A stretch of DNA of 64,000 nucleotides from Zobellia uliginosa (GTDB taxonomy: Bacteria > Bacteroidota > Bacteroidia > Flavobacteriales > Flavobacteriaceae). The translations under genes and the position numbers were made by a program. The DNA lies in contig NZ_FTOB01000003.1 of assembly GCF_900156625.1 (NCBI RefSeq), positions 248,001-312,000 on the forward strand, in the 5' to 3' direction. Numbering within the stretch: position 1 is the first letter of the stretch; each line of letters opens with the position of its first letter. Positions 1-64,000 of the stretch are shown piece by piece. The notes beneath the pieces were generated by a model. It worked only from the letters and a program-made list of their open reading frames with translations, searched no databases and was not told the origin of the DNA.

Positions 1-1
1 G

Positions 2-43
2 GTAAATGCCTTGATGAACGGTAGGGAGCTTTTTAACGCTTAG
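2..43 (+). CDS. possible 3' tail of a plus-strand gene cut by the window edge
   Basis: The second forward frame is open from the window edge to a TAG at 41-43 and would encode a C-terminal tail ending NGRELFNA. Nothing identifies the product, and an open frame this short occurs often by chance. The next 45 bases hold no T-rich terminator. It is listed only because the window may cut a gene here. Confidence 0.2.
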   Translation, partial: VNALMNGRELFNA

Positions 44-76
44 TTTGGCGGGTTAATTTTCTAGAATAAAAAAATC

Positions 77-159
77 TATATAATCCCATCCCCCATCTAC
101 GTAATTAAATTATGTAGCTATGGGGGAATTGATTATTGTGGGGAATGGGTGATTATATA
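77..159. repeat. nested imperfect inverted repeat
   Basis: The inner arms CCCCCAT (90-96) and ATGGGGG (120-126) flank a second stem, CTACGTAAT (97-105) with ATTATGTAG (109-117), giving a stem of about 16 bp with a two-base bulge. The outer sequence TATATAATCCCATCCCC (77-93) is an imperfect reverse complement of 140-159, so two alternative foldings are possible. No T-run follows on either strand, so it is not an ordinary terminator. It lies between the window edge and the 3' end of the minus-strand gene at 192-584. Confidence 0.5.
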
Positions 160-191
160 TATTGTTGTATATGGAAAAGACTTGTTCTTAC

Positions 192-584
192 TTAATGGTT
201 GAGCATGAATAGGTCTCCGTTTTCTATGGTAGTGCTTTTTAAATCGTAGATGACCGCATCATCTTCTGAATCAAAATAAAGTCCCCAATACTTGAAATAG
301 TCTTTCTTTGTATTGTTGTCCGTTTCAATATTCATAATTAGAATATCGTTCTGTTCATTGTGTTTTTCCTCGAAAACGGGAACGTAGATTTCGTAAGGTA
401 TTTCGGTTAGTCCCTTGCTGAAATGAACGTAATGTTTACAGATGGCCGCTATAACATCGTTTAGTTGCTCGGGGATGCTATTGTCGTAAATTTTGTTTAT
501 GACTATGGCCGTGTCATTTAAGAAAAAAGTAAATTCTTCTATGTCTACCTGAGTTCCGCTTTTGGTAATAAGTTCATTTATCAA
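192..584 (-). CDS. hypothetical protein, 130 aa
   Basis: I do not recognise the family. The product is acidic and soluble, with no signal peptide or membrane segment, and is rich in Asp, Glu and Asn towards the C-terminus (for example FDSEDDAVIYD). The only in-frame start near the 5' end is a TTG at 582-584. That codon overlaps the stop of the upstream gene (574-576) by 11 bases, so translation probably depends on re-initiation after the upstream ORF. The frame is open back to about 633 but contains no ATG. A continuous fusion of the two reading frames would need a frameshift, for which I see no slippery site. No partner gene suggests a role. Confidence 0.5.
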   Translation of the reverse strand: MINELITKSGTQVDIEEFTFFLNDTAIVINKIYDNSIPEQLNDVIAAICKHYVHFSKGLTEIPYEIYVPVFEEKHNEQNDILIMNIETDNNTKKDYFKYWGLYFDSEDDAVIYDLKSTTIENGDLFMLNH

Positions 585-849
585 TTTGATAAACGAGGTT
601 TTGCTTGGTTTGAAACTTCCCCATGTACCTCATATTGAAATGAAATAACATTTCGGCCAAGGAGATGTTGCAATTGAGTTCTATAGCCAAACTCGTCTTA
701 AGATTTCTGTCGGTACAGTTTAGAATTGTAGCCTCGGCAAAGAAGAGTTTCTCCAAGCTATTTACAAAAGATTCCATCCCCTCAATTCGTGAATTGGGAG
801 TATAACCGTTGGAATGGTCATTCCTAAAACTATCTAAATATAGTGGCAT
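574..849 (-). CDS. hypothetical protein, 91 aa
   Basis: Unrecognised small protein with no signal peptide or transmembrane helix. The ORF can be extended to a TTG at 879, but the first ATG (847-849, giving MPLYLDSFRND) is the more likely start. Its stop overlaps the TTG start of the gene at 192-584, so the two are probably co-transcribed and translationally coupled. A terminator-like hairpin (909-942) separates the pair from the response regulator upstream, so they should have their own promoter, which I cannot place confidently. Confidence 0.45.
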   Translation of the reverse strand: MPLYLDSFRNDHSNGYTPNSRIEGMESFVNSLEKLFFAEATILNCTDRNLKTSLAIELNCNISLAEMLFHFNMRYMGKFQTKQNLVYQIDK

Positions 850-908
850 ATGCGCGGGGTTCTTCAACTTCAAAAACAAAGATAGTTTTCAGTGAAGATT
901 GGCATATA

Positions 909-942
909 AAGAAAAACCCCATAAAAACTGGGGGATTTTTCA
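909..942 (-). terminator. intrinsic terminator after the response-regulator gene
   Basis: Read on the minus strand, CCCC and GGGG arms (stem of about 5-6 bp with flanking A/T pairs) enclose an AT-rich loop and are followed by a TTTTT run. It lies about 70 bases past the stop of the minus-strand response regulator at 1014. Confidence 0.6.
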
Positions 943-1013
943 AAATCATTAAGGTTAGATATTGCACTCGGATTATTCCTACGAAACGGGGTCAATGTTT
1001 TTGGGGAATGTCA

Positions 1014-1685
1014 TTAAATGAACCCGCGTTTTCGCGCTTCTTCAATAAGGGCAAAGTCATTGCCGTTTTCAACGTTGAAAATGATTTTCAACTGTCTTTT
1101 TCTGTTTTCAACGGTGGTACTGGAGGCAGCCACTAATGAAGAGATGTCCTTGGTCTTTGTTCCAATAGATAATTGATACAATATTTTTTTGTCACGTTCG
1201 TCAATTTGATCTTCGTTGGCCATTTTGCGACGTATGGCTTGCAGGGCGGCGGCGGTGTAATAGGGAGGTTTTTCGATAACCGTTTTTACCATATCCTGTA
1301 GGGTTTTCTCATCTACTTCCGACTTTACCATGTAGCCGTCGGGGTTGACCGTTTTTAAAACGTTGTTGATGTGATAACTATCGCTAAAGGAGGATAGGAA
1401 TACGACCTTTGAGGTCGGTGATATCTTTTTGGCAAGGAGTCCTAAATCGATACCGCCCCTTTCTTCCTTGGCGCTCTCCGGGAACATTTGAATATCCAAT
1501 AAGATAATATCGTAGGGCATGCGCGAGGCGGAACTTTCTATTTCGGCCTTGCCCTCTTCGTAACTGGGGGCAATGTTCACAACAACATTGTAGGCGTCAA
1601 ATTCACAACCTTCAATGGTGTATTTGTAACCTAAGGCAATCATTTCATGGTCATCTACGGCAAGTACTCTAATTAAATCACTCAT
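1014..1685 (-). CDS. NarL/LuxR-type response regulator
   Basis: Cytoplasmic DNA-binding response regulator, 223 aa. The receiver domain (about residues 5-130) has the acidic pair D11-D12 (VLAVDDHE) and a phospho-acceptor D64 in ILLDIQMFP. It is unusual in carrying a short insert (residues about 69-77) straight after that strand. The C-terminal 65 residues form a LuxR-type helix-turn-helix (KTKDISSLVAASSTTVENRK), a little divergent from the consensus. It lies 23 bases downstream of a TPR histidine kinase on the same strand, so the kinase and regulator form one operon and almost certainly one phosphorelay. The input signal and target genes are unknown. Confidence 0.88.
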   Translation of the reverse strand: MSDLIRVLAVDDHEMIALGYKYTIEGCEFDAYNVVVNIAPSYEEGKAEIESSASRMPYDIILLDIQMFPESAKEERGGIDLGLLAKKISPTSKVVFLSSFSDSYHINNVLKTVNPDGYMVKSEVDEKTLQDMVKTVIEKPPYYTAAALQAIRRKMANEDQIDERDKKILYQLSIGTKTKDISSLVAASSTTVENRKRQLKIIFNVENGNDFALIEEARKRGFI

Positions 1686-1708
1686 GGTATTTCTGGGTCA
1701 ATTCTAAT

Positions 1709-3808
1709 CTAAAGCGATGGGGTTGTTGCTTTTTCCTGTGGTTTGCTTTTGGGGCTGTTCGGTAAAGGAACTTCTAAAAGTACCGTCGTACCTTTGCCCG
1801 GGGCGCTTTTGATGTGATATGTTCCTTTAATCTTTTCTATTCTCGATGCAATATTTCGAAGACCGATTCCCTTTTTTCTCGAGTTGGTTTTAAAACCTTT
1901 TCCGTCGTCCTCGATACTCACTTTGAATCCGTCTTCCGTTCTACTAAGTTCTACAATTACATTTTTACATTGGGCATGTTTAACAGAATTTTGTAAACTT
2001 TCTTGAATCATTCGGTAAACGTTGATTTTTATATTGCCCGCTAGGCTGTCCCAGTCAAATGATTCGTTGTAGATAAACTTGTATTCGAATTTTCCTGTCT
2101 TTTGAACGGTTTTCAATAAGTCTTGTAGGGAATGGATAAAATTAGGGATGTTCAGGTAGGCTGCGTGATTAAGTTCGTGGGATATGGCGCGAATCTCTTT
2201 CTCTACATCCTGTAAGGCATCAATGGCTCTTTTTCGTTCCGTGGTGGCATGTTCGTCGTTCTTTTTGTTGAGTCCGGTAAGTACCATTCGGGCTCCAAGC
2301 ATTTTGCCTAAAACGCCATCGTGGAGTTCTTCGGAAATACGTTTTTGTTCAATCTTTTTACCTTCTTCCAGTTTTTGTTTCTGGGCAAGCATTAAATTGA
2401 AAATTTCTTGGTTGGCCGCTTGCTGTTCTTGTTGGAATCTTAGTTTTTGGTTTTTTACCCTTTGAACTAAAATAATATATGACATAAGTCCTAGTAAAAG
2501 AATGGAAACCGCAACACCTGTCCATAGTTGTTTTTGGCGGGCAAGTAATTGGTTTTCAGCAATAAATTCGTCGGTTTCAAAGCGTATACGGGCAAATTTA
2601 TTTCGGGCAAGGCGCTCTACCTGTTGTAGGCTATCGTTTAATGAAATGTACTTTTGGTTATAATAGCTTGCTTTTTGAGGTTCTAATTTTGCCAGTAATT
2701 GTAGGCTTTTTAAGAAGCGATCATTGCTGTGTGCGATCTGGGAGTAGCCAAGGGCCTTTTTGGCCTGTGATACCGCTTTGACCGTATCTTTAAGTTTGAG
2801 ATAGTACTCTGCAAAATAGTAATGACTGCGTGAAACATCTTGAATGGCCCCTATACTGTCTTGTAGATGGATGACCGTTTCGAAGTCTTGTAAAACCTTG
2901 GTGTTAGGGTCGGTTTTAAACTTGCAATAGGCCAAATTATTGAGGGCTATGGCATATAGGGTAGGCCTGTCGTCAAGGAGGGTCGGGCTTTTTAAAACTT
3001 CTTGAAAAAAGGGTATGGCTTTTTCGTAATTCCCTTGCTCAAGATAGACTACACCGATATTGTTTTTTACGCTAAGATCGTAGTTGTTGTTCTCTTCTAT
3101 TAGTTTTTGGTAGGCGAAGGCCGTATTGTAATAGTCTATGGCCCTGTCATAATCTTTCAGTTCTTTGGTGACGGAACCTAGGTTGTTGTAGCAGTTGTAA
3201 AGCCGTTTGTATTTTTTCATCGGCTTCAAGATTTCAATGGCTTTTATCGTGTTGATCTCACTACCGGTATAATCTTTTATATCGGCTTGGGTAACGGCCA
3301 TATTGTAAAGCATTCGCGCCGATTCATAATCCATGTGAAGCGCATCATAGAGTTTTTGGGCTTCCAGAAAATGGTGGTATGCATTGTCGGCTTTGGCTTT
3401 TTTTCTGTAGAAATGGGCTAGGTCCCAATGTGCTTCGGCTAGTTTGAGACTGTCGTTTAACGCTTTGGCCAGGTCAAGGGTCTTTTGGTTGGTATTTATA
3501 AAGTTGGTAGAATCGAGAAGTTCTAAATAGCGAAGTGATATTCTCGAGTAGAGCTTGATCTTAAGGGAGTCGTTCTTTATCTGTGAGGCTCTTTTTTTTG
3601 CTTTATCGAGAAAAGTTTTTTGTTCTGTTTGGGAAAATTCTGAATTTGTCGAGTTGTCGATCAGGGCATCTATGGAATCGGCCTGCATGGAAATATCGAT
3701 GCCGTCCGCGGGGTTCTTATTCTTGTTACAGGCAAGGAATAGGAGTGTCAACAGGCTAAAAGCCAGGGATTTAATATGTTTAAGCGGACTGTGTTTGATA
3801 GACAGCAT
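1709..3808 (-). CDS. TPR-containing sensor histidine kinase (HisKA_3)
   Basis: Sensor kinase of 699 aa, partner of the response regulator just downstream. The N-terminus has a lipoprotein-type signal (LLTLLFLAC, Cys near residue 27). Residues about 60-400 are tetratricopeptide repeats, forming a periplasmic sensor. A transmembrane helix spans about 428-448, followed by a coiled coil. The HisKA_3 dimerisation box RISEELHDGVLG places the phosphorylated His at residue 496. The HATPase domain has the N box (ESLQNSVKHA), a G box (DDGKGF) and GIGLRNI. This architecture is common in Flavobacteriia and pairs with LuxR-type regulators. The substrate or stress sensed cannot be read from the sequence. 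A lipid anchor plus a transmembrane helix is odd; the first hydrophobic stretch may instead be an uncleaved anchor. Confidence 0.88.
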   Translation of the reverse strand: MLSIKHSPLKHIKSLAFSLLTLLFLACNKNKNPADGIDISMQADSIDALIDNSTNSEFSQTEQKTFLDKAKKRASQIKNDSLKIKLYSRISLRYLELLDSTNFINTNQKTLDLAKALNDSLKLAEAHWDLAHFYRKKAKADNAYHHFLEAQKLYDALHMDYESARMLYNMAVTQADIKDYTGSEINTIKAIEILKPMKKYKRLYNCYNNLGSVTKELKDYDRAIDYYNTAFAYQKLIEENNNYDLSVKNNIGVVYLEQGNYEKAIPFFQEVLKSPTLLDDRPTLYAIALNNLAYCKFKTDPNTKVLQDFETVIHLQDSIGAIQDVSRSHYYFAEYYLKLKDTVKAVSQAKKALGYSQIAHSNDRFLKSLQLLAKLEPQKASYYNQKYISLNDSLQQVERLARNKFARIRFETDEFIAENQLLARQKQLWTGVAVSILLLGLMSYIILVQRVKNQKLRFQQEQQAANQEIFNLMLAQKQKLEEGKKIEQKRISEELHDGVLGKMLGARMVLTGLNKKNDEHATTERKRAIDALQDVEKEIRAISHELNHAAYLNIPNFIHSLQDLLKTVQKTGKFEYKFIYNESFDWDSLAGNIKINVYRMIQESLQNSVKHAQCKNVIVELSRTEDGFKVSIEDDGKGFKTNSRKKGIGLRNIASRIEKIKGTYHIKSAPGKGTTVLLEVPLPNSPKSKPQEKATTPSL

Positions 3809-3827
3809 GCGAATGGTAAATTCAGGT

Positions 3828-3860
3828 TAAAAAAAAAGCCTTAAAACTTAATTTAAGGCT
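3828..3860 (-). terminator. intrinsic terminator of the small lipoprotein gene
   Basis: On the minus strand a 9-bp perfect stem, AGCCTTAAA with TTTAAGGCT around a 6-base loop, is followed by nine T. It lies 25 bases after the stop of the gene at 3885-4049 and just before the start of the TPR kinase. Confidence 0.8.
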
Positions 3861-3884
3861 AATATAATCTATTCTGATTTTATA

Positions 3885-4049
3885 CTAAGAACCACGTCTG
3901 TCTGTCTCAACGTCGTCACCATCTGTAGATGCATCGATATGCAAGTCATAAAGGGCGTCTGTTTCGTCAACTTTTGTTTCTGATTCACATGAAGTGAATA
4001 ATCCAACGCTCATTACTAATACTGCGAAAATACTTGCTACTTTTTTCAT
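3885..4049 (-). CDS. small acidic lipoprotein, 54 aa
   Basis: An ATG at 4047-4049 opens a 54-codon frame ending at TAG 3885-3887. The product starts MKKVASIFAVLVMSVGLFTS and then has the lipobox Cys21 (LFTSC), a typical type II signal peptide. The mature part is only 34 residues, strongly acidic (DETDALYD, STDGDDVETD). Its own terminator follows directly (3828-3860). It sits between the LytTR regulator and the TPR kinase on the same strand. The signal peptide plus the dedicated terminator make it a believable gene despite its size. I know of no family or function; the C-terminal half may be a surface tail or a processed peptide. Confidence 0.7.
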   Translation of the reverse strand: MKKVASIFAVLVMSVGLFTSCESETKVDETDALYDLHIDASTDGDDVETDRRGS

Positions 4050-4189
4050 AATAAATCTAGTTTTAGGGGGTTATCTTTTTTCTATACAGCTAAACTAGTG
4101 TGGTTTATGGTTAAAATGATCGGGTTTTAAATTGTTGTAGTCAATGAAGGGTTTCTACGAGTAAATGAAGCTGTTTTAAGAGGATTTGA

Positions 4190-4921
4190 TCAATTAAGGG
4201 TAGGAATGGTGTTTTTTGACAACAATTTCTTCAAGATATCTATGTTTTCGCGGTAAGATTTTGAGAAGGGCAGCTGTTTCTTGTTATGTTTTAATGTGCA
4301 ATAAGATTTACCATAGCTGATACGCGAAATAAAATTGGTGTTTACTATAAAACTCTGATGGATTCTGACAAAGTTTTTAGGTAGTTGATTTTCAAAGGTC
4401 TTTAACGTTTTGTAGGCATTGTTTATTGTTCCGTCCTTCATGACGAACTCCGTGGAATTGTTGTCGGCCTGTAAGTAAAGAATGTCGTCGGTATTGATAT
4501 ATTGAAAATCGCGATAAGACTTAAGACAGAGTGTTTGGGGTTCTGTCTTGGCCGGCATCTGCTTCTTAAGGCGTAATAAGGATTTTCTAATGTCAAATTC
4601 GTTATAGGGAAGTATCCAGTAATCGAAGAAACCATTTTTAATGGCGTCGTAAGCGTGTTCCTTGCTTTTTGAGATACCTATTATAAGGGGAAGCTGGTTC
4701 ATGTACTGATGAAGTTCCATAACCATATGAAACGATTCGGAAGCAGTATCATTAAGATTGATGAAAACGATGTCGGGGGAGTATTTTAAAATTACGTTTG
4801 TACCTTCTACACTATTTTGCGCCAATGCTGCACAGGTGAAATCACCATAGTCCTCCAAATAATGCTGTAGTTGCAAGTTTGAAGTGGCATCAGAATCTAT
4901 TATGGCATAAGTATAGTCCAA
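4190..4921 (-). CDS. LytTR-family regulator with degenerate receiver domain
   Basis: Cytoplasmic DNA-binding protein of 243 aa. Residues about 3-120 have the fold pattern of a response-regulator receiver, but the phospho-acceptor Asp is replaced by Asn55 (IVFINLND). The acidic pair is reduced (IIDSD, residues 7-11), and the conserved Lys before the cis-Pro is Leu104 (YWILPY). Residues about 135-235 are a LytTR DNA-binding domain (LKSYRDFQYINTDDILYLQA, then KTLKTFENQLPKNFVRIHQS). It is therefore probably not controlled by ordinary Asp phosphorylation and may respond by other means or act constitutively. No LytS-type kinase is nearby. A pair of 10-bp direct repeats 21 bp apart lies 128-158 bases upstream of its start (5049-5079) and may be its own binding site. 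Confidence 0.85.
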   Translation of the reverse strand: MDYTYAIIDSDATSNLQLQHYLEDYGDFTCAALAQNSVEGTNVILKYSPDIVFINLNDTASESFHMVMELHQYMNQLPLIIGISKSKEHAYDAIKNGFFDYWILPYNEFDIRKSLLRLKKQMPAKTEPQTLCLKSYRDFQYINTDDILYLQADNNSTEFVMKDGTINNAYKTLKTFENQLPKNFVRIHQSFIVNTNFISRISYGKSYCTLKHNKKQLPFSKSYRENIDILKKLLSKNTIPTLN

Positions 4922-5228
4922 GTCGCGTAATTTTAGTGCAAATTACTCATGGTAGGTCACATGGAGCTAAAGATATCCCCCATAATAATTGGGGTTTTTA
5001 TTCGTAAATACTTGGTATTGAATATATTTGAAGGAAAAAACCTTCAATTTGTAGGTTGTTTTTGGTTAATTGTAGGTTGAATAATTTTTAATTGCTGATA
5101 ACCAATGTGTTGTTTCTTTCGGTGCGGTTGAAAAGGAGCTTTGACATACGAAGGCCTACGTTCTTTTTTCTTATCGACAGGTGTTGCCGATTTATTGGTT
5201 AAACGCTATCTATATGAGGTAGTTAGGT
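4922..5228. other. 307-base intergenic region with hairpins and paired direct repeats
   Basis: No gene is visible. The region holds a hairpin CCCC/GGGG followed by TTTTT on the plus strand (4977-4999), a perfect hairpin TTGAAGG-A6-CCTTCAA (5028-5047), the two TTGTAGGTTG repeats (separate entry), and an 8-bp inverted repeat TAACCAAT (5099-5106) with ATTGGTTA (5194-5201). It must contain the LytTR gene promoter, which I could not locate with confidence. Confidence 0.5.
5049..5079. promoter_or_regulatory. tandem 10-bp direct repeats, candidate LytTR operator
   Basis: TTGTAGGTTG occurs at 5049-5058 and again, identical, at 5070-5079. The start-to-start distance is 21 bp, two helical turns, with 11 bases between. 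LytTR proteins typically bind two 9-10 bp direct repeats on one face of the helix at about this spacing, and a LytTR gene starts 128 bases away on the minus strand. Confidence 0.45.
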
Positions 5229-6770
5229 TTATTGTGCCGTGTATTCGTAAGCCCCGATATCGGGAGTGGCTGTGCGGTCAGCCCCTAAAATATCCGTAGG
5301 TATTGAAAGGGCCGTTGTTTTGTCACCTTTGTCCAATGCTGGAGCGTTAGGTCCTAGTTGGAAATCGTTGTTTCCCGCATTTTCAAAAAGGATGGCTTGG
5401 GTCCATACCGTGTTTCGGTATGTTTCAGCATTCTTAAAATCGTAAAGCTCTTTGTTCTTGGTCGGAATTTGGTCTTCATTACCGTTGAAAAGGCAGCTGT
5501 TGAAGTAATAATTATAGGTGTATGAGTCGTTTTTGTCGAGCGAAAGTTCAAAATTCCCGTTGCCAGCTATGATGCAGTTTTCAAAATCCGCTTTAAAAAG
5601 ATCCTTTCCCGTGGTATTCCCTTCCGCATCAAGTTCATAATTGTTGATAGTCAAGGCGGCACTGTTTCTGAATCCTTTCGTCCAGTAATTTGCTATAGTG
5701 GTGTGAATAAAGGTGTAGCTTCCTCCTAAACTACAATAGAGAGAACTATTTCCTGCACTGCCCAAAACCAGGTTTTTGCCGTTTATAGTGGCCGTCTTTC
5801 CCCAGAGATTCACCTGTAGGCTGTTGTAGATTTGGGTATTCTGTATATCTAGGGTGGGTGAGGGGAGCGCTGGTTTTCCTTCCACAAAAATGCCTATGGT
5901 CGCGTTTTTAAGGGTAAGGTACTTTATGGTATTGTTGTTACTGCCCTTGGTGATGCGTATGCCCGACCATTGTCCGCTTACATTTGAATATTCAGGTTCT
6001 AGGCGATCGCCTTCAAAAATCACTTCATTTTCCAGGTTTTCCAGATCGGAACTTAGGGAGCCATTAATAGCCAATGAAGCTTCCGCGGGTATAACCAAGC
6101 CTGAATTCTGATGAAAGTGTACTCTTGCACCGGCATCGATACTAAGTTGTTGGTCTTTCGGAACGGAGGCAAAGCCGTAGATGACATAAGGCTTTTCGTT
6201 GGTGAAGTTCAACTGGTCGTTTTGAAGTTCAAAGCCAGGGGCGCGTATTTCCGTTCCTTCCGCATCATAACCAATGGGCACGGTTTCGCTGCTTCCGTCG
6301 GAAAGGCTACGGGGAAATAGGAAAACGGCATCTTGAACAAGGGTGACCAAAGGAATTTTTTGGGCCTGGTCGTTTTTTCCAAATTGAAGTATGTCGGTAT
6401 AGAGCAGTTGGCCGGTATTCTTTTCCTCGATTTTGGCGGTGGTTTCGATAAACACATAGAGGCTGTCTTTGGCCAAAAGGGGAATATCGCTAAAGGCCTT
6501 TCCGGCCACACCATCGACATTAAGCCTGTAGAAACTGGCATCGCCTTGTTCCAGTCCGATAAACGGAATGGAGATATCTTCCTTACTGCGGTTGTATACC
6601 TTTAAGCTATAAGTGCTACTCCCAATATTGGCAAAAACGGTGTCGAGAAATACGGTATCCTTTGAAAACCCAAGATTACCCGTGCTGCTGGTGTACTCAA
6701 AATCTTTCCGGCACGAGGCGAAAGAAACAAAGAGAATCAGCAATGCTATGATAATCGAATGTCTTCCCAT
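5229..6770 (-). CDS. right-handed beta-helix-type lipoprotein
   Basis: Exported lipoprotein of 513 aa. The start is taken at the internal ATG 6768-6770 (MGRHSIIIALLILFVSFASC), which gives a good type II signal with Cys20 followed by RKD; the frame also has an ATG six codons earlier. The middle and C-terminal parts have the repetitive short-strand pattern of a parallel beta-helix (VIYGFASVPKDQQLSIDAGA, NNTIKYLTLKNATIGIF, LTINNYELDAEGN). The protein ends with the DIGAYEY motif seen in 'choice-of-anchor Q' surface proteins. The exact role is unknown; beta-helix folds bind or cleave polysaccharides, but I see no catalytic motif. It is the last gene of a minus-strand unit behind the thioesterase, with a 64-base gap. 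Confidence 0.7.
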   Translation of the reverse strand: MGRHSIIIALLILFVSFASCRKDFEYTSSTGNLGFSKDTVFLDTVFANIGSSTYSLKVYNRSKEDISIPFIGLEQGDASFYRLNVDGVAGKAFSDIPLLAKDSLYVFIETTAKIEEKNTGQLLYTDILQFGKNDQAQKIPLVTLVQDAVFLFPRSLSDGSSETVPIGYDAEGTEIRAPGFELQNDQLNFTNEKPYVIYGFASVPKDQQLSIDAGARVHFHQNSGLVIPAEASLAINGSLSSDLENLENEVIFEGDRLEPEYSNVSGQWSGIRITKGSNNNTIKYLTLKNATIGIFVEGKPALPSPTLDIQNTQIYNSLQVNLWGKTATINGKNLVLGSAGNSSLYCSLGGSYTFIHTTIANYWTKGFRNSAALTINNYELDAEGNTTGKDLFKADFENCIIAGNGNFELSLDKNDSYTYNYYFNSCLFNGNEDQIPTKNKELYDFKNAETYRNTVWTQAILFENAGNNDFQLGPNAPALDKGDKTTALSIPTDILGADRTATPDIGAYEYTAQ

Positions 6771-6834
6771 GGTTATAAGGTAATGCATTTAAGGCGGTAC
6801 AAAAAGAAGCCGTTAGAATATGAAATCGTTGGTT

Positions 6835-7236
6835 TTAGTTTGGTTCAGGGGAAAAGACTTCTTTTATTTTCTTTGATATCCGTGCCGGTTTTAGGGTGTC
6901 GGCATTTAAAAGGCACCATTCGGTACTTGACTTTAATAACAGCTCTCCGGTTTTCTTATTGTGCATTTCTACGATTCGAACGGAAATGGCCCCCCTACTT
7001 TTTTGGATGTAGGTTTCCATTTCAATGACATCGCCCAATACTGCGGCATTCTTATAGGTGATATGGTGTGTCATGACCACCCATATGATTCCTCTTCGCA
7101 TTTCTTCGGGCGCAACGGTCATCCAGTGCTCTTTGGAAATATCTTGCATCCACTGTACGTAGCGTACGTTGTTGACGTGATTGAGTTCGTCGAGGTCGTC
7201 TTTTTGTACGGTTATGGTCTTTCGGTAACGCTGCAT
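6835..7236 (-). CDS. acyl-CoA thioesterase, 4HBT hotdog family
   Basis: Cytoplasmic hotdog-fold thioesterase of 133 aa, the normal single-domain length. It carries the family motif DELNHVNNVRYVQWMQD (residues about 14-30), whose Asp/Asn-His element lies at the active site of YbgC/FcbC-like 4-hydroxybenzoyl-CoA thioesterases. It should hydrolyse an acyl-CoA thioester; the acyl group cannot be predicted. Its ATG directly abuts the stop of the glutaminyl cyclase gene (7237), so the two are co-transcribed. The functional link between them is not obvious. Confidence 0.85.
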   Translation of the reverse strand: MQRYRKTITVQKDDLDELNHVNNVRYVQWMQDISKEHWMTVAPEEMRRGIIWVVMTHHITYKNAAVLGDVIEMETYIQKSRGAISVRIVEMHNKKTGELLLKSSTEWCLLNADTLKPARISKKIKEVFSPEPN

Positions 7237-8289
7237 TTATTTCTTTTGGATTTTCACCTCGAACATCTTGTCCCATTCTTTTCCGGTAACAAAAAATGTT
7301 TTTCTCTCCGGGTGATAGGCGATACCGTTAAGCACATTGTCGGTATCGCTCCAAGTGGAATGGTGGCTTACCTTGCTGCTCAGTCCCCCAAAATTGATAA
7401 CTCCCTCGATAGCCCCACTGGTGGCGTCGATGATCATTACACTGGGTTTTTGGTATACATTGGCGTATATTTTACCATCTACATATTCCAGTTCATTGGC
7501 ACTGTCGTTTATAGATTTGTTGGTAACGGTTTCGATATGGCCTTCTTCGGCAAGGGTCTGAGGGTTCAAGAACCAAATTTTTTCGGTTCCATCACTTTTA
7601 TATAGTTTTTTACCGTCGTTCGTTAATCCCCAACCTTCTTTGCTTTGTCCGAATTGAAAATTGTCGAGTTTGTCAAAAGTCTTTAGGTCGTAGATAAAGC
7701 CCACACCACTACGCCAGGTAAGCATGTAGATTTTATCGTTTAGAATGGTTATGCCTTCGCCAAAGTAAGTTTGGTCTAGGTCTACTTGTTGCAAGACTTC
7801 GCCCGTTTTAAAGTCTACCTTGCGTAGCGATGACCTTCCTTTTTTACCGGTACTTTCATAAAGGGTGTCGTTGTGAAATTCAAGCCCTTGGGTATACGCC
7901 TTGTTGTCGTGGGGGTATTCGGCAATAATTTCATAGGTGTATATTTCGGGCGACTTGGCGGCCAAAAGTTTAAAATTTTTGGTAATCTCAACAGAGGTGT
8001 CTTCGTAGGAGATAACCGCTTTTAGGGTCTTGTCGCCCAAATGGGGCATGGTAAGGGCGATCTTGCCATCGTTTATGGGCAATTCTTTGCCGTCTATGGA
8101 ATAGCTTACTTTATCTATGGTTTTGTTTTTTTTGTTGTTGATGGCAACGGCTACGCGTTGGTTCTGTTGAAAGCTTTTGCTGTTTCCGTCAAGCTGTATT
8201 TCAAAAAGCGAAGCAGGGGATTTTTCGCCTCCGCAGGCCATAAAAAGCATTAAAAACAGGCAAAGGGGAAAAAACTTTAGACTCGTCAT
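7237..8289 (-). CDS. glutaminyl-peptide cyclotransferase (lipoprotein)
   Basis: Plant/bacterial-type glutamine cyclotransferase of 350 aa, predicted to convert N-terminal Gln of exported proteins to pyroglutamate. A lipoprotein signal ends at LFLMLFMAC (Cys19), followed by GGEK. Residues about 25-110 look like an extra N-terminal beta-sandwich. The five-bladed propeller domain starts near residue 115 with the family hallmark YTQGLEFHNDTLYESTGKKG and continues with YFGEGITILNDKIYMLTWR and NELEYVDGKIYANVY. It is first in the unit with the thioesterase and the beta-helix lipoprotein. A periplasmic or outer-membrane location fits cyclisation of lipid-anchored or secreted proteins. Confidence 0.88.
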   Translation of the reverse strand: MTSLKFFPLCLFLMLFMACGGEKSPASLFEIQLDGNSKSFQQNQRVAVAINNKKNKTIDKVSYSIDGKELPINDGKIALTMPHLGDKTLKAVISYEDTSVEITKNFKLLAAKSPEIYTYEIIAEYPHDNKAYTQGLEFHNDTLYESTGKKGRSSLRKVDFKTGEVLQQVDLDQTYFGEGITILNDKIYMLTWRSGVGFIYDLKTFDKLDNFQFGQSKEGWGLTNDGKKLYKSDGTEKIWFLNPQTLAEEGHIETVTNKSINDSANELEYVDGKIYANVYQKPSVMIIDATSGAIEGVINFGGLSSKVSHHSTWSDTDNVLNGIAYHPERKTFFVTGKEWDKMFEVKIQKK

Positions 8290-8393
8290 GGTGTGTTGAA
8301 TTAGATTGTGTTCCTGTATATGTGTGAAATTCAGGGAACAAAAATAGCGAACTCAGAGCAAAATGTAGAAATTAAAATTAGAATGTAAAACGA

Positions 8394-8423
8394 TTGCGAA
8401 AGAAACAAAAGGTTGTATATTTG
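8394..8423 (+). promoter_or_regulatory. Bacteroidota-type promoter of the SRP RNA
   Basis: A -33 element TTG (8394-8396) and a perfect -7 element TATATTTG (8416-8423) are separated by 19 bases, matching the flavobacterial consensus TTG-N19-TAnnTTTG. Transcription would begin about five bases later, exactly at the 5' strand of the SRP RNA closing helix. Confidence 0.8.
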
Positions 8424-8427
8424 CAGT

Positions 8428-8523
8428 CGGCAAGTCCTACACGACCAGCTCCTGTAGAATCCCCCAGGGTGGGAACGCAGCAAGGGTATACGGTCGTAGC
8501 GGTGCGATGTAGGTAGCTTGCCG
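8428..8523 (+). ncRNA. ffs: signal recognition particle RNA, small bacterial (4.5S) type
   Basis: This is the small SRP RNA that pairs with Ffh for co-translational membrane targeting. The conserved apical domain is evident around 8451-8490: the GGAA-type tetraloop region within CCAGGGTGGGAACGCAGCAA, and the asymmetric internal loop AGCAAGG. The ends pair as CGGCAAG (8428-8434) with CTTGCCG (8517-8523), with further complementary segments inside (CCTACA with TGTAGG, GACC with GGTC). A run of seven T (8524-8530) follows, so the closing helix also serves as terminator. The length of about 96 nt is normal for bacteria lacking the Alu domain. Confidence 0.93.
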
Positions 8524-8639
8524 TTTTTTTATGCCCTAAATTCAAGGTAGAATTAGCGGATTTGGCAGTTATACCTTCAGATTCTTTCCACAGATTTAGT
8601 TTCCTTCACACTATTATTATTTGTTATTTTGCATCCATT

Positions 8640-9449
8640 ATGGAGCAAAAAGTAGTATTGATAACAGGAGGTTCTTCAGGTATAGGAAAGTCTATAGGGG
8701 TATACCTCAAATCAAAAGGGTTCAAAGTTTACGGAACCACAAGAAATTTAGCCAAGCATAAAAATTTTGAAGTGTTTGACCTGCTCGAACTTGACGTGTC
8801 CGACCAAAATAGTATTGTAGCGGCGGTAGACCATGTCACCTCAAAAGAGAATAGACTTGACGTATTGGTCAACAATGCCGGGGTGGGAATTACGGGACCC
8901 TTGGAAGAAACCCCCACCGAGGAAGTTCAAAAAGCTTTTGATACCAATGTTTACGGCCCTCTTCGTATGGTGCAGGCCGTATTGCCCCAAATGCGCAGAC
9001 AAAAAGGGGGGACGATTATAAATATTACGTCTATAGCCGGTTATATGGGTTTACCTTATAGAGGTGTGTATTCCGCTACCAAAGCGGCACTTTCAATGCT
9101 TACGGAAGCCCTTCGGATGGAGACCAAGGCCTTTGGTATTAAGATAACAACCTTGGCCCCTGGTGATTTTGCTACGAATATTGCGGCAGGCCGCTACCAT
9201 TCCCCACTTTTGGAAGACTCTCCTTATAAGGAGCCATACGGTAATACCCTGAAAATGATGAACGATGATGTGTCAAATGGGGGCGATCCGATAGCCGTAG
9301 CCAAGCAGGTCTATGAAATTGTGGAAAACTCCAAACCTAGGGTGCATTATAAAGTAGGGTCGCCACTGCAGAAATTTTCAGTGGTCTTAAAGAGCTTGTT
9401 GCCAGATAAAGTATACGAGAAACTCTTGCTAAACCATTATAAGTTGTAA
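8640..9449 (+). CDS. short-chain dehydrogenase/reductase (SDR)
   Basis: Classical SDR of 269 aa from the ATG at 8640 (MEQKVVLITGG); the frame runs further upstream, but those 26 codons are not part of the fold. It has the NAD(P)-binding GGSSGIGKSIG near the N-terminus, NNAGVG (about residue 80), and the catalytic Ser and Tyr-x3-Lys (INITSIAGYMG, YSATK). The substrate is unknown; the C-terminal region (KPRVHYKVGSPLQKF) resembles the fatty-acyl or steroid-type branch. It lies alone between ffs and the transaldolase gene. The short distance from the SRP RNA terminator suggests its own promoter at about 8600-8635, but no element matches the consensus exactly. Confidence 0.85.
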   Translation: MEQKVVLITGGSSGIGKSIGVYLKSKGFKVYGTTRNLAKHKNFEVFDLLELDVSDQNSIVAAVDHVTSKENRLDVLVNNAGVGITGPLEETPTEEVQKAFDTNVYGPLRMVQAVLPQMRRQKGGTIINITSIAGYMGLPYRGVYSATKAALSMLTEALRMETKAFGIKITTLAPGDFATNIAAGRYHSPLLEDSPYKEPYGNTLKMMNDDVSNGGDPIAVAKQVYEIVENSKPRVHYKVGSPLQKFSVVLKSLLPDKVYEKLLLNHYKL

Positions 9450-9458
9450 TTTCGTGGC

Positions 9459-9477
9459 TCGGAAGAAAAGCTTCCGA
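9459..9477. repeat. small hairpin before the transaldolase gene
   Basis: TCGGAAG (9459-9465) and CTTCCGA (9471-9477) form a perfect 7-bp stem around AAAAG, directly after the SDR stop. There is no T-run on the plus strand, so it is at best a weak terminator or an mRNA end-protecting hairpin. Confidence 0.4.
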
Positions 9478-9525
9478 AAAGTAAAACGTTAGATTGAATT
9501 TTTTAAACCTAATAAACTCCAGCAG

Positions 9526-10179
9526 ATGAAATTTTTTATAGACACGGCCAATTTGGATCAGATACGGGAAGCGCAAGAACTCGGTGTTCTTGATGGTGTA
9601 ACTACCAACCCGTCGTTAATGGCCAAAGAAGGCATTACAGGAAGAAATAATATATTAAAACACTATGTAGACATCTGCAATATCGTTGATGGGGATGTAT
9701 CTGCAGAGGTTATAGCCACAACTTTTGACGAGATGGTCAAAGAAGGTGAAGAATTGGCTGAACTACATGATCAGATCGTAGTAAAAATACCAATGATAAA
9801 AGACGGTGTTAAGGCATTAAAGTATTTTTCCGATAAAGGTATCAAGACGAACTGTACGTTGGTATTCTCTGCAGGACAGGCTTTGTTGGCCGCTAAAGCG
9901 GGGGCAACTTACGTTTCTCCATTTATCGGAAGGTTGGACGACATTTCTACCGATGGGCTTAACCTTATAGCGGAAATAAGACATATATACGATAACTATG
10001 CCTTTGAAACCCAAATTTTGGCGGCTTCTATCCGTCATACCATGCACGTGATTGATTGTGCAAAGGTTGGAGCGGATGTGATGACAAGTGGATTATCTTC
10101 GATTACAGGTCTTTTAAAACACCCATTGACAGATAGTGGTCTAGAGAAATTCTTAGCGGACTACAACAAAGGAAACTAG
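9526..10179 (+). CDS. transaldolase, small (TalC/FSA-type)
   Basis: Class I aldolase of 217 aa, the length of the short transaldolase/fructose-6-phosphate aldolase subfamily. It has the N-terminal motif [20 protein letters not shown] followed by GVTTNPSL, and the Schiff-base Lys in VVKIPM (about residue 87). It also carries [19 protein letters not shown] and the C-terminal ASIRHTMHV. In organisms with this subfamily it usually runs the non-oxidative pentose phosphate exchange between sedoheptulose-7-P, glyceraldehyde-3-P, erythrose-4-P and fructose-6-P. Sequence alone does not exclude fructose-6-phosphate aldolase activity. It is a single-gene unit with a strong terminator after it. Confidence 0.88.
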
Positions 10180-10210
10180 GGTCGAGCCTTCGTTTAAAAC
10201 GATTGAAATA

Positions 10211-10247
10211 AAAAGAGGAATACCGAACGGGTATTCCTCTTTTTTTA
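10211..10247. terminator. bidirectional intrinsic terminator
   Basis: The perfect 11-bp stem AGAGGAATACC (10214-10224) with GGTATTCCTCT (10230-10240) has T7 on the plus side and A4 on the other. It serves the transaldolase gene and the convergent gene ending at 10264. Confidence 0.88.
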
Positions 10248-10263
10248 TGGGGTAAAGCTTGTA

Positions 10264-11646
10264 TTAGAAGGAAGTGTAAACGTTGGCAAAGGCATCAACA
10301 ATGACCTTGTCGTCGGTAATGATGCATTTGTTGAGCGGGTATACGATCAACGATTTCGTGAGTTCTTCAAAATCCGACGAGCGGTATTGTTTGGATTGGT
10401 CAAGCCCCGAGGTCTCCAAGATGCCTTTCCAGTTGCTCTCGTCAGTTTTTATGTTTATACCTACAAATGAGTATTTCGGTTTTTTTGCCGATAGTTGGGC
10501 TATCCTTCTTTTGATACTTTCAAAATGCATTCTATCGGTCGCCGACCAAAAGTAGAAAACGGTTTTTTTGTTCTGGGCCGCAATTTCTTGTAGGGTTACT
10601 ACCCTTCCGTCGGTACTCGTCACCTCTACGTTCGGTATTTGTTTTTTAGGCTGAATGTTCTTGATGCCTTGATAAAGTGCATCAATTTCATCCATATGCC
10701 TGTTGTTCTGGCTCAGTTTCCTAAAATCGGAAATGAACTCGTCATTTTTCTCTTCTGAATCATGAACCTTTAAAAGGTAGTCAAAGGCAACATATCTGAA
10801 CAGATTGTCCTTGAGTTCCTTTTCCTCCACGAGACTGTCGATAATTTGAAGTTTGTGCTTGTTGAAGTGGAGCTGATTTCGGACTACATTGTTTTTTATG
10901 CTACAGGCGTGTGAGCAGGACATAAAAGATAAGTTGCCCACATGGTTGATCATAAAGTTGTAGTAAGGCCTTAGATAGGTTAAATCTTTGTCGTTAAAGG
11001 TAAGTTCCTTTCTATAGGCGTAGAAGTTAGGGGGGAGATCTTTAAAAATATTTTCCCCGGTAAATTTCTTGTGCTTGAACGGATACTCCTCTTTATAAGT
11101 GTTGTAATTGTAGTTGACACTGGCATTGGCGATCTTCAGCTCTTTTTCCGAGAACTTGCTTTCGCTTTTCAACTCTTCCAGTACATCAAATTTAAGTTGC
11201 TTTAAAGAATCTATCTTTCTTTCAAAATCGATCGGGTTCAAACGGTACATTGAACGTACCGCCCGAGCTTCTTCCTCATGGGCGAGGAATACTTCGAGAA
11301 GAAAATTGTTAAGGGCTTCGCCGCTTCCGGAAAACACCAATGATTCGTCAAAATCGGTAGTGTTCAATCGCACCAAAAGGCTATCTCCCTTTTCGAGATA
11401 TACGTATTGTAGTTCGGGGTCGTGATTGAAGTGATAGAGGCCTTCGCTAATTGAGTCTAGGGTAAATGCAAATCTGTTATCCTCGTCCAACTCCGCAGAG
11501 TCTATGACGACATCCCCTTTGAGCAATACAATGTAATTGCTCGTAGGATTAACGATTTCACCTGCAAAAAATATACTGGAGGAATTTTTCTCGGCACCAC
11601 AACTAACTAAAACGAGAAGAAATAGATAGAGTAAATTTCTATTCAT
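10264..11646 (-). CDS. thioredoxin-fold lipoprotein lacking the CxxC motif
   Basis: Predicted lipoprotein of 460 aa. The start is set at ATG 11644-11646 (MNRNLLYLFLLVLVSC), giving a type II signal with Cys16; the ORF runs ten codons further upstream. Residues about 25-130 look like the DUF4369-type N-terminal domain common on Bacteroidota TlpA-like proteins (GEIVNPTSNYIVLLKGDVV). The last 120 residues have a TlpA/AhpC thioredoxin pattern (VEVTSTDGRVVTLQEIAAQN, then TVFYFWSATDRMHFES). The position where WCxxC is expected reads WSATD, so no redox-active disulfide is present. It may be a binding or scaffold protein rather than a reductase. The central helical region holds two Cys (MSCSHACS, about residue 245), which might take over a redox role. 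Confidence 0.65.
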   Translation of the reverse strand: MNRNLLYLFLLVLVSCGAEKNSSSIFFAGEIVNPTSNYIVLLKGDVVIDSAELDEDNRFAFTLDSISEGLYHFNHDPELQYVYLEKGDSLLVRLNTTDFDESLVFSGSGEALNNFLLEVFLAHEEEARAVRSMYRLNPIDFERKIDSLKQLKFDVLEELKSESKFSEKELKIANASVNYNYNTYKEEYPFKHKKFTGENIFKDLPPNFYAYRKELTFNDKDLTYLRPYYNFMINHVGNLSFMSCSHACSIKNNVVRNQLHFNKHKLQIIDSLVEEKELKDNLFRYVAFDYLLKVHDSEEKNDEFISDFRKLSQNNRHMDEIDALYQGIKNIQPKKQIPNVEVTSTDGRVVTLQEIAAQNKKTVFYFWSATDRMHFESIKRRIAQLSAKKPKYSFVGINIKTDESNWKGILETSGLDQSKQYRSSDFEELTKSLIVYPLNKCIITDDKVIVDAFANVYTSF

Positions 11647-11772
11647 ATAAGAGAGAACTTGGTGAGTAACACCCAAAATTAAGCAACACTTTGGCAGTTT
11701 GCTGTTAATAGCGAGTTAAAAATAAGTGCCTTGCGTTAATGTGAACGATGAAACCAATGCTTTTTAAGTTTA

Positions 11773-11804
11773 TTGGTCTAGGCGATTAAAATTCTGTATT
11801 TTTG
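11773..11804 (+). promoter_or_regulatory. promoter of the ABC-F gene
   Basis: TTG (11773-11775) and TATTTTTG (11797-11804) are separated by 21 bases, agreeing with the Bacteroidota consensus. The predicted transcription start is about 16 bases before the ATG at 11827. Confidence 0.7.
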
Positions 11805-11826
11805 CACGAATTTTAAAAAGAAATCT

Positions 11827-13455
11827 ATGCTGTCGGTATCAAATTTATCTGTACAATTCGGAAAAAGGGTCTTGTTCGATGAAGTGAATGTAAGCTTTAC
11901 CCAAGGCAACTGTTATGGGGTAATCGGGGCAAATGGAGCGGGAAAATCTACCTTCCTTAAAATCTTGTCGGGACAGATAGACCCTACCTCGGGTCATGTA
12001 CATTTAGAGCCTGGCAAACGTATGTCGATTTTGGAGCAAAACCACAACGCCTATGATGAGTTTACGGTTTTGGAGTCGGTGGTAATGGGGAACAAGCCAC
12101 TTTTTCGCATTAAGCAAGAAATCGATGCCCTGTATGCGGATTATACCGATGAAAATGCCGACAAGATAGGGGAGTTGCAAGTTCAATTTGAAGAAATGAA
12201 CGGATGGAACGCCGATAGCGATGCAGCGGCACTTCTATCGAACTTGGGAATCCCTGAAGAATTGCATTATACTTCAATGGCCGATATCGACTCCAAGCTT
12301 AAGGTAAGGGTTCTTTTGGCCCAGGCCCTCTTCGGTAACCCCGATGTCTTGATTATGGATGAGCCTACCAACGACCTTGATTATGAAACTATAAACTGGC
12401 TCGAGAATTTCTTGGCCGATTATGAGAATACGGTAATCGTTGTTTCTCACGATAGACACTTCTTAGACTCGGTCTGTACCAATATCGCCGATATCGACTT
12501 CGGGAAGTTGAACCTGTATTCGGGTAACTATACGTTCTGGTACGAAAGTAGCCAATTGGCAGCGCGCCAAAGGGCACAACAAAATAAGAAGGCAGAAGAA
12601 AAAGCCAAGGAACTTCAAGAGTTTATTGCACGCTTTAGTGCCAACGTTGCAAAAAGTAAGCAGGCCACTTCAAGAAAGAAAATGTTATCTAAACTTAAGG
12701 TGGAAGATATCAAGCCTTCAAGTAGAAGATACCCGGCCATTATTTTTGAAAGGGAACGGGAGGCCGGAGACCAAATATTAAATGTAGAGGGGCTTTCCGC
12801 TATGTCGGAAGACGGTGATCTACTTTTTGAGAATGTGAACCTAAATTTGGCAAAAGGGGATAAGGTGGCCATAATTTCCAGGGACTCTAGGGCAACTACC
12901 GCATTCTATGAAATTATCAATGGCAACAAGAAGGCGGAAAAAGGTGCGTTCCAATGGGGCGTCACCACTACACAGTCTTATTTACCTGCCGATAACTCAA
13001 GTTTTTTTAACGAAAATATTAGCCTAGTAGATTGGTTGCGTCAGTGGGCCAAGACCGAAGAAGAACGCGAAGAGGTATATATTCGCGGGTTCTTGGGGAA
13101 AATGCTTTTCAGCGGTGAAGAAGCCCTAAAACAATGTACCGTGCTCTCCGGAGGTGAAAAAGTACGTTGTATGCTCAGCCGAATGATGATGCTAAGGGCC
13201 AACGTCCTTATGTTGGACGAGCCTACCAATCACTTAGATTTAGAGAGTATTACCGCATTTAACAATTCATTGAAAAACTTCAAAGGGACCGTTCTGTTTA
13301 CTACCCATGACCACCATTTTGCACAGACGGTTGCCGATAGAATTATAGAGTTGACTCCAAAAGGCAACATTGACAGATATTTGTCGTTTGATGAATATAT
13401 GTCCGACAAGGCATTGCGGGAGCAACGTAACAAAATGTATGTTGAAACCGTATAA
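11827..13455 (+). CDS. ABC-F family ATPase, YbiT-like
   Basis: Soluble tandem-ABC protein of 542 aa with no membrane domain, of the ribosome-associated ABC-F type and closest in layout to E. coli YbiT. NBD1 has an intact Walker A (GANGAGKST, about residue 38) and Walker B (DVLIMDEPTNDLD), but a degenerate signature (ADIDSKLKVRVLLAQALFG). The linker (about 250-300) is basic and coiled, as expected for the P-site tRNA interaction motif. NBD2 has a good signature (LSGGEKVR) and Walker B (VLMLDEPTNHLD), but its Walker A reads ISRDSRATTAFYE (about 349-361) instead of GxxGxGKST. One composite ATP site is thus complete and the other doubly degenerate. The likely role is in translation or ribosome quality control. 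It has its own promoter. Confidence 0.88.
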   Translation: MLSVSNLSVQFGKRVLFDEVNVSFTQGNCYGVIGANGAGKSTFLKILSGQIDPTSGHVHLEPGKRMSILEQNHNAYDEFTVLESVVMGNKPLFRIKQEIDALYADYTDENADKIGELQVQFEEMNGWNADSDAAALLSNLGIPEELHYTSMADIDSKLKVRVLLAQALFGNPDVLIMDEPTNDLDYETINWLENFLADYENTVIVVSHDRHFLDSVCTNIADIDFGKLNLYSGNYTFWYESSQLAARQRAQQNKKAEEKAKELQEFIARFSANVAKSKQATSRKKMLSKLKVEDIKPSSRRYPAIIFEREREAGDQILNVEGLSAMSEDGDLLFENVNLNLAKGDKVAIISRDSRATTAFYEIINGNKKAEKGAFQWGVTTTQSYLPADNSSFFNENISLVDWLRQWAKTEEEREEVYIRGFLGKMLFSGEEALKQCTVLSGGEKVRCMLSRMMMLRANVLMLDEPTNHLDLESITAFNNSLKNFKGTVLFTTHDHHFAQTVADRIIELTPKGNIDRYLSFDEYMSDKALREQRNKMYVETV

Positions 13456-13485
13456 TTTTTGTTAAACCTAATAGTCTAGAACGTA

Positions 13486-13541
13486 GTAGTGAGCGTTTTT
13501 AGGTTCAAGACCCAAACTTGAATCCTAAAGATGCTCGCTAC
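13486..13541. repeat. long imperfect stem-loop
   Basis: GTAGTGAGC (13486-13494) pairs with GCTCGCTAC (13533-13541, one G-T wobble). Further in, TTTAGGTTCAAG (13498-13509) pairs with CTTGAATCCTAAA (13517-13529, one bulged T) around a 7-base loop. The total is about 21 bp of stem. No T-run follows, so it is not a standard terminator. It lies between the ABC-F gene and the lipoprotein gene at 13599. Confidence 0.6.
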
Positions 13542-13598
13542 GCTTGGTTGATATCTTGTCAACTAGAATCGGTCTAGGGTATTTAAAAATTGCAACAG

Positions 13599-14747
13599 AT
13601 GAAAACCTACAATTTAATCTATGCCTGTATGGCGATGCTCGTCGTTATCGCTTGCTCTAAAACCGATAGTGATTCCCTCGGGGAGAAAGAAAAGGAGGAG
13701 GAAAAAAACATCCAATCCGATTACACATTACTAGTCAACAACAACGGAACGCTAGAGGCTACCTTGCTCAATCTTGAAGACAATGGGTTGGCCCTGAGCG
13801 GTAAAGAGAGTAAATTCAATTCGGTAAGCCAGCCTAATTTAAGTTATGAAAATGACCAGGTGCTTACCATGTATCATAAAAAGAGTGATTGCAGTGGTGA
13901 AATCACAGTTTATGATTTTAAGGACGATACCAGTGAAGCGTATGGGGTTTTTACCGACTTGGGCGCTTGTAGCCTTACGGCCAAGGCTGTTTCACGTAAG
14001 GGAAATACCATTTATATAGCTTATGAGTTGCATGTTTCACCTTCTGAGGAAGATGATGAATTTTATATTCGGGCCCTTGATGTTTCGGGGGCAACGCCTA
14101 CACATGTCGATATAACTTTGGATAAAAGGCCTTTGCAATTGGCTTTAGCCCATAACCGTTTGTTCGTACTGACGCTAGATGAGGAGGTAACCGATGAGTA
14201 TGCTATTTCGGTAGTGGATTCAAGTAGCAATACGGAAATATATGATACTTTGGTAGGTTTTGATGTACGGAGAATGTTCACAGGGCCAGATGATAATATT
14301 ATTATTGGCTACGATGATCTTCATAGTACCATAAACAGTACTACCTTTGAAATAAAATATACAAATTATGGTCCAGGAAAAGAACCGAATTTCACAGGAT
14401 CTTCTTCCTTGCACTTCGATAGTAGTGGTAAGATGTATTATGAAATGACCCCTACCGATCACAGTGATTTTCCCGTGATTCCTGCAGTTTATGATTTTAA
14501 GGAAAACCTTACGGTCATGTATGCCTTCGAAAATTTTATAACAGAGACCCAGTTGAACTTTGAGTATGAAATTGAAAAGACGACCATGGTAAGCTATGAC
14601 GAAGAGAACAATGTGCTACTGATCGGATACAAAAAGAAGACTGGTGAAGACAAGGGAGGCTTGATGCGTTTAAACCCTGCTCCAAAACCTCAGGTGCTCA
14701 ACAATATTGATGTTGACGGTATACCTACCAAGATCTTTATAAAATAG
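13599..14747 (+). CDS. hypothetical lipoprotein, possible beta-propeller
   Basis: Exported lipoprotein of 382 aa. The start is set at ATG 13599 (MKTYNLIYACMAMLVVIAC, Cys19) rather than the TTG three codons earlier. Mature sequence begins SKTDSDSLGEKEKEEEKN, a charged tether that would fit a surface-exported lipoprotein. The body is beta-rich with repeated short blade-like segments (GNTIYIAYELHVS, NRLFVLTLDEEV, DNIIIGYDDL, NVLLIGYKKKTG), which suggests a beta-propeller. I recognise no named family. It is monocistronic with a very strong palindromic terminator. Confidence 0.6.
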   Translation: MKTYNLIYACMAMLVVIACSKTDSDSLGEKEKEEEKNIQSDYTLLVNNNGTLEATLLNLEDNGLALSGKESKFNSVSQPNLSYENDQVLTMYHKKSDCSGEITVYDFKDDTSEAYGVFTDLGACSLTAKAVSRKGNTIYIAYELHVSPSEEDDEFYIRALDVSGATPTHVDITLDKRPLQLALAHNRLFVLTLDEEVTDEYAISVVDSSSNTEIYDTLVGFDVRRMFTGPDDNIIIGYDDLHSTINSTTFEIKYTNYGPGKEPNFTGSSSLHFDSSGKMYYEMTPTDHSDFPVIPAVYDFKENLTVMYAFENFITETQLNFEYEIEKTTMVSYDEENNVLLIGYKKKTGEDKGGLMRLNPAPKPQVLNNIDVDGIPTKIFIK

Positions 14748-14760
14748 ACGCTTTCGTCAA

Positions 14761-14803
14761 TAAAAAAAAAGGGCATTTCGGTTAACCGAAATGCCCTTTT
14801 TTT
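14761..14803. terminator. perfectly palindromic bidirectional terminator
   Basis: GGGCATTTCGGTTAACCGAAATGCCC (positions 14771-14796) is a perfect 26-base palindrome flanked by A9 upstream and T7 downstream, so it works on both strands. It separates the lipoprotein gene from the convergent membrane-protein gene ending at 14827. Confidence 0.88.
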
Positions 14804-14826
14804 ATGCCACATATTATAGTTTATGG

Positions 14827-15546
14827 TCAGGCGTTAAAGTATTTACTGTTCCAAATGGCATGATTAAAATTTTTTCCAAGGGCAAATCCATAAAAAATTA
14901 CAATGGCGGCTAAACACTTGAAAATGAAAAAGAAAATAATAAAAAATTGGGCGGTCGAACTATTTTTGGAAAACAATCCGTCCGGCACCAATAAAGCCAC
15001 CAAGTAACTCAAGGTGACCACGAGCAAGGTCAAGTTTATTATATTTTTAAACGGCCACATGGCTATTTTTCGAAGCGGATGCAAATCTCCTCCCCAATGG
15101 TGTAAAAGATAGTAATAGTCGTTACCGATAGGGGCAAAAAGCAAGGGGTCATCTTTGTCGTCAAGTTTGAAGAGCTTAGATGGCGCTATAATTTTATAAG
15201 CTTTGAGCTCTATACCGTGTGCTTCTTCCAGTCTTTTGATCTTGGCAATGGCTTCGGCGGGAATTTCCCCTTTAAAAAAATCGGAGTTCAAAAAACGAAG
15301 CCTATAATCGATACATATCTTTTTGATGTCGGATAGATGATAAATCTTATCCGCGTCGAGTAAATCAATTTTAAAGGCATTGTTCGTTTTGGTTGTAATC
15401 TCAATGCTGAGATTATTGCTGATCCTTTCTCGCGAAGCTGCGTCTTTTTCGAGAATGCGGTAGAGCGCGGAAGCGTAATCGGTCGTGCCGTTTCGCTGTT
15501 TTTCCTCAATCAGCACGCTTTCAATATTGACTCTCTTGTTCAGCAT
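14827..15546 (-). CDS. hypothetical membrane protein, 239 aa
   Basis: Unrecognised. The first 170 residues are soluble, mixed alpha/beta and highly charged, with no signal peptide. The C-terminal 70 residues hold two hydrophobic segments (NLTLLVVTLSYLVALLV and AQFFIIFFFIFKCLAAIVIF), so the protein is probably anchored in the inner membrane with its N-terminal domain in the cytoplasm. The HHWGGDLHPLRK loop just before the membrane part is distinctive. The ATG is at 15544-15546. There is no operon partner. Confidence 0.6.
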   Translation of the reverse strand: MLNKRVNIESVLIEEKQRNGTTDYASALYRILEKDAASRERISNNLSIEITTKTNNAFKIDLLDADKIYHLSDIKKICIDYRLRFLNSDFFKGEIPAEAIAKIKRLEEAHGIELKAYKIIAPSKLFKLDDKDDPLLFAPIGNDYYYLLHHWGGDLHPLRKIAMWPFKNIINLTLLVVTLSYLVALLVPDGLFSKNSSTAQFFIIFFFIFKCLAAIVIFYGFALGKNFNHAIWNSKYFNA

Positions 15547-15740
15547 ATTTTATGGCAACTGCCTCAAATTTAGATAATTCGAACTCTAAAACACGATTTC
15601 AATACTTAAGTATTTGTTAATTTTTTGTTAAAAATATATCGGAAAGGGGGTAAAACGGATATGATAATTGTCATAAAGTTGTAACTTGTCGACGAATTTG
15701 AACCGTTAATCGACCGTTTTAACAACTCCCCAACTTTTTT

Positions 15741-16295
15741 ATGAAATATCCTACGATTTTAGTTTGTCTGTTTTTTTCTGTTTGTTTTTCACTCTCGGCA
15801 CAAGAAGCTACAACCACTAAAAAACCTTTGGTAGGATCTTCCAGTGAGTCGATTGTGAACTCTACGGCAAATTCAAAAAATCATCAAACCTTGTTGGCGG
15901 TAATGAGGGCTACCGATTTAGAGGAGTTATTAGATCAATCGGGACCTTTTACGGTTTTTGCCCCTTCCGACCGTGCGTTTGAAAATCTATCGGGTAAATC
16001 GGTCAAGGACCTTCTTGATCCCAAAAACAAAAAAGAACTTAAGGATTTATTGACTTACCATATTGTAGCCGGTTACATTTCGGCTTCTAAGATATTGAAG
16101 GCTATGTGTAGGGGGAAGGGCAAGGCTACTTTTACTACGGTGCAAGGAGATACGATTACGGCAACGATGAAAGGTATAGATATTGTCTTGACCGATAGCT
16201 TCGGAAACAAGGCGACTATAGTTGTGGCCGATTCCAATCAGAAAAATGGGGTGATACACGAAATCGATAGTGTGATATTACCCGGAAAAATATAA
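15741..16295 (+). CDS. fasciclin (FAS1) domain protein, secreted
   Basis: Secreted protein of 184 aa with one FAS1 domain. The signal peptide MKYPTILVCLFFSVCFSLSA ends before QEATT. The FAS1 hallmarks are LLAVMRATDLEELLDQSGPF, TVFAPSDRAFENL (box H1) and the C-terminal NGVIHEIDSVILPG (box H2). FAS1 domains mediate adhesion or carbohydrate/protein binding; a single-domain exported form is common in Bacteroidota and its ligand is unknown. A monocistronic unit. It lies between convergent minus-strand neighbours, and no clear terminator is seen before the pheT stop. Confidence 0.85.
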   Translation: MKYPTILVCLFFSVCFSLSAQEATTTKKPLVGSSSESIVNSTANSKNHQTLLAVMRATDLEELLDQSGPFTVFAPSDRAFENLSGKSVKDLLDPKNKKELKDLLTYHIVAGYISASKILKAMCRGKGKATFTTVQGDTITATMKGIDIVLTDSFGNKATIVVADSNQKNGVIHEIDSVILPGKI

Positions 16296-16354
16296 GACTT
16301 CCTTCTTCTTTTAAAAAAAATCTTTCTTAAATCCTTCCGGATAAATTGTTTTTG

Positions 16355-18784
16355 CTAGCGTAGTTCAGCTCCCAATTCGGTTTGATATCTTTTTTGCAAT
16401 TTGCCCATAATGCGATCGATTTGTTTGTCGGTCAATGTACGCTGACTGTCTTGCAAGGTAAAGCTTACCGCATATGACTTTTTGCCTTTTGGAAGTTTGT
16501 CGCCTACATATACATCAAAGAGATTGATGTCTTTCAATAACTTCTTCTCGGTCTTTCTGCCTAAATCGTATACTTGTTTAAAGGAAACGGAGTCATCTAG
16601 CAATAGGGCAAAGTCGCGTTTTACCTCTGGGTATTTGGGTATTTCGCGGTAGGTGATGCTATTTTTTTGGGCCAGGGCGATTACGTTGTCCCAATTGAAG
16701 TCGGCATAAAGAACCTCTTGTTTGAGGTTCATCTTCTTAAGGATTGATTTTTTGATCAATCCGAAAGAAACGATTTCCTTGGTGTTGACGACCAAACTGA
16801 GTCCTTCTGAGAAGGCACTGTTCGATGTTGGCTCAGAGCTGGTATCGGTAATTCCCAAACGGGCCAAGATATTCAAGACTATCGATTTTAAATAAAAGAA
16901 ATCGATGGCTTTTACTTCCCTTGACCAATTGCTCTCGTTGCGGTTGCCGGTCAGGTAAAGACAAAGGTGTTTGTCTTCTATATACTTGGTGTCTTGCTGT
17001 TCGTACGATTTTCCGAACTCAAAAAGTTTTAAGTTTTGTTTTTTTCTGTTGTTGTTATAAAGTACGGTCTCCAGACCGGTATATAACATTGAACGACGCA
17101 TTACCGAAAGGTCGTTGCTCAACGGGTTTAGCATTTGAACACTTTTTTCATCTACCTCTGACTCATCAATAAGTTGAGCGTTGGCCGGTGCGGTCAAACT
17201 GTTCGTCATGATCTCATAGAAGCCCTTAGAGGCCAATAAATCACCTATAACGGTTTGTAGTCTATGGTCGTCGAATTTTGAAACGGGTGCCGTGGAAGCG
17301 TTTAACTTGGTGCCAAAATCTATATTGTTGTAACCGTAAACACGTAAAATTTCTTCAATAACATCTACTTCCCTTTGTACATCTACGCGGTATGAAGGTA
17401 TTGAAAGTCCGAGTCCGGCTTCGGTAACACTTTTTACCTTGATGTCCAATGAGGTCAATATCGATTTGATCGTATCTTGTGGGATTTCCTGTCCGACCAA
17501 GGAATAGGTTTTTCTAAAGGTCAAGAAAACTTGATGTTCGTCGAAACGCTTTGGATAAAAATCGATAATGTCGGAAGTAATATCCCCTCCTGCAATTTCT
17601 TTAATCAATAATGCGGCACGTTTTAGGGCGTACTCTACATTCTCTATATCGATGCCTCTTTCGAACCTAAACGAAGCGTCGGTGTTCAAGCCGTGTCTTT
17701 TCGCGGTCTTGCGAATGGAAACAGGGTTGAAATAGGCACTTTCAAGAAATATGGAGTTTGTTTTTTCGGTAACACCAGTATTTATTCCTCCGAAAACTCC
17801 TGCTATACACATGGGTTTTTCAGAATCGCAGATCATCAGGTCGTCTTCGTGCAAGGTACGTTCTTCCCCGTCTAGGGTCATAAATTTAGTCCCTGCTGGT
17901 AAGGTTTTTACAATCACTTTTTTACCGTGAATACGATCGGCATCAAAAGCATGTAAGGGTTGACCGAGTTCGTGCAAGACATAATTGGTGGCATCGACCA
18001 CATTGTTGGTGGGGTTGATACCGATGGCCTGTAGTCTGTTCTGTAGCCATTTTGGCGATGGCTTTATCGTGAGGTTGCTTAAGGTAATACCGGCATAACG
18101 GGGTACCAGTTTGCTATCTACCACATCAACTTGCAGTTTTAGCGAACGGTTGTCCACATTAAATTGGCTAATTGAAGGGGTAATCAATTCCTTATTGATC
18201 TCTTTTTGTATAAGTCCCGCTTTGAGGTCCCTTGCTACGCCATAATGGCTCATGGCGTCTGCACGGTTAGGGGTGAGGCCTATTTCAAAGACTTCGTCTT
18301 GTTCGATATCAAAGATTTCGGAGCAAGGGGTACCCGGTTTTAGTTTGCTGTCGAGTACAAGAATGCCTTCATGGCTAGAGCCTAGTCCGAGCTCGTCTTC
18401 GGCACATATCATACCATGGCTTTCTTCTCCCCTGATTTTTCCTTTGCCTATTTTCCACACTTTTCCTTCCGGGGTATATAATTTCGTTCCGACCGTGGCA
18501 ACAGGTACTTTCTGGCCTTTGTCTACATTGTGCGCTCCACAAACGATTTGCACCGGAGATTCGGCACCTATGTCTACCGTGGTTACTTTTAATTTATCGG
18601 CATTGGGGTGTTTGGTACAGCTGAGGACATGCCCCACGACAATACCCTTAAGTCCGCCTTTTATGGATTCAAAAGGTGTAATTCCTTCAACTTCAAGGCC
18701 TAGGTCGGTTAGAAGCTCAGCTGTTTTTTGGGAATCCCAATCAAGTTTTAAAAATTGTTTTAACCAGTTATATGAAATCTGCAT
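16355..18784 (-). CDS. pheT: phenylalanyl-tRNA synthetase beta subunit
   Basis: PheT, 809 aa, normal length. With PheS (not in the window) it forms the alpha2beta2 enzyme that charges tRNA-Phe in the cytoplasm. Visible domains in order are an N-terminal helix (MQISYNWLKQFL), an EMAP/OB tRNA-binding domain (GIVVGHVLSCTKHPNADKLK, about 47-66), and the B3/B4 editing domain (VPRYAGITLSNL, GINPTNNVVDATNYVLHELG). These are followed by the B5 domain, the catalytic-like core (VIEEILRVYGYNNI), and the C-terminal anticodon-binding FDX-ACB domain (KYPEVKRDFALLLDDSVSFK). pheS is not adjacent. The gene is divergent from the TlpA-like gene at 18915, leaving 130 bases for both promoters. Confidence 0.96.
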   Translation of the reverse strand: MQISYNWLKQFLKLDWDSQKTAELLTDLGLEVEGITPFESIKGGLKGIVVGHVLSCTKHPNADKLKVTTVDIGAESPVQIVCGAHNVDKGQKVPVATVGTKLYTPEGKVWKIGKGKIRGEESHGMICAEDELGLGSSHEGILVLDSKLKPGTPCSEIFDIEQDEVFEIGLTPNRADAMSHYGVARDLKAGLIQKEINKELITPSISQFNVDNRSLKLQVDVVDSKLVPRYAGITLSNLTIKPSPKWLQNRLQAIGINPTNNVVDATNYVLHELGQPLHAFDADRIHGKKVIVKTLPAGTKFMTLDGEERTLHEDDLMICDSEKPMCIAGVFGGINTGVTEKTNSIFLESAYFNPVSIRKTAKRHGLNTDASFRFERGIDIENVEYALKRAALLIKEIAGGDITSDIIDFYPKRFDEHQVFLTFRKTYSLVGQEIPQDTIKSILTSLDIKVKSVTEAGLGLSIPSYRVDVQREVDVIEEILRVYGYNNIDFGTKLNASTAPVSKFDDHRLQTVIGDLLASKGFYEIMTNSLTAPANAQLIDESEVDEKSVQMLNPLSNDLSVMRRSMLYTGLETVLYNNNRKKQNLKLFEFGKSYEQQDTKYIEDKHLCLYLTGNRNESNWSREVKAIDFFYLKSIVLNILARLGITDTSSEPTSNSAFSEGLSLVVNTKEIVSFGLIKKSILKKMNLKQEVLYADFNWDNVIALAQKNSITYREIPKYPEVKRDFALLLDDSVSFKQVYDLGRKTEKKLLKDINLFDVYVGDKLPKGKKSYAVSFTLQDSQRTLTDKQIDRIMGKLQKRYQTELGAELR

Positions 18785-18914
18785 CGGCTAGTTTTAGAGC
18801 GGGTAAAGATAAAACAATGCATTAAGACATTCAATATGCATGGCAACTGAATTAATTATTTTTTTGTTGTAAGTTTTGGGCATATATAACGATTCTAACA
18901 GAAAAGACGAAAGA

Positions 18915-20135
18915 ATGAAGAAATTGCTATGTATGGTTTCGCTTTTGAGCGCCCTTATTTCCTGTAAGGACGAAAGAAGACCTGAATTGTCGGAAGGGAT
19001 ATGGCAAGGAAAACTCAGCGTGATGGAGGGTGAAAAATTGCCTTTTAATTTTTTGGTAGAAAGGGAAGACGGTGCGTATAAGATGCAGATTTATAATGCC
19101 AGTGAAGTCATCGTTGTTGATGAGATCGAGCTTAAGGGCGATTCGATACGGATACATCCCCCTGTTTTTGAGGGATATATTTCGGGAAAGTTTACGCCAG
19201 GGCGAATTGAAGGCGATTTTAGAATTGAGAGTTTAGATAGGGTAGTGCCTTTTGAGGCTGATTTTGGGGAAACGGAACGTTTTTCTGCCGAAAAAAACGC
19301 GAACGTAAATGTTTCCGGTATTTGGGAAACGGAATTCACGCCTGAGGATCTTGAGGTGTATATGGGAAAAGGCATATTCGTCCAAGAAGGGAATAAAGTA
19401 AGCGGAACTTTTAGAACGACAACAGGTGATTATCGTTATTTGGAAGGTGTAGTAACTGGTGATTCCTTAAAGTTGTCGGCATTTGACGGGGCCCATGCCT
19501 TTTTGTTCACGGCCCGGGTAACCGATAGTACCTTGAACGGGGCGTTCTATTCGGGAAATCATTCCAAGGAAACTTTTGTGGGGAAGCGTAACGAGGGCTT
19601 TGAGCTGCCGCCTGCCGATTCGCTTACCTTTTTAAAGGAAGGGTATGATAAATTTTCATTTTCATTTCCCGATATCGATGGTACAATGGTGTCTTCCGAA
19701 GATGAACGATTTAAGAACAAGGTGGTAATGGTGCAAATTTTAGGCTCTTGGTGTCCAAACTGTTTGGACGAGACCAAATTTTACGTCAATTACTTAAGGG
19801 ACCATAGCCCCAAAAACCTTGAAGTAGTAGGTTTGGCCTTTGAATACGCCAAGACGAAGGAAGGGGCCATCAAAAGTATTGAAAGGCTCAAGCAGCGTAT
19901 AGGGGTAAATTATCCTATTCTATTGGCGCAGTACGGAAGCTCCGATAAAGATATGGCGCAGAAAAAACTACCGATGCTCAATCGGTTGTTGTCATATCCG
20001 ACTACGATATTTATCGATAAGGAAGGTAAGGTACGCTATATACATACCGGGTTTAACGGACCCGCCACCGGTGAAAAATACATAGAGTTTCAAAAAGAGT
20101 TCGATGCACTTTTGCAAAAACTGCTAAGGGAATAA
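18915..20135 (+). CDS. TlpA-like thiol-disulfide oxidoreductase lipoprotein
   Basis: Predicted lipoprotein of 406 aa. The start is set at ATG 18915 (MKKLLCMVSLLSALISC, Cys17 followed by KDERRPE); the ORF extends 13 codons upstream without a signal. Residues about 20-215 form a beta-rich N-terminal region. The C-terminal 150 residues are a TlpA/ResA-type thioredoxin domain with an intact redox motif WCPNC (Cys280 and Cys283) and the cis-Pro loop YPTTIFID. It should reduce or exchange disulfides in the cell envelope, for example in cytochrome c maturation. The acidic KDE after the lipid Cys resembles a Bacteroidota surface-export signal. Its stop lies 6 bases from the convergent leuB stop, and no terminator fits between. 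Confidence 0.85.
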   Translation: MKKLLCMVSLLSALISCKDERRPELSEGIWQGKLSVMEGEKLPFNFLVEREDGAYKMQIYNASEVIVVDEIELKGDSIRIHPPVFEGYISGKFTPGRIEGDFRIESLDRVVPFEADFGETERFSAEKNANVNVSGIWETEFTPEDLEVYMGKGIFVQEGNKVSGTFRTTTGDYRYLEGVVTGDSLKLSAFDGAHAFLFTARVTDSTLNGAFYSGNHSKETFVGKRNEGFELPPADSLTFLKEGYDKFSFSFPDIDGTMVSSEDERFKNKVVMVQILGSWCPNCLDETKFYVNYLRDHSPKNLEVVGLAFEYAKTKEGAIKSIERLKQRIGVNYPILLAQYGSSDKDMAQKKLPMLNRLLSYPTTIFIDKEGKVRYIHTGFNGPATGEKYIEFQKEFDALLQKLLRE

Positions 20136-20141
20136 AGGTGT

Positions 20142-21260
20142 TTAGATAATCGTAGATTTCCCTAGGCCGATGTTCTCATCGTTAATGCTTGGGTTGTCGT
20201 CAGATTCAACAATGTTTTCCGAAATAAAATCGCCTACGTAGTCCGTACCATATTTGCTGCTTCCCAAAACATCGGTTGTCACCACTTTTTTGACAAAAGA
20301 TTTATGTACGGCGGCCACGATGGCATTTGCTTCTTCGTCAAGTCCAAAGTGCTGTAACAACATGGCGGAGCTGAGAATTGAGGCAACCGGATTGGCGATG
20401 TTCTTTCCTTTGGCCTGGGGGTACGATCCGTGAAAAGGTTCGAACATGGCATTTTCCAAGCCTACCGAAGCGGAAGGAAGAAGGCCTACCGAGCCAAGGA
20501 TGACACTTCCTTGGTCGGAAAGGATGTCACCGAACATATTGTCGGTCAGTATAACATCAAATTGACGCGGATTCAGCATCATTTGCACCGCGGCATTGTC
20601 GATAAACAGACATTCAAAGGATATATCAGGATAGCTCTGGGCTATATTGGTAACGGTTTTACGCCAAAGTCGCGATGACTCGAGTACGTTGGCCTTGTCG
20701 ACAAGGGTTACTTTTTTACGTCTTTTTTTTGCTGCTTTAAAGGCTAAATGGGCAATTCGGCTTATCTCGCTTTCCGAATAGGAGCAGAGGTCAGAGGCCG
20801 TTGTCCCATCTTCGCTTAGTGTTTTTTTTCCAAAATAAATGCCCCCTGTAAGTTCCCGAAAAATAACGAGATCCGTATGATCCACAATATTTCGCTTGAG
20901 GGGTGAATTCTCTAAAAATGCAGGAAACATTTTAATGGGCCTGATACTGGCAAAAAGCCCTAGTTCTTTGCGCAACCTTAATAGTCCTTGTTCGGGCCTA
21001 ACCTTGGCTTCTGGGTTATTGTCATAGTCCAAAGCACCGATGGCACCGAATAAAATGGCATCGGCCTCTTGGCAGAGGGCCAATGTTTCGTCTGGTAACG
21101 GTCTTCCAGACCCTGTCATGGCGATAGCGCCAAAGGGAGCTTCAACGAATTCAAACCTATGGTTAAAGGTTTCTTCGATTGCTTTTAGGCATTTTACCGA
21201 TTGGGCCAATACTTCGGGGCCAATGCCATCGCCGCCAAGAAGGGCAATTTTTAGCTGCAT
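20142..21260 (-). CDS. leuB: 3-isopropylmalate dehydrogenase
   Basis: LeuB, 372 aa, catalyses oxidative decarboxylation of 3-isopropylmalate with NAD in leucine synthesis. The family signature is complete: LGGDGIGPEV at the N-terminus, the substrate-binding RPEQGLLRLRKELGLFASIR, RELTGGIYFG, the NAD/metal motif NMFGDILSDQGSVILGSVGL, and EPFHGSYPQAKGKNIANP. It lies downstream of leuA on the same strand after a 137-base gap. leuCD, which supply the isomerase between these steps, are not in the window. The short extension after residue 350 (ESDDNPSINDENIGLGK) goes beyond the usual C-terminus. Confidence 0.95.
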   Translation of the reverse strand: MQLKIALLGGDGIGPEVLAQSVKCLKAIEETFNHRFEFVEAPFGAIAMTGSGRPLPDETLALCQEADAILFGAIGALDYDNNPEAKVRPEQGLLRLRKELGLFASIRPIKMFPAFLENSPLKRNIVDHTDLVIFRELTGGIYFGKKTLSEDGTTASDLCSYSESEISRIAHLAFKAAKKRRKKVTLVDKANVLESSRLWRKTVTNIAQSYPDISFECLFIDNAAVQMMLNPRQFDVILTDNMFGDILSDQGSVILGSVGLLPSASVGLENAMFEPFHGSYPQAKGKNIANPVASILSSAMLLQHFGLDEEANAIVAAVHKSFVKKVVTTDVLGSSKYGTDYVGDFISENIVESDDNPSINDENIGLGKSTII

Positions 21261-21397
21261 CTAGAGATATTTTAAGTATACCAAGTTCATTTCCATTGAA
21301 TTTGATTCAATAGCAGAAGGCTAAGATTAAAAATTTTAATGACATTACGGTCAAAAAAACGATTAAAATGAAAACGGTATAAAATCTCGAATATTCT
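21261..21397. other. leuA-leuB intergenic region with hairpin
   Basis: The 137 bases contain a perfect small inverted repeat, ATTGAA (21295-21300) with TTCAAT (21306-21311), and the AT palindrome ATTAAAAATTTTAAT near 21330. Neither has a T-run on the minus strand, so read-through from leuA into leuB is possible. No ORF is seen. Confidence 0.4.
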
Positions 21398-22570
21398 CTA
21401 AGAAATACTGTTTAAGGAAATTTTGCTGGCCTCTATAATTTTCGGAATGTCTTGGTCAGAAATTTCCTTGTTTTTGTCGGCAAATTTTAAGAATTCTTGA
21501 TACACCTCGTCAAGTTGAAGCTTCGTAAGCTCGAATCCGACCAATTTGGCCCTATAGGCCAAAGCGGCCCTACCGCTTCTGGCGGTAAGCACAATAGATG
21601 ATTCGTTTACCCCAACATCCGCCGGATCGATAATCTCATAGGTTTCCCTATTCTTGATTACGCCGTCTTGGTGTATTCCGGAGCTATGGGCAAATGCGTT
21701 GGCACCAACAATGGCCTTGTTGGGCTGTACCATCATTCCCATTTTTTGGGAGACCATTTGGCTTGTGTCGAAAAGTAACTTACTGTTGATATTGGTATCA
21801 AGACCTAGGCTAGGGTGTTGCCTTAAGATCATGACAACCTCTTCTAATGACGTATTCCCGGCTCTTTCTCCAATACCGTTTATAGTACATTCGATTTGAC
21901 GTGCGCCGTTGATGACACCCGCAATTGAATTTGCCGTGGCCAGACCGAGGTCGTTATGGCAATGACATGAAAGTACGGCCTTGTGGATTCCGGTTACGTT
22001 TTCCTTTAGGTATTTTATTTTGGCACCGTATTCTTCGGGCAAGCAATATCCCGTTGTATCAGGTATGTTGAGAACGGTGGCTCCAGCTTTTACTACGGCT
22101 TCGCACACCCTGGCCAAAAATTCGTTGTCCGTACGTCCCGCGTCTTCCGCATAGAACTCTACGTCTTCAACAAAGGTCTTGGCATAGCTTACCGCATCTA
22201 TGGCCCGTTCGATGATGGCCTCTCGGTTCGAGTTGAACTTGAACTTGATATGTGAGTCAGAAGTTCCGATACCCGTATGTATACGTGCTTTTTTTGCTGG
22301 TTTCAAGGCTTCAGCCGCTACTTCTATATCTTTTCTTACCGCACGGGTCAATCCACATACCGTGGCATTTTTTACCAGTTCGGCTATTTGGGTAACAGAT
22401 TTAAAATCTCCAGGACTCGATATAGGAAAACCGGCCTCAATAATATCTACTCCCAAATCGTCCAATCGTTCTGCGATGACCAACTTTTGTTCGGCGTCTA
22501 GTTTGCAGCCGGGCACTTGTTCCCCATCACGAAGCGTTGTGTCAAAAATCTGTACCTTATCTTTACTCAT
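21398..22570 (-). CDS. leuA: 2-isopropylmalate synthase, short form
   Basis: LeuA condenses acetyl-CoA with 2-oxoisovalerate, the committed step of leucine synthesis. The 390-aa protein has the DRE-TIM metallolyase signature ([13 protein letters not shown], residues about 8-20), the metal ligands in SCHCHNDLG, and [20 protein letters not shown]. It stops near residue 390, so it lacks the C-terminal LeuA allosteric (leucine-binding) domain of the roughly 510-residue enzymes. Leucine feedback on this protein would therefore have to work differently, perhaps at transcription. A promoter with an inverted repeat lies just upstream (22622-22654). Homocitrate or citramalate synthase cannot be excluded by sequence, but the adjacent leuB supports leuA. 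Confidence 0.9.
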
Positions 22571-22842
22571 TATATTTGTGTAGTTTAGCTAACTTAGAAA
22601 CTTTTTGCAACTTTGTTCGATGTACAAATATCATATTTTGTACCGTTATTTCAATATTTTTTGATAACCTTAGCCTTAATCTTTTGGGTAGGTCGTAAAA
22701 CGAAAAGTGCTATTCAGTGCAATACGAATATATGACCAATAGTACAGACTGCCTAGTACCCATAAGAAATAGTACAACGTTAAGTCGGTTTTTAGTGTAT
22801 GTAAGAACTTAACATAGAGCAAATTAAATAATATTTTTTACG
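22571..22842. other. divergent intergenic region, leuA / hypothetical gene
   Basis: 272 AT-rich bases between divergent genes. The leuA side holds the promoter and inverted repeat listed separately. On the other side I see no consensus promoter for the gene at 22843, no leader peptide and no T-box or riboswitch-like structure. Confidence 0.5.
22622..22654 (-). promoter_or_regulatory. leuA promoter overlapped by an inverted repeat
   Basis: On the minus strand TTG (22654-22652), 19 bases and GATATTTG (22632-22625) match TTG-N19-TAnnTTTG with one mismatch. The -7 lies inside a near-perfect inverted repeat, GTACAAATAT (22622-22631) with ATATTTTGTAC (22633-22643, one extra T). This is the expected arrangement for a repressor operator. 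Confidence 0.5.
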
Positions 22843-24387
22843 ATGACAAATGCGCACAGAGATGCCTTGTTCGTTCTGGTAAAGTCGCTTTCGAAATCAG
22901 AAAAGCGACAGTTTAAATTATATGTGGGTCGCTTGGGGGTGAATACCGATGCCAAATTTTTGGCACTGTTCAATCTCATGGATAAAATGAAGAAGTACGA
23001 TGAGAAGACAATTTTAGAGAGTGGTATCGTTAAAAAAGCACAATTATCAAACTTAAAAGCACATCTTTATAAGCAGATTTTAGTGAGTCTAAGGCTTAAC
23101 CCGGTGAACCAGAACATACGTGTTCAAATTCGGGAGCAATTGGACTTTGCTACGATTTTGTATCAAAAGGGACTATATAAGCAGAGCTTAAAAATTCTTG
23201 ATAAGGCCAAATCTACGGCCATAGAGAACGAAGAGAAGAATATTGCCTATGAAATAGTGGAGCTTGAAAAAATAATCGAGACCCAATACATCACCCGCAG
23301 CATTCCCGATCGCGCCGATGAACTGGCCGTTCAGGCCAAGGAATTATCGGCACAGAATGTAATGACCAGTAAGTTGTCGAACCTCTCGTTGCAATTGTAC
23401 GGTATTATGTTAAAGGTGGGATACGTTCGCAGCGATGAAGATTATGTGAAGGTAAACAAGTACTTTGAGACCCATTTGCCGAAATATAAATTGAAAGACC
23501 TTGGTTTTAGGGAAAAACTCTGGCTTTATAAGGCGCATCTTTGGCATAGTTTCTTGATTCAAGATTTTCTTTCGTCTTATAAGTATGCAAGTAAATGGGT
23601 AGACCTGTTCTATGAGCATGAAGAACAAATAAGGTTGAACCCCGTTTTTTTCTTGAAGGGAAACCACTATTTGTTGGAGTCTATTTTTTATGTGAAATAC
23701 AGTTCGCACTTTAAGGAAGTCCTTGAGCGCTTGGAAGCGGTTGTAGAGAGCAAAAGCTTCCCGAAAAACGACAATATAGCGTCTTTGTCCTTTCTCTATA
23801 TCAATGCGAATAAATTGAACCTTCATTTCTTGGAGGGTACGTTTAGCAAGGGCCTATATCTAGTGAAAATTGTAGAGTACGGTATAAATAAGCACAAAGA
23901 CCGTATAGATGCCCACCATATTATGGTGTTGTACTATAAAATTGCGTGTCTGTATTTTGGAATAGGGGATAATAAGACCTGTATTCAATACCTCAAGAAA
24001 ATTATCAATAACAAAAACCTGAAAATGCGTGAAGACCTTATGTGTTTTGCCAGGGTTTTAAGTCTGGTAGCGCATTATGAAGCGGGCATGGACTATCATC
24101 TTGAGGTGCAGTTAAAGAGTACCTATAAGTTTTTGTTGAAGATGGACGACCTTCATGCCGTTCAAAAGGAAATGATCAAATTTTTGAGGAACTTGGGTAA
24201 TATTTTTCCCAGTGACCTCAGAAACGAATTTCAAAAATTACATACCGAGCTTAAGAAATACGAAGATCACCCCTACGAAAAAAGAGCGTTTTTGTATCTG
24301 GACATCATCTCGTGGTTAGAGAGCCATCTAGAGAACAGGCCCGTGGCAGATATTATTCGAGAAAAGGCCATGGCCGTAAAAAGGTAG
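22843..24387 (+). CDS. conserved hypothetical, helical-repeat (TPR-like) protein
   Basis: Large cytoplasmic protein of 514 aa, entirely alpha-helical by composition and rich in Lys, Leu and Tyr. It has no signal peptide or membrane segment. Helix-turn-helix pairs such as LYQKGLYKQSLKILDKAK and KIACLYFGIGDNKTCIQYLKK resemble tetratricopeptide repeats. I know this as the kind of unnamed protein conserved in Flavobacteriia, but cannot give a function. It is followed 3 bases later by the DMT transporter gene on the same strand, so the two form an operon. Confidence 0.75.
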   Translation: MTNAHRDALFVLVKSLSKSEKRQFKLYVGRLGVNTDAKFLALFNLMDKMKKYDEKTILESGIVKKAQLSNLKAHLYKQILVSLRLNPVNQNIRVQIREQLDFATILYQKGLYKQSLKILDKAKSTAIENEEKNIAYEIVELEKIIETQYITRSIPDRADELAVQAKELSAQNVMTSKLSNLSLQLYGIMLKVGYVRSDEDYVKVNKYFETHLPKYKLKDLGFREKLWLYKAHLWHSFLIQDFLSSYKYASKWVDLFYEHEEQIRLNPVFFLKGNHYLLESIFYVKYSSHFKEVLERLEAVVESKSFPKNDNIASLSFLYINANKLNLHFLEGTFSKGLYLVKIVEYGINKHKDRIDAHHIMVLYYKIACLYFGIGDNKTCIQYLKKIINNKNLKMREDLMCFARVLSLVAHYEAGMDYHLEVQLKSTYKFLLKMDDLHAVQKEMIKFLRNLGNIFPSDLRNEFQKLHTELKKYEDHPYEKRAFLYLDIISWLESHLENRPVADIIREKAMAVKR

Positions 24388-24390
24388 CAT

Positions 24391-25254
24391 TTGGCAGCAA
24401 GCTCGTCTTTTAGCATAAAGAATTTTTTAGAGATCAACTTGGCCATGCTGCTTCTGAGTACCTCGGGGCCTTTTGGTAAATTTATAGATTTGCCGGTTCC
24501 CGTGACCATTGGTATTCGGGCATTTATAACGCTTACTTTATTATTTCTCTACTGTCGGTTCAAGGGAATTTCATTCGGTCTTAGCAGTAAGGATAGAAGC
24601 CCTATAATTATAAGTGGTATTCTTATGGGAGGGCATTGGTTGGCCTACTTTGTGGCCTTGCAAATGTCCAACGTTGCCATAGGGATGTTGTCTTTGTTTA
24701 CCTATCCCGTTATTACGGCTTTTTTAGAACCTTTGTTTCTAAAGACCCGATTTCAAAAAATGCATTTGGTGTTGGGGGGCTTGGTTCTATGTGGAATTTA
24801 TTTTTTGGTGCCCGATTTCAGTTTTAGAAACAGCTATACCATAGCTATCGGTTTCGGGGTGTTTTCGGCACTTTGCTATGCTGTTCGCAATCTTATATTA
24901 AAGACGAAGGTCGATCGGTACCAAGGTTCTGTGCTGATGGTGTATCAGATGGTCATTATCTGTCTTATGCTGATTCCCGCCTTTTTTTACTACGATTTGG
25001 AAGCGGTGCCCGATCAGTGGGTCGGATTGCTGGGGCTGGCGGTAATAACTACCGTTTTCGGACATACGATGTTCATCAACTGTTTTAAATATTTCTCCAT
25101 TACCACGATAAGTATTTTAAGCAGCGTTCAACCGGTCTATGGTATTCTGATCGGTGCCTTGGTGCTTTCTGAGATTCCGGCATGGTCTACACTTGCCGGC
25201 GGATGCTTGATATTGGCTTCGGTCATTGTAGAAAGTGTGCGGTCTTACCGTTAA
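24391..25254 (+). CDS. EamA-family (DMT) transporter
   Basis: Inner-membrane permease of 287 aa with ten predicted transmembrane helices in two EamA halves. The first half contains LLLSTSGPFGKFIDLPVPVTIG..RAF and GILMGGHWLAYFVALQMSNV. The second has FGVFSALCYAVRNLIL and the C-terminal SSVQPVYGILIGALVLSEIP followed by GGCLILASVIVE. This is the length and motif pattern of drug/metabolite exporters; the substrate is unknown. The start is a TTG at 24391, because the next ATG (24445) would remove the first part of helix 1. It lies 3 bases after the preceding stop. Confidence 0.87.
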   Translation: MAASSSFSIKNFLEINLAMLLLSTSGPFGKFIDLPVPVTIGIRAFITLTLLFLYCRFKGISFGLSSKDRSPIIISGILMGGHWLAYFVALQMSNVAIGMLSLFTYPVITAFLEPLFLKTRFQKMHLVLGGLVLCGIYFLVPDFSFRNSYTIAIGFGVFSALCYAVRNLILKTKVDRYQGSVLMVYQMVIICLMLIPAFFYYDLEAVPDQWVGLLGLAVITTVFGHTMFINCFKYFSITTISILSSVQPVYGILIGALVLSEIPAWSTLAGGCLILASVIVESVRSYR

Positions 25255-25552
25255 AAATCGTCGTTTATCTTGCTATATTCCATAAGGTTTAGGGATAATG
25301 CAGTGGAATGCTTTGTCTGCTTGAAAATTTGTTAGTTTTTCTTGTTATTGGTTGCAAAAATCAACCTTTTTGGTAATTTTGGGAGTCAGTCTTTTCGAAA
25401 ATTGCCTAGAAGCAACACACTCAAAACTGCCATTTGAAATATAATTAAGGGCTCTGGCTACGGAGCGGTTTAACAAAGTTTGTCTACCTACTGCATTGCC
25501 TGCCATGTCCTCTACCTAAAACCGTTATCGAATAACCTAAATACAACCACCG
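25255..25552. other. 298-base region with a long 5' leader
   Basis: Apart from the promoter at 25352-25381, the stretch shows no gene. The frame that opens at 25480 (TTG) overlaps the true start of the cytochrome gene out of frame and has no coding character. The leader from the predicted start site to the ATG at 25553 is about 165 bases, long enough for regulation, but I see no stable structure in it. Confidence 0.4.
25350..25381 (+). promoter_or_regulatory. promoter of the di-haem cytochrome gene
   Basis: TTG (25352-25354) and TAATTTTG (25374-25381) are separated by 19 bases, an exact match to TTG-N19-TAnnTTTG. The -33 lies within the inverted repeat GGTTG-N7-CAACC (25350-25366), a possible operator. 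Confidence 0.65.
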
Positions 25553-27040
25553 ATGAAGAAAAAACGAATTCCTGTTTTTATTGTAATAGGAAGTTTACTC
25601 CTATTAAGTTTTCAAGTGATCAACAACCAACTACACTTATTGCAGTCTCCGGGAGCCGTAATCGAAGATTACGTGGAGCCTGATTACGAGCTGGGTTCGG
25701 GGCATATAGATTCTTTACTTCCCTTGCCGGAGGTGAAAGATGGTGAAAGGACGCCTTTTGACCTATGGCGGTATGGGGGGAAGGATAAAACTTCCTTTAT
25801 GCAGCCCGACCTGCCAATGGAGTGGGAAGAATGGCTTGAATTCCATAAAAAACAAAAGCCCGAGCTTATGGCCGATATTAGGGATTATATGAATTCGCGC
25901 TATAATTTCACGAATGAATCCTACGAAGGGAAATTCATGTCCGGGGGAAGAAAACCTATTATGAAAGGTCCTGTATCAAGATTACCAAAAGGTATCGGGT
26001 CATTCGAAGAACTTGCCAAACTATCTCCGGAAGAAATTAAGGAAAGGGACTTGTTTCCTTTTAAGCCTTTGGCACATCCATTGGCTTCAACGGCCCACAT
26101 GGTTTTTCCCGATGCTTGGAACAAGGTACACCCCGAACACGTGCGTATCGATTTAGACCACGATTATCCTGATGCGTATTTGCCCGAATTTCCCGCGCCG
26201 ATGTTTTTGACCACCCATAAGGAACTGGGAGATGTAACCAATGGGCGCGAGGTTACCTTTGCCAATTATTACGAAATATTTAACGGACTCTTGACCCCGG
26301 AACAAATGGAGGGCTTAAAGGAACTGTTAAGACCTACCCCTACAGGTTGGTTCAATCATACGACCCACAGGGTTACCGCTGAGCCAAGTGCCGGTGTATC
26401 TTGTTTTTCATGCCACGTAAACGGTCATACCAATGGGGCTTTTGAATTGGCGCCAGACAGCAGGCCGCAATTGTCACGTCTTCGGGTAGGTACCCCTTCC
26501 ATGCGTGGAAATTACAATATGATGCAATTTGCCTCAAAACGATCGATACGAAGCATGGACCATTTTGCGGAAGTAGAGGAATATTTTGATGGCGATCCCG
26601 GAATGATGCAACATATTGGTCCGCGTGCGCACCAAAAAGTAGTAGCAAATCGGATGGGGGATTTCAACGCCTTGTTAGATTTTCCACCTGCCCCAAAATT
26701 GGATGCCATGAACCGGTTGATTCCTGAAAAAGCGACCAAACAAGAACTTTTGGGCGAAAAATTGTTTCATGGAAAGGCCAAATGTGTGAGCTGCCATAGT
26801 GGTCCGGCCTTTGTAGATGATTATTTACACGATTTAAAGGTAGAGCGTTTTTACAAGGGACGACCTGAAGGTCCGATCAAAACATTCGCTTTAAGGGGGA
26901 TAAAGGATTCGCCCCCATATTTGCACGACGACCGTCTTCCGACCTTGGACGATACGGTAGAGTTTTTTAATCTGGTTCTGGAACTTGACCTGAGTAAGGA
27001 AGAGAAGAAGGCGCTAACCGCATATATGATGTGTCTCTAA
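25553..27040 (+). CDS. di-haem cytochrome c peroxidase-like protein
   Basis: Exported c-type cytochrome of 495 aa with an N-terminal hydrophobic signal or anchor (VFIVIGSLLLLSFQVI). Two haem-attachment motifs are present, CFSCH at 284-288 and CVSCH at 411-415. The C-terminal part has the MauG/CcpA-type pattern (LLGEKLFHGKAKCVSC, then TFALRGIKDSPPYLHDDRLP and LDDTVEFFN). It probably acts as a periplasmic peroxidase or a related oxidase on an unknown electron donor. Compared with ordinary CcpA (about 330 aa), the roughly 250-residue N-terminal region is additional and unlike anything I can name. It is monocistronic, with the promoter listed above. Confidence 0.8.
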   Translation: MKKKRIPVFIVIGSLLLLSFQVINNQLHLLQSPGAVIEDYVEPDYELGSGHIDSLLPLPEVKDGERTPFDLWRYGGKDKTSFMQPDLPMEWEEWLEFHKKQKPELMADIRDYMNSRYNFTNESYEGKFMSGGRKPIMKGPVSRLPKGIGSFEELAKLSPEEIKERDLFPFKPLAHPLASTAHMVFPDAWNKVHPEHVRIDLDHDYPDAYLPEFPAPMFLTTHKELGDVTNGREVTFANYYEIFNGLLTPEQMEGLKELLRPTPTGWFNHTTHRVTAEPSAGVSCFSCHVNGHTNGAFELAPDSRPQLSRLRVGTPSMRGNYNMMQFASKRSIRSMDHFAEVEEYFDGDPGMMQHIGPRAHQKVVANRMGDFNALLDFPPAPKLDAMNRLIPEKATKQELLGEKLFHGKAKCVSCHSGPAFVDDYLHDLKVERFYKGRPEGPIKTFALRGIKDSPPYLHDDRLPTLDDTVEFFNLVLELDLSKEEKKALTAYMMCL

Positions 27041-27053
27041 GCTCATACAATTG

Positions 27054-27117
27054 CCCCTGGGTACGTGTGGGGTTCTCCCTTACCTTTGCCTGTGAGGGGA
27101 AGCCATACGTATTTGGG
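27054..27117. repeat. long imperfect inverted repeat between convergent genes
   Basis: 27062-27080 and 27095-27111 are imperfectly complementary over about 17 bp (TACGTGTGG against CCATACGTA, then TTC..CCCT against AGGGGAAG). CCC (54-57) and GGG (115-117) extend it further out. It lies between the convergent cytochrome and DUF4252 genes. There is no T-run, so if it terminates transcription it does so inefficiently. Confidence 0.45.
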
Positions 27118-27156
27118 AGCCTTGTCCCTTTCTTTAAAAGAATTGTAGCGGAGTCT

Positions 27157-27702
27157 TTATTTCTTTTCTTCCCGCGGGTTGATTCCTGGGGGTAAACTAC
27201 CTCCTTGATATTGGTTGATGAGTCCTTCCCCCAGTTTTTGGAACTCTTCGTTCTGGGCCATTTGACGCACTTTTACAGGGTCGAAATCCCCATTGAAATA
27301 TAAAAAGGAAGCGTTTTGGTTATTGTTGTTGTAAATCAATATTTCCTTTACGGCATTTCTTTTCTCCCGTATGCTCACCACGTTTCGTTTGAGTTCATCG
27401 TTCTTGCGGTAGACTTCGATAAAAGAATTGCCGGTAATGCCGTTCATCTGTTTGTTCAAGAATTCTGTTTTGGCCGCGGTCGTACTGGGAAATGACATAT
27501 AGCGCAAATCTTTCGTAGTGCCTATAAGCGATTTCATCTCGGGAGAAATGCCACCAATAAGCGAAAGCATAAATCGGGGTACCCGCACGGCGGTAACATG
27601 GTCGTCTTCTTTATGGGCGTTGTAAAAACTGTCGATTGAATTGTAGGTGCTGCAAGATACGAGCAGTACAAGACTGCAAATAATTAGTGTTCTTTTGATC
27701 AT
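27157..27702 (-). CDS. DUF4252 lipoprotein
   Basis: Lipoprotein of 181 aa with the signal LIICSLVLLVSC (Cys17). It has the DUF4252 pattern (VRVPRFMLSLIGGISPE.., SFIEVYRKNDELKRNVVSIREKR, FLYFNGDFDPVKV). The family is common in Bacteroidota, of unknown function and located in the cell envelope. It is last in a minus-strand run with rluA-like and panB, 33 bases after the pseudouridine synthase gene. Confidence 0.8.
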   Translation of the reverse strand: MIKRTLIICSLVLLVSCSTYNSIDSFYNAHKEDDHVTAVRVPRFMLSLIGGISPEMKSLIGTTKDLRYMSFPSTTAAKTEFLNKQMNGITGNSFIEVYRKNDELKRNVVSIREKRNAVKEILIYNNNNQNASFLYFNGDFDPVKVRQMAQNEEFQKLGEGLINQYQGGSLPPGINPREEKK

Positions 27703-27735
27703 GGTCTTGTGTTTATACAGTTAAATATACTGTTT

Positions 27736-28434
27736 CTAACAACAAGCGTTCCAAATCGGGTCTACTGGTGGTTTGGCCACGATTTCTACAGGTTCTTTTC
27801 GCACCGGGTGGATAAAGGAGAGTCGTCGTGCGTGCAGGTGTATGCTTGCGTCGGCATTGCTCCGGTCAAAGCCGTACTTTAGGTCTCCTTTTATGGGGCA
27901 GCCAATGGCGGCCAACTGCGCCCTTATTTGATGATGGCGGCCTGTGTGTAAGTCGATTTCAAGAAGGTAGTAGCGGTCTAGCTTTTTTATCACCTTATAG
28001 TCTAGAATGGCTTTTTTGCTATCCGGAACTTCTTTGATATGGGCGTAGGACTTATTCTGTTTATTGTTGCGTTTGAGGTAATGGGTAAGAGTGTCCTCGT
28101 TTTTTTTGGGTTTATTTTTGACAATGGCCCAATAGGTCTTTTTCGCCGCTTTTTCGGCAAAAAGTTTATTGAGGCGGGGTAGGGCCTTTGAGGTTTTTGC
28201 AAAAACCACTATACCGGAGGTGGGGCGGTCAAGCCTGTGGGCTACGCCTAGGTAGACGTTTCCCGGTTTGTCGTATTTTTCCTTGATGTATAGTTTAACG
28301 ACCTCGCTTAACGGCATGTCTCCCGTTTTATCGCCCTGAACAATATCGCCCGGTCTTTTGTTGATGGCAACGATATGGTTGTCTTCAAACAATACCAAAA
28401 GGTTGTTTGGGTCGGAAAGGAGTTTACGGGCCAC
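27736..28434 (-). CDS. RluA-family pseudouridine synthase
   Basis: Cytoplasmic RNA-modifying enzyme of 232 aa converting uridine to pseudouridine in rRNA or tRNA. It carries the catalytic motif GVAHRLDRPTSGIVVFAKTS (Asp near residue 68) and the second family motif LEIDLHTGRHHQIRAQLA (about 156-173). There is no N-terminal S4 domain, so it resembles the short RluC/TruC-like members; the target site is unknown. It starts 57 bases after the panB stop, in the same unit. Confidence 0.9.
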   Translation of the reverse strand: MARKLLSDPNNLLVLFEDNHIVAINKRPGDIVQGDKTGDMPLSEVVKLYIKEKYDKPGNVYLGVAHRLDRPTSGIVVFAKTSKALPRLNKLFAEKAAKKTYWAIVKNKPKKNEDTLTHYLKRNNKQNKSYAHIKEVPDSKKAILDYKVIKKLDRYYLLEIDLHTGRHHQIRAQLAAIGCPIKGDLKYGFDRSNADASIHLHARRLSFIHPVRKEPVEIVAKPPVDPIWNACC

Positions 28435-28491
28435 TAGAGCTATAAATTAAGGTTGGATAAATCCGGTATGGATACGGATGTTGGATAGCTA

Positions 28492-29310
28492 TTAATACTG
28501 TTCTTCGTCGTTCGGGAAATCCCTGTTTTTTACGTCCTGTACATATTGTGAAATGGCACTGCCCATTTCTTCGTATAGGTTCATATAGCGCCGTAAGAAC
28601 CTAGGGTTGAATTCATGGGTCATTCCCAATAGGTCATGAATGACCAAAACTTGTCCATCGGCATGCTTTCCCCCACCGATACCGATAGTGGGTATTGAAA
28701 TACTCTCCGAGACTTTTTTGGTCAAGGCGGCCGGAATCTTTTCGAGCACGATGGCAAAACACCCGAGTTTTTCAAGAAGTTTGGCGTCTTCCATCAATTT
28801 TTCGGCCTCTGCCTCTTCCTTGGCACGGACGGTATAGGTTCCGAATTTATAGATAGATTGTGGGGTGAGTCCTAGGTGCCCCATTACCGGGATACCGGCT
28901 TTCAATATTTTTTTTACCGATTCCTTGATTTCGATTCCTCCTTCGAGTTTTACGGCATGGGCCCCACTTTCCTTCATAATACGGATGGCCGAACGGAGGG
29001 CTTCCTTAGGGTCGCTTTGATAGCTTCCGAAAGGAATGTCTACCACGACCAATGCCCTTTCCACGGCACGTATGACCGAGGTGGCATGATAGATCATTTG
29101 GTCAAGGGTTATAGGAAGGGTGGTTTCATGGCCGGCCATTACATTACTGGCAGAATCCCCTACCAGAATAACATCAACATTGGCAGAATCTACAATCTTG
29201 GCCATAGAGTAATCATATGCGGTAAGCATTGATATTTTTTCGTTGTGTTTTTTCATGTCTACAAGAGACTTGACCGTTACTCTTTTGTATTCTTTTTTTG
29301 CCGTTGACAT
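28492..29310 (-). CDS. panB: 3-methyl-2-oxobutanoate hydroxymethyltransferase
   Basis: Ketopantoate hydroxymethyltransferase, 272 aa, first step of pantothenate (vitamin B5/CoA) synthesis from 2-oxoisovalerate and methylene-THF. It has the family motifs [35 protein letters not shown] (Mg-binding Asp in LVGDS), [24 protein letters not shown], and [20 protein letters not shown] with the catalytic Glu in IVLEKIP. It is first gene of the panB-rluA-DUF4252 unit, divergent from the NTF2-like gene at 29461. Confidence 0.95.
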
Positions 29311-29460
29311 ATGTATTTTGTTTTGGAGGGATAAATGTAAGGAAAATGTTGGGTTTCCGAGATATGTAGGCCCCTTTGCTTATCGGTCGTTCAATCCGTA
29401 ACGGGGTTAAAGTACTCGTGCTAAAGCGAATATTTATTAAATTTGATAAAATTGATACCA

Positions 29461-29919
29461 ATGAAAAAACTACCCTCACTGCTTTTTTGCCTCCTTACCT
29501 TTGGGGGATATGCCCAGGAAAATGAAGAAATGGCTGTTAAAAATACGATCGAAGCTTTTTTTAAAGGGTTTCACCGTCAAGATTCGGTCCAAATAAAAAA
29601 GACGCTAGCCGGTAATGTGGTCATGCAAACCATTGCCAAGGATGAAATGGGAAATCCCGTAGTAAAGACACAGGCTTCTTCCGATTTCTTGAAGTCTATT
29701 GTCGCGATTCCCGAAACCACAAAATTTGAAGAGGTCATCAACAGTTATTCCATTCAGATAGATGGCCCAATGGCCCATGCCTGGACGCCTTATACCTTCA
29801 ATTTAGATGGGTCGTTTCACCATTGCGGGGTGAATTCTTTTCAGTTGGTGAAAGATGCCGACAAGGGGTGGCAAATCGTTTACGTTATCGATACCCGACG
29901 AAAAGGGGGATGTAAATAG
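29461..29919 (+). CDS. secreted NTF2/SnoaL-like protein
   Basis: Secreted protein of 152 aa from ATG 29461 (MKKLPSLLFCLLTFGGYAQ, cleavable signal); an upstream in-frame start six codons earlier is less likely. The mature part has the cone-shaped NTF2/SnoaL pattern (AVKNTIEAFFKGFHRQDSVQ.., SYSIQIDGPMAHAWTPYTF, WQIVYVIDTRR). The function is unknown; proteins of this family bind or transform small ligands. It is related in architecture, but not closely in sequence, to the one at 40186. It is monocistronic with a terminator. Confidence 0.75.
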   Translation: MKKLPSLLFCLLTFGGYAQENEEMAVKNTIEAFFKGFHRQDSVQIKKTLAGNVVMQTIAKDEMGNPVVKTQASSDFLKSIVAIPETTKFEEVINSYSIQIDGPMAHAWTPYTFNLDGSFHHCGVNSFQLVKDADKGWQIVYVIDTRRKGGCK

Positions 29920-29925
29920 CTATTT

Positions 29926-29959
29926 AAAAAAGACGAATTGTATAAAACCCGTCTTTTTT
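29926..29959. terminator. bidirectional terminator
   Basis: AAAAAAGACG (29926-29935) pairs with CGTCTTTTTT (29950-29959). A second T-run follows on the plus strand and a T-run exists on the minus side. It serves the NTF2-like gene and the convergent Gfo/Idh gene ending at 29970. Confidence 0.75.
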
Positions 29960-29969
29960 AGTTTTTTAA

Positions 29970-31436
29970 TTAAACCTTCCAACCGTCACGGTAGGTTCTA
30001 CCAACAAATTGGTTGGCTTCTTCCAAATTGGTAATCCGCATGTTCTCGCCGTCCCATAATAATTTCTTTCTTGCGAAGAAATCCATATTACCCTTACTAT
30101 CCTCTTTCCGCAACAAATAACTGCGAATGGCCAAATTTCCCATAAGAACGGTTTCCGTCATTGGGCCCGCATAATCGAACGAAGAGGTCAGGGCTTTATG
30201 TTCATCGCTGTTGAAGCCTGCTTTACACGCATCGACCCATTTTCGTTGGTGACCGTACTCGGGTTCTTCGTTTGTCTCGGTTTCAGGACCGAATTCGGTC
30301 GTGCCGTCGTTCAGGTATAGTTTCGGGGTGAGGGGGCTACTATCGTTGATGTTGGTGGAAATAATTCCTTTTTCACCAATGATGAGTACACCATTATAGC
30401 TTCCGGGGCCTCCAATGTCGTTGTTGGCCGGTATGATATCAGGATGCGAAGGTCTGATACCGCCGTCGCTCCAGGTCATTTCAATCGGCCTCTTTGTTTT
30501 TTCGGTGGCGCCAAAGTGAAGGGTTATAAAGGAGGAGGCAGGGCAACCTTCAGGGTGGTAATCGGCGTTCCACATTTGTGAATAGACCGAACCTATACTA
30601 CATTCGGCATCTGTAGGGTATTTTAGGCCTAGGGTACGAAAGGGAATATCGATCAGGTGACACCCTACATCGCCAAGGGCTCCCGTTCCGTAATCCCACC
30701 AGCCCCTCCAGCTAAATGGGTGCAAGTTCGGGGTGTAGGGCCTTTCGGGTGCAGGTCCGAGCCAAAGGTTCCAATCCAAGCTGTCGGGTTTAAGACTGGG
30801 GTCTGGCGCTTGCATGGCGCTTCCTTGTGGCCATACGGGGCGGTTGGTCCATACCTGAACTTTCGAAACGGCGCCAATGGCGTCGTTATCGATCCATTTT
30901 TGAACCATGCCCAAAAGTGGGTTAGAGCCGCCCTGGTTTCCCATTTGGCTCACAATTTTATGGTCTCGGGCCATCTGTGTGAGTATGCGTGCCTCACGAA
31001 TATTGTGGGTCATGGGTTTCTGTACATAGACATGTATGCCCCTTTCCATAGCATAGGCAGCTGCAGGGCCATGAACGTGGTCGGGAGTGGAAATGGTAAC
31101 GGCATCGATACCTTTTTCCTTATCTAGCATTTCACGGTAATCGGCATATAATTTTGCCTTGGGAAAATTCTCTACGGACTTCTTGGCAGAGCCCATGAAA
31201 TCTACATCGCATAGGGCCGTTACTTTTTCACGCCCGTTTACGGAAGCGTTGAAGATGTCACTGGAGCCTTTACCTCCGGCACCAATGGCAGCTAGGTTTA
31301 AGCGGTCACTGGGGGCTAGGTAGCCCGGGCCGCCCAAAACGTATCTGGGTACGATAAAGATAGAGGAAGCTATGGCCCCCTTTTTTAGAAAAGACCTTCT
31401 TGAGTTGGTTGGTGGCTTGTTTTTTTTGTGGGCCAT
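29970..31436 (-). CDS. Gfo/Idh/MocA oxidoreductase with Tat-type signal
   Basis: Predicted exported NAD(P)-dependent sugar oxidoreductase of 488 aa. The N-terminus has a twin-arginine signal (RRSFLKKGAIASSIFIVPRY). A Rossmann domain follows with LNLAAIGAGGKGSS and VTALCDVD, then AVTISTPDHVHGPAAAYAME. The usual EKP motif of the family reads VQKPMTHN (Gln for Glu). The C-terminal domain (WWDYGTGALGDVGCHLIDIP, and WSDGGIRPSHPD) is typical of the Bacteroidota/Planctomycetes exported branch that includes GH109-like enzymes. It is divergent from a DUF1080 gene at 31601, a combination linked to 3-keto-sugar chemistry. It should act in the periplasm with a tightly bound cofactor carried through Tat. 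Confidence 0.88.
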   Translation of the reverse strand: MAHKKNKPPTNSRRSFLKKGAIASSIFIVPRYVLGGPGYLAPSDRLNLAAIGAGGKGSSDIFNASVNGREKVTALCDVDFMGSAKKSVENFPKAKLYADYREMLDKEKGIDAVTISTPDHVHGPAAAYAMERGIHVYVQKPMTHNIREARILTQMARDHKIVSQMGNQGGSNPLLGMVQKWIDNDAIGAVSKVQVWTNRPVWPQGSAMQAPDPSLKPDSLDWNLWLGPAPERPYTPNLHPFSWRGWWDYGTGALGDVGCHLIDIPFRTLGLKYPTDAECSIGSVYSQMWNADYHPEGCPASSFITLHFGATEKTKRPIEMTWSDGGIRPSHPDIIPANNDIGGPGSYNGVLIIGEKGIISTNINDSSPLTPKLYLNDGTTEFGPETETNEEPEYGHQRKWVDACKAGFNSDEHKALTSSFDYAGPMTETVLMGNLAIRSYLLRKEDSKGNMDFFARKKLLWDGENMRITNLEEANQFVGRTYRDGWKV

Positions 31437-31600
31437 TGGGTTTGGTTTTTAGTTGAATTTGTGAACGGTCTCTAAAGTTAATTAAATTTTAATGATAGCA
31501 ATTAAAAGTTAGAATCGATATAGTATTATGATTCGCTAAATAAATCATGAACTAAATGTTAGGTATTTTCTATATTTATCGCTTTGAAAAATTTAACAAT

Positions 31601-32542
31601 ATGAAAATGGGATTGAAATTATTTGGGGCAACACTAGGCCTGTTGTTATCGGCGATTACAGTGGGCAATGCCCAAGAAGCAAAATCGTTGGAAGGCAAAT
31701 GGGATATGGTTATAGAAAAAGATGGTAAGCAATTGCCTTCTTGGTTAGAGATAAGGCATTCGGGTACGAATACCTTGGTCGGTAGTTTTGTCTATGCCTT
31801 CGGTAGTGCAAGGCCTATTGCAGAGGTTAAGGTGAAAAATGACATTTTCAATTTTACCATACCAAAGCAATGGGAACCAGAAGGTACCGATATGGTGTTT
31901 ACGGGGAGGCTGCAAGGAGAAGAACTTAAGGGAACGATGATTTATACTGATGGACAACCCTATAGTTGGTCTGCGGTAAGGGCCCCAAAATTGGAGTATG
32001 TTGAGAAAGCGAAATGGGGAAAACCAAAAGACCTTTTCAATGGAAAGGATTTAAGTGGTTGGACGGCCATGGGCGAAAACCAATGGATAGTTGAAAATGG
32101 GGTGCTGAGGAGTCCGAAATCGGGAGCGAACTTGGTGTCGAATGAAAAGTTCAAAGACTTTAAACTGCATGTGGAGTTTAAGGTGCCGCCTGGAAGCAAT
32201 AGTGGAGTGTATCTAAGAGGTCGTTATGAAGTTCAGATTACCGATGATAAGGGTTCTGATCCGTCAAACGTATTGTTTGGGGGAATTTACGGCTTTTTAA
32301 CACCGAACGAAATGGCGGCCAACGATGCGAGCGAATGGCAAACCTACGATATAACCTTGATCGGGCGTCGTGTAACCATAGTCGCTAATGGAAAAACCAT
32401 AATCAACGATCAAAATATACCAGGTATTACCGGTGGGGCCTTAGACAGTAATGAAGGCGAACCGGGGCCGTTTTTGATTCAAGGGGATCACGGCCCAATT
32501 ATGTTTCGAAAATTTGAAGTTACTCCAAGGGTAGAGAAGTAA
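31601..32542 (+). CDS. DUF1080 (3-keto-disaccharide hydrolase-type) secreted protein
   Basis: Secreted protein of 313 aa. The start is set at ATG 31601 (MKMGLKLFGATLGLLLSAIT..NAQ, cleavable signal), since the 15 upstream codons add nothing. Residues about 25-125 form a small beta domain (GKWDMVIEKDGKQLPSWLEI). Residues about 130-312 are a DUF1080 concanavalin-like domain (DLFNGKDLSGWTAMGENQWI, FKVPPGSNSGVYLRGRYEVQ). The family contains enzymes that cleave 3-keto glycosides formed by Gfo/Idh/MocA oxidoreductases, and such an oxidoreductase lies divergently next to it. A terminator follows. Confidence 0.85.
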   Translation: MKMGLKLFGATLGLLLSAITVGNAQEAKSLEGKWDMVIEKDGKQLPSWLEIRHSGTNTLVGSFVYAFGSARPIAEVKVKNDIFNFTIPKQWEPEGTDMVFTGRLQGEELKGTMIYTDGQPYSWSAVRAPKLEYVEKAKWGKPKDLFNGKDLSGWTAMGENQWIVENGVLRSPKSGANLVSNEKFKDFKLHVEFKVPPGSNSGVYLRGRYEVQITDDKGSDPSNVLFGGIYGFLTPNEMAANDASEWQTYDITLIGRRVTIVANGKTIINDQNIPGITGGALDSNEGEPGPFLIQGDHGPIMFRKFEVTPRVEK

Positions 32543-32562
32543 GCTTGGTCATGTATTTTTAC

Positions 32563-32597
32563 AAACGCCCACTGTTGTGTACAGCGGGCGTTTTTTT
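32563..32597 (+). terminator. intrinsic terminator after the DUF1080 gene
   Basis: AAACGCCC (32563-32570) with GGGCGTTT (32585-32592), plus an inner CTGT/ACAG extension, forms a 12-bp stem followed by T7. Confidence 0.85.
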
Positions 32598-32603
32598 GTG
32601 GGA

Positions 32604-33401
32604 TTACCAATGAATATCGGACGGGCGGTACAAAGGTTGACGCTCGGTTTGGGCAAAGGAGTTTATGTAGAATACACTAGCTTGGTGAATGGCTTCGTCA
32701 AAGGTAAAGTTACATTTGGCCTCTATTTCCGAAGGAGCGACTTCGTAGGTTTTGAACGCTTCTAGATCGAGAAAGGATAGTCGGGTCAAATCTTGGGTGA
32801 GTATAAACGATTTGGTCTTTAGTTGGCCGTTTTCTTCATAAAGAATGGTCTTGTAAAACTCGGTAGGAATTTTGTATCCCCTGTATTCTCGGTCGTCTTT
32901 ATGAAAAATGCAACCGCCGATAATGCTGACACGTGATCGGTCCATTTCCGTTTGGTCGTATAAAGAGTTTTCCAACTCGCCCCAAACACCTCCTTTTCCA
33001 CTTTGGTTAAAGTCATCCATCTGGGGAGCGATATTGGTAAAGACAAACGAATCGGAATTGGCTTTTTTGGCCTCCTCATGGTCACCCCATACCAAATCGA
33101 CCCTTCTGGCAATATGGCCTCGGTCTAAAGGGTTATTCTTGTACAGGCGGTTGCCGGCCTGCGATTCTGAAGGAATTCTCGAATCTTCAAAAAATCCTGC
33201 TCCCTTTCGGGCGATACGTTTCAGGTTGCTTCCGTCGATATTCCATGCTACCCAAATAGCGAATTGGGTACGACTACTTAGTGCTAGAGAAAAGTGGGTG
33301 TAGTCGATGATTTCGCTCCCGTTCAGTTGGAAGGCGTCGCTTAATCGGTTCAATCGCGGAGCGTGTATGCTTGTACTTAAAAAATCGGTATCAAATGCCA
33401 T
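32604..33401 (-). CDS. DNA/RNA non-specific endonuclease (NUC1 family)
   Basis: Beta-beta-alpha metal nuclease of 265 aa of the Serratia nuclease/EndoG family. The active-site motif is NNPLDRGHIARRVDLVWGDH (catalytic His in DRGH), followed by the metal-ligand Asn in FTNIAPQMDDFNQ. It also has the conserved C-terminal pattern YRGYKIPTEFYKTILYEEN. No signal peptide is visible, unlike secreted members, so it is either cytoplasmic (with possible self-toxicity needing control) or exported by a non-classical route. No inhibitor gene is adjacent. Convergent with the DUF1080 gene; the terminator at 32563 lies between. Confidence 0.88.
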   Translation of the reverse strand: MAFDTDFLSTSIHAPRLNRLSDAFQLNGSEIIDYTHFSLALSSRTQFAIWVAWNIDGSNLKRIARKGAGFFEDSRIPSESQAGNRLYKNNPLDRGHIARRVDLVWGDHEEAKKANSDSFVFTNIAPQMDDFNQSGKGGVWGELENSLYDQTEMDRSRVSIIGGCIFHKDDREYRGYKIPTEFYKTILYEENGQLKTKSFILTQDLTRLSFLDLEAFKTYEVAPSEIEAKCNFTFDEAIHQASVFYINSFAQTERQPLYRPSDIHW

Positions 33402-33492
33402 AGGAAAATAGGGTTAGAAAAGTTTAGTGCCTCAAAAATGTAAAAGTTCGAGAAGAAAGTCTTGGTCAATAGGTTTAAGATAGGGTTATTTT

Positions 33493-34278
33493 TTAGTGGT
33501 TTAGGTTAATGCCTTTGTTGGTAATCTCTTCGCTAATGGCATCCCATAGTTGAATTCGTTTTGTTAGGGCTTCTTTTGCGACCTTAAGGGTTTCTTGCCA
33601 TTTTCGTTGGTCGTTCCCACAAAGTTCGGCCACCATTTTAAGTGACAATGGCCCGTGTTCGTCGCCGTCGAGTTCAATGTGTCTTTCAAGATAGTAGACA
33701 AATTTGTTGTACCGTTTGTTATCGGCATCGGCGCTTTTTAAGACTTCCATGAACATATCGGGGATAACATCTTCTCGACCAAAGGTAAATGCGGCGGCTA
33801 CCAAATGTGGCTTTCCACTAGCTATGGTGTCAAAGGAAAAGCGTACAAAGTCGGCTACTTTTTGGGGAATATCGATGGCCGTCAAAGCCGAATCTACGGT
33901 GGCTCCTTTTTCTAAAAGTGCGATAAAGCCATTGATACGGACGGTGTCGGCCCCGAGTTGACGCATGGCTTCGAGGTACATTTCAAAATGGCTTTTAGCT
34001 TCGTTCAGTTCGTTGATATCACTTTCTTCCCCATGTACGATTTCATTGATAAACCGCGCCAGAACCGGGTTTTTACTAGGTGTCCAGGGAATGGAAACTT
34101 TGGTCAGTGAAATCTGAAGGGATTTTAAGAGCGACATAAAATCCCAAACCGCAAAAACATGATTTTCTGTAAAAATCCTAATATCTTCTATTTGGTTTAA
34201 ATTCGTGTAAAGCGGGTGGTTTTGAAGTCGATTTCTTAATTCCGCTATTTCGGTTTCTATCTTTACAATCTCTTTCAT
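33493..34278 (-). CDS. DUF3050 protein (haem-oxygenase-like fold)
   Basis: Cytoplasmic, all-helical protein of 261 aa. It matches the DUF3050 family ([68 protein letters not shown]). The conserved His and Glu residues in [14 protein letters not shown] and [10 protein letters not shown] suggest a metal centre of the haem-oxygenase-like di-iron type; no reaction is known to me. A 25-bp near-perfect palindrome lies 63 bases upstream of the start (34341-34365), so expression may be repressed by a dimeric regulator. Confidence 0.82.
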
Positions 34279-34340
34279 GGCTTTTGGGTCACTAAGAATA
34301 GGGTTGCGACCCCGTTCTTTAGTATTAATGGTTAGGTGTG

Positions 34341-34365
34341 TTATACTATAGAAACTGTAGTATAA
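34341..34365. promoter_or_regulatory. 25-bp near-perfect palindrome, candidate operator
   Basis: TTATACTATAG (34341-34351) and CTGTAGTATAA (34355-34365) are separated by AAA and differ from perfect dyad symmetry at one position. No T-run follows. It lies upstream of the minus-strand DUF3050 gene and past the 3' end of the SMR gene, the right place for an operator of the former. A second, GC-containing hairpin (about 34295-34321) lies between it and the gene. Confidence 0.5.
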
Positions 34366-34430
34366 TATGACATTTTTTTGAAAACGAATAATTTATAGCT
34401 AAATTTTTGCGGAAGGACCGTTCTGCTATT

Positions 34431-34757
34431 CTAGTGAGAAACGTATTTTAAACCGATAATGGACCCGATAAGCGTAACAATGAAGAATATCCTCCAGAAA
34501 TTGGCGGGGTCTTTAAAAAAAAAGATTCCGAGTAGTACGGTTCCGACCGCCCCGATGCCTGTCCATACGGCGTAGGCTGTGCCCAGAGGTAAGGTTTGAA
34601 CGGCCTTTATTAAAAGGAGAAAGCTAATAGCGGAACATATAAGAAAACCACCGTACCAGAGGTACATATCGGTTCCTGTAGTTTCTTTTGCCTTAGATAG
34701 ACAAAAGGCAAAGGCTACTTCAAACAATCCTGCAATAATTAAAACCAACCAGTTCAT
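34431..34757 (-). CDS. SMR-family efflux protein, SugE/Gdx-like
   Basis: Small inner-membrane exporter of 108 aa with four transmembrane helices; the start is set at ATG 34755-34757 (MNWLVLIIAGLFEVAFAF). It has the essential Glu13 in helix 1, and the subgroup motif GTAYAVWTGIGAVGT in helix 3 that marks SugE/Gdx-type members, which export guanidinium, rather than EmrE. The C-terminus IIGLKYVSH also matches SugE. Helix 1 residues after Glu13 differ from typical Gdx (AFAF instead of VWAV), so substrate range is open. No guanidine riboswitch is visible upstream. It follows a Crp-type regulator gene after 72 bases on the same strand. Confidence 0.85.
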   Translation of the reverse strand: MNWLVLIIAGLFEVAFAFCLSKAKETTGTDMYLWYGGFLICSAISFLLLIKAVQTLPLGTAYAVWTGIGAVGTVLLGIFFFKDPANFWRIFFIVTLIGSIIGLKYVSH

Positions 34758-34829
34758 TTCTTTTGTTTTTATCGCTGCAAATATGGGCAAGGTAATCGGT
34801 ATTATTTTTTACAAATGATAAAAACGACA

Positions 34830-35393
34830 TCATTTTATTTCGGCACGTATTCTACTAAGGCTTACCTGGGTTATGCCGAGGTAGGAGGCAATGTGTCCCA
34901 ATTGCACCCTCTGGATGAGATGGGGCGTGTTCTTTAATAGTTCGCGGTACCGTTGTTTGGCGGTTCTGAACTGGCTTGAAATCAAACGCTCTTCAGTGGT
35001 CTTTAGGTTTTGTTCGGCAAACTTTCTGCCCCAGTTGGCGATGTGTATATCCTGAAGGTATAACTGTTGCAGTTTTGTAGTTTGCAGGCGGTACAATTCA
35101 CAGTCTTCCAAGAGTTCTATACTTTCGATCCCTCTTTTATTTTCTACATAGCTCTTCATTGAGATAATGGTTTCGCCGGCAGTTCCGAACCAAAAGGTAA
35201 TATCGTTGCCTTCATGATTGACATAGGCGCGAACGATTCCTTTTTTTATAAAGTAGACCGATGTTTCAAGCGTATCGGCATGAATAAGGATGTGTCCCTT
35301 CGGATAGGTTACGGGTACGGTGTTTTCAATGATCTTTGTTCTTGAGGCTTCCGGAAGTTTACTTATGCTATCAATGATGCTTTCGATATCCAT
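34830..35393 (-). CDS. Crp/Fnr-family transcriptional regulator
   Basis: 187-aa regulator, start at ATG 35391-35393. It has an N-terminal cyclic-nucleotide-binding-type beta barrel (GHILIHADTLETSVYFIKKG, TFWFGTAGETIIS) and a C-terminal winged helix (LGHIASYLGITQVSLSRIRA). The barrel lacks the Arg-Ala pair and acidic residues of true cAMP sites, and there are no Fnr-type cysteines, so the ligand is unknown. This small type is frequent in Bacteroidota next to transporters; the SMR gene downstream is the likely target. Confidence 0.87.
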   Translation of the reverse strand: MDIESIIDSISKLPEASRTKIIENTVPVTYPKGHILIHADTLETSVYFIKKGIVRAYVNHEGNDITFWFGTAGETIISMKSYVENKRGIESIELLEDCELYRLQTTKLQQLYLQDIHIANWGRKFAEQNLKTTEERLISSQFRTAKQRYRELLKNTPHLIQRVQLGHIASYLGITQVSLSRIRAEIK

Positions 35394-35459
35394 CTGCAAT
35401 TATTTGTTGAACTCTATCGTTCGTAGGTAGTTGTTGTAAAATGGTTGGTTTTTTTTGTG

Positions 35460-36887
35460 CTAACAATCGCTCATGTTGATTCCAATGGCCAGGCCGCCTT
35501 CGGAGGTCTCTTTATATTTTGAGCTCATGTCTTTTGCCGTGGCCCACATGGTCTCTACCACTTTGTCGAGCGGGACTTTGGCGTCTTTAGGGTCGGAGCC
35601 CAAGGCCAGTTCTGCGGCATTGATTGCCTTTATAGCACCCATACTATTGCGTTCAATACAAGGTATTTGTACGAGTCCGCCTATGGGATCACAGGTGAGC
35701 CCCAAATGATGTTCCATGGCAATTTCTGCGGCCATCAATACCTGTTCGGGCGTACCGCCCAATAGTTCGGTAAGTGCGCCTGCCGCCATGGCGCTCGATA
35801 CCCCAATTTCGGCTTGGCATCCGCCCATGGCGGCCGAGATGGTAGCTCCTTTTTTAAAGATACTCCCGATTTCGCCGGCAACGAAAAGAAATTTTTTAAT
35901 GTGTTCAAAATCGGCTTCATGGTTTTCGATAACCATATAGTACATAAGCACGGCAGGTATAACCCCGGCACTACCATTGGTAGGGGCCGTCACTACACGA
36001 CCCAGGGAGGCGTTTACTTCGTTTACGGCGAGGGCAAAACAACTGACCCATTGTAAGATCTGGCGGAATTTCACTTCGGTATTCCGTATAGTGGTCAGCC
36101 AAGTTTGGGGAGAGTTGTAATCTTTGGAGCCGCCGAGAAGATTTTTGTTGAGGTCAAAGGCCCGACGGGTTACATTGAGTCCTCCCGGTAACTTCCCTTG
36201 GGTGTGGCATCCTATATACATGCATTCGAGCATGGTGTCCCAAATATGTTTTAACTCTTTGTCTATTTCGGCGTCGTTGCGTAAAGAGCGTTCGTTCTCC
36301 AGTACTATGGCGGAAATGTTTTTGTGCTCCCTTCTGCAATAGTCGAGGAGCTCGGTTCCTTTTTGGATGGGAAATGGAAAGGTGCCGAAAGTGGCTATAT
36401 TGCGTTTGGCGTTCTTTCGCTCTTTTACGACTACAAAACCACCGCCGATGGAGTAGTAGGTGTTCTTTTTGGACTTGTTCGATGTCAATAGCGCTTCGAA
36501 CTGTAATCCATTGGCGTGAAACGGCAAAAACTTTTTATGGAATAAGATGTCGGTTTCAGGGTTGAAGCAGATCGGTTTGCTGCTTCCAAAGTTCAGTATA
36601 TGTGTTTGCTGTATATCGGCTACGATCGAATGAATATCCTCTATAGGGATTTCTACCGGGTCGGTTCCCGAAAGGCCTAGCATCACGGCGAAGTCGGTGG
36701 CATGCCCCTTTCCGGTCAAGGAGAGCGAGCCGTACATGTGTACTTTAATGGCGGTGACCTCGTCGAAAAGTTTTGAAGCCTTGAGCTCTGCAATCCATCG
36801 TTCGGCCGCGCGCCACGGACCGAGGGTGTGAGAGCTAGAAGGTCCAACACCGATCTTAAGCATGTCGAAAATACTGATAGACTCCAT
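35460..36887 (-). CDS. sdaA: L-serine ammonia-lyase (iron-sulfur)
   Basis: Single-chain L-serine dehydratase of 475 aa, converting L-serine to pyruvate and ammonia. The N-terminal beta domain has [19 protein letters not shown]. The C-terminal alpha domain has [20 protein letters not shown], the cluster-ligand region GGCQAEIG, and [18 protein letters not shown], giving the cysteines for a [4Fe-4S] centre. The length matches the fused bacterial form. It is monocistronic with a recognisable promoter (36912-36940), divergent from dnaK. Confidence 0.95.
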
Positions 36888-36911
36888 AAGGCGTATTCAT
36901 ATTTTATGGTA

Positions 36912-36940
36912 TAAAGATAGAGAAAGCCCGCTATAGGCAA
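36912..36940 (-). promoter_or_regulatory. probable sdaA promoter
   Basis: On the minus strand TTG (36940-36938), 18 bases and TATCTTTA (36919-36912) fit the consensus with one mismatch at the last -7 base. The start site would be about 20 bases before the ATG. Confidence 0.5.
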
Positions 36941-37098
36941 AGTCAAAAAACCGGCCTATTTCGTTTTGGTGAGGAATAAGTTTTTTGGGGATAAGGCTTT
37001 TTGAAAAGTGTCGGCCTTGGGTTCGTTTTTACAAAGAGAATATGTCGCAATTTGTCTTGTTTTGGGCGATTATGGTCCTTATATGGCCGATTTTGTGA

Positions 37099-37130
37099 AT
37101 GTCATAATAGTGAAAATGACATCATGTCAT
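37099..37130. promoter_or_regulatory. ATGTCAT repeats upstream of dnaK
   Basis: ATGTCAT occurs at 37099-37105 and 37124-37130, and its inverse ATGACAT at 37116-37122. The last two form a 15-bp palindrome centred on C37123. The cluster lies 78-109 bases before the dnaK ATG, suggesting a dimeric regulator site. A weak call. Confidence 0.35.
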
Positions 37131-37177
37131 GTTGCGGTGGCTTGGCATATTGTTTGTCAATCAGTAATCGATTATAA

Positions 37178-39115
<1,938 letters not shown>

Positions 39116-39142
39116 GTAAAGACGCTAGGCGTCGATAATTTT

Positions 39143-39176
39143 AAGCCCGTTCGGTACACTGTCGAACGGGCTTTTT
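39143..39176 (+). terminator. dnaK terminator
   Basis: AAGCCCGTTCG (39143-39153) pairs with CGAACGGGCTT (39163-39173), an 11-bp stem with a 9-base loop and a following T-run. Confidence 0.88.
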
Positions 39177-39239
39177 ACTTTTTGTCGATTTGGTATGGGT
39201 TTTATTTTTAGTTGACATAATATCAAGTAGTTTTGCAGT

Positions 39240-40166
39240 ATGATTCAGAAAATCGCGACCTTGTTTTTTGCCTTGGTAATTTGTACGAATGGATTTGCCC
39301 AAGATATCGAGACTTTTAAAGTATCGGATTTTAATCTCAAGGGAAATGTAAAGTCGTGCGAAGTAATTACCGACTATGGCAAGGAGGAATATTATTTTGA
39401 TAAGGAGGGCCGTTTGACCAAATCCATTACGCGGTATAACGATAGCGATTACGAAACAACCTACTATAAGTATGTTCATGATTTTCTAAAGGAAAGAAGG
39501 GTTGAAAACTACATGGACGGTAAGTTTGACAGAGCCACCTCCATAGCTAGCTTTTATGAAGTGGATACCTTGGAAAATCGACGACTTACGGAAAAAATCG
39601 TGTCTTACGATAAAGAATTGCTGGAAAAGAATGTCTATGTATACAATGCGGAAAATCGGCTCGTAAAGATCATCCGTACCAATACCCTTGGTATAGATGA
39701 GACCGATTTTGAATATCTACAAGAAAACGAAACAACTATAGTCAATCAAAGCGTAAACGGAAGGCCCTCAAAAACCAAGACCATATCTAAAATACGGGAA
39801 CAGGGGCAGGAGTTGAAAAAAGTGGAAGAGCAAAATTATATAGAAGGACTTCCTACATCAAAAACAACCGACATCTACGATAGCAATGGTCGTTTGACGA
39901 TGCATAAGGAAGCATTGTACGACGCTTCTACCGAAACCTGGATCGTGCAGGATGAAAAACACTATCAATACGGAGAAGATGGGGTTTTATCAACGGTAAA
40001 GACCAAAAAGCGCTTTGGGGACTCGACCGAAAATTATATCTATCAGTTTGATGGTACGACGGCCAATAATTGGGTCAAGGAAATCGTAACACCTCAAAAT
40101 GTCTATACGACAAGACGCATCACCTACTATCAGGAACCGGTAGAACAACCGAAGACACCGGACTAG
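39240..40166 (+). CDS. secreted hypothetical protein with YD-type repeats
   Basis: Secreted protein of 308 aa. The signal peptide MIQKIATLFFALVICTNGFA is cleaved before QDIE. The mature part contains imperfect repeats of the form 'Y-x-x-x-G-R-L-x-K' (YYFDKEGRLTKSITRYND, YVYNAENRLVKIIRTN, DIYDSNGRLTMHKEALYD, YQYGEDGVLSTVKTKKRF), like YD/RHS-type strands, so an elongated beta structure is likely. Function unknown. A perfect -7 box TAGTTTTG (39228-39235) ends only 4 bases before the ATG, which would give a leaderless mRNA. No TTG lies at the proper -33 distance, so this promoter is uncertain. Confidence 0.7.
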   Translation: MIQKIATLFFALVICTNGFAQDIETFKVSDFNLKGNVKSCEVITDYGKEEYYFDKEGRLTKSITRYNDSDYETTYYKYVHDFLKERRVENYMDGKFDRATSIASFYEVDTLENRRLTEKIVSYDKELLEKNVYVYNAENRLVKIIRTNTLGIDETDFEYLQENETTIVNQSVNGRPSKTKTISKIREQGQELKKVEEQNYIEGLPTSKTTDIYDSNGRLTMHKEALYDASTETWIVQDEKHYQYGEDGVLSTVKTKKRFGDSTENYIYQFDGTTANNWVKEIVTPQNVYTTRRITYYQEPVEQPKTPD

Positions 40167-40185
40167 GGTAGTCCGGAGGAATGTT

Positions 40186-40617
40186 CTAGCAAGACGAATC
40201 CGCTACTATTTTCCATTCCCCATTTATTTTTTTGAAAATGATCATAAAAGTGCCATGGGCATCACCTGCTTCCCGGGTCAGAAAATATTCCCCCATAACA
40301 TAGTAGGCCTCCTCGTTTATTTCGGTAACCTGTGCGATTCTAAACCGAAGTTCACCGGTATGGGCTTTTGTGGGATAGCCTTTTTTATAGTTGTCCAAGG
40401 TGGTTTGCCATCCTTTTGTAATTTTTCCTCCACTAAAATAGGTAAGGTCTTCCGATTTCCAATAGCCCTGCATAAAGCCTTCCAGGTCATGGGCCGACCA
40501 AGCTTCCTCCTGCTGCTTCATGATATCCTTAATGATATCGATATCGTTGTTCTGGGTATAAATGCCATTAAAGGCAAGGGTAAGGGCAAAGGTTAAAAAT
40601 AGCGTGAATTTTTTCAT
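40186..40617 (-). CDS. secreted NTF2-like (DUF4440/SnoaL) protein
   Basis: Secreted protein of 143 aa with the start at ATG 40615-40617 (MKKFTLFLTFALTLAFNGIY, cleavable signal). The upstream 30 codons of the frame have no signal character. The mature part follows the DUF4440 pattern (IMKQQEEAWSAHDLEGFMQG, YWKSEDLTYFSGGKITKGWQ, GTFMIIFKKINGEWKIVADS). The small cone-shaped fold probably binds a ligand; no reaction can be inferred. It lies 97 bases after the Bax-inhibitor gene on the same strand and may be read from it. Confidence 0.8.
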   Translation of the reverse strand: MKKFTLFLTFALTLAFNGIYTQNNDIDIIKDIMKQQEEAWSAHDLEGFMQGYWKSEDLTYFSGGKITKGWQTTLDNYKKGYPTKAHTGELRFRIAQVTEINEEAYYVMGEYFLTREAGDAHGTFMIIFKKINGEWKIVADSSC

Positions 40618-40713
40618 GGTCGTAACGGTAATTGTTTTTCGGTGGAAAGATAGCATAAAAAAGGCCCCGACAAAATATCGGAGCCCTTCGCTTAAAAATA
40701 TAAACACTATGGG

Positions 40714-41421
40714 TTAATCCCTAGAAAGAATGCTTAAGATATACCAGAACAATAACATAAGGCTGGCGAACAGGGCCAGTGATGCCGCTACGTGCTGGTT
40801 TGAACGATAGTTGTGAACGAGGTTCGAGGTCTGGTACAGGATCGAGCCAGAGGCCAAGACTACCATAGCTACGCTAAACCAAAGGCCAAGGTTAAAACCG
40901 AACAAGGTTCCGGCTATGATCAGACCTAGGGCAATGGCGAAGCCGACCGCCAAGATCGATTTGAGAAACGAAAAGTCCTTTTTCGTCAAAAAGACAATGG
41001 CCGAAAGGCCCGTAAACAAGGAAAGCGTCATAATCGCAGCTTGGTTGAGAATCGTCAATGCACCGTCTTCCGCAACCATAACGGCGATAAAGATCAAAGG
41101 TATGAATATAAAGGCTTCGGCAATTACATACAGTACCAAGCCTAGGTAGTGTATGTTCGTGTTCTCACTTTTTAGGGCCAAACGTTCCGCATAGTTGGTT
41201 ATGAACATAAACGCCGCTAGCATGATCAACCAACTGTAGCCGCCGGTTAGTGAAAGGGCGAAATTCAATACAGGTGGTATTTGAAAGAACAGGGTTTCGA
41301 CCAGAACGAAAAGAAGTACTGCGCCTGCTAAGTGCATATAGGTTTTTCTGTAAAAAGAAGCTCTTTCCACTTCGGTAAGCGTACTTACCACTTGGTTGTT
41401 TGGTGTAAGATGATTCTCCAT
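40714..41421 (-). CDS. Bax inhibitor-1/YccA-family membrane protein
   Basis: Seven-helix inner-membrane protein of 235 aa, start at ATG 41419-41421 (MENHLTPNNQVV); the ORF runs ten codons further upstream. It belongs to the TMBIM/BI-1 family (RASFYRKTYMHLAGAVLLFV, LLGLVLYVIAEAF-like helices, LFTGLSAIVFLTKKDFSFLK, and the C-terminal SLALFASLMLLFWYILSILS). E. coli YccA modulates the FtsH protease and eukaryotic members conduct Ca2+; either could apply here. The conserved acidic pair near the last helix is not obvious. Confidence 0.87.
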   Translation of the reverse strand: MENHLTPNNQVVSTLTEVERASFYRKTYMHLAGAVLLFVLVETLFFQIPPVLNFALSLTGGYSWLIMLAAFMFITNYAERLALKSENTNIHYLGLVLYVIAEAFIFIPLIFIAVMVAEDGALTILNQAAIMTLSLFTGLSAIVFLTKKDFSFLKSILAVGFAIALGLIIAGTLFGFNLGLWFSVAMVVLASGSILYQTSNLVHNYRSNQHVAASLALFASLMLLFWYILSILSRD

Positions 41422-41713
41422 AATTGTAAAGTTTTTTTGTCGGGATGACAAATAAAAAAATAAAAAGTTAAGCGGACTTCTTTTTTTGATGAACGGTCAT
41501 TTTTATCGATTTTGTTAAAAACACTTAAAATTGTTGGCTAGACCTATGTAGAGTTATATCTCAAAACCGACAAATATTGTTAAACCCGAAGTAGTTGGTA
41601 CATTTGACCTGATTTTACAGTCGGTTAATTTGAAGGAAACCTTAATTTTGTGGCTGTCAAAAAAATAACAACTATTTTCGTAAAATAAGAATCAAATAAC
41701 CTAATTAGTTAAA
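41422..41713. other. intergenic region before kdgK
   Basis: 292 bases without a gene. A perfect -7 box TAATTTTG (41643-41650) lies 63 bases before the kdgK ATG, but no TTG is at the proper distance, so activation by a regulator is plausible. A 7-bp inverted repeat AACCGAC (41565-41571) with GTCGGTT (41620-41626) flanks 48 bases just upstream. Confidence 0.4.
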
Positions 41714-42754
41714 ATGAAAAAAGTAGTCACTTTCGGGGAAATCATGTTGCGTTTAGCCCCTCCAGGATTTTTAAGATTTTCACAAGCAAACAGCTTTGAT
41801 GTTGTTTACGGAGGAGGAGAGAGCAATGTTGCCGTTTCTTTGGCCAATTATGGGGTTCCCGTAGATTTTGTTACACGTTTGCCAAAAAACGATATCGGTG
41901 AATGTGCTCTTATGGAAATGCGCAAACGCGGTGTTGGTACCGATAAGATAATTTATGGAGGTGACCGATTGGGGATATATTTTCTTGAGACCGGAGCTGT
42001 AAGCCGAGGAAGTAAAGTTGTTTATGACCGTGCCCATTCGGCCATCGCCGAAATCGAAAAGGGAATGATCGACTGGAATGCCGTTTTTGAAGGTGTAGAG
42101 TGGTTTCATTGGACGGGTATCACGCCTGCCATATCACAAGGCGCTGCCGATGTATGCTTGGAAGCTGTAAAAGCGGCGAGCGATAGGGGTATTACTATAT
42201 CTACCGATTTAAATTACAGGGCCAAGCTTTGGAATTATGGTGGTGATAGAGAGGCCATCATGACCGAATTGACATCGTACTGTGATATCATCCTAGGGAA
42301 TGAAGAAGATGCGGAAAAGCATTTTGGTATTCACCCGGAAGGATTGGATGTGCATAAAGATGGTGCCGATGTTAAGGCGGAGGCTTTCTTGTCGGTTTGT
42401 AAGCAAATGATGAAGAAATTTCCAAAAGCCAAAAAGGTTATTACCACTTTAAGAGGTTCTATTTCTGCATCGCACAATACTTGGGCGGGTGTATTATGGG
42501 ATGGTTCCAAAATGTATGAAACCCGTCAATATCAAATTACCGATATTGTTGATAGAGTAGGTGGGGGAGATTCTTTTATGGGCGGATTGATCTACGGATT
42601 GTTGAAATACCCGGAAGATGATCAAAATGCATTGGATTTTGCCGTTGCCGCTTCTTGTTTAAAGCATACGATCAAAGGTGATGCCAACTTGGTAACCGTT
42701 GATGAGGTGGAAAAATTGATGGGCGGAGATGCTTCCGGCCGAGTTGCAAGATAA
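41714..42754 (+). CDS. kdgK: 2-dehydro-3-deoxygluconokinase
   Basis: PfkB-family sugar kinase of 346 aa that phosphorylates 2-keto-3-deoxygluconate (KDG) to KDPG with ATP. The N-terminus is MKKVVTFGEIMLRLAPPGFL, with the substrate region YGGGESNVAVSLANYGVPVD and the PfkB signature VDRVGGGDSFMGGLIYGLL, catalytic Asp286. The 346-aa length and the preceding loop (RGSISASHNTWAGVLWDGS) match the longer Bacteroidota KdgK type. The aldolase gene follows after 24 bases, and uxuA/uxuB converge from the other side, so the assignment to the KDG step is well supported by context. Confidence 0.93.
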   Translation: MKKVVTFGEIMLRLAPPGFLRFSQANSFDVVYGGGESNVAVSLANYGVPVDFVTRLPKNDIGECALMEMRKRGVGTDKIIYGGDRLGIYFLETGAVSRGSKVVYDRAHSAIAEIEKGMIDWNAVFEGVEWFHWTGITPAISQGAADVCLEAVKAASDRGITISTDLNYRAKLWNYGGDREAIMTELTSYCDIILGNEEDAEKHFGIHPEGLDVHKDGADVKAEAFLSVCKQMMKKFPKAKKVITTLRGSISASHNTWAGVLWDGSKMYETRQYQITDIVDRVGGGDSFMGGLIYGLLKYPEDDQNALDFAVAASCLKHTIKGDANLVTVDEVEKLMGGDASGRVAR

Positions 42755-42778
42755 GAACATTAACTACAAACAATAAAT

Positions 42779-43447
42779 ATGGCTCAGTATTCAAGAATAG
42801 AGGTGGCTTCCGTAATGAAAGAAAACGGAATGGTGCCTTTGTTTTATCACCCCGATGTAGAGTTGGGTAAAAAAGTTTTAAAGGCATGTTATGACGGAGG
42901 TTCGCGTTTGATGGAGTTCACTGCTCGTGGCGATTTTGCTTATGAAGTCTTTTTAGAACTAAACAAATACGCAATAAAAGAACTTCCAGGTATGGTTATG
43001 GGTGTTGGTTCTATAACCGATGCAGCTGCTGCAAGTTTGTTTATGCAGATGGGGGCGAACTTTATTGTTACCCCTTCACTTCGTGAAGATATAGCTATAG
43101 CCTGTAACCGAAGAAAGGTACTTTGGTCTCCAGGTTGTGGATCCTTGGCCGAGATAAACCGTGCCGAGGAAATGGGGTGCGAGATAATCAAACTTTTCCC
43201 AGGTTCTACTTATGGTCCAGGATATGTAAAGGCGATAAAGGGGCCACAGCCATGGACTAGTGTTATGCCAACAGGAGGGGTTAGTACCGACGAGGCCAAT
43301 TTAAAAGGTTGGTTCGATGCCGGCGTAACTTGCGTTGGTATGGGATCGCAATTGATCAGTAAAGATATTCTGGCCAACAAAGATTTTGCTGGCCTAGAAA
43401 ATCGTGTAAGGGATACTTTGGCTTTGATCAAAAAGCTTAGAGGTTAG
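42779..43447 (+). CDS. eda: KHG/KDPG aldolase
   Basis: Class I aldolase of 222 aa that splits 2-keto-3-deoxy-6-phosphogluconate into pyruvate and glyceraldehyde-3-phosphate. It has the Schiff-base Lys138 in CEIIKLFPGSTYGPGYVKAI, the general-base Glu in LMEFTARGD, and VMPTGGVSTDEANLKGWFDA for phosphate binding. It is co-transcribed with kdgK (24-base gap). Its stop lies only 3 bases from the stop of the convergent uxuA, leaving no room for a terminator, so the two operons probably produce overlapping 3' ends. Confidence 0.94.
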   Translation: MAQYSRIEVASVMKENGMVPLFYHPDVELGKKVLKACYDGGSRLMEFTARGDFAYEVFLELNKYAIKELPGMVMGVGSITDAAAASLFMQMGANFIVTPSLREDIAIACNRRKVLWSPGCGSLAEINRAEEMGCEIIKLFPGSTYGPGYVKAIKGPQPWTSVMPTGGVSTDEANLKGWFDAGVTCVGMGSQLISKDILANKDFAGLENRVRDTLALIKKLRG

Positions 43448-43450
43448 ATA

Positions 43451-44653
43451 TTATTCGAAAAACGCCTTTCGAATACCAAATTCCAATCCCCGTAATTCGG
43501 CCAATCCGCGCAAGCGACCTATAGCCGAATAACCGGGATTGGTTTTTTTATGGAGGTCATCGAGCATTTGGTGTCCGTGATCGGGTCTCACGGGAATAAG
43601 GAAATCTTCTCGTCCCGCTTCCTTTCTTCTCTTTTCTTCGGAAAGGATAAGCTTTACCAAGTCGTACATAGGTACGTTACCTTCTAAATGGTTGGCTTCG
43701 TAGAAATTACCCTTGCCGTCGCGTTGTGTGCTTCTCAAGTGAAGGAAATGGACACGGTCGGCGAACCTTTTGAACATTTGAGGAAGGTTGTTGTCGGCCC
43801 TCGCTCCGAGTGAACCCGTACAGAAAGTGATACCGTTGTTTATAGAATCTACCTTATCGAAGATATAGGCGTAATCTTCTTTCGTTCGCATGATACGCGG
43901 CAAGCCTAAAATAGAAAATGGAGGGTCATCGGGGTGGATGCACATTAATATTCCGTTTTCTTCAGCGGTCGACATTATGGCGTTCAAGAAATAAACGAGA
44001 TTGTCGCGCATATCATCTTCACCCATGCCCTTATATGTGTCTAAGGTTGCCTGAAAAGGGCTGAGATCAAAACCCGTTTTGGGTATATGATAGTTTTCGG
44101 AAGATCCGGGTAAACCCGCAATAATGGTTTTTACCAGTTTATAGATGTCATCCTCCGACATTGCGTTGTAATAGGCTTTGGCAGCTTCGATTTGGGTTTC
44201 GGAAAAGTTGTTTTCCGCTCCAGGTCTTTTTAAGATAAAGAGGTCAAAAGCGGCAAGGGCCGTAGCATCGAACAACAAGGCTTTAGAGCCATCTTCTACT
44301 TCGTAGTCAAGGCTTGTTCTGGTCCAGTCAAGTACAGGCATGAAATTGTAGCATACTACCTTTATATTGCACTGGGCGAGGTTCTTTAGGCTTTGTTTGT
44401 AATTTTCGATAAGTTGTTCAAAGCCATCCTGTTGGGTCTTGATGCTTTCGTGAATGGGTAGTGATTCTACCACTGACCATACCAGGCCGTTTTCTTCGAT
44501 AAGGTTCTTGCGTTCTTGGATATCATCCACCGACCATATTTCGCCGTTCGCAATGTGGTGAAGGGCGGTTACGATTCCTGTAGCTCCGGCTTGTTTTATG
44601 TCTTGAAGGCTAACAGGGTCGTTTGGCCCGTACCATCTCCATGTTTGTTCCAT
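43451..44653 (-). CDS. uxuA: D-mannonate dehydratase
   Basis: UxuA, 400 aa, dehydrates D-mannonate to KDG with Mn2+/Fe2+. The N-terminus [20 protein letters not shown] is characteristic. It also has [20 protein letters not shown], the metal-site segments [17 protein letters not shown] and [24 protein letters not shown], and [11 protein letters not shown]. It lies 68 bases downstream of the uxuB-type dehydrogenase, and its product is the KdgK substrate encoded on the facing strand. Confidence 0.95.
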
Positions 44654-44721
44654 ATATGTGAAGTTGATTTAGTGTAATTGAACTGTAACGAACTATTTGA
44701 TTAAAAATCGAAAGGCTGGGC

Positions 44722-45537
44722 CTAAACCCCGCTAAAAGCACTAAAGCCACCGTCAACGGGAAGAACTATGCCTGTAATGAAGCGTGCGGCATCACTACAT
44801 AAAAAGTGTATGGCGCCATTCAGTTCGTCTATTTCACCAAAGCGGCCCATAGGTGTGTTGTTGATTATGTTTTTTCCACGTTGGGTAAAAGACCCGTCTT
44901 CATTGGTGAGAAGTGCCTTGTTCTGTTTGCCTATAAAAAATCCGGGAGCAATCGCATTGACACGGAGGCCGTTGCCAAATTTGGTAGCCATTTCAACGGC
45001 CATCCACTTGGTAAAGTTTTCCATAGCCGCCTTAGAGGCCGAGTAACCGGCAACGCGGGTAATGACCCTATCTGCCGCCATGGAAGAGTAATTTATGATA
45101 ACCCCTTGTTTTTGTTCAGACATGACCTTTCCAAATATTAAAGAGGGGATAAGGGTGCCGTTTAAGTTCAGTTCGGTCACTTTTTTAAAATCTTCAACGG
45201 AAATATCAAAGATGGTCTGGTCTGGGGCAACGGTAGCTCCGGGAAGATTGCCTCCGGCAATGTTCAAAAGAATATCTATTTTTCCGAAATCCGATAGAAT
45301 TTCATTCTTGACCTTGTTTAGGCTGTCCTCGTTAAGGATATCTGCTTCGTAAGCCTTAACGTGTCCGCCCACGTTTTTGATTTCATCTAATAAAGATTGG
45401 ACCGAAGATTTTTTTCTCGTCAACAGTGCCAAAGTTGCACCAGACCCTGCTAGGCTAGTGGCTATGCTGCCTGCCAAGGCTCCACTCGCTCCGGTAATAA
45501 CCGCTACCTTATTCTCAATACCGAACATTTTACTCAT
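44722..45537 (-). CDS. uxuB: D-mannonate oxidoreductase (fructuronate reductase), SDR type
   Basis: SDR-family enzyme of 271 aa, of the type found as UxuB/YjmF in Bacillus rather than the long E. coli UxuB. It should reduce D-fructuronate to D-mannonate with NAD(P)H. It has the cofactor motif VITGASGALAGSIATSLAGS, NIAGGNLPGATVAPDQTIFD (the GGNxPGAT stretch is typical of this subgroup), and the catalytic INYSSMAADRVITRVAGYSASKAAM. It is first gene of the uxuB-uxuA unit. The assignment to mannonate rests on subgroup motifs plus the uxuA neighbour. Confidence 0.87.
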   Translation of the reverse strand: MSKMFGIENKVAVITGASGALAGSIATSLAGSGATLALLTRKKSSVQSLLDEIKNVGGHVKAYEADILNEDSLNKVKNEILSDFGKIDILLNIAGGNLPGATVAPDQTIFDISVEDFKKVTELNLNGTLIPSLIFGKVMSEQKQGVIINYSSMAADRVITRVAGYSASKAAMENFTKWMAVEMATKFGNGLRVNAIAPGFFIGKQNKALLTNEDGSFTQRGKNIINNTPMGRFGEIDELNGAIHFLCSDAARFITGIVLPVDGGFSAFSGV

Positions 45538-45905
45538 TTTTTATGATTGAAGGCCCAAGATAAAACAATCTAAAGGAAAATAGCGCGAATAACATTCATT
45601 TGTCGTGAAAGACACCCGTTATTGTGTGATTAAGATGGGTATTCTTACGAATATAGATTCCTTATGGGTCTGTTAGACCCTTACTTTCTTTTTTTTGGAG
45701 GGACTGTGTGTTGTGCTAAAAAAAAGGATTCTAGTGTGGTATAATGGGAGTATAAGCCACTTTGTGTAAAAAGAACACTTATTTGGGCCTTCAGAACCAT
45801 TTGTGATAGTTATCTGAACATTTGTTGCGTGCTAACGGCTTAATAAACATCACTTTTGATAAAACTTAAACAAATGTTAAATAACTCAATTAAACTTCAT
45901 TACTT
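45538..45905. other. 368-base divergent region uxuB / susC
   Basis: AT-rich and without a gene. The heptamer CATTTGT occurs three times forward (45597, 45798, 45819) and once inverted (ACAAATG, 45870-45876). The susC-side elements are detailed in the next entry. A uxuB promoter is not clear. Confidence 0.5.
45794..45878 (+). promoter_or_regulatory. susC promoter with tandem operator repeats
   Basis: GAACCATTTGT (45794-45804) and GAACATTTGT (45816-45825) place their CATTTGT cores exactly 21 bp apart. The second copy runs into the TTG at 45825-45827, a candidate -33. A near-consensus -7 CACTTTTG (45851-45858, one mismatch) follows after 23 bases. The second half-site AACATTTGTT (45817-45826) is also repeated inversely as AACAAATGTT (45869-45878). 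HTCS and AraC-type proteins typically bind such tandem half-sites next to the -33 region of susC genes. Confidence 0.5.
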
Positions 45906-48900
45906 ATGAATGGAACTCACTTAAAATTTAAGAACTGGCAACCCCATATTTATATGTCGGGATTGCTTTGGCTTTTGGTTATAGCCTTTGGTCATGCCCA
46001 AGAGATAAGTGTTAGCGGAACGGTTTCAGACGACTCAGGGCTGCCTTTGGCAGGAGCTAATGTTCTTGTAAAGGGAACCACTAGCGGTACTCAAACCGAT
46101 TTTGACGGGAATTATACGATATCGGCTGAAAGTGGCGCTACCCTGGTATTTAGTTATATCGGTTTTACCACAAAGGAAGTAGCGATTGATGGGCAAAATG
46201 TTGTAAATGTTGTCCTTTCCGAAGATGCAAGTCAATTGGAAGAGGTCGTTGTTATCGGTTATGGTACTCAGAAAAAATCTGACCTTACAGGCTCTGTAAG
46301 TACGGTTGATAGCGAGGAAATAAACAAATTTACATATAATGACGCGGCTCAGGCCATACAAGGGCGTACAGCCGGTGTTCGAGTAGAGGCCAATGGAGGC
46401 TCGCCTGGGGCAAATGCTTTAGTTACCATTCGTGGTTCAAGCACATTGTCGGATGCAGGTCCTTTATATGTTATAGATGGAATGCTTACGGGCGATATGA
46501 CATCTTTAAACCCGGGAGATATTGAGTCTATATCTGTATTGAAAGATGCTTCGGCGAGTGCTATTTACGGTTCAAGGGCCGCAAATGGTGTTATTATCGT
46601 GACTACCAAGAAGGGTACACGCGATGGTGGTATAAAAGTTGATTTAGACTACAGTTATGGTCTTCAATCTTCGGTTAAGAATATTGATTGGGCCAATGCT
46701 AGGGATTATGCAACTATTGTGAATAGGGCTAGGGATAATGATGGGAACGATAGGTTTCCTGCCAATGACACTCAGTTTAATCCTAATATTGATAGTGATA
46801 TTCAAAAGGAATCTTTACGTACTGCGGGTGTGATGAATGCAAATGCAAGAATATATGGGGGTACGGAACATAGTACCTATAGTTTGTCGTTTAACCATTA
46901 TGATCAAGAGGGGATCGTTAAACAATCCGATTATAAAAGAACTACTGCCCGCGTTAATGCAACGCTAAAGAAAGGAAGGTTTAAATTAGAGAATACCATT
47001 GGTTTAACCCGTTCAGTGGACAATCCAAACCCTTACTTTAATAAAGAAAGGGATTTAATACCTACTATAGCAATATATGATTCTGAAGGTAATTTCAGTG
47101 CAACTGACCAGCCTTTAGATGTTGCGGTAGGAGCGTTTTATGGTGTGGGAAATGTTAGTAATTCTTTAGGGTTGGCCACGGTTGAAGATAGAACGGTTAC
47201 CAGAAACTCTGTTCTTGGAAATGTCGCTGGATCTTTTGAAATTTTTGATGGTCTTACTTATAAACTGAATTTAGGTTTGGATTATTATGCTGATAATAAT
47301 TATAGATTTACACCAACTTATGTTTTTAATACAGCAACATTTGGAAACAACCAATTTGCTGAATTAGCAGAAACAAATACTAATTTTCTTTCAACATTAA
47401 TAGAGCATACTTTAACCTATAGTAAAGAATTTAACAAACACAATGTTAATTTGGTTGGGGGTTATACCGATCAAGTTTCAAATACACGTTCCCTAGGGGC
47501 GTTGGCTAGAAAATTCCCTTCGAATGATGTTCGTGTAGCTTCGGCGGCAGAGGATAAGGTCAACTTTCCTTCCCAAGATTTAACAAAGACGATTCAGAGT
47601 TATTTTGGAAGGTTGAGTTATGCTTATGATAGTAGGTATTTGTTGACCGCTACTATTCGTAGAGATGGGTCATCATTATTTAAGAAGGACTTGAGATGGG
47701 GTACTTTTCCATCATTTGCAATAGGTTGGAATTTAGGTAATGAGAGCTTTATGGAAGACTTTACGGCTATTACCGATATTAAGATTAGGGCAAGTTATGG
47801 TGAAGTAGGTTCGGATAACGTTCCAATATATTCTTTAAGTCCAGAATTAAACCTTAACAGTGAGTATCCAATTGGTGATAGTCAAGAAAGAGCTACAGGT
47901 TATTCAATAACTAAAGGTATTAATGATGATATTACTTGGGAAACCAGTAAAACTACCGATATAGGTCTTGAATTCAGGGCTTTGGACCAAAAGTTGAGTA
48001 TTACTATGGATTACTTTCAGAAAAAATCCGAAGATGTTCTCGTTGAGCTTGGTTTGCCACTTTACACTGGTTTTGGAAACAGGGTTCCTTTTAACACGGC
48101 AAGTATAGAAAATGAGGGGTTTGAGTTTTTAGCGAATTATTCAGATAGTTTAAGCGAGGATTTTTCATTCAGTATAAGTGGAAACTTTACAACCCTTAAT
48201 AATGAAGTTACGGCTTTGGGTGATGCCACACCTATAATTGAAGGAGGTTTTACTTCCAATGGCTTAAAGGGCACTAAAACAGATGTGGGACAACCTGTTT
48301 CTTCATTTTTTGGATATGTCGTAGATGGAATTTATCAAACAGATGCCGAAGCTTTGGCAGCGAATGACAACAATAACCCACAGGCAGGTGATTTAAGATT
48401 TAAGGATATTGCTGGGCCTAATGGCTCAGGGCCTGATGGTATCATAGATGATAACGACCAGACGTTTTTGGGGAGTCCAGCACCTAATTTCGAATATGGG
48501 TTGAACATTTCCGCATCGTACAAAAATTTAGACCTAAGTCTTTTCTTTAATGGCGTTTCAGGAAATAAAATTTTGAACGGAAATATCTATAGAGGATATT
48601 TTGATACGGAAGGCCCTTACTTAACTGATGCGTTAAATGCATGGACACCGACTAATACAAATACTAACATTCCAAGAAATACACAGTCAGACCCAGGGTT
48701 TAATAGAAGACCTTCTGATTTTTACTTAGAAAACGGGGCTTATTTTAGATTAAAGAACATGCAAATAGGATATACAGTTCCATCTGAAATATCTGAGCGC
48801 ATGATGATGACAAAGCTTAGGATATACGGTTCTGCTACTAACTTGTTCACGCTTACTGATTACACAGGGTATTATCCTGAAGTAGGGCGAAACACAAGAT

Positions 48901-48989
48901 CTTCTAGAAGAATATTTAGTTCGGGTGTCGATGAAAGTGCATACCCAACGGCGAGAACCATTCAATTGGGTGTGCAAATTTCTTTCTAA
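45906..48989 (+). CDS. SusC-family TonB-dependent outer-membrane transporter
   Basis: TonB-dependent receptor of 1027 aa that imports oligosaccharides across the outer membrane with its SusD partner. In order: signal peptide (GLLWLLVIAFGHAQ), a carboxypeptidase-regulatory-like domain (SVSGTVSDDSGLPLAGANVL), the TonB-box-like EEVVVIGYGTQKKSDLTGSV, a plug with the SusC signature (VLKDASASAIYGSRAANGVI), and a beta-barrel ending in aromatic TIQLGVQISF. The region from about 46.6 kb is visibly more AT-rich than the flanking uxu and kdg genes. It is first gene of the operon, with susD 17 bases downstream. Ligand unknown; context suggests a sulfated or uronate-containing glycan. Confidence 0.95.
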   Translation: MNGTHLKFKNWQPHIYMSGLLWLLVIAFGHAQEISVSGTVSDDSGLPLAGANVLVKGTTSGTQTDFDGNYTISAESGATLVFSYIGFTTKEVAIDGQNVVNVVLSEDASQLEEVVVIGYGTQKKSDLTGSVSTVDSEEINKFTYNDAAQAIQGRTAGVRVEANGGSPGANALVTIRGSSTLSDAGPLYVIDGMLTGDMTSLNPGDIESISVLKDASASAIYGSRAANGVIIVTTKKGTRDGGIKVDLDYSYGLQSSVKNIDWANARDYATIVNRARDNDGNDRFPANDTQFNPNIDSDIQKESLRTAGVMNANARIYGGTEHSTYSLSFNHYDQEGIVKQSDYKRTTARVNATLKKGRFKLENTIGLTRSVDNPNPYFNKERDLIPTIAIYDSEGNFSATDQPLDVAVGAFYGVGNVSNSLGLATVEDRTVTRNSVLGNVAGSFEIFDGLTYKLNLGLDYYADNNYRFTPTYVFNTATFGNNQFAELAETNTNFLSTLIEHTLTYSKEFNKHNVNLVGGYTDQVSNTRSLGALARKFPSNDVRVASAAEDKVNFPSQDLTKTIQSYFGRLSYAYDSRYLLTATIRRDGSSLFKKDLRWGTFPSFAIGWNLGNESFMEDFTAITDIKIRASYGEVGSDNVPIYSLSPELNLNSEYPIGDSQERATGYSITKGINDDITWETSKTTDIGLEFRALDQKLSITMDYFQKKSEDVLVELGLPLYTGFGNRVPFNTASIENEGFEFLANYSDSLSEDFSFSISGNFTTLNNEVTALGDATPIIEGGFTSNGLKGTKTDVGQPVSSFFGYVVDGIYQTDAEALAANDNNNPQAGDLRFKDIAGPNGSGPDGIIDDNDQTFLGSPAPNFEYGLNISASYKNLDLSLFFNGVSGNKILNGNIYRGYFDTEGPYLTDALNAWTPTNTNTNIPRNTQSDPGFNRRPSDFYLENGAYFRLKNMQIGYTVPSEISERMMMTKLRIYGSATNLFTLTDYTGYYPEVGRNTRSSRRIFSSGVDESAYPTARTIQLGVQISF

Positions 48990-49006
48990 CTCCAAATAAA
49001 GAAAAA

Positions 49007-50563
49007 ATGAAAAATAAAAATATATCAAAAAGTCTATTGGTAACGCTGGTATTGCTACTGGTTATATCATATAGTTGTCGAAAAGACATATTAGAACAAG
49101 AAAATCCGAATGCTGTAACACCACAATCTTTCTGGAAAACGGAAGATGATGCGGAAAAGGGAATCATTGGTGCATATAGCCCATTTACCCATATTTGGTA
49201 TTATACCCGTTTTGAAATTTTCCTTTCGGATTATAGAGATGATGTTGTAAATGCATTTGCAACATCGGAACGTACTGCCGCAGGTTCTTTTAATGGAATT
49301 CCTCAAAGTAATGGGGCCTTTTGGGTGTGGAGTGCCATGTTCCAAGGGGTGACGCGTGCTAATGAAGTATTGGCAAATGTTCCAAATATAGAAATGGATG
49401 AAACTGCCAAAAGCAATATTTTGGGTGAAGCTTACTTCATTAGGGCATATAATTATTTCAATCTAGTGAACGGTTGGCTAAATGTTCCTTTGATCACAGA
49501 ACCTATCTCGGACTTGGAAGCTCCTAACTCTGTTCCTCAAGCAGATCCTGCGGATGTTTGGGCTCAGATTGAGTCTGATTTAATAGAGGCTCAGAAAATG
49601 GCTCCAGAGTCATGGTCTTCTGATATGAAGGGGAGAATTACATCAGGAACTGCTACAGGTTTCTTAGGTAAGGTTTATTTATACCAAAAGAAATATGCCG
49701 AAGCTAAAGCAGAATTTGCCAAGATAATGGATGGTCGATACGAGCTAATGGATAATTATGCCGATAACTTTACAGAAGCTTCCGAGAACAATAAAGAGTC
49801 ACTGTTCGAAATTCAGTTGGTAAATGACGGAAATACAGGCTGGGGCGGTGATGCGGCAGGTGCAGGTAAAGGAGCTGCCTTCCATCCTGATATTGCCCCA
49901 AAAGGGTTTACGGGTCAAGATGGTATGCGTATCAATAATTGGGTTCTTGATTTATTTTTAGATGAAAGAACGGTTAATGGTGAAATAGACCCAAGAACCT
50001 ATACTACATTGTTCTTTAATACCGATGAATTTACTATTTATGAGGGAGACACATTGGTATCGCAAACCTATGGAAACAAGAGTTACCAAGAAGTGTTTCC
50101 AGGTTCAGATTTGGTATGGGGTAATAAATGGTTGGATATAGCCTTTGATGATAAGACCGGGTCTCAAGATAACGGATGGCATCAGTCAGGTAACAACTTA
50201 AGATTGTTGCGCTATGCGGATATACTCTTGATGTATGCTGAGGCCGAGTTTATGCTTAATGGCTCAACCACAGATGCACTAGATGCAATAAATGAAGTAC
50301 GTGCCAGGGTAGATATGCCTCCGTTAGCAAGTATTACCATGCAAGATATAGAAGATGAAAGGGTGAAAGAACTATCTTTAGAACGTACTAGATATTTTGA
50401 CATTCTCAGATGGGGCAAAGTTGAAGAGTATATAGTAAACAAACCGGAACTGAAATCAGAAAGTGCTGGAACAGGTTCTTATAGGCCGGGAAGGGAGTAT
50501 ATTGCAATTCCTCAAAACGAAATAGATGCCAATCCGGTTTTCAAACAAAACCCAGGATACTAA
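49007..50563 (+). CDS. SusD/RagB-family glycan-binding lipoprotein
   Basis: Surface lipoprotein of 518 aa that forms the lid of the SusC transporter. The lipoprotein signal is LLVTLVLLLVISYSC (Cys24) followed by RKDILEQENPN. It has the N-terminal TPR-like SusD region (ILGEAYFIRAYNYFNLVNGW, TSGTATGFLGKVYLYQKKYA) and the C-terminal RagB/SusD signature (LRLLRYADILLMYAEAEFML, LSLERTRYFDILRWGKVEEY, YIAIPQNEIDANPVFKQNPG). A terminator follows, so susCD are probably expressed above the downstream genes. Confidence 0.94.
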   Translation: MKNKNISKSLLVTLVLLLVISYSCRKDILEQENPNAVTPQSFWKTEDDAEKGIIGAYSPFTHIWYYTRFEIFLSDYRDDVVNAFATSERTAAGSFNGIPQSNGAFWVWSAMFQGVTRANEVLANVPNIEMDETAKSNILGEAYFIRAYNYFNLVNGWLNVPLITEPISDLEAPNSVPQADPADVWAQIESDLIEAQKMAPESWSSDMKGRITSGTATGFLGKVYLYQKKYAEAKAEFAKIMDGRYELMDNYADNFTEASENNKESLFEIQLVNDGNTGWGGDAAGAGKGAAFHPDIAPKGFTGQDGMRINNWVLDLFLDERTVNGEIDPRTYTTLFFNTDEFTIYEGDTLVSQTYGNKSYQEVFPGSDLVWGNKWLDIAFDDKTGSQDNGWHQSGNNLRLLRYADILLMYAEAEFMLNGSTTDALDAINEVRARVDMPPLASITMQDIEDERVKELSLERTRYFDILRWGKVEEYIVNKPELKSESAGTGSYRPGREYIAIPQNEIDANPVFKQNPGY

Positions 50564-50582
50564 ACTGTTTTAGTTTATTTTA

Positions 50583-50616
50583 TAAAAGGAACCATTGTAA
50601 GATGGTTCCTTTTTAG
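50583..50616 (+). terminator. intrinsic terminator after susD
   Basis: AAAAGGAACCAT (50584-50595) and ATGGTTCCTTTT (50602-50613) form a perfect 12-bp stem with a 6-base loop. The stem itself supplies the T-run. Transcripts reaching the VCBS, HTCS and sulfatase genes must read through it or start downstream. Confidence 0.8.
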
Positions 50617-50644
50617 TTAAATTGAATGATATAATTTATTCAGA

Positions 50645-53632
50645 TTGAAAAAAATACTATTTATTTTAATCGTAGTCGTGCTCTCTTCTTGTAACGAACA
50701 AGAAAAAGAAATGGAACTGATTTCTCCTTCTGATTCGGGTATTACATTTGTCAATGCGATCGATGAAACCAAAGAACTGAATTATTTCAGCTTTCCTTAT
50801 ATCTACATAGGGGGCGGCGTAGGTGTTGGTGATTTTGACAATGACGGGTTCAATGATGTTTTTTTTGCGGGAAATCTGGTTTCTTCAAAAATATATAGAA
50901 ACAAAGGGGAATTTGAATTTGAGGACCTCTCTGCCGATTCTGGTATAGAGGGGGATTATTGGGCAAATGGCGTTTCCGTCATAGATATAAACCAAGATGG
51001 GCTACTTGATATTTATGTTTCTGTTGGTGGCTTTGCCAAAGCGGATAAAAGAAAGAACAAACTTTTTGTAAACAACGGAAATTTCTCTTTTACCGAACAA
51101 GCGGCAGAATATGGTATTGCGGATTCAGGGTACACAACGCAATCGGCTTTTTTTGATTTTGATTTAGATGGAGATTTAGATCTTTATGTAATGACCCATG
51201 CTAACGAACCGCCTAAAGATATTGATAAGCTCTATACAAAAAAGGATGGCTCAGGCCCCAGTACAGACAGACTGTATGAAAATAAAGGAATAGGAAAGAA
51301 TGGTCACCCGGTATTTGAAAATGTCTCAAAGAAGGCCGGAATCCAAATAGAAGGGTATGGGCTCGGCTTGGCTATATCCGATATCGACCAAGATGGTTGG
51401 CCAGATGTTTATGTGGCAAATGATTTTATCGCGAACGATCTATTGTATATCAATAATCAAGATGGCACCTTTACTAATAGATTACCTGAATATTTTCAAC
51501 ATACTTCAAGAAATGGCATGGGCGTTGACGTTTCCGATATAAACAATGACGGATTGCCCGATGTTTTGGTAATGGATATGCTTCCTGAAATTAACAAGAG
51601 GCAAAAGACTATGACGGCCAATATGAATCATGAATATTTCAAACAAACTTTGCGAGAGGGTTTTTCGCCGCAGTTCATTAGAAATACATTGCAGTTAAAT
51701 AGAGGAAAAGACGAAAAAGGTAACCCTTCCTTTAGTGAAATAGGAAGATATGCAGGGTTGCATCAGACTGATTGGAGTTGGTCTCCCTTAATAGCGGACT
51801 TTGATAATGATGGACAGAAAGATGTTTTTATTACAAATGGTTTTAGAAGAGACATTACCAATCATGATTTTACCGAATACTCTAGTCAGGTAGATATATT
51901 TGGAAAGGGAACAGGTAAATTATCCGAAGATAGAATAATAGAAAGGTTAAAGGCTCTTGATAGTATTTTTTTACCTAACTATATGTTTTCCAACAGCGGA
52001 AAATTAAAGTTTGTTGATAAGACAAAGTCATGGGGAATGGCACAGGCCTCCTTGTCTAACGGAGCTGCTTGTGCAGATTTTGATAATGATGGCGACTTAG
52101 ATTTGATAGTAAATAATATAAATGCACCGGCATTTCTGTATCGAAATAACGCGGGGAAGAATAACAAAAATCACTTCGTAAAAATTAGATTAAAGGGCCC
52201 AAAAGGAAATGTAAATGGAGTAGGAGCCAAGCTCACGGCATACATCGGCGGAAATAAAACACAATACTATGAATACAATCCGGTAAAAGGCTATATGTCT
52301 TCGGCGAACTCTAATATTCACTTCGGTCTAGGGGAAGCCTCGGCTATTGATTCGCTTAAGATTGAATGGTTAGGTGGTGCAAAACAAGTGCTCAGAGAGG
52401 TAAGGGTAGACTCCTTGTATACTTTTGACAGCAAACAAGCCAGCCTTGATGTAGAAAGTTCAGGTATATCCAATGTAAAATTTCCTTTCAAGGAAATATC
52501 CAAATCGGGTATGCTTGATTTTCGTCATGTTGAAAATGATAATAGCGATTTTAGGGGGGAACCTTTATTAATGCATTTATACGATTTTAACGGCCCGGGA
52601 ATGGCTACGGGGGATATAAACGGTGATGGAAGAAAAGATGTATATGTAGGAGGGGGACGAAATCAACAAGGTGTGATTTTTTTACAACGAATGAACGGTG
52701 ATTTCGATTCCGTACCTGTGCCAGGTTCAGAAAAATATGAAGATTTGGGGGCCTTGTTGTTTGATGCAGATGGTGATGATGATTTGGATCTGTATGTCGT
52801 TAGTGGAGGTAGTTCGGTGAAATATTTTGGAAAGGGGCATTACCAAGATCGTCTATATTTTAATAATGGCAATGGTGAATTTGTGCATAGGCCGGAAGCG
52901 CTTCCTGAAATTAAGGCGAGTGGTTCTTGTGTGGTTGCAGCAGATTATGACGCCGATGGCGACCTAGATTTATTCGTAGGTGGCATGATAGTACCCGGTA
53001 ATTTTCCTTCTACACCCAATAGTTACTTGTTGGAGAATGATAAAGGGAAATTTACCGATGTCACGGAAAGTAAGGCAAAAGGGTTAGGTAAAGTGGGCTT
53101 GGTAAGTTCGGCGATTTGGACCGATTATGATGCCGATAACGACCTAGATTTAATGGTGGCCGGAGAGTGGATGCCGATTACTGTTTTTGAAAATCAACAG
53201 GATGGATTAAAGAAGGTGGAGGAAACCGGACTGGAGAAGTATTATGGCTTTTGGAATAGTTTGGTCGGAGGTGATTTTGACCATGATGGAGATATCGATT
53301 ATATTGCCGGGAACCAAGGCGAGAATACGGCTTTTAAAGTTTCAGGCACGGAGCCGATGCGTGTCTATGCCAAGGATTTTGATTCTAATTCAAGTATAGA
53401 CCCTATAATTACGCGCTATATTAGCGGAAAAGAGGTGCCACTGGCCCCTCGAGGAGAACTCGCCAAACAACTCGTAGCTATCAATAGAATCTTTCCGACT
53501 TATGATGAATATGCCGAAGCGGAAATTGGTGATTTGCTTCAAGCGCTTGATACTACGGGTATGAGTGTTATTAAGGTGAATTACCTTAGCTCTAGTTTTA
53601 TAGAAAACCTTGGGGGGGTAAATTTTCAGTAA
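50645..53632 (+). CDS. VCBS/FG-GAP and ASPIC/UnbV repeat lipoprotein, N-terminal part of frameshifted gene
   Basis: Surface lipoprotein of the CRTAC/UnbV type, common next to SusCD pairs in marine Bacteroidota. Start TTG at 50645 (MKKILFILIVVVLSSC, Cys16). Many FG-GAP/VCBS calcium-binding loops follow: GDFDNDGFNDVFFAGN, DINQDGLLDIYVS, DFDLDGDLDLYVM, DIDQDGWPDVYVAND. An ASPIC/UnbV domain (FVKIRLKGPKGNVNGVGAKL, SNIHFGLGEA) lies at about 520-610, then a second set of propeller repeats. The frame stops at 53630-53632, 14 bases after a run of seven G (53612-53618). The missing C-terminal part continues in another frame at 53638-54162. With one more G the joint would read ENLGGGKFSVNPLPQEAQFS, the sequence expected for the family. 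It may be a sequencing error, a true mutation, or slippage. Confidence 0.85.
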   Translation: MKKILFILIVVVLSSCNEQEKEMELISPSDSGITFVNAIDETKELNYFSFPYIYIGGGVGVGDFDNDGFNDVFFAGNLVSSKIYRNKGEFEFEDLSADSGIEGDYWANGVSVIDINQDGLLDIYVSVGGFAKADKRKNKLFVNNGNFSFTEQAAEYGIADSGYTTQSAFFDFDLDGDLDLYVMTHANEPPKDIDKLYTKKDGSGPSTDRLYENKGIGKNGHPVFENVSKKAGIQIEGYGLGLAISDIDQDGWPDVYVANDFIANDLLYINNQDGTFTNRLPEYFQHTSRNGMGVDVSDINNDGLPDVLVMDMLPEINKRQKTMTANMNHEYFKQTLREGFSPQFIRNTLQLNRGKDEKGNPSFSEIGRYAGLHQTDWSWSPLIADFDNDGQKDVFITNGFRRDITNHDFTEYSSQVDIFGKGTGKLSEDRIIERLKALDSIFLPNYMFSNSGKLKFVDKTKSWGMAQASLSNGAACADFDNDGDLDLIVNNINAPAFLYRNNAGKNNKNHFVKIRLKGPKGNVNGVGAKLTAYIGGNKTQYYEYNPVKGYMSSANSNIHFGLGEASAIDSLKIEWLGGAKQVLREVRVDSLYTFDSKQASLDVESSGISNVKFPFKEISKSGMLDFRHVENDNSDFRGEPLLMHLYDFNGPGMATGDINGDGRKDVYVGGGRNQQGVIFLQRMNGDFDSVPVPGSEKYEDLGALLFDADGDDDLDLYVVSGGSSVKYFGKGHYQDRLYFNNGNGEFVHRPEALPEIKASGSCVVAADYDADGDLDLFVGGMIVPGNFPSTPNSYLLENDKGKFTDVTESKAKGLGKVGLVSSAIWTDYDADNDLDLMVAGEWMPITVFENQQDGLKKVEETGLEKYYGFWNSLVGGDFDHDGDIDYIAGNQGENTAFKVSGTEPMRVYAKDFDSNSSIDPIITRYISGKEVPLAPRGELAKQLVAINRIFPTYDEYAEAEIGDLLQALDTTGMSVIKVNYLSSSFIENLGGVNFQ

Positions 53633-53637
53633 ACCCA

Positions 53638-54162
53638 TTGCCGCAGGAAGCACAATTTTCTCCATTGTTTGGAATCGATATAAGTGATTATGACGATGAT
53701 GGATACAATGATGTTATAGGAGTGGGGAATTACTATCCCACTGAAGTGATTTCCGGGTGGTATGACGCGGGAAAAGGTGTAATTTTAAAATCTGACCGGA
53801 AAGGTGGGTTTATTTCCGTTCCGTATAGTGAATCAGGTTTTAAAGTAGAGAAAGATGCAAGGGCGTTGGTAAGTGTTGTTTTGAATGATTCCACCAAGCT
53901 TTGGGCCGCTACGGTAAATTCTGGGAAACTAAAAAGTTATATCCAAAAAAAGCATACACCTATTCTTGAGTTTGGCCCTTCCGAAGTAAGGGCGAAGATA
54001 CACTATGATAACGGTGACGTTGCCACAAAGGAATATTATTTTGGATCGGGCTATTTGTCTCAGACTTCAAATGCAATTCAAGTTCATAAATCTATGCAAA
54101 AGGTTGTATTTTACGATAAGGAAGGTAATAGAAGGGAAGTGGTTTTCAATCCTAAGGAATAA
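53638..54162 (+). pseudogene. C-terminal continuation of the VCBS/ASPIC lipoprotein, out of frame
   Basis: This 174-codon frame (TTG 53638) has no signal peptide. It begins PQEAQFSPLFGIDISDYDDD, which is the usual last propeller segment of the protein encoded at 50645-53632. It carries another calcium-loop motif (DISDYDDDGYNDVIGVGNYY) and a closing beta domain (AKIHYDNGDVATKEYYFGSG). It is one frame behind the upstream part (-1). A separate start is unlikely; translation needs a -1 slip or an extra G in the G7 run. Together the two parts would give about 1170 residues, the normal family length. The stop at 54160-54162 is 17 bases from the HTCS start. Confidence 0.75.
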
Positions 54163-54179
54163 GATGATGAAGGTATAGA

Positions 54180-57100
54180 ATGATTAGAATGAGAGTGTTT
54201 TTTCGATATAGTATTGCCGTTGCGACTATGTTAGTCATGGTCTTGGGAAATGCCCAAAACCACATAAGCTTTAAGCATATAACAACTAGTGACGGTCTTT
54301 CGCAAAGCGATATTAATGCGGTTTATCAAGATAAACAGGGCTTTATGTGGTTCGCTACGCATGACGGACTCAATAAATACGACGGTTATAAATTCACCGT
54401 TTATAACCCCAGTCCTATTAAACCGAACAGCATCAGTAGCAACTTGATTTCGGCAATAAGCGGCGATGACGAAGGAAACCTCTGGGTGGGAACGACCGGA
54501 AGCGGACTTAATTTCTACAATGCTTCTACAGGCGATTTCACGACCTATACCCATAACGAAGAAGAAATATCAAGTATCATTGGTAATCATATTACCGCAT
54601 TGTACAAAGACAGCAAAAATCGTTTGTGGATCGGAGAGAAGGATGGCCTTGATATGGTAGACCTTTCCGTTCCTACAGATCAACTCAAGTTCCAACACTA
54701 TAATTCGGAACAAGACCCCTTTATTATCGGTTGGGACGGTAGCTCCATCTATTCAATTTATGAAGACAAGAACGGCCAGCTTTTGGTCGGTGGGGCCACA
54801 GGTCTGTTCAAACTGAAAAAAGATCCCAACGGTAATGATTATTTCGGAAAAATCAATGAATCTTTAGGGCTTCCGGATTGTATCGTAAGGGGTATCATGG
54901 AGGATAATTTGGGCCGGCTGATAATAGCGACAAACGTAGGCTTATTTTGCCAGATCAAAGGAAATGGAATGAAGTTGGCGAAAATACATGACGGCAATGT
55001 AAATAATATTTTAGTTGATAATAACAATCATCTTTGGGCGGGTTCCGATGAAGGGCTTTTTTATTTTGAAAATTCCTCACTCGAAAAATTGCCCTACTTT
55101 GTTAAGGGGTTTACCTATGACTCTAGGGATTCGGGCAGTATCAGTAAGAACATCATTAAATCCTTGTACCTTGATAAAACCGGCATCATTTGGATAGGAA
55201 CCAATGGCGGGGGCATAAACATTTTTGATCCGGGAAGAAAACAATTTTTGCATGTAAGGAATACCCCCGATCCCCAAAGCCTGAGTTATGACAAGATCCG
55301 CGCCATGTATGAAGACAGTAATGGCACGGTATGGGTCGGTACGGAAGGCGGTGGCTTGAACATGTTACCTAAAAAAGATGATGATGGAAATTACGACAAG
55401 TTTAGGCACTTTAGCTCTAATTCAAGAACTTTTGCTATCACCGAGACCGTTCTCGACAACAAGAAGACCTTATTTATAGGGTCGGAAAATACTCCTGGAC
55501 TGTATTTGTTGAATATTGATGACCCGAACCGTATTGAAGCAACTGACCTGCGTACCCAAGGCTTTCCGCATGGGGTGTTCAGCTTATTGAACGATTCCGA
55601 TGAAAATATATGGATAGGCACCTATACTTCCGGAGTGCACCGATGGGTCAAAAGGGAAGATGGAAAGGGCTATGACAAGACTACCTTTAAAAGCTATCCA
55701 AAAAAAGCCTATGTTTTGCCCAGTAACATTGTCAGGTACATTTTAGAGGATAAGTTCGGTAATATTTGGTTTGCCACGGGCGATGGGTTAAGTGTCGTTA
55801 AGGCTATTGAACGGTATAAAAAACATCCTAAATTCGAAACCTATAAAAACAATTCTGAAGACCCCCAGTCCCTTAGTCACAACTATATTCTCTCGTTGTA
55901 TGAAAGTACTGTGGGTGAATTGTGGATAGGAACCTTTGGTGGTGGTCTGAATAAATTTGTTCCCGGGCAAAATGGTGAGGCAGATAGTTTTGTTTCCTAT
56001 TCCGTACAAGATGGACTTCCGAACGATGTAATCAAGGGAATTCTGGAAGACAGGGAAGGGAACCTATGGCTTTCGACCAATATGGGCTTGTCTAAATTCA
56101 ATCCGGAAAAAGAAACTTTTAAAAACTATAATGAAAACGACGGCCTTCAGGATAATGAATTTCAAGAACTGGCTTGTGTAAAGCGATCCGATGGTGAGAT
56201 GCTATTTGGTGGTATCAATGGCTTTAATGCCTTCTATCCCGAAGAGATCAGGGACAACGAACACTTGGCCGAAACCGTCATTACCGATATGCTGGTTTCA
56301 AACGAGTCCGTAAAAGTTGGGGCCGAACTTGATGGTAGGGTCATACTCGATAAAAGCATCAATAAGGTCAAAAATATAGAACTGAGCTATCGACAGAACA
56401 ATTTTTCTTTTGAGTTTGCCGCATTGCACTATGCGGCACCTTCAAAAAACAAATTCGCCTATATGTTAGAGGGCTTTGATCCCGATTGGGTGCAGACTAC
56501 TTCGAACAAGCGTTTCGCTACATATACCAACTTAGAGCCTGGTGACTACGTCTTTAAGGTCAAGGCTTCCAATAATGACGGTCTTTGGGATGAAACACCT
56601 TCGGAAATACAGATTACCATTACCCCGCCCATTTGGCAAACTTCAGCGGCCTATTTGTTTTATGGTGCATTGGTGTTGGGTATGTTATGGTTGTTTTGGA
56701 GGTACACTTTTATTAGAACGAGTGAAAAGCACCAATTGGAACTCGATCATTTGGAAAAGCAGAAATCGGAAGAAATGCAGCGGGTAAAACTCGAGTTTTT
56801 TACCAATATTTCCCATGAGTTCCGAACCCCCCTCACCTTGATCAAAGGCCCGTTGGAGTATTTGCGAAAAGATGGGGACAAAGTAAGCCAGACCAAGGTG
56901 CAGGAGCAGTACAATATTATGTACAAAAACACCAACTATTTATTAAAACTGGTCAATCAACTATTAGACTTTAGAAAGATAGACCAAGGCAAAATGCATT
57001 TGGTAGTCCGAAATAGCAATATTGTAGAGTTTATTCAAGAGGTAGGCCAACCATTTCAGTTTTTGGCCCATAAGCAAAATATCGAGTTTACGATTCAGGC

Positions 57101-58406
57101 GAACCAAGAATCACTTCAGACTTGGTTCGACCACGATGCCTTAGAGAAAATAATGAACAACCTACTTTCCAATGCGTTTAAATACACCCCTGATGGTGGC
57201 CGGATTACAGTGGAAATATCTACGGAAGGCGAAGCTAAGAATGACCAAGGTGAAAATGTAATTATAAAAGTACGCGATTCGGGTTATGGTATTGCCGAAA
57301 ACAGGGTGAACACCATATTCGAACGCTTTAATACCCAAGATAAAAAAGACAGAAGAAACCTTCAGGGGGCGGGTATAGGCCTATCTTTCACCAAGAACCT
57401 GATCGAATTGCACCAAGGTTCAATTGTTGTTAAGAGCAAACCCAACAAGGGTACGGATTTTATTGTGAAGCTTCCCATTGACAAAGCGGTCTATATGAAT
57501 ATTCCCGAGGTAAGCATCAAAGAGGTTTCTGAAAGCGACTTTTTAGTGCGCTCTTCCGAGACCGAATCTTTCGCCATTGGTATCAATGATGAAATTCTAG
57601 ATGCCGATGTGTCAAAGTCAAGGCCTAAGCAGCCTATTCTATTGGTGGTAGACGATAACGCCGATATACGAACCTTGGTAAAACAGGGGCTCGAGAGCGA
57701 CTATGTTATCTATGAGGCGGAAAACGGCAAACAGGCGCTTAAAGTAGCCAAGAATATTATGCCTAATATTATCTTGACCGATATTTTAATGCCTATAATG
57801 GACGGTACGGAGTTTTGTAAATTACTGAAAAACAATAAGGAAACAAGTCATATTCCCGTGGTGATGTTAACGGCAAAGGCATCGCAAGAAAGCGAAATAG
57901 AAAACTTGAAGATTGGAGTGGAAGGCTATATCAGAAAACCTTTTGATATGGAGCTCCTTCAACTTACCCTAGGGAATATCTTGAAGCATCGTGAACAACT
58001 TCGCAAACAATTCACCCGTAATATAACCTTACAACCTACCGAAATTGCGGTAACCTCGGTCGATGAAACTTTTTTGCAAACGGCTATTGAAATTGTTGAG
58101 AAACACATGATGAATACAGATTTCAACGTAGAGATGCTAGTAAAGGAAATGGGGTACAGCCGCAGTAACCTCTACATGAAATTCAAAGAGATAACGGGCT
58201 TGTCTTCAAGTGAATTCATTCGTAACATACGTTTAAAACGTGCGGTTCAACTATTTGAACAAAGCGATCTTTCCGTAAAGGAAATTATGTATAAAACCGG
58301 GTTCAATACCGCCTCGTATTTTTCAAAATGCTTTAAAAAACAATTCGGTGTTATACCTAGTGAGTATGTAGCCCAACTCAAAAACAAAAAAAATACCACT
58401 TCTTAA
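54180..58406 (+). CDS. hybrid two-component system sensor/regulator (HTCS)
   Basis: Single-protein two-component system of 1408 aa that senses glycan fragments in the periplasm and activates its own locus. The start is at 54180 or the ATG at 54189; the signal peptide follows (ATMLVMVLGNAQ). Residues about 25-715 are Reg_prop propeller repeats (AVYQDKQGFMWFATHDGLNK, YEDSNGTVWVGTEGGGLNML), then a Y_Y_Y domain (NEPG-type ATYTNLEPGDYVFKVKASNN). A transmembrane helix spans about 822-842. The HisKA box FFTNISHEFRTPLTLIKGPL has His879, with a HATPase domain (NNLLSNAFKYT, DSGYGIAEN, GAGIGLSFTKNLIELH). The receiver (PILLVVDDNADIR) has Asp1201, and a C-terminal AraC helix-turn-helix spans about 1305-1400. 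All catalytic residues are intact. Likely target: the tandem CATTTGT repeats at susC. Confidence 0.95.
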   Translation: MIRMRVFFRYSIAVATMLVMVLGNAQNHISFKHITTSDGLSQSDINAVYQDKQGFMWFATHDGLNKYDGYKFTVYNPSPIKPNSISSNLISAISGDDEGNLWVGTTGSGLNFYNASTGDFTTYTHNEEEISSIIGNHITALYKDSKNRLWIGEKDGLDMVDLSVPTDQLKFQHYNSEQDPFIIGWDGSSIYSIYEDKNGQLLVGGATGLFKLKKDPNGNDYFGKINESLGLPDCIVRGIMEDNLGRLIIATNVGLFCQIKGNGMKLAKIHDGNVNNILVDNNNHLWAGSDEGLFYFENSSLEKLPYFVKGFTYDSRDSGSISKNIIKSLYLDKTGIIWIGTNGGGINIFDPGRKQFLHVRNTPDPQSLSYDKIRAMYEDSNGTVWVGTEGGGLNMLPKKDDDGNYDKFRHFSSNSRTFAITETVLDNKKTLFIGSENTPGLYLLNIDDPNRIEATDLRTQGFPHGVFSLLNDSDENIWIGTYTSGVHRWVKREDGKGYDKTTFKSYPKKAYVLPSNIVRYILEDKFGNIWFATGDGLSVVKAIERYKKHPKFETYKNNSEDPQSLSHNYILSLYESTVGELWIGTFGGGLNKFVPGQNGEADSFVSYSVQDGLPNDVIKGILEDREGNLWLSTNMGLSKFNPEKETFKNYNENDGLQDNEFQELACVKRSDGEMLFGGINGFNAFYPEEIRDNEHLAETVITDMLVSNESVKVGAELDGRVILDKSINKVKNIELSYRQNNFSFEFAALHYAAPSKNKFAYMLEGFDPDWVQTTSNKRFATYTNLEPGDYVFKVKASNNDGLWDETPSEIQITITPPIWQTSAAYLFYGALVLGMLWLFWRYTFIRTSEKHQLELDHLEKQKSEEMQRVKLEFFTNISHEFRTPLTLIKGPLEYLRKDGDKVSQTKVQEQYNIMYKNTNYLLKLVNQLLDFRKIDQGKMHLVVRNSNIVEFIQEVGQPFQFLAHKQNIEFTIQANQESLQTWFDHDALEKIMNNLLSNAFKYTPDGGRITVEISTEGEAKNDQGENVIIKVRDSGYGIAENRVNTIFERFNTQDKKDRRNLQGAGIGLSFTKNLIELHQGSIVVKSKPNKGTDFIVKLPIDKAVYMNIPEVSIKEVSESDFLVRSSETESFAIGINDEILDADVSKSRPKQPILLVVDDNADIRTLVKQGLESDYVIYEAENGKQALKVAKNIMPNIILTDILMPIMDGTEFCKLLKNNKETSHIPVVMLTAKASQESEIENLKIGVEGYIRKPFDMELLQLTLGNILKHREQLRKQFTRNITLQPTEIAVTSVDETFLQTAIEIVEKHMMNTDFNVEMLVKEMGYSRSNLYMKFKEITGLSSSEFIRNIRLKRAVQLFEQSDLSVKEIMYKTGFNTASYFSKCFKKQFGVIPSEYVAQLKNKKNTTS

Positions 58407-58416
58407 AAACTTTAGT

Positions 58417-60246
58417 ATGACCTATAGAATGTTTACACAGCTCTTGAGTTCCGTTTGTTTAATCTTGATGCTGTCTTGCGGGCAGAAAAAGAAATCCGAT
58501 TCTGCTTCTGAAGCTACCAGATCCAAAGAAAAACCGAACGTCATTATTGTTTTTGCCGATGACCAAGGTTATGGCGATTTGGCCTCGCACGGAAATCCGT
58601 ATATCAAAACCCCAAATCTCGATGCTTTTGCCAAAGAGTCCCTTGAATTGACCAACTTTCACGTGGGTACCACCTGTGCACCAAGTAGGGCGGGACTTAT
58701 GACGGGTAGAAATGGCAATAGAAACAACGCCTGGCACACCATAGCGGGTTGTTCCATTTTACTGGAAGACGAAAAAACTATGGCAGAAGTCTTTAAGGAA
58801 GGTGGGTATAGTACCGCCATGTTCGGTAAGTGGCATTTGGGCGATAATTATCCTTTCCGTCCCCATGATAGAGGGTTTGAACACGCCTTGTATAATGGCG
58901 GCGGCGGGGTACAACAAACCTCGGATTATTGGAACAATACTTATTTTGACGATACCTATTTTAGAAATGGCAAGCCCGTAAAATTGGAAGGATATTGTAC
59001 GGATGTCTGGTTTAACGAGGCCATCAAACATATACAGCGCACCGAAGATGAACCTTTCTTTCTATACCTTCCGTTGAATGCTGCCCATTCTCCCTTTAAC
59101 GTACCCGAGTCGTACGCAAAAATGTATGAAAACGAACCCTTGGCCGATTACCAAAAACGGTTTTATGGAATGATTTCCAATATAGATGAGAACTTTGGTA
59201 AATTAGTAAGGTTTTTGAAGGATAGGAAACTATTCGATAATACTATTGTAATTTACACCACCGACAATGGTACGGCGGCCGGAATCAAAACCGATAAAGA
59301 CGGAAATGTTACTGGCTACAATGCAGGCTTGAAGGGTACCAAGGGTAGCCATTATGACGGAGGGCATAAAGTGCCGTTTTTTATTAGTTGGCCTGACGGC
59401 AATATCAAAAAGGGCTCGGTGAACAACGAGTTGGTGGCGAATGTAGATTTATTGCCTACTTTGGCACATATGAGCGGTATTCCCTTTGAAGCCGATAAAC
59501 CTTTGGATGGAGCCAATGTGGCCCCTGTTTTATTGGAGGGAAAAAAGGAAGCTGAACGAATGCTGGTCATAGACACCCAACGGGGCCAGTGGCCCATAAA
59601 GGGGAAAAATAGTTGCGTGATGACCACGGAATGGCGTTTGATAGATGGTAGCGAGCTCTATAATATTATTGAGGATCCCGGACAAAAAAACGACATAGCC
59701 GAGGAGCATCCCGAGGTAGTAAAGAAAATGAAGGCGTATTACGATCAATGGTGGTCGAGCATAGAACCGGAAATGCGTTATGCGGAGATTCCGTTGGGTG
59801 ACCCGAAGGCTAATCCGGTTACGATTACGGTCCATGATATGCATACCGATGATAATATACCTTGGAACCAAGTTCAGATTCGCCAAGGGGAGTTCGCTCC
59901 TGATGGTTATTATAGCATAAAGGTGATGGAAGACGGACTTTACCAGTTTAAACTGTACCGATACGCACCGGAATCGAACTTGGCATTGAACGCTGCGGCA
60001 GATCGGATATCGCAATCGTATTCTATGGATGAGTTGCCTGCGGGGAGAAGTTTGCACTTTGAAAGTGCCGCGGTACAGCTTGGTGATTTTGAGGTTAAGG
60101 CAGATGTAGATATGGATGCTCCTTTTGTTTTGTTGGAAGGAAAGCTAGGGAAAGGCAGCTATAAACTACAAAGCAATTTCTTTACGGAAGAAGGCGCCAA
60201 AATGCCCGCTTATTATATTGAGATCAATAAAAAAAGTACTTTATGA
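58417..60246 (+). CDS. sulfatase (S1-type, formylglycine-dependent), lipoprotein
   Basis: Sulfatase of 609 aa, lipid-anchored (LLSSVCLILMLSC, Cys21, then GQKKKSDS), hydrolysing a sulfate ester on a sugar. It has the metal ligands in VIIVFADDQGYGDLASHGNP, the formylglycine site CAPSRAGLMTGR with Cys87, and FGKWHLGDN. It also has NAAHSPFNVPESYAKMYENE, YTTDNGTA and KGSHYDGGHKVPFFISWPDG. The Cys type needs an anSME or FGE maturase, not in the window. A C-terminal beta domain of about 130 residues (TITVHDMHTDDNIPWNQVQI onward) is less common. It is 10 bases after the HTCS stop and overlaps the next gene by 4 bases. The regiospecificity cannot be read from sequence. Confidence 0.93.
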   Translation: MTYRMFTQLLSSVCLILMLSCGQKKKSDSASEATRSKEKPNVIIVFADDQGYGDLASHGNPYIKTPNLDAFAKESLELTNFHVGTTCAPSRAGLMTGRNGNRNNAWHTIAGCSILLEDEKTMAEVFKEGGYSTAMFGKWHLGDNYPFRPHDRGFEHALYNGGGGVQQTSDYWNNTYFDDTYFRNGKPVKLEGYCTDVWFNEAIKHIQRTEDEPFFLYLPLNAAHSPFNVPESYAKMYENEPLADYQKRFYGMISNIDENFGKLVRFLKDRKLFDNTIVIYTTDNGTAAGIKTDKDGNVTGYNAGLKGTKGSHYDGGHKVPFFISWPDGNIKKGSVNNELVANVDLLPTLAHMSGIPFEADKPLDGANVAPVLLEGKKEAERMLVIDTQRGQWPIKGKNSCVMTTEWRLIDGSELYNIIEDPGQKNDIAEEHPEVVKKMKAYYDQWWSSIEPEMRYAEIPLGDPKANPVTITVHDMHTDDNIPWNQVQIRQGEFAPDGYYSIKVMEDGLYQFKLYRYAPESNLALNAAADRISQSYSMDELPAGRSLHFESAAVQLGDFEVKADVDMDAPFVLLEGKLGKGSYKLQSNFFTEEGAKMPAYYIEINKKSTL

Positions 60247-61565
60247 AACCAGACCGAAACAGCAGTAAATCAAACTCAAGGCCTAAAGTACAATTATCGC
60301 GAAGGGCTTTTATTTCAAAGACGGCCTTGGTTGCCAGTGCCATCAGCATAGTGCCAAGGCACGTACTGGGAAAGGGCTTTGTTCCTCCGAGCGATAAGGT
60401 TAACCTAGGATATATAGGATTGGGGAAGCAGAGTATAACCTTGTCCAATGCCTTTATGGTACATACCGACCAAGCCCAGATCGTTGCCGGTTCTGATGTG
60501 TGGACAACCAAGAACAATTGGTTCAAGGCCCATGTAAGTAGCTTATATGCCGAAAAACGAAATCAAGGCCACTACAAGGGCATAACGACCACCGGCAATT
60601 ACCTTGAAATTTTAGAGAGGGACGATATCGATGCCGTTATTGTCGCGACCCCTGACCACTGGCATGCGATTCAAGCTATAGGGGCCATGAAAGCCGGTAA
60701 GCATGTGTATTGTGAAAAACCATTGACCTTGAAGATCCAAGAGGGTATTGATATGGTGGAAACCGTAAAAAAGACCGGAAAGGTTTTGCAGACCGGAAGC
60801 ATGCAACGCTCATGGGCCACTTTTCAAAAAGCGACCGAAATAGTGCAAAACGGTCACTTGGGCGATATTAAAAAAGTACTCGTAAACGTAGGGGATCCTG
60901 CGGTTCCTTTTAATATGTCACCAGAGCCTGTGCCTGCTGAAGTAGATTGGAACCAATGGTGTGGTCCAGCACCTTTGTTACCTTACAACCAAAGGTTGTC
61001 CCCTCCTGAAAGTAAAGCTTTTTTTCCCGATTGGCGCCTGTTCAATGAGACCGGCGGAGGAATTTTGACCGATTGGGGCGCCCATATGTTCGATATAGCG
61101 CAATGGGGATTGGGAATGGACCGTAGTGGTCCGGTAAAATTTGTACCTCCTGCCGATAAAAATGCCGTAAGAGGTATGCGAATGTTCTATGAAAATGGAA
61201 TAGAAATGGTACATGAAGACTTCGGTAGGGGATGGGGCGTACGCTTTATAGGAAGCAAAGGCAATCTCGATATAAGTAGAAGCTACCTCGAAACCGATCC
61301 ACCAAGTATTCTAAAATCGCAAACAAGCAAAAAAGAGGATATGAAATCAAGGGGAAACCACTATCAAAATTGGATAGATGCCATAAAAAACGGAACCCCG
61401 TTGATTGCCGATGTAGAAATTGGCCACCGCTCCGCAACCGTTGGCAATATCTGCAATATAGCCTATCAATTAGGTCGGACCCTTGAATGGAATCCTTCAA
61501 AGGAAAAATTCATAGGGGATAAGGAGGCCAATAAAATGAAAAGCCGAAAGAATAGAAAATACTAA
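60243..61565 (+). CDS. Gfo/Idh/MocA oxidoreductase with Tat-type signal
   Basis: Exported NAD(P)-dependent sugar oxidoreductase of 440 aa. It has a twin-Arg-like signal (SRRAFISKTALVASAISIVP), a Rossmann domain (VNLGYIGLGKQSITLS), AVIVATPDHWHAIQAIGAMK and the canonical EKP motif (YCEKPLTLK). The C-terminal domain has TGGGILTDWGAHMFDIAQWG, typical of the exported branch near GH109-like enzymes. The ATG overlaps the sulfatase stop (ATGA at 60243-60246), so translation is coupled and the two products probably act on the same sugar. It differs from the homologue at 29970 in having Glu in the EKP motif and a shorter C-terminus. The stop lies 3 bases from the convergent araC-type gene. Confidence 0.9.
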   Translation: MKPDRNSSKSNSRPKVQLSRRAFISKTALVASAISIVPRHVLGKGFVPPSDKVNLGYIGLGKQSITLSNAFMVHTDQAQIVAGSDVWTTKNNWFKAHVSSLYAEKRNQGHYKGITTTGNYLEILERDDIDAVIVATPDHWHAIQAIGAMKAGKHVYCEKPLTLKIQEGIDMVETVKKTGKVLQTGSMQRSWATFQKATEIVQNGHLGDIKKVLVNVGDPAVPFNMSPEPVPAEVDWNQWCGPAPLLPYNQRLSPPESKAFFPDWRLFNETGGGILTDWGAHMFDIAQWGLGMDRSGPVKFVPPADKNAVRGMRMFYENGIEMVHEDFGRGWGVRFIGSKGNLDISRSYLETDPPSILKSQTSKKEDMKSRGNHYQNWIDAIKNGTPLIADVEIGHRSATVGNICNIAYQLGRTLEWNPSKEKFIGDKEANKMKSRKNRKY

Positions 61566-61568
61566 GGA

Positions 61569-62432
61569 CTAACTTCCGGGGCGTCTTTTTCGAAAGGCTC
61601 CGGGGGTAATCCCGTTCTTGGCCTTGAACATTCTTGATAGATATGAAACGGTGCCCATTCCCGTCTTTTCCGCTATCTCGGCCAAGGTGTTATTGGTGGT
61701 CAACAACAAGGTTTCCGACCGTTCTATACGAATGGTCTGGATATACTTGCTGGGCCTAATCCCGAATTTTTGCTGAAAGACCCGTGAAAAATGGTCGGAA
61801 CTCAAATTACTGTGTTTGGCTATTTGGGCAACGGTAAGGGGTTCGTGTAGGTGTTCTTTAATGTAGTTCAGTACCTCATGAAAATCGTTTTTGATATTCA
61901 GCTTAGAGCTTTTGCTATTCTGTATGAAGGGAGAGAGCAAGAGTTGTAAAAGCGATTGGGTTTGAATAAACGATTTTGCCGACAACAGGTCGTTGAGCTT
62001 TTCCGTATCGGATACAAATTTGCGGTTGTCGTATATCTTAGGGTCGTCTTCTATCAAATACCGTTTAGGGTGTAGGGTCAAGAGCGTCTTAAAATAACCC
62101 AAATCTTGATCGCTGGCTTCAATTTCGTACCTGAAATCCTTTATGTCGTATATCGACAGGCGATCACCGACTTCCTCAAGAAAATGAATGTAGTACATCT
62201 CCAAATGGTCGTTACATCGATAGCGGCTATACGTAAAGCTCGGAATCAGGTAAAGGTGGCCCGATTTTAAGTCGAACTCTTCATAACTATGGAACATTTT
62301 TCCTGAACCTTTGGTAATATAATACAGTCGGGAAAAAGGACTTATGACATTGTCGTAATCCCACGACGTATCGAGTTTGGCGTATCCCCCATGTAGAAAA
62401 GTTAGTTTTAAAGACTGTAGGATTTTATTCAT
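61569..62432 (-). CDS. AraC-family transcriptional regulator
   Basis: 287-aa regulator. The N-terminal cupin-like ligand domain (residues about 15-100) is of the kind that binds sugars (YYITKGSGKMFHSYEEFDLK, GHLYLIPSFTYSRY). A two-HTH AraC domain occupies the last 100 residues (PLTVAQIAKHSNLSSDHFSR, VFQQKFGIRPSKYIQTIRIE, LAEIAEKTGMGTVSYLSRMF). It is soluble and separate from the HTCS, so the locus probably has two regulators. Direct repeats TTTTGGTG in the upstream region (62520-62547) may be its site. Confidence 0.9.
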   Translation of the reverse strand: MNKILQSLKLTFLHGGYAKLDTSWDYDNVISPFSRLYYITKGSGKMFHSYEEFDLKSGHLYLIPSFTYSRYRCNDHLEMYYIHFLEEVGDRLSIYDIKDFRYEIEASDQDLGYFKTLLTLHPKRYLIEDDPKIYDNRKFVSDTEKLNDLLSAKSFIQTQSLLQLLLSPFIQNSKSSKLNIKNDFHEVLNYIKEHLHEPLTVAQIAKHSNLSSDHFSRVFQQKFGIRPSKYIQTIRIERSETLLLTTNNTLAEIAEKTGMGTVSYLSRMFKAKNGITPGAFRKRRPGS

Positions 62433-62517
62433 AGGCCAAATGCACTTTGTCGGATATTAAATACTATTTGTGGGATGATAAAGATAGCAATAATGCTTTT
62501 AATCACTGGTTTTAAGG

Positions 62518-62547
62518 TGTTTTGGTGAAAAATATAAGGTTTTGGTG
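62518..62547. promoter_or_regulatory. tandem direct repeats between araC-type gene and PSD1 gene
   Basis: TGTTTTGGTG (62518-62527) and GGTTTTGGTG (62538-62547) share nine of ten bases and lie 20 bp apart, on one face of the helix. This is the usual layout of AraC-family half-sites. The region is the divergent 231-base gap between the regulator and the gene at 62664. A perfect -7 box TAAATTTG (62629-62636) lies nearer the latter but has no TTG at the -33 position. Confidence 0.4.
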
Positions 62548-62663
62548 GTTTTTGGCACCTTGAACGAAAAGTCGGAAATGTACAACTCATAGCCTGATTT
62601 ATACAAGAATTCAGCATGGCAAATGATATAAATTTGGCAAAAACATAAATTTTGTCCTAAATA

Positions 62664-64000
62664 ATGTTCAGATTAACAAATTATATCGTTTTTTCTTTAG
62701 CAATAATGCTATTTTCATGCGGAGGGCCTGATCTTCCTGAAGATGTAGAAGTTGCCCTTGAAAAGCTTCCGAAGAATATTGATTTCAACCAACATGTGAA
62801 ACCGATCCTTTCGGACAAATGCTTTTTGTGCCATGGTCCCGACAAGGGAAAAATCAAGGGAGGCTTGCAGTTGCACGATCCTGAGTTGGCCTATGCCGAA
62901 TCTACGAATACACCTGGGCTTTTTTCCATTGTACCCGGTAAACCGGGGAAAAGTGAGGTGGTAAGGCGTATTTTGACCGAAGATCCCGATTTGATTATGC
63001 CAGAGCTGTCATCGCATTTGTCCTTGACCGCATATGAGAAGGCTATGTTGATAAGATGGATAGATGAAGGTGCCGAGTACAAAGATCATTGGGCCTTTCT
63101 TAAGCCTGAGGTAAATGAAATACCCAAAGTGACCAAAACCGACTTTGTCCGTAATCCTATCGATAATTTCGTTCTGGCCACTTTAGAAGAAAAAAATATT
63201 TCCCCATCAAAACGGGCCGATAAGGAGGTTTTGTTGAGAAGGGCTTCCTTAGACCTGACAGGATTGCCACCTACTATAGAAGAAATAGAGGCTTTTATGA
63301 AGGATAGTTCCCCCGATGCCTTTGAAAAACAGATAGACCGCTTGTTGGCCTCTCCGCATTATGGGGAGAAAATGACCTTGGATTGGATGGATGTTGCCCG
63401 TTACGCCGATACCCATGGGTACAGTAACGATAGATATAGGGATACTTCCCCGTGGAGGGATTGGGTCATAAAGGCGTTCAATTCAAATATGCCTTATGAT
63501 GAGTTTTTGACTTGGCAAATTGCTGGGGACCTTTTTCCGAATGCTACAAGGGAACAAAGGTTGGCGACTACCTTCAATAGATTGCATCCCCAAAACTTGG
63601 AAGGGGGAATCATCGATGAGGAGTTTAGGTCGGAATATGTGGCCGATAGAACGGCAACGGTCAGTCAGGGGGTGTTAGGACTGTCTTATGCTTGTGCCAA
63701 ATGCCATGATCACAAATATGACCCTATTTCCCAAAGGGACTATTTTGAAATGTACAGTTTTTTCAACAATGTTGATGAAACAGGGCTAATACCTTGGGAT
63801 TTGGCGACTCCGGTTCCGGCTATGTTATTGCCTACCAAAGAACAGGAAGGTGTACTGGCCTATTTAGAGAAAATTGTAGAAGAATCGGAAGAGAAGGTCG
63901 ATAGTACCGTCAAGACCGAGAGCGATAAGTTCAAAGACTGGTTGGCGAGCAATGCCTTTCAAAAGATTCCGGTGCAGAACCGACCCAAGGGATTGATCGC
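62664..64000 (+). CDS. planctomycete-type cytochrome / DUF1549-DUF1553 lipoprotein (partial)
   Basis: The gene starts at ATG 62664 and is open to the window end (more than 445 codons seen; family proteins are about 700-1100 aa). A lipoprotein signal (VFSLAIMLFSC, Cys19) is followed by a PSD1/PSCyt1-type cytochrome domain with CFLCH at residues 53-57. A DUF1549 domain comes next (LLRRASLDLTGLPPTIEEIE, LASPHYGEKMTLDWMDVARY, SPWRDWVIKAFNSNMPYDEF), with a second CxxCH (CAKCH, 344-348) in CAKCHDHKYDPISQRDYFEM. DUF1553 should lie beyond the window. These proteins occur with sulfatases and Gfo/Idh oxidoreductases in Planctomycetes and marine Bacteroidota. Their reaction is unknown, probably electron transfer coupled to sugar oxidation. 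Confidence 0.88.
   Translation, partial: MFRLTNYIVFSLAIMLFSCGGPDLPEDVEVALEKLPKNIDFNQHVKPILSDKCFLCHGPDKGKIKGGLQLHDPELAYAESTNTPGLFSIVPGKPGKSEVVRRILTEDPDLIMPELSSHLSLTAYEKAMLIRWIDEGAEYKDHWAFLKPEVNEIPKVTKTDFVRNPIDNFVLATLEEKNISPSKRADKEVLLRRASLDLTGLPPTIEEIEAFMKDSSPDAFEKQIDRLLASPHYGEKMTLDWMDVARYADTHGYSNDRYRDTSPWRDWVIKAFNSNMPYDEFLTWQIAGDLFPNATREQRLATTFNRLHPQNLEGGIIDEEFRSEYVADRTATVSQGVLGLSYACAKCHDHKYDPISQRDYFEMYSFFNNVDETGLIPWDLATPVPAMLLPTKEQEGVLAYLEKIVEESEEKVDSTVKTESDKFKDWLASNAFQKIPVQNRPKGLI

Follow-up and report, generated by a model that had tools for sequence, protein, structure and literature searches.

A conserved 21-bp direct repeat upstream of susC in Zobellia uliginosa as a predicted HTCS operator

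Gene content and intergenic features of the locus

The window analysed here is a stretch of 64,000 nucleotides of the Zobellia uliginosa genome (contig NZ_FTOB01000003.1). It carries a susC-susD pair, an FG-GAP/UnbV-ASPIC gene and an HTCS gene, preceded by uxuB and uxuA (Table 1). The HTCS combines a sensor, a histidine kinase, a receiver and an AraC-type HTH in a single chain (Pfam). Behind it lie genes for a sulfatase, a Gfo/Idh/MocA oxidoreductase and an AraC-family regulator (61569-62432). Pfam matches of the gene called uxuB are to short-chain dehydrogenases only. The closest named relatives of susC are found in Zobellia russellii and Z. barbeyronii (92% each) and in Cytophaga sp. FL35 (90%); no relatives were found among viral contigs. 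The FG-GAP gene is split at 53600-53640 into a reading frame of 995 aa and a second one in another frame, beside a G7 run. In L002, L003, L005 and L044 the orthologue is a single unbroken frame of 1168-1174 aa. Slippage or phase variation may account for the split, or it may be an error of assembly.

Table 1. Genes and intergenic features around the predicted operator (positions in the window)
Feature	Position	Strand	Remarks
uxuB (named so in the earlier note)	44722-45537		beside uxuA
Conserved element AAGATAAAACAATCTA	45557-45572	-	directly before uxuB; nearly invariant in the genus
Single CATTTGT	45597-45603	+	near uxuB; probably incidental
Palindrome GTGTAAAAAGAACAC	45764-45778		GTGTA-N5-TACAC-like; about 20 bp before the operator; recognisable in 9/9 genomes of the genus
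Predicted operator CATTTGT-N14-CATTTGT	45798-45825	+	two TGANCATTTGTT half-sites with a 21-bp period; susC promoter position -65 to -38 (predicted)
-7 promoter core CACTTTTG	45851-45858	+	nAnnTTTG; predicted transcription start about 45863
Inverse CATTTGT	45870-45876	-	in predicted susC leader; probably incidental
susC	45906-48989	+	TIGR04056; presumably controlled by the predicted operator
susD	49007-50563	+	behind susC
FG-GAP/UnbV-ASPIC protein	50645-53632	+	frame broken near G7 run; remainder 53638-54162
HTCS	54180-58406	+	Reg_prop propeller, Y_Y_Y, HisKA, HATPase_c, Response_reg receiver, HTH_18 (Pfam)

The uxuB-susC intergenic region is 368 bp long. An earlier note on this DNA had reported four CATTTGT heptamers in it, at 45597, 45798 and 45819 on the forward strand and inversely at 45870-45876, and the sequence bears this out: all four are in place, and the copies at 45798 and 45819 stand in direct orientation exactly 21 bp apart. 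Across the whole window the heptamer is not enriched (14 observed versus 12.8 expected). Four CATTTGT copies were reached in none of 2000 dinucleotide shuffles of the region, some heptamer reached four copies on either strand in 287 of 2000, and a 21-bp pair of any heptamer appeared in 77 of 2000; both properties fell on one heptamer in 3 of 2000. Given these any-heptamer frequencies, and since many intergenic regions were read, the heptamer count alone is weak evidence. In the 5.30-Mb genome there is a single occurrence of the exact pattern CATTTGT-N14-CATTTGT and none of the reversed control pattern. The judgement that the pair is probably regulatory and the lone copies probably incidental is based on conservation, not on counts.

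Conservation of the repeat beside exchanged transporter genes

We compared the intergenic region across nine genomes of the genus, the present one included. The 21-bp pair is kept in all nine, some copies reading CATATGT, with the consensus CAT(T/A)TGT-N10-TGAN-CAT(T/A)TGT; conservation in relatives, a check that the earlier note had proposed, thus speaks in favour of its reading. The first heptamer starts 104-108 and the second 83-87 bases upstream of the susC ATG. Invariant columns make up 20 of 31 in the box (6 of 7 in each heptamer) versus 6 of 185 in the uxuB-side spacer; the palindrome has 12 of 19 and the leader 21 of 47. The copy at 45597 is found in two genomes only (the present one and G151), and the copy at 45870 is in place in four. 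The pair looks like a real regulatory site, and the other two copies are probably incidental.

The susC-susD-FG-GAP cassette at the locus exists in three divergent forms, and uxuAB and the HTCS gene are present in all nine genomes. SusC of the first form is 92-94% identical to ours (G150, G153 and G154, beside the present genome), that of the second form 61-63% (G152 and G155), and that of the third about 38% (G001, G149 and G151). Hence six of the nine genomes carry a close susC, and the remaining three a different one at the same place. By identity G151 is the sister of the present genome (uxuB 98.5%, HTCS 94%), yet its SusC is of the 38% form. Between the two genomes the box is identical at 28 of 28 positions and the next 63 bases at 94%, while identity has fallen to 62% in the uxuB-side spacer and to 63% over the first 595 susC bases. 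From these alignments, the promoter block appears to be under selection and to travel with the staying flanks rather than with the transporter. The HTCS DNA-binding domain is 93-99% identical and the sensor 75-92% among those copies in the genus that were measured. The pair also stands upstream of a 90%-identical susC in L002, in whose 23 kb neither uxuB nor the HTCS has a relative above the cut-off.

Association with an HTCS domain clade and with the -7 core

To find loci of related regulators, the DNA-binding part of the HTCS (57990-58403) served as the query, and 20 to 58 kb were taken around other HTCS genes. The test set comprised 19 loci with domains 73-86% identical, namely the paralog in the same genome and 18 loci in 14 other genomes; 16 were drawn from 35 candidates outside the genus and two genomes were added, all picked by rank and contig room and not by content. 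As controls we used all eight further HTCS loci of the present genome (domains 37-53% identical). The 19 loci are not wholly independent, as G459 contributes three and G373 and G002 two each, G002 and G362 share a genus, as do G019 and G373, and the promoters of G296/L002 and G353 are almost alike.

We scanned intergenic regions with two half-matrices and free spacing, leaving out the locus under test, the training sites from other loci having been chosen at 21 bp. Among 21 spacings, 21 bp came out best at 13 of the 19 similar-domain loci and at none of the eight controls; over the 19 loci its mean best score was 18.0, that of other spacings at most 9.3. At the remaining six loci 21 bp did not rank first, which counts against the HTCS as the regulator that binds the box. 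A matrix built solely from the nine Zobellia-group susC boxes was applied to 24 sets, four of them fetched via susC and the paralog included twice. It gave a mean best score of 16.8 at 21 bp versus at most 10.4 at 21 other spacings, with 21 bp first in 11 of the 24; the eight controls averaged 9.6 at 21 bp and up to 11.9 at other spacings. Two sets omitted from the leave-one-out scan because they had been fetched via susC (G019 C2 and G017 C2) both rank 21 bp first with this matrix. Of 20 sites traced to genes, 14 stand 83-118 bp and three 198-322 bp before an ORF, and three lack an ORF of 200 aa in the next 500 bp. By inspection, the genes behind them are mostly susC or start like the GH29 fucosidase described below. 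Together with its conservation throughout the genus, the linkage to this domain clade at a spacing of 21 bp supports the proposal of the earlier note that the pair represents two half-sites for the AraC-type domain of the HTCS.

Downstream of the box, CACTTTTG agrees with the -7 core of Bacteroidota sigma-A promoters (TAnnTTTG) at seven of eight positions, n counted. These promoters have a TTG at -33. None is present at -33 of the susC promoter, where 45828-45834 reads cgtgcta. The earlier note had placed a candidate -33 TTG under the second heptamer; this is not supported, as the overlap is nominal. The nearest TTG (45825-45827) has one base in common with the heptamer, lies 23 bp before the core and would fall at about -38 to -36, and the heptamer itself, predicted at -44 to -38, adjoins -33 and does not cover it. 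The activator may therefore stand in for a weak -33 contact. The numbering follows from the Bacteroidota -7 consensus as given in the part of PMC9723704 used here, with the core at -12 to -5, which puts the box at -65 to -38 and the susC transcription start near 45863.

The distance between box and core is largely constant. Of 29 listed sites, counting orthologues, 23 have TTTG or TTTAG at one offset after the box, and the scans behind these sites made no use of the core. It is missing from six: two sulfatase boxes, which read TTTTC, a second, overlapping pair in G129, the box of a second susC in G011 and two sites near the paralog. With training on the Zobellia-group susC boxes only, a core at the fixed offset follows the best 21-bp match in 10 of the 19 loci, compared with 6 of 380 over 20 other spacings, none of the eight controls and a background of 448 of 41205 positions (1.1%). 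A composite model of box and core, again with training sites from other loci chosen at 21 bp, exceeded 18 bits in 15 of 19 loci under leave-one-locus-out versus two of eight controls (21.6 and 20.9). The four similar-domain loci with no match above 18, and the two controls with one, argue against the HTCS. When the spacing was shifted by 1-2 bp, 0 or 1 of the 19 loci were left, and when the core was shifted by 3 or 6 bp, 3 or 4.

A strong pair at one control locus likewise argues against the HTCS. L191, on contig C13 of the same genome, carries two CATWTGTT half-sites with 19-bp spacing at about 9878-9903 (score 27.7), with no -7 core at the fixed offset. The domain of the nearby HTCS is 53% identical and has the stretch of the second recognition helix in common with the clade. 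This is possibly a related site with another geometry.

Predicted regulation, alternatives and possible regulon

From the repeat, its conservation, its linkage to the domain clade, its spacing and its constant distance to the -7 core we infer that 45798-45825 is very probably the operator from which the HTCS activates susC. The periplasmic propeller domain would sense its oligosaccharide, upon which the HTCS would become phosphorylated. AraC-type domains read two consecutive grooves. Those of the phosphorylated HTCS would bind the two head-to-tail TGANCATTTGTT half-sites, two helical turns apart on the same face of the DNA, and from there recruit RNA polymerase to the -7 core that lacks a -33 TTG. 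This would switch on susC-susD and the genes behind them, perhaps including the HTCS gene itself, while uxuB would run from its own promoter.

A different candidate is the stand-alone AraC-family regulator encoded downstream of the HTCS, since members of the AraC family, too, can bind direct repeats spaced by about two turns. Relatives of this protein occur in those Zobellia-group loci that extend that far and near the HTCS in G459 C1 and G502, and G011 has one of 47% identity at a distance of about 7 kb from two weak susC boxes (21.0 and 16.7). The nearest similar HTCS in G011 is about 40 kb from the susC box, as it is in the genome of L002, and no box was seen before the start of the HTCS gene itself; both observations weigh against the HTCS. 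However, tblastn (E 1e-20, 90 bits) detected no relative of the stand-alone regulator in the fetched parts of G296 (with L002), G297, G353, G129 and G508 or at the paralog, all of which have boxes, and box presence follows the similarity of the HTCS domain, which favours the HTCS. The stand-alone protein is also less conserved, at 78-81% identity in six Zobellia-group genomes versus 93-96% for the HTCS domain, an uneven comparison of a whole protein with a domain. We consider binding by this regulator quite improbable and the HTCS much the likelier. Least plausible of all, and to our mind hardly credible, is a functionless repeat that arose by chance and was kept by common ancestry. The ease with which some heptamer reaches four copies in shuffles would suit it, but the adjoining spacer has diverged from that of the sister G151 while the box has not, and the same spacing and -7 offset recur in other genera.

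The HTCS might in addition control uxuB from the intergenic region, which would bring polymer uptake and uronate breakdown under one regulator. Consistent with this, uxuAB stands beside the box in all nine genomes, whichever of the three susC cassettes is present, and in G502 a similar HTCS has a uxuB of 77% identity in its vicinity. The earlier note had based this idea on the copy at 45597, which does not sustain it: this copy lacks a partner at 21 bp, is oriented away from uxuB and is restricted to two of the nine genomes. The uxuB strand of the region holds no 21-bp pair (best score -6.6 versus 33.3 for the susC box), and the susC box is the sole pair scoring above 15 on either strand of the window. 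Moreover, uxuB has a conserved element of its own: 17 of 21 columns at 45552-45572 are invariant in the nine genomes, the AAGATAAAACAATCTA element is recognisable in G502, and it is perhaps part of the uxuB promoter. In Bacteroides thetaiotaomicron, the HTCS BT0366 shifted its PUL promoter and not the arabinose-catabolism promoter, according to the part of PMC5061871 used here. Shared control of uxuB thus appears unlikely, and we retain the HTCS as predicted activator of susC.

HTCSs are a main route of glycan sensing in Bacteroidota, and sites of this type are already known. The Bacteroides HTCS motifs derived by comparative genomics (Ravcheev et al. 2013, PMC3878776, as far as used here) are direct repeats of two conserved sites at an average distance of 21 bp before PUL genes, and the pair described here resembles them in its two direct sites about 21 bp apart before a susC-type gene in an HTCS locus. 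It also resembles HTCS_Rgu-1 of that study (12-bp sites, 9-bp spacer) in having a 12-bp half-site. In contrast to that work, ours concerns Flavobacteriaceae and the half-site TGANCATTTGTT, follows one DNA-binding-domain clade across genera and finds a constant distance to the -7 core, of which the part of PMC3878776 used here makes no mention. For the arabinan HTCS BT0366 a fragment with receiver and DNA-binding domain shifts a promoter with the predicted site, and the protein activates its PUL (PMC5061871, same part); binding, shown there, is predicted here, and the ligand differs. Fructan PULs of B. thetaiotaomicron strains vary in SusC/SusD (PMC5967196, in the part used), much as susC-susD differ between relatives here; unlike there, the differences lie between species, the exchanged stretch includes the FG-GAP gene, and operator, -7 core and HTCS are kept. 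The direct repeats of XylRA in Vibrio (PMC12125979, in part) were considered as a parallel and rejected, as XylRA is a LacI/AraC-type regulator and not an HTCS. In the literature covered, with most subscription journals outside its scope and several sources in part only, we recognised no HTCS motif for Flavobacteriaceae and no constant -7 offset, and the only HTCS DNA-motif paper recognised treats gut Bacteroides. What our comparisons would add is the recurrence of the site beside similar HTCSs in other genera, often at a fixed distance to the -7 core, and its apparent retention while uptake genes were replaced.

We put forward a broader hypothesis, for and against which we see equal grounds. 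HTCS, operator, -7 core and leader might form a fixed regulatory socket for susC-susD-FG-GAP cassettes that are swapped between species, changing import and leaving sensing and switching as they are. The clade would then use one rigid promoter grammar across genera (two CATWTGT half-sites at 21 bp and a constant -7 offset) that is able to predict regulons from sequence. A conserved promoter over exchanged transporters would serve as a natural experiment in substrate change at such loci, and a half-site tied to a domain clade, with a constant -7 distance, would make it possible to predict and test HTCS regulons in marine Flavobacteriaceae.

We also searched for further sites. Genus-wide, the 21-bp pattern, which was built after the susC boxes had been seen and has them among its matches, matched 83 times and its reversal 22 times; adding the -7 core gave 90 versus 25. 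A control with 20-bp spacing gave 16 versus 9 in the nine genomes. A second kind of site is present in eight of nine genomes, with a weaker match in the ninth (G154). Here it lies at C12:316661, 4.7 kb past the window and 115 bp before a sulfatase gene that starts at C12:316776. A sulfatase-like match stands at the corresponding place in L111, L113, L118, L119 and L120, a comparison that did not extend to G152, G153 and G154. The third site (C12:328005-328032, minus strand) is 118 bp before a GH29 alpha-L-fucosidase gene that starts at C12:327914; seven of nine genomes show a comparable match. The stretch between the second and third sites contains uronate-type genes (altronate dehydratase, mannitol-dehydrogenase family). 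The half-site motif would tie distant genes to the locus, and the same HTCS would most likely activate the sulfatase and fucosidase genes. In view of these and the uronate-type genes, a sulfated polymer containing fucose and uronate is a possible substrate.

Matches of the palindrome, with up to two mismatches, number at least 516 genus-wide versus at least 436 for the reversed pattern. As this is barely above the control, we claim no regulon for it. By eye, no palindrome was seen before the susC box of L002. In the present locus it is perhaps the site of a second regulator.

The paralogous HTCS, whose domain is 78% identical, has boxes nearby at C13:439857 and C13:448071, one of them before a fucosidase-like gene. 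Other genomes of the genus have similar matches, and cross-talk between the HTCS and its paralog is possible.
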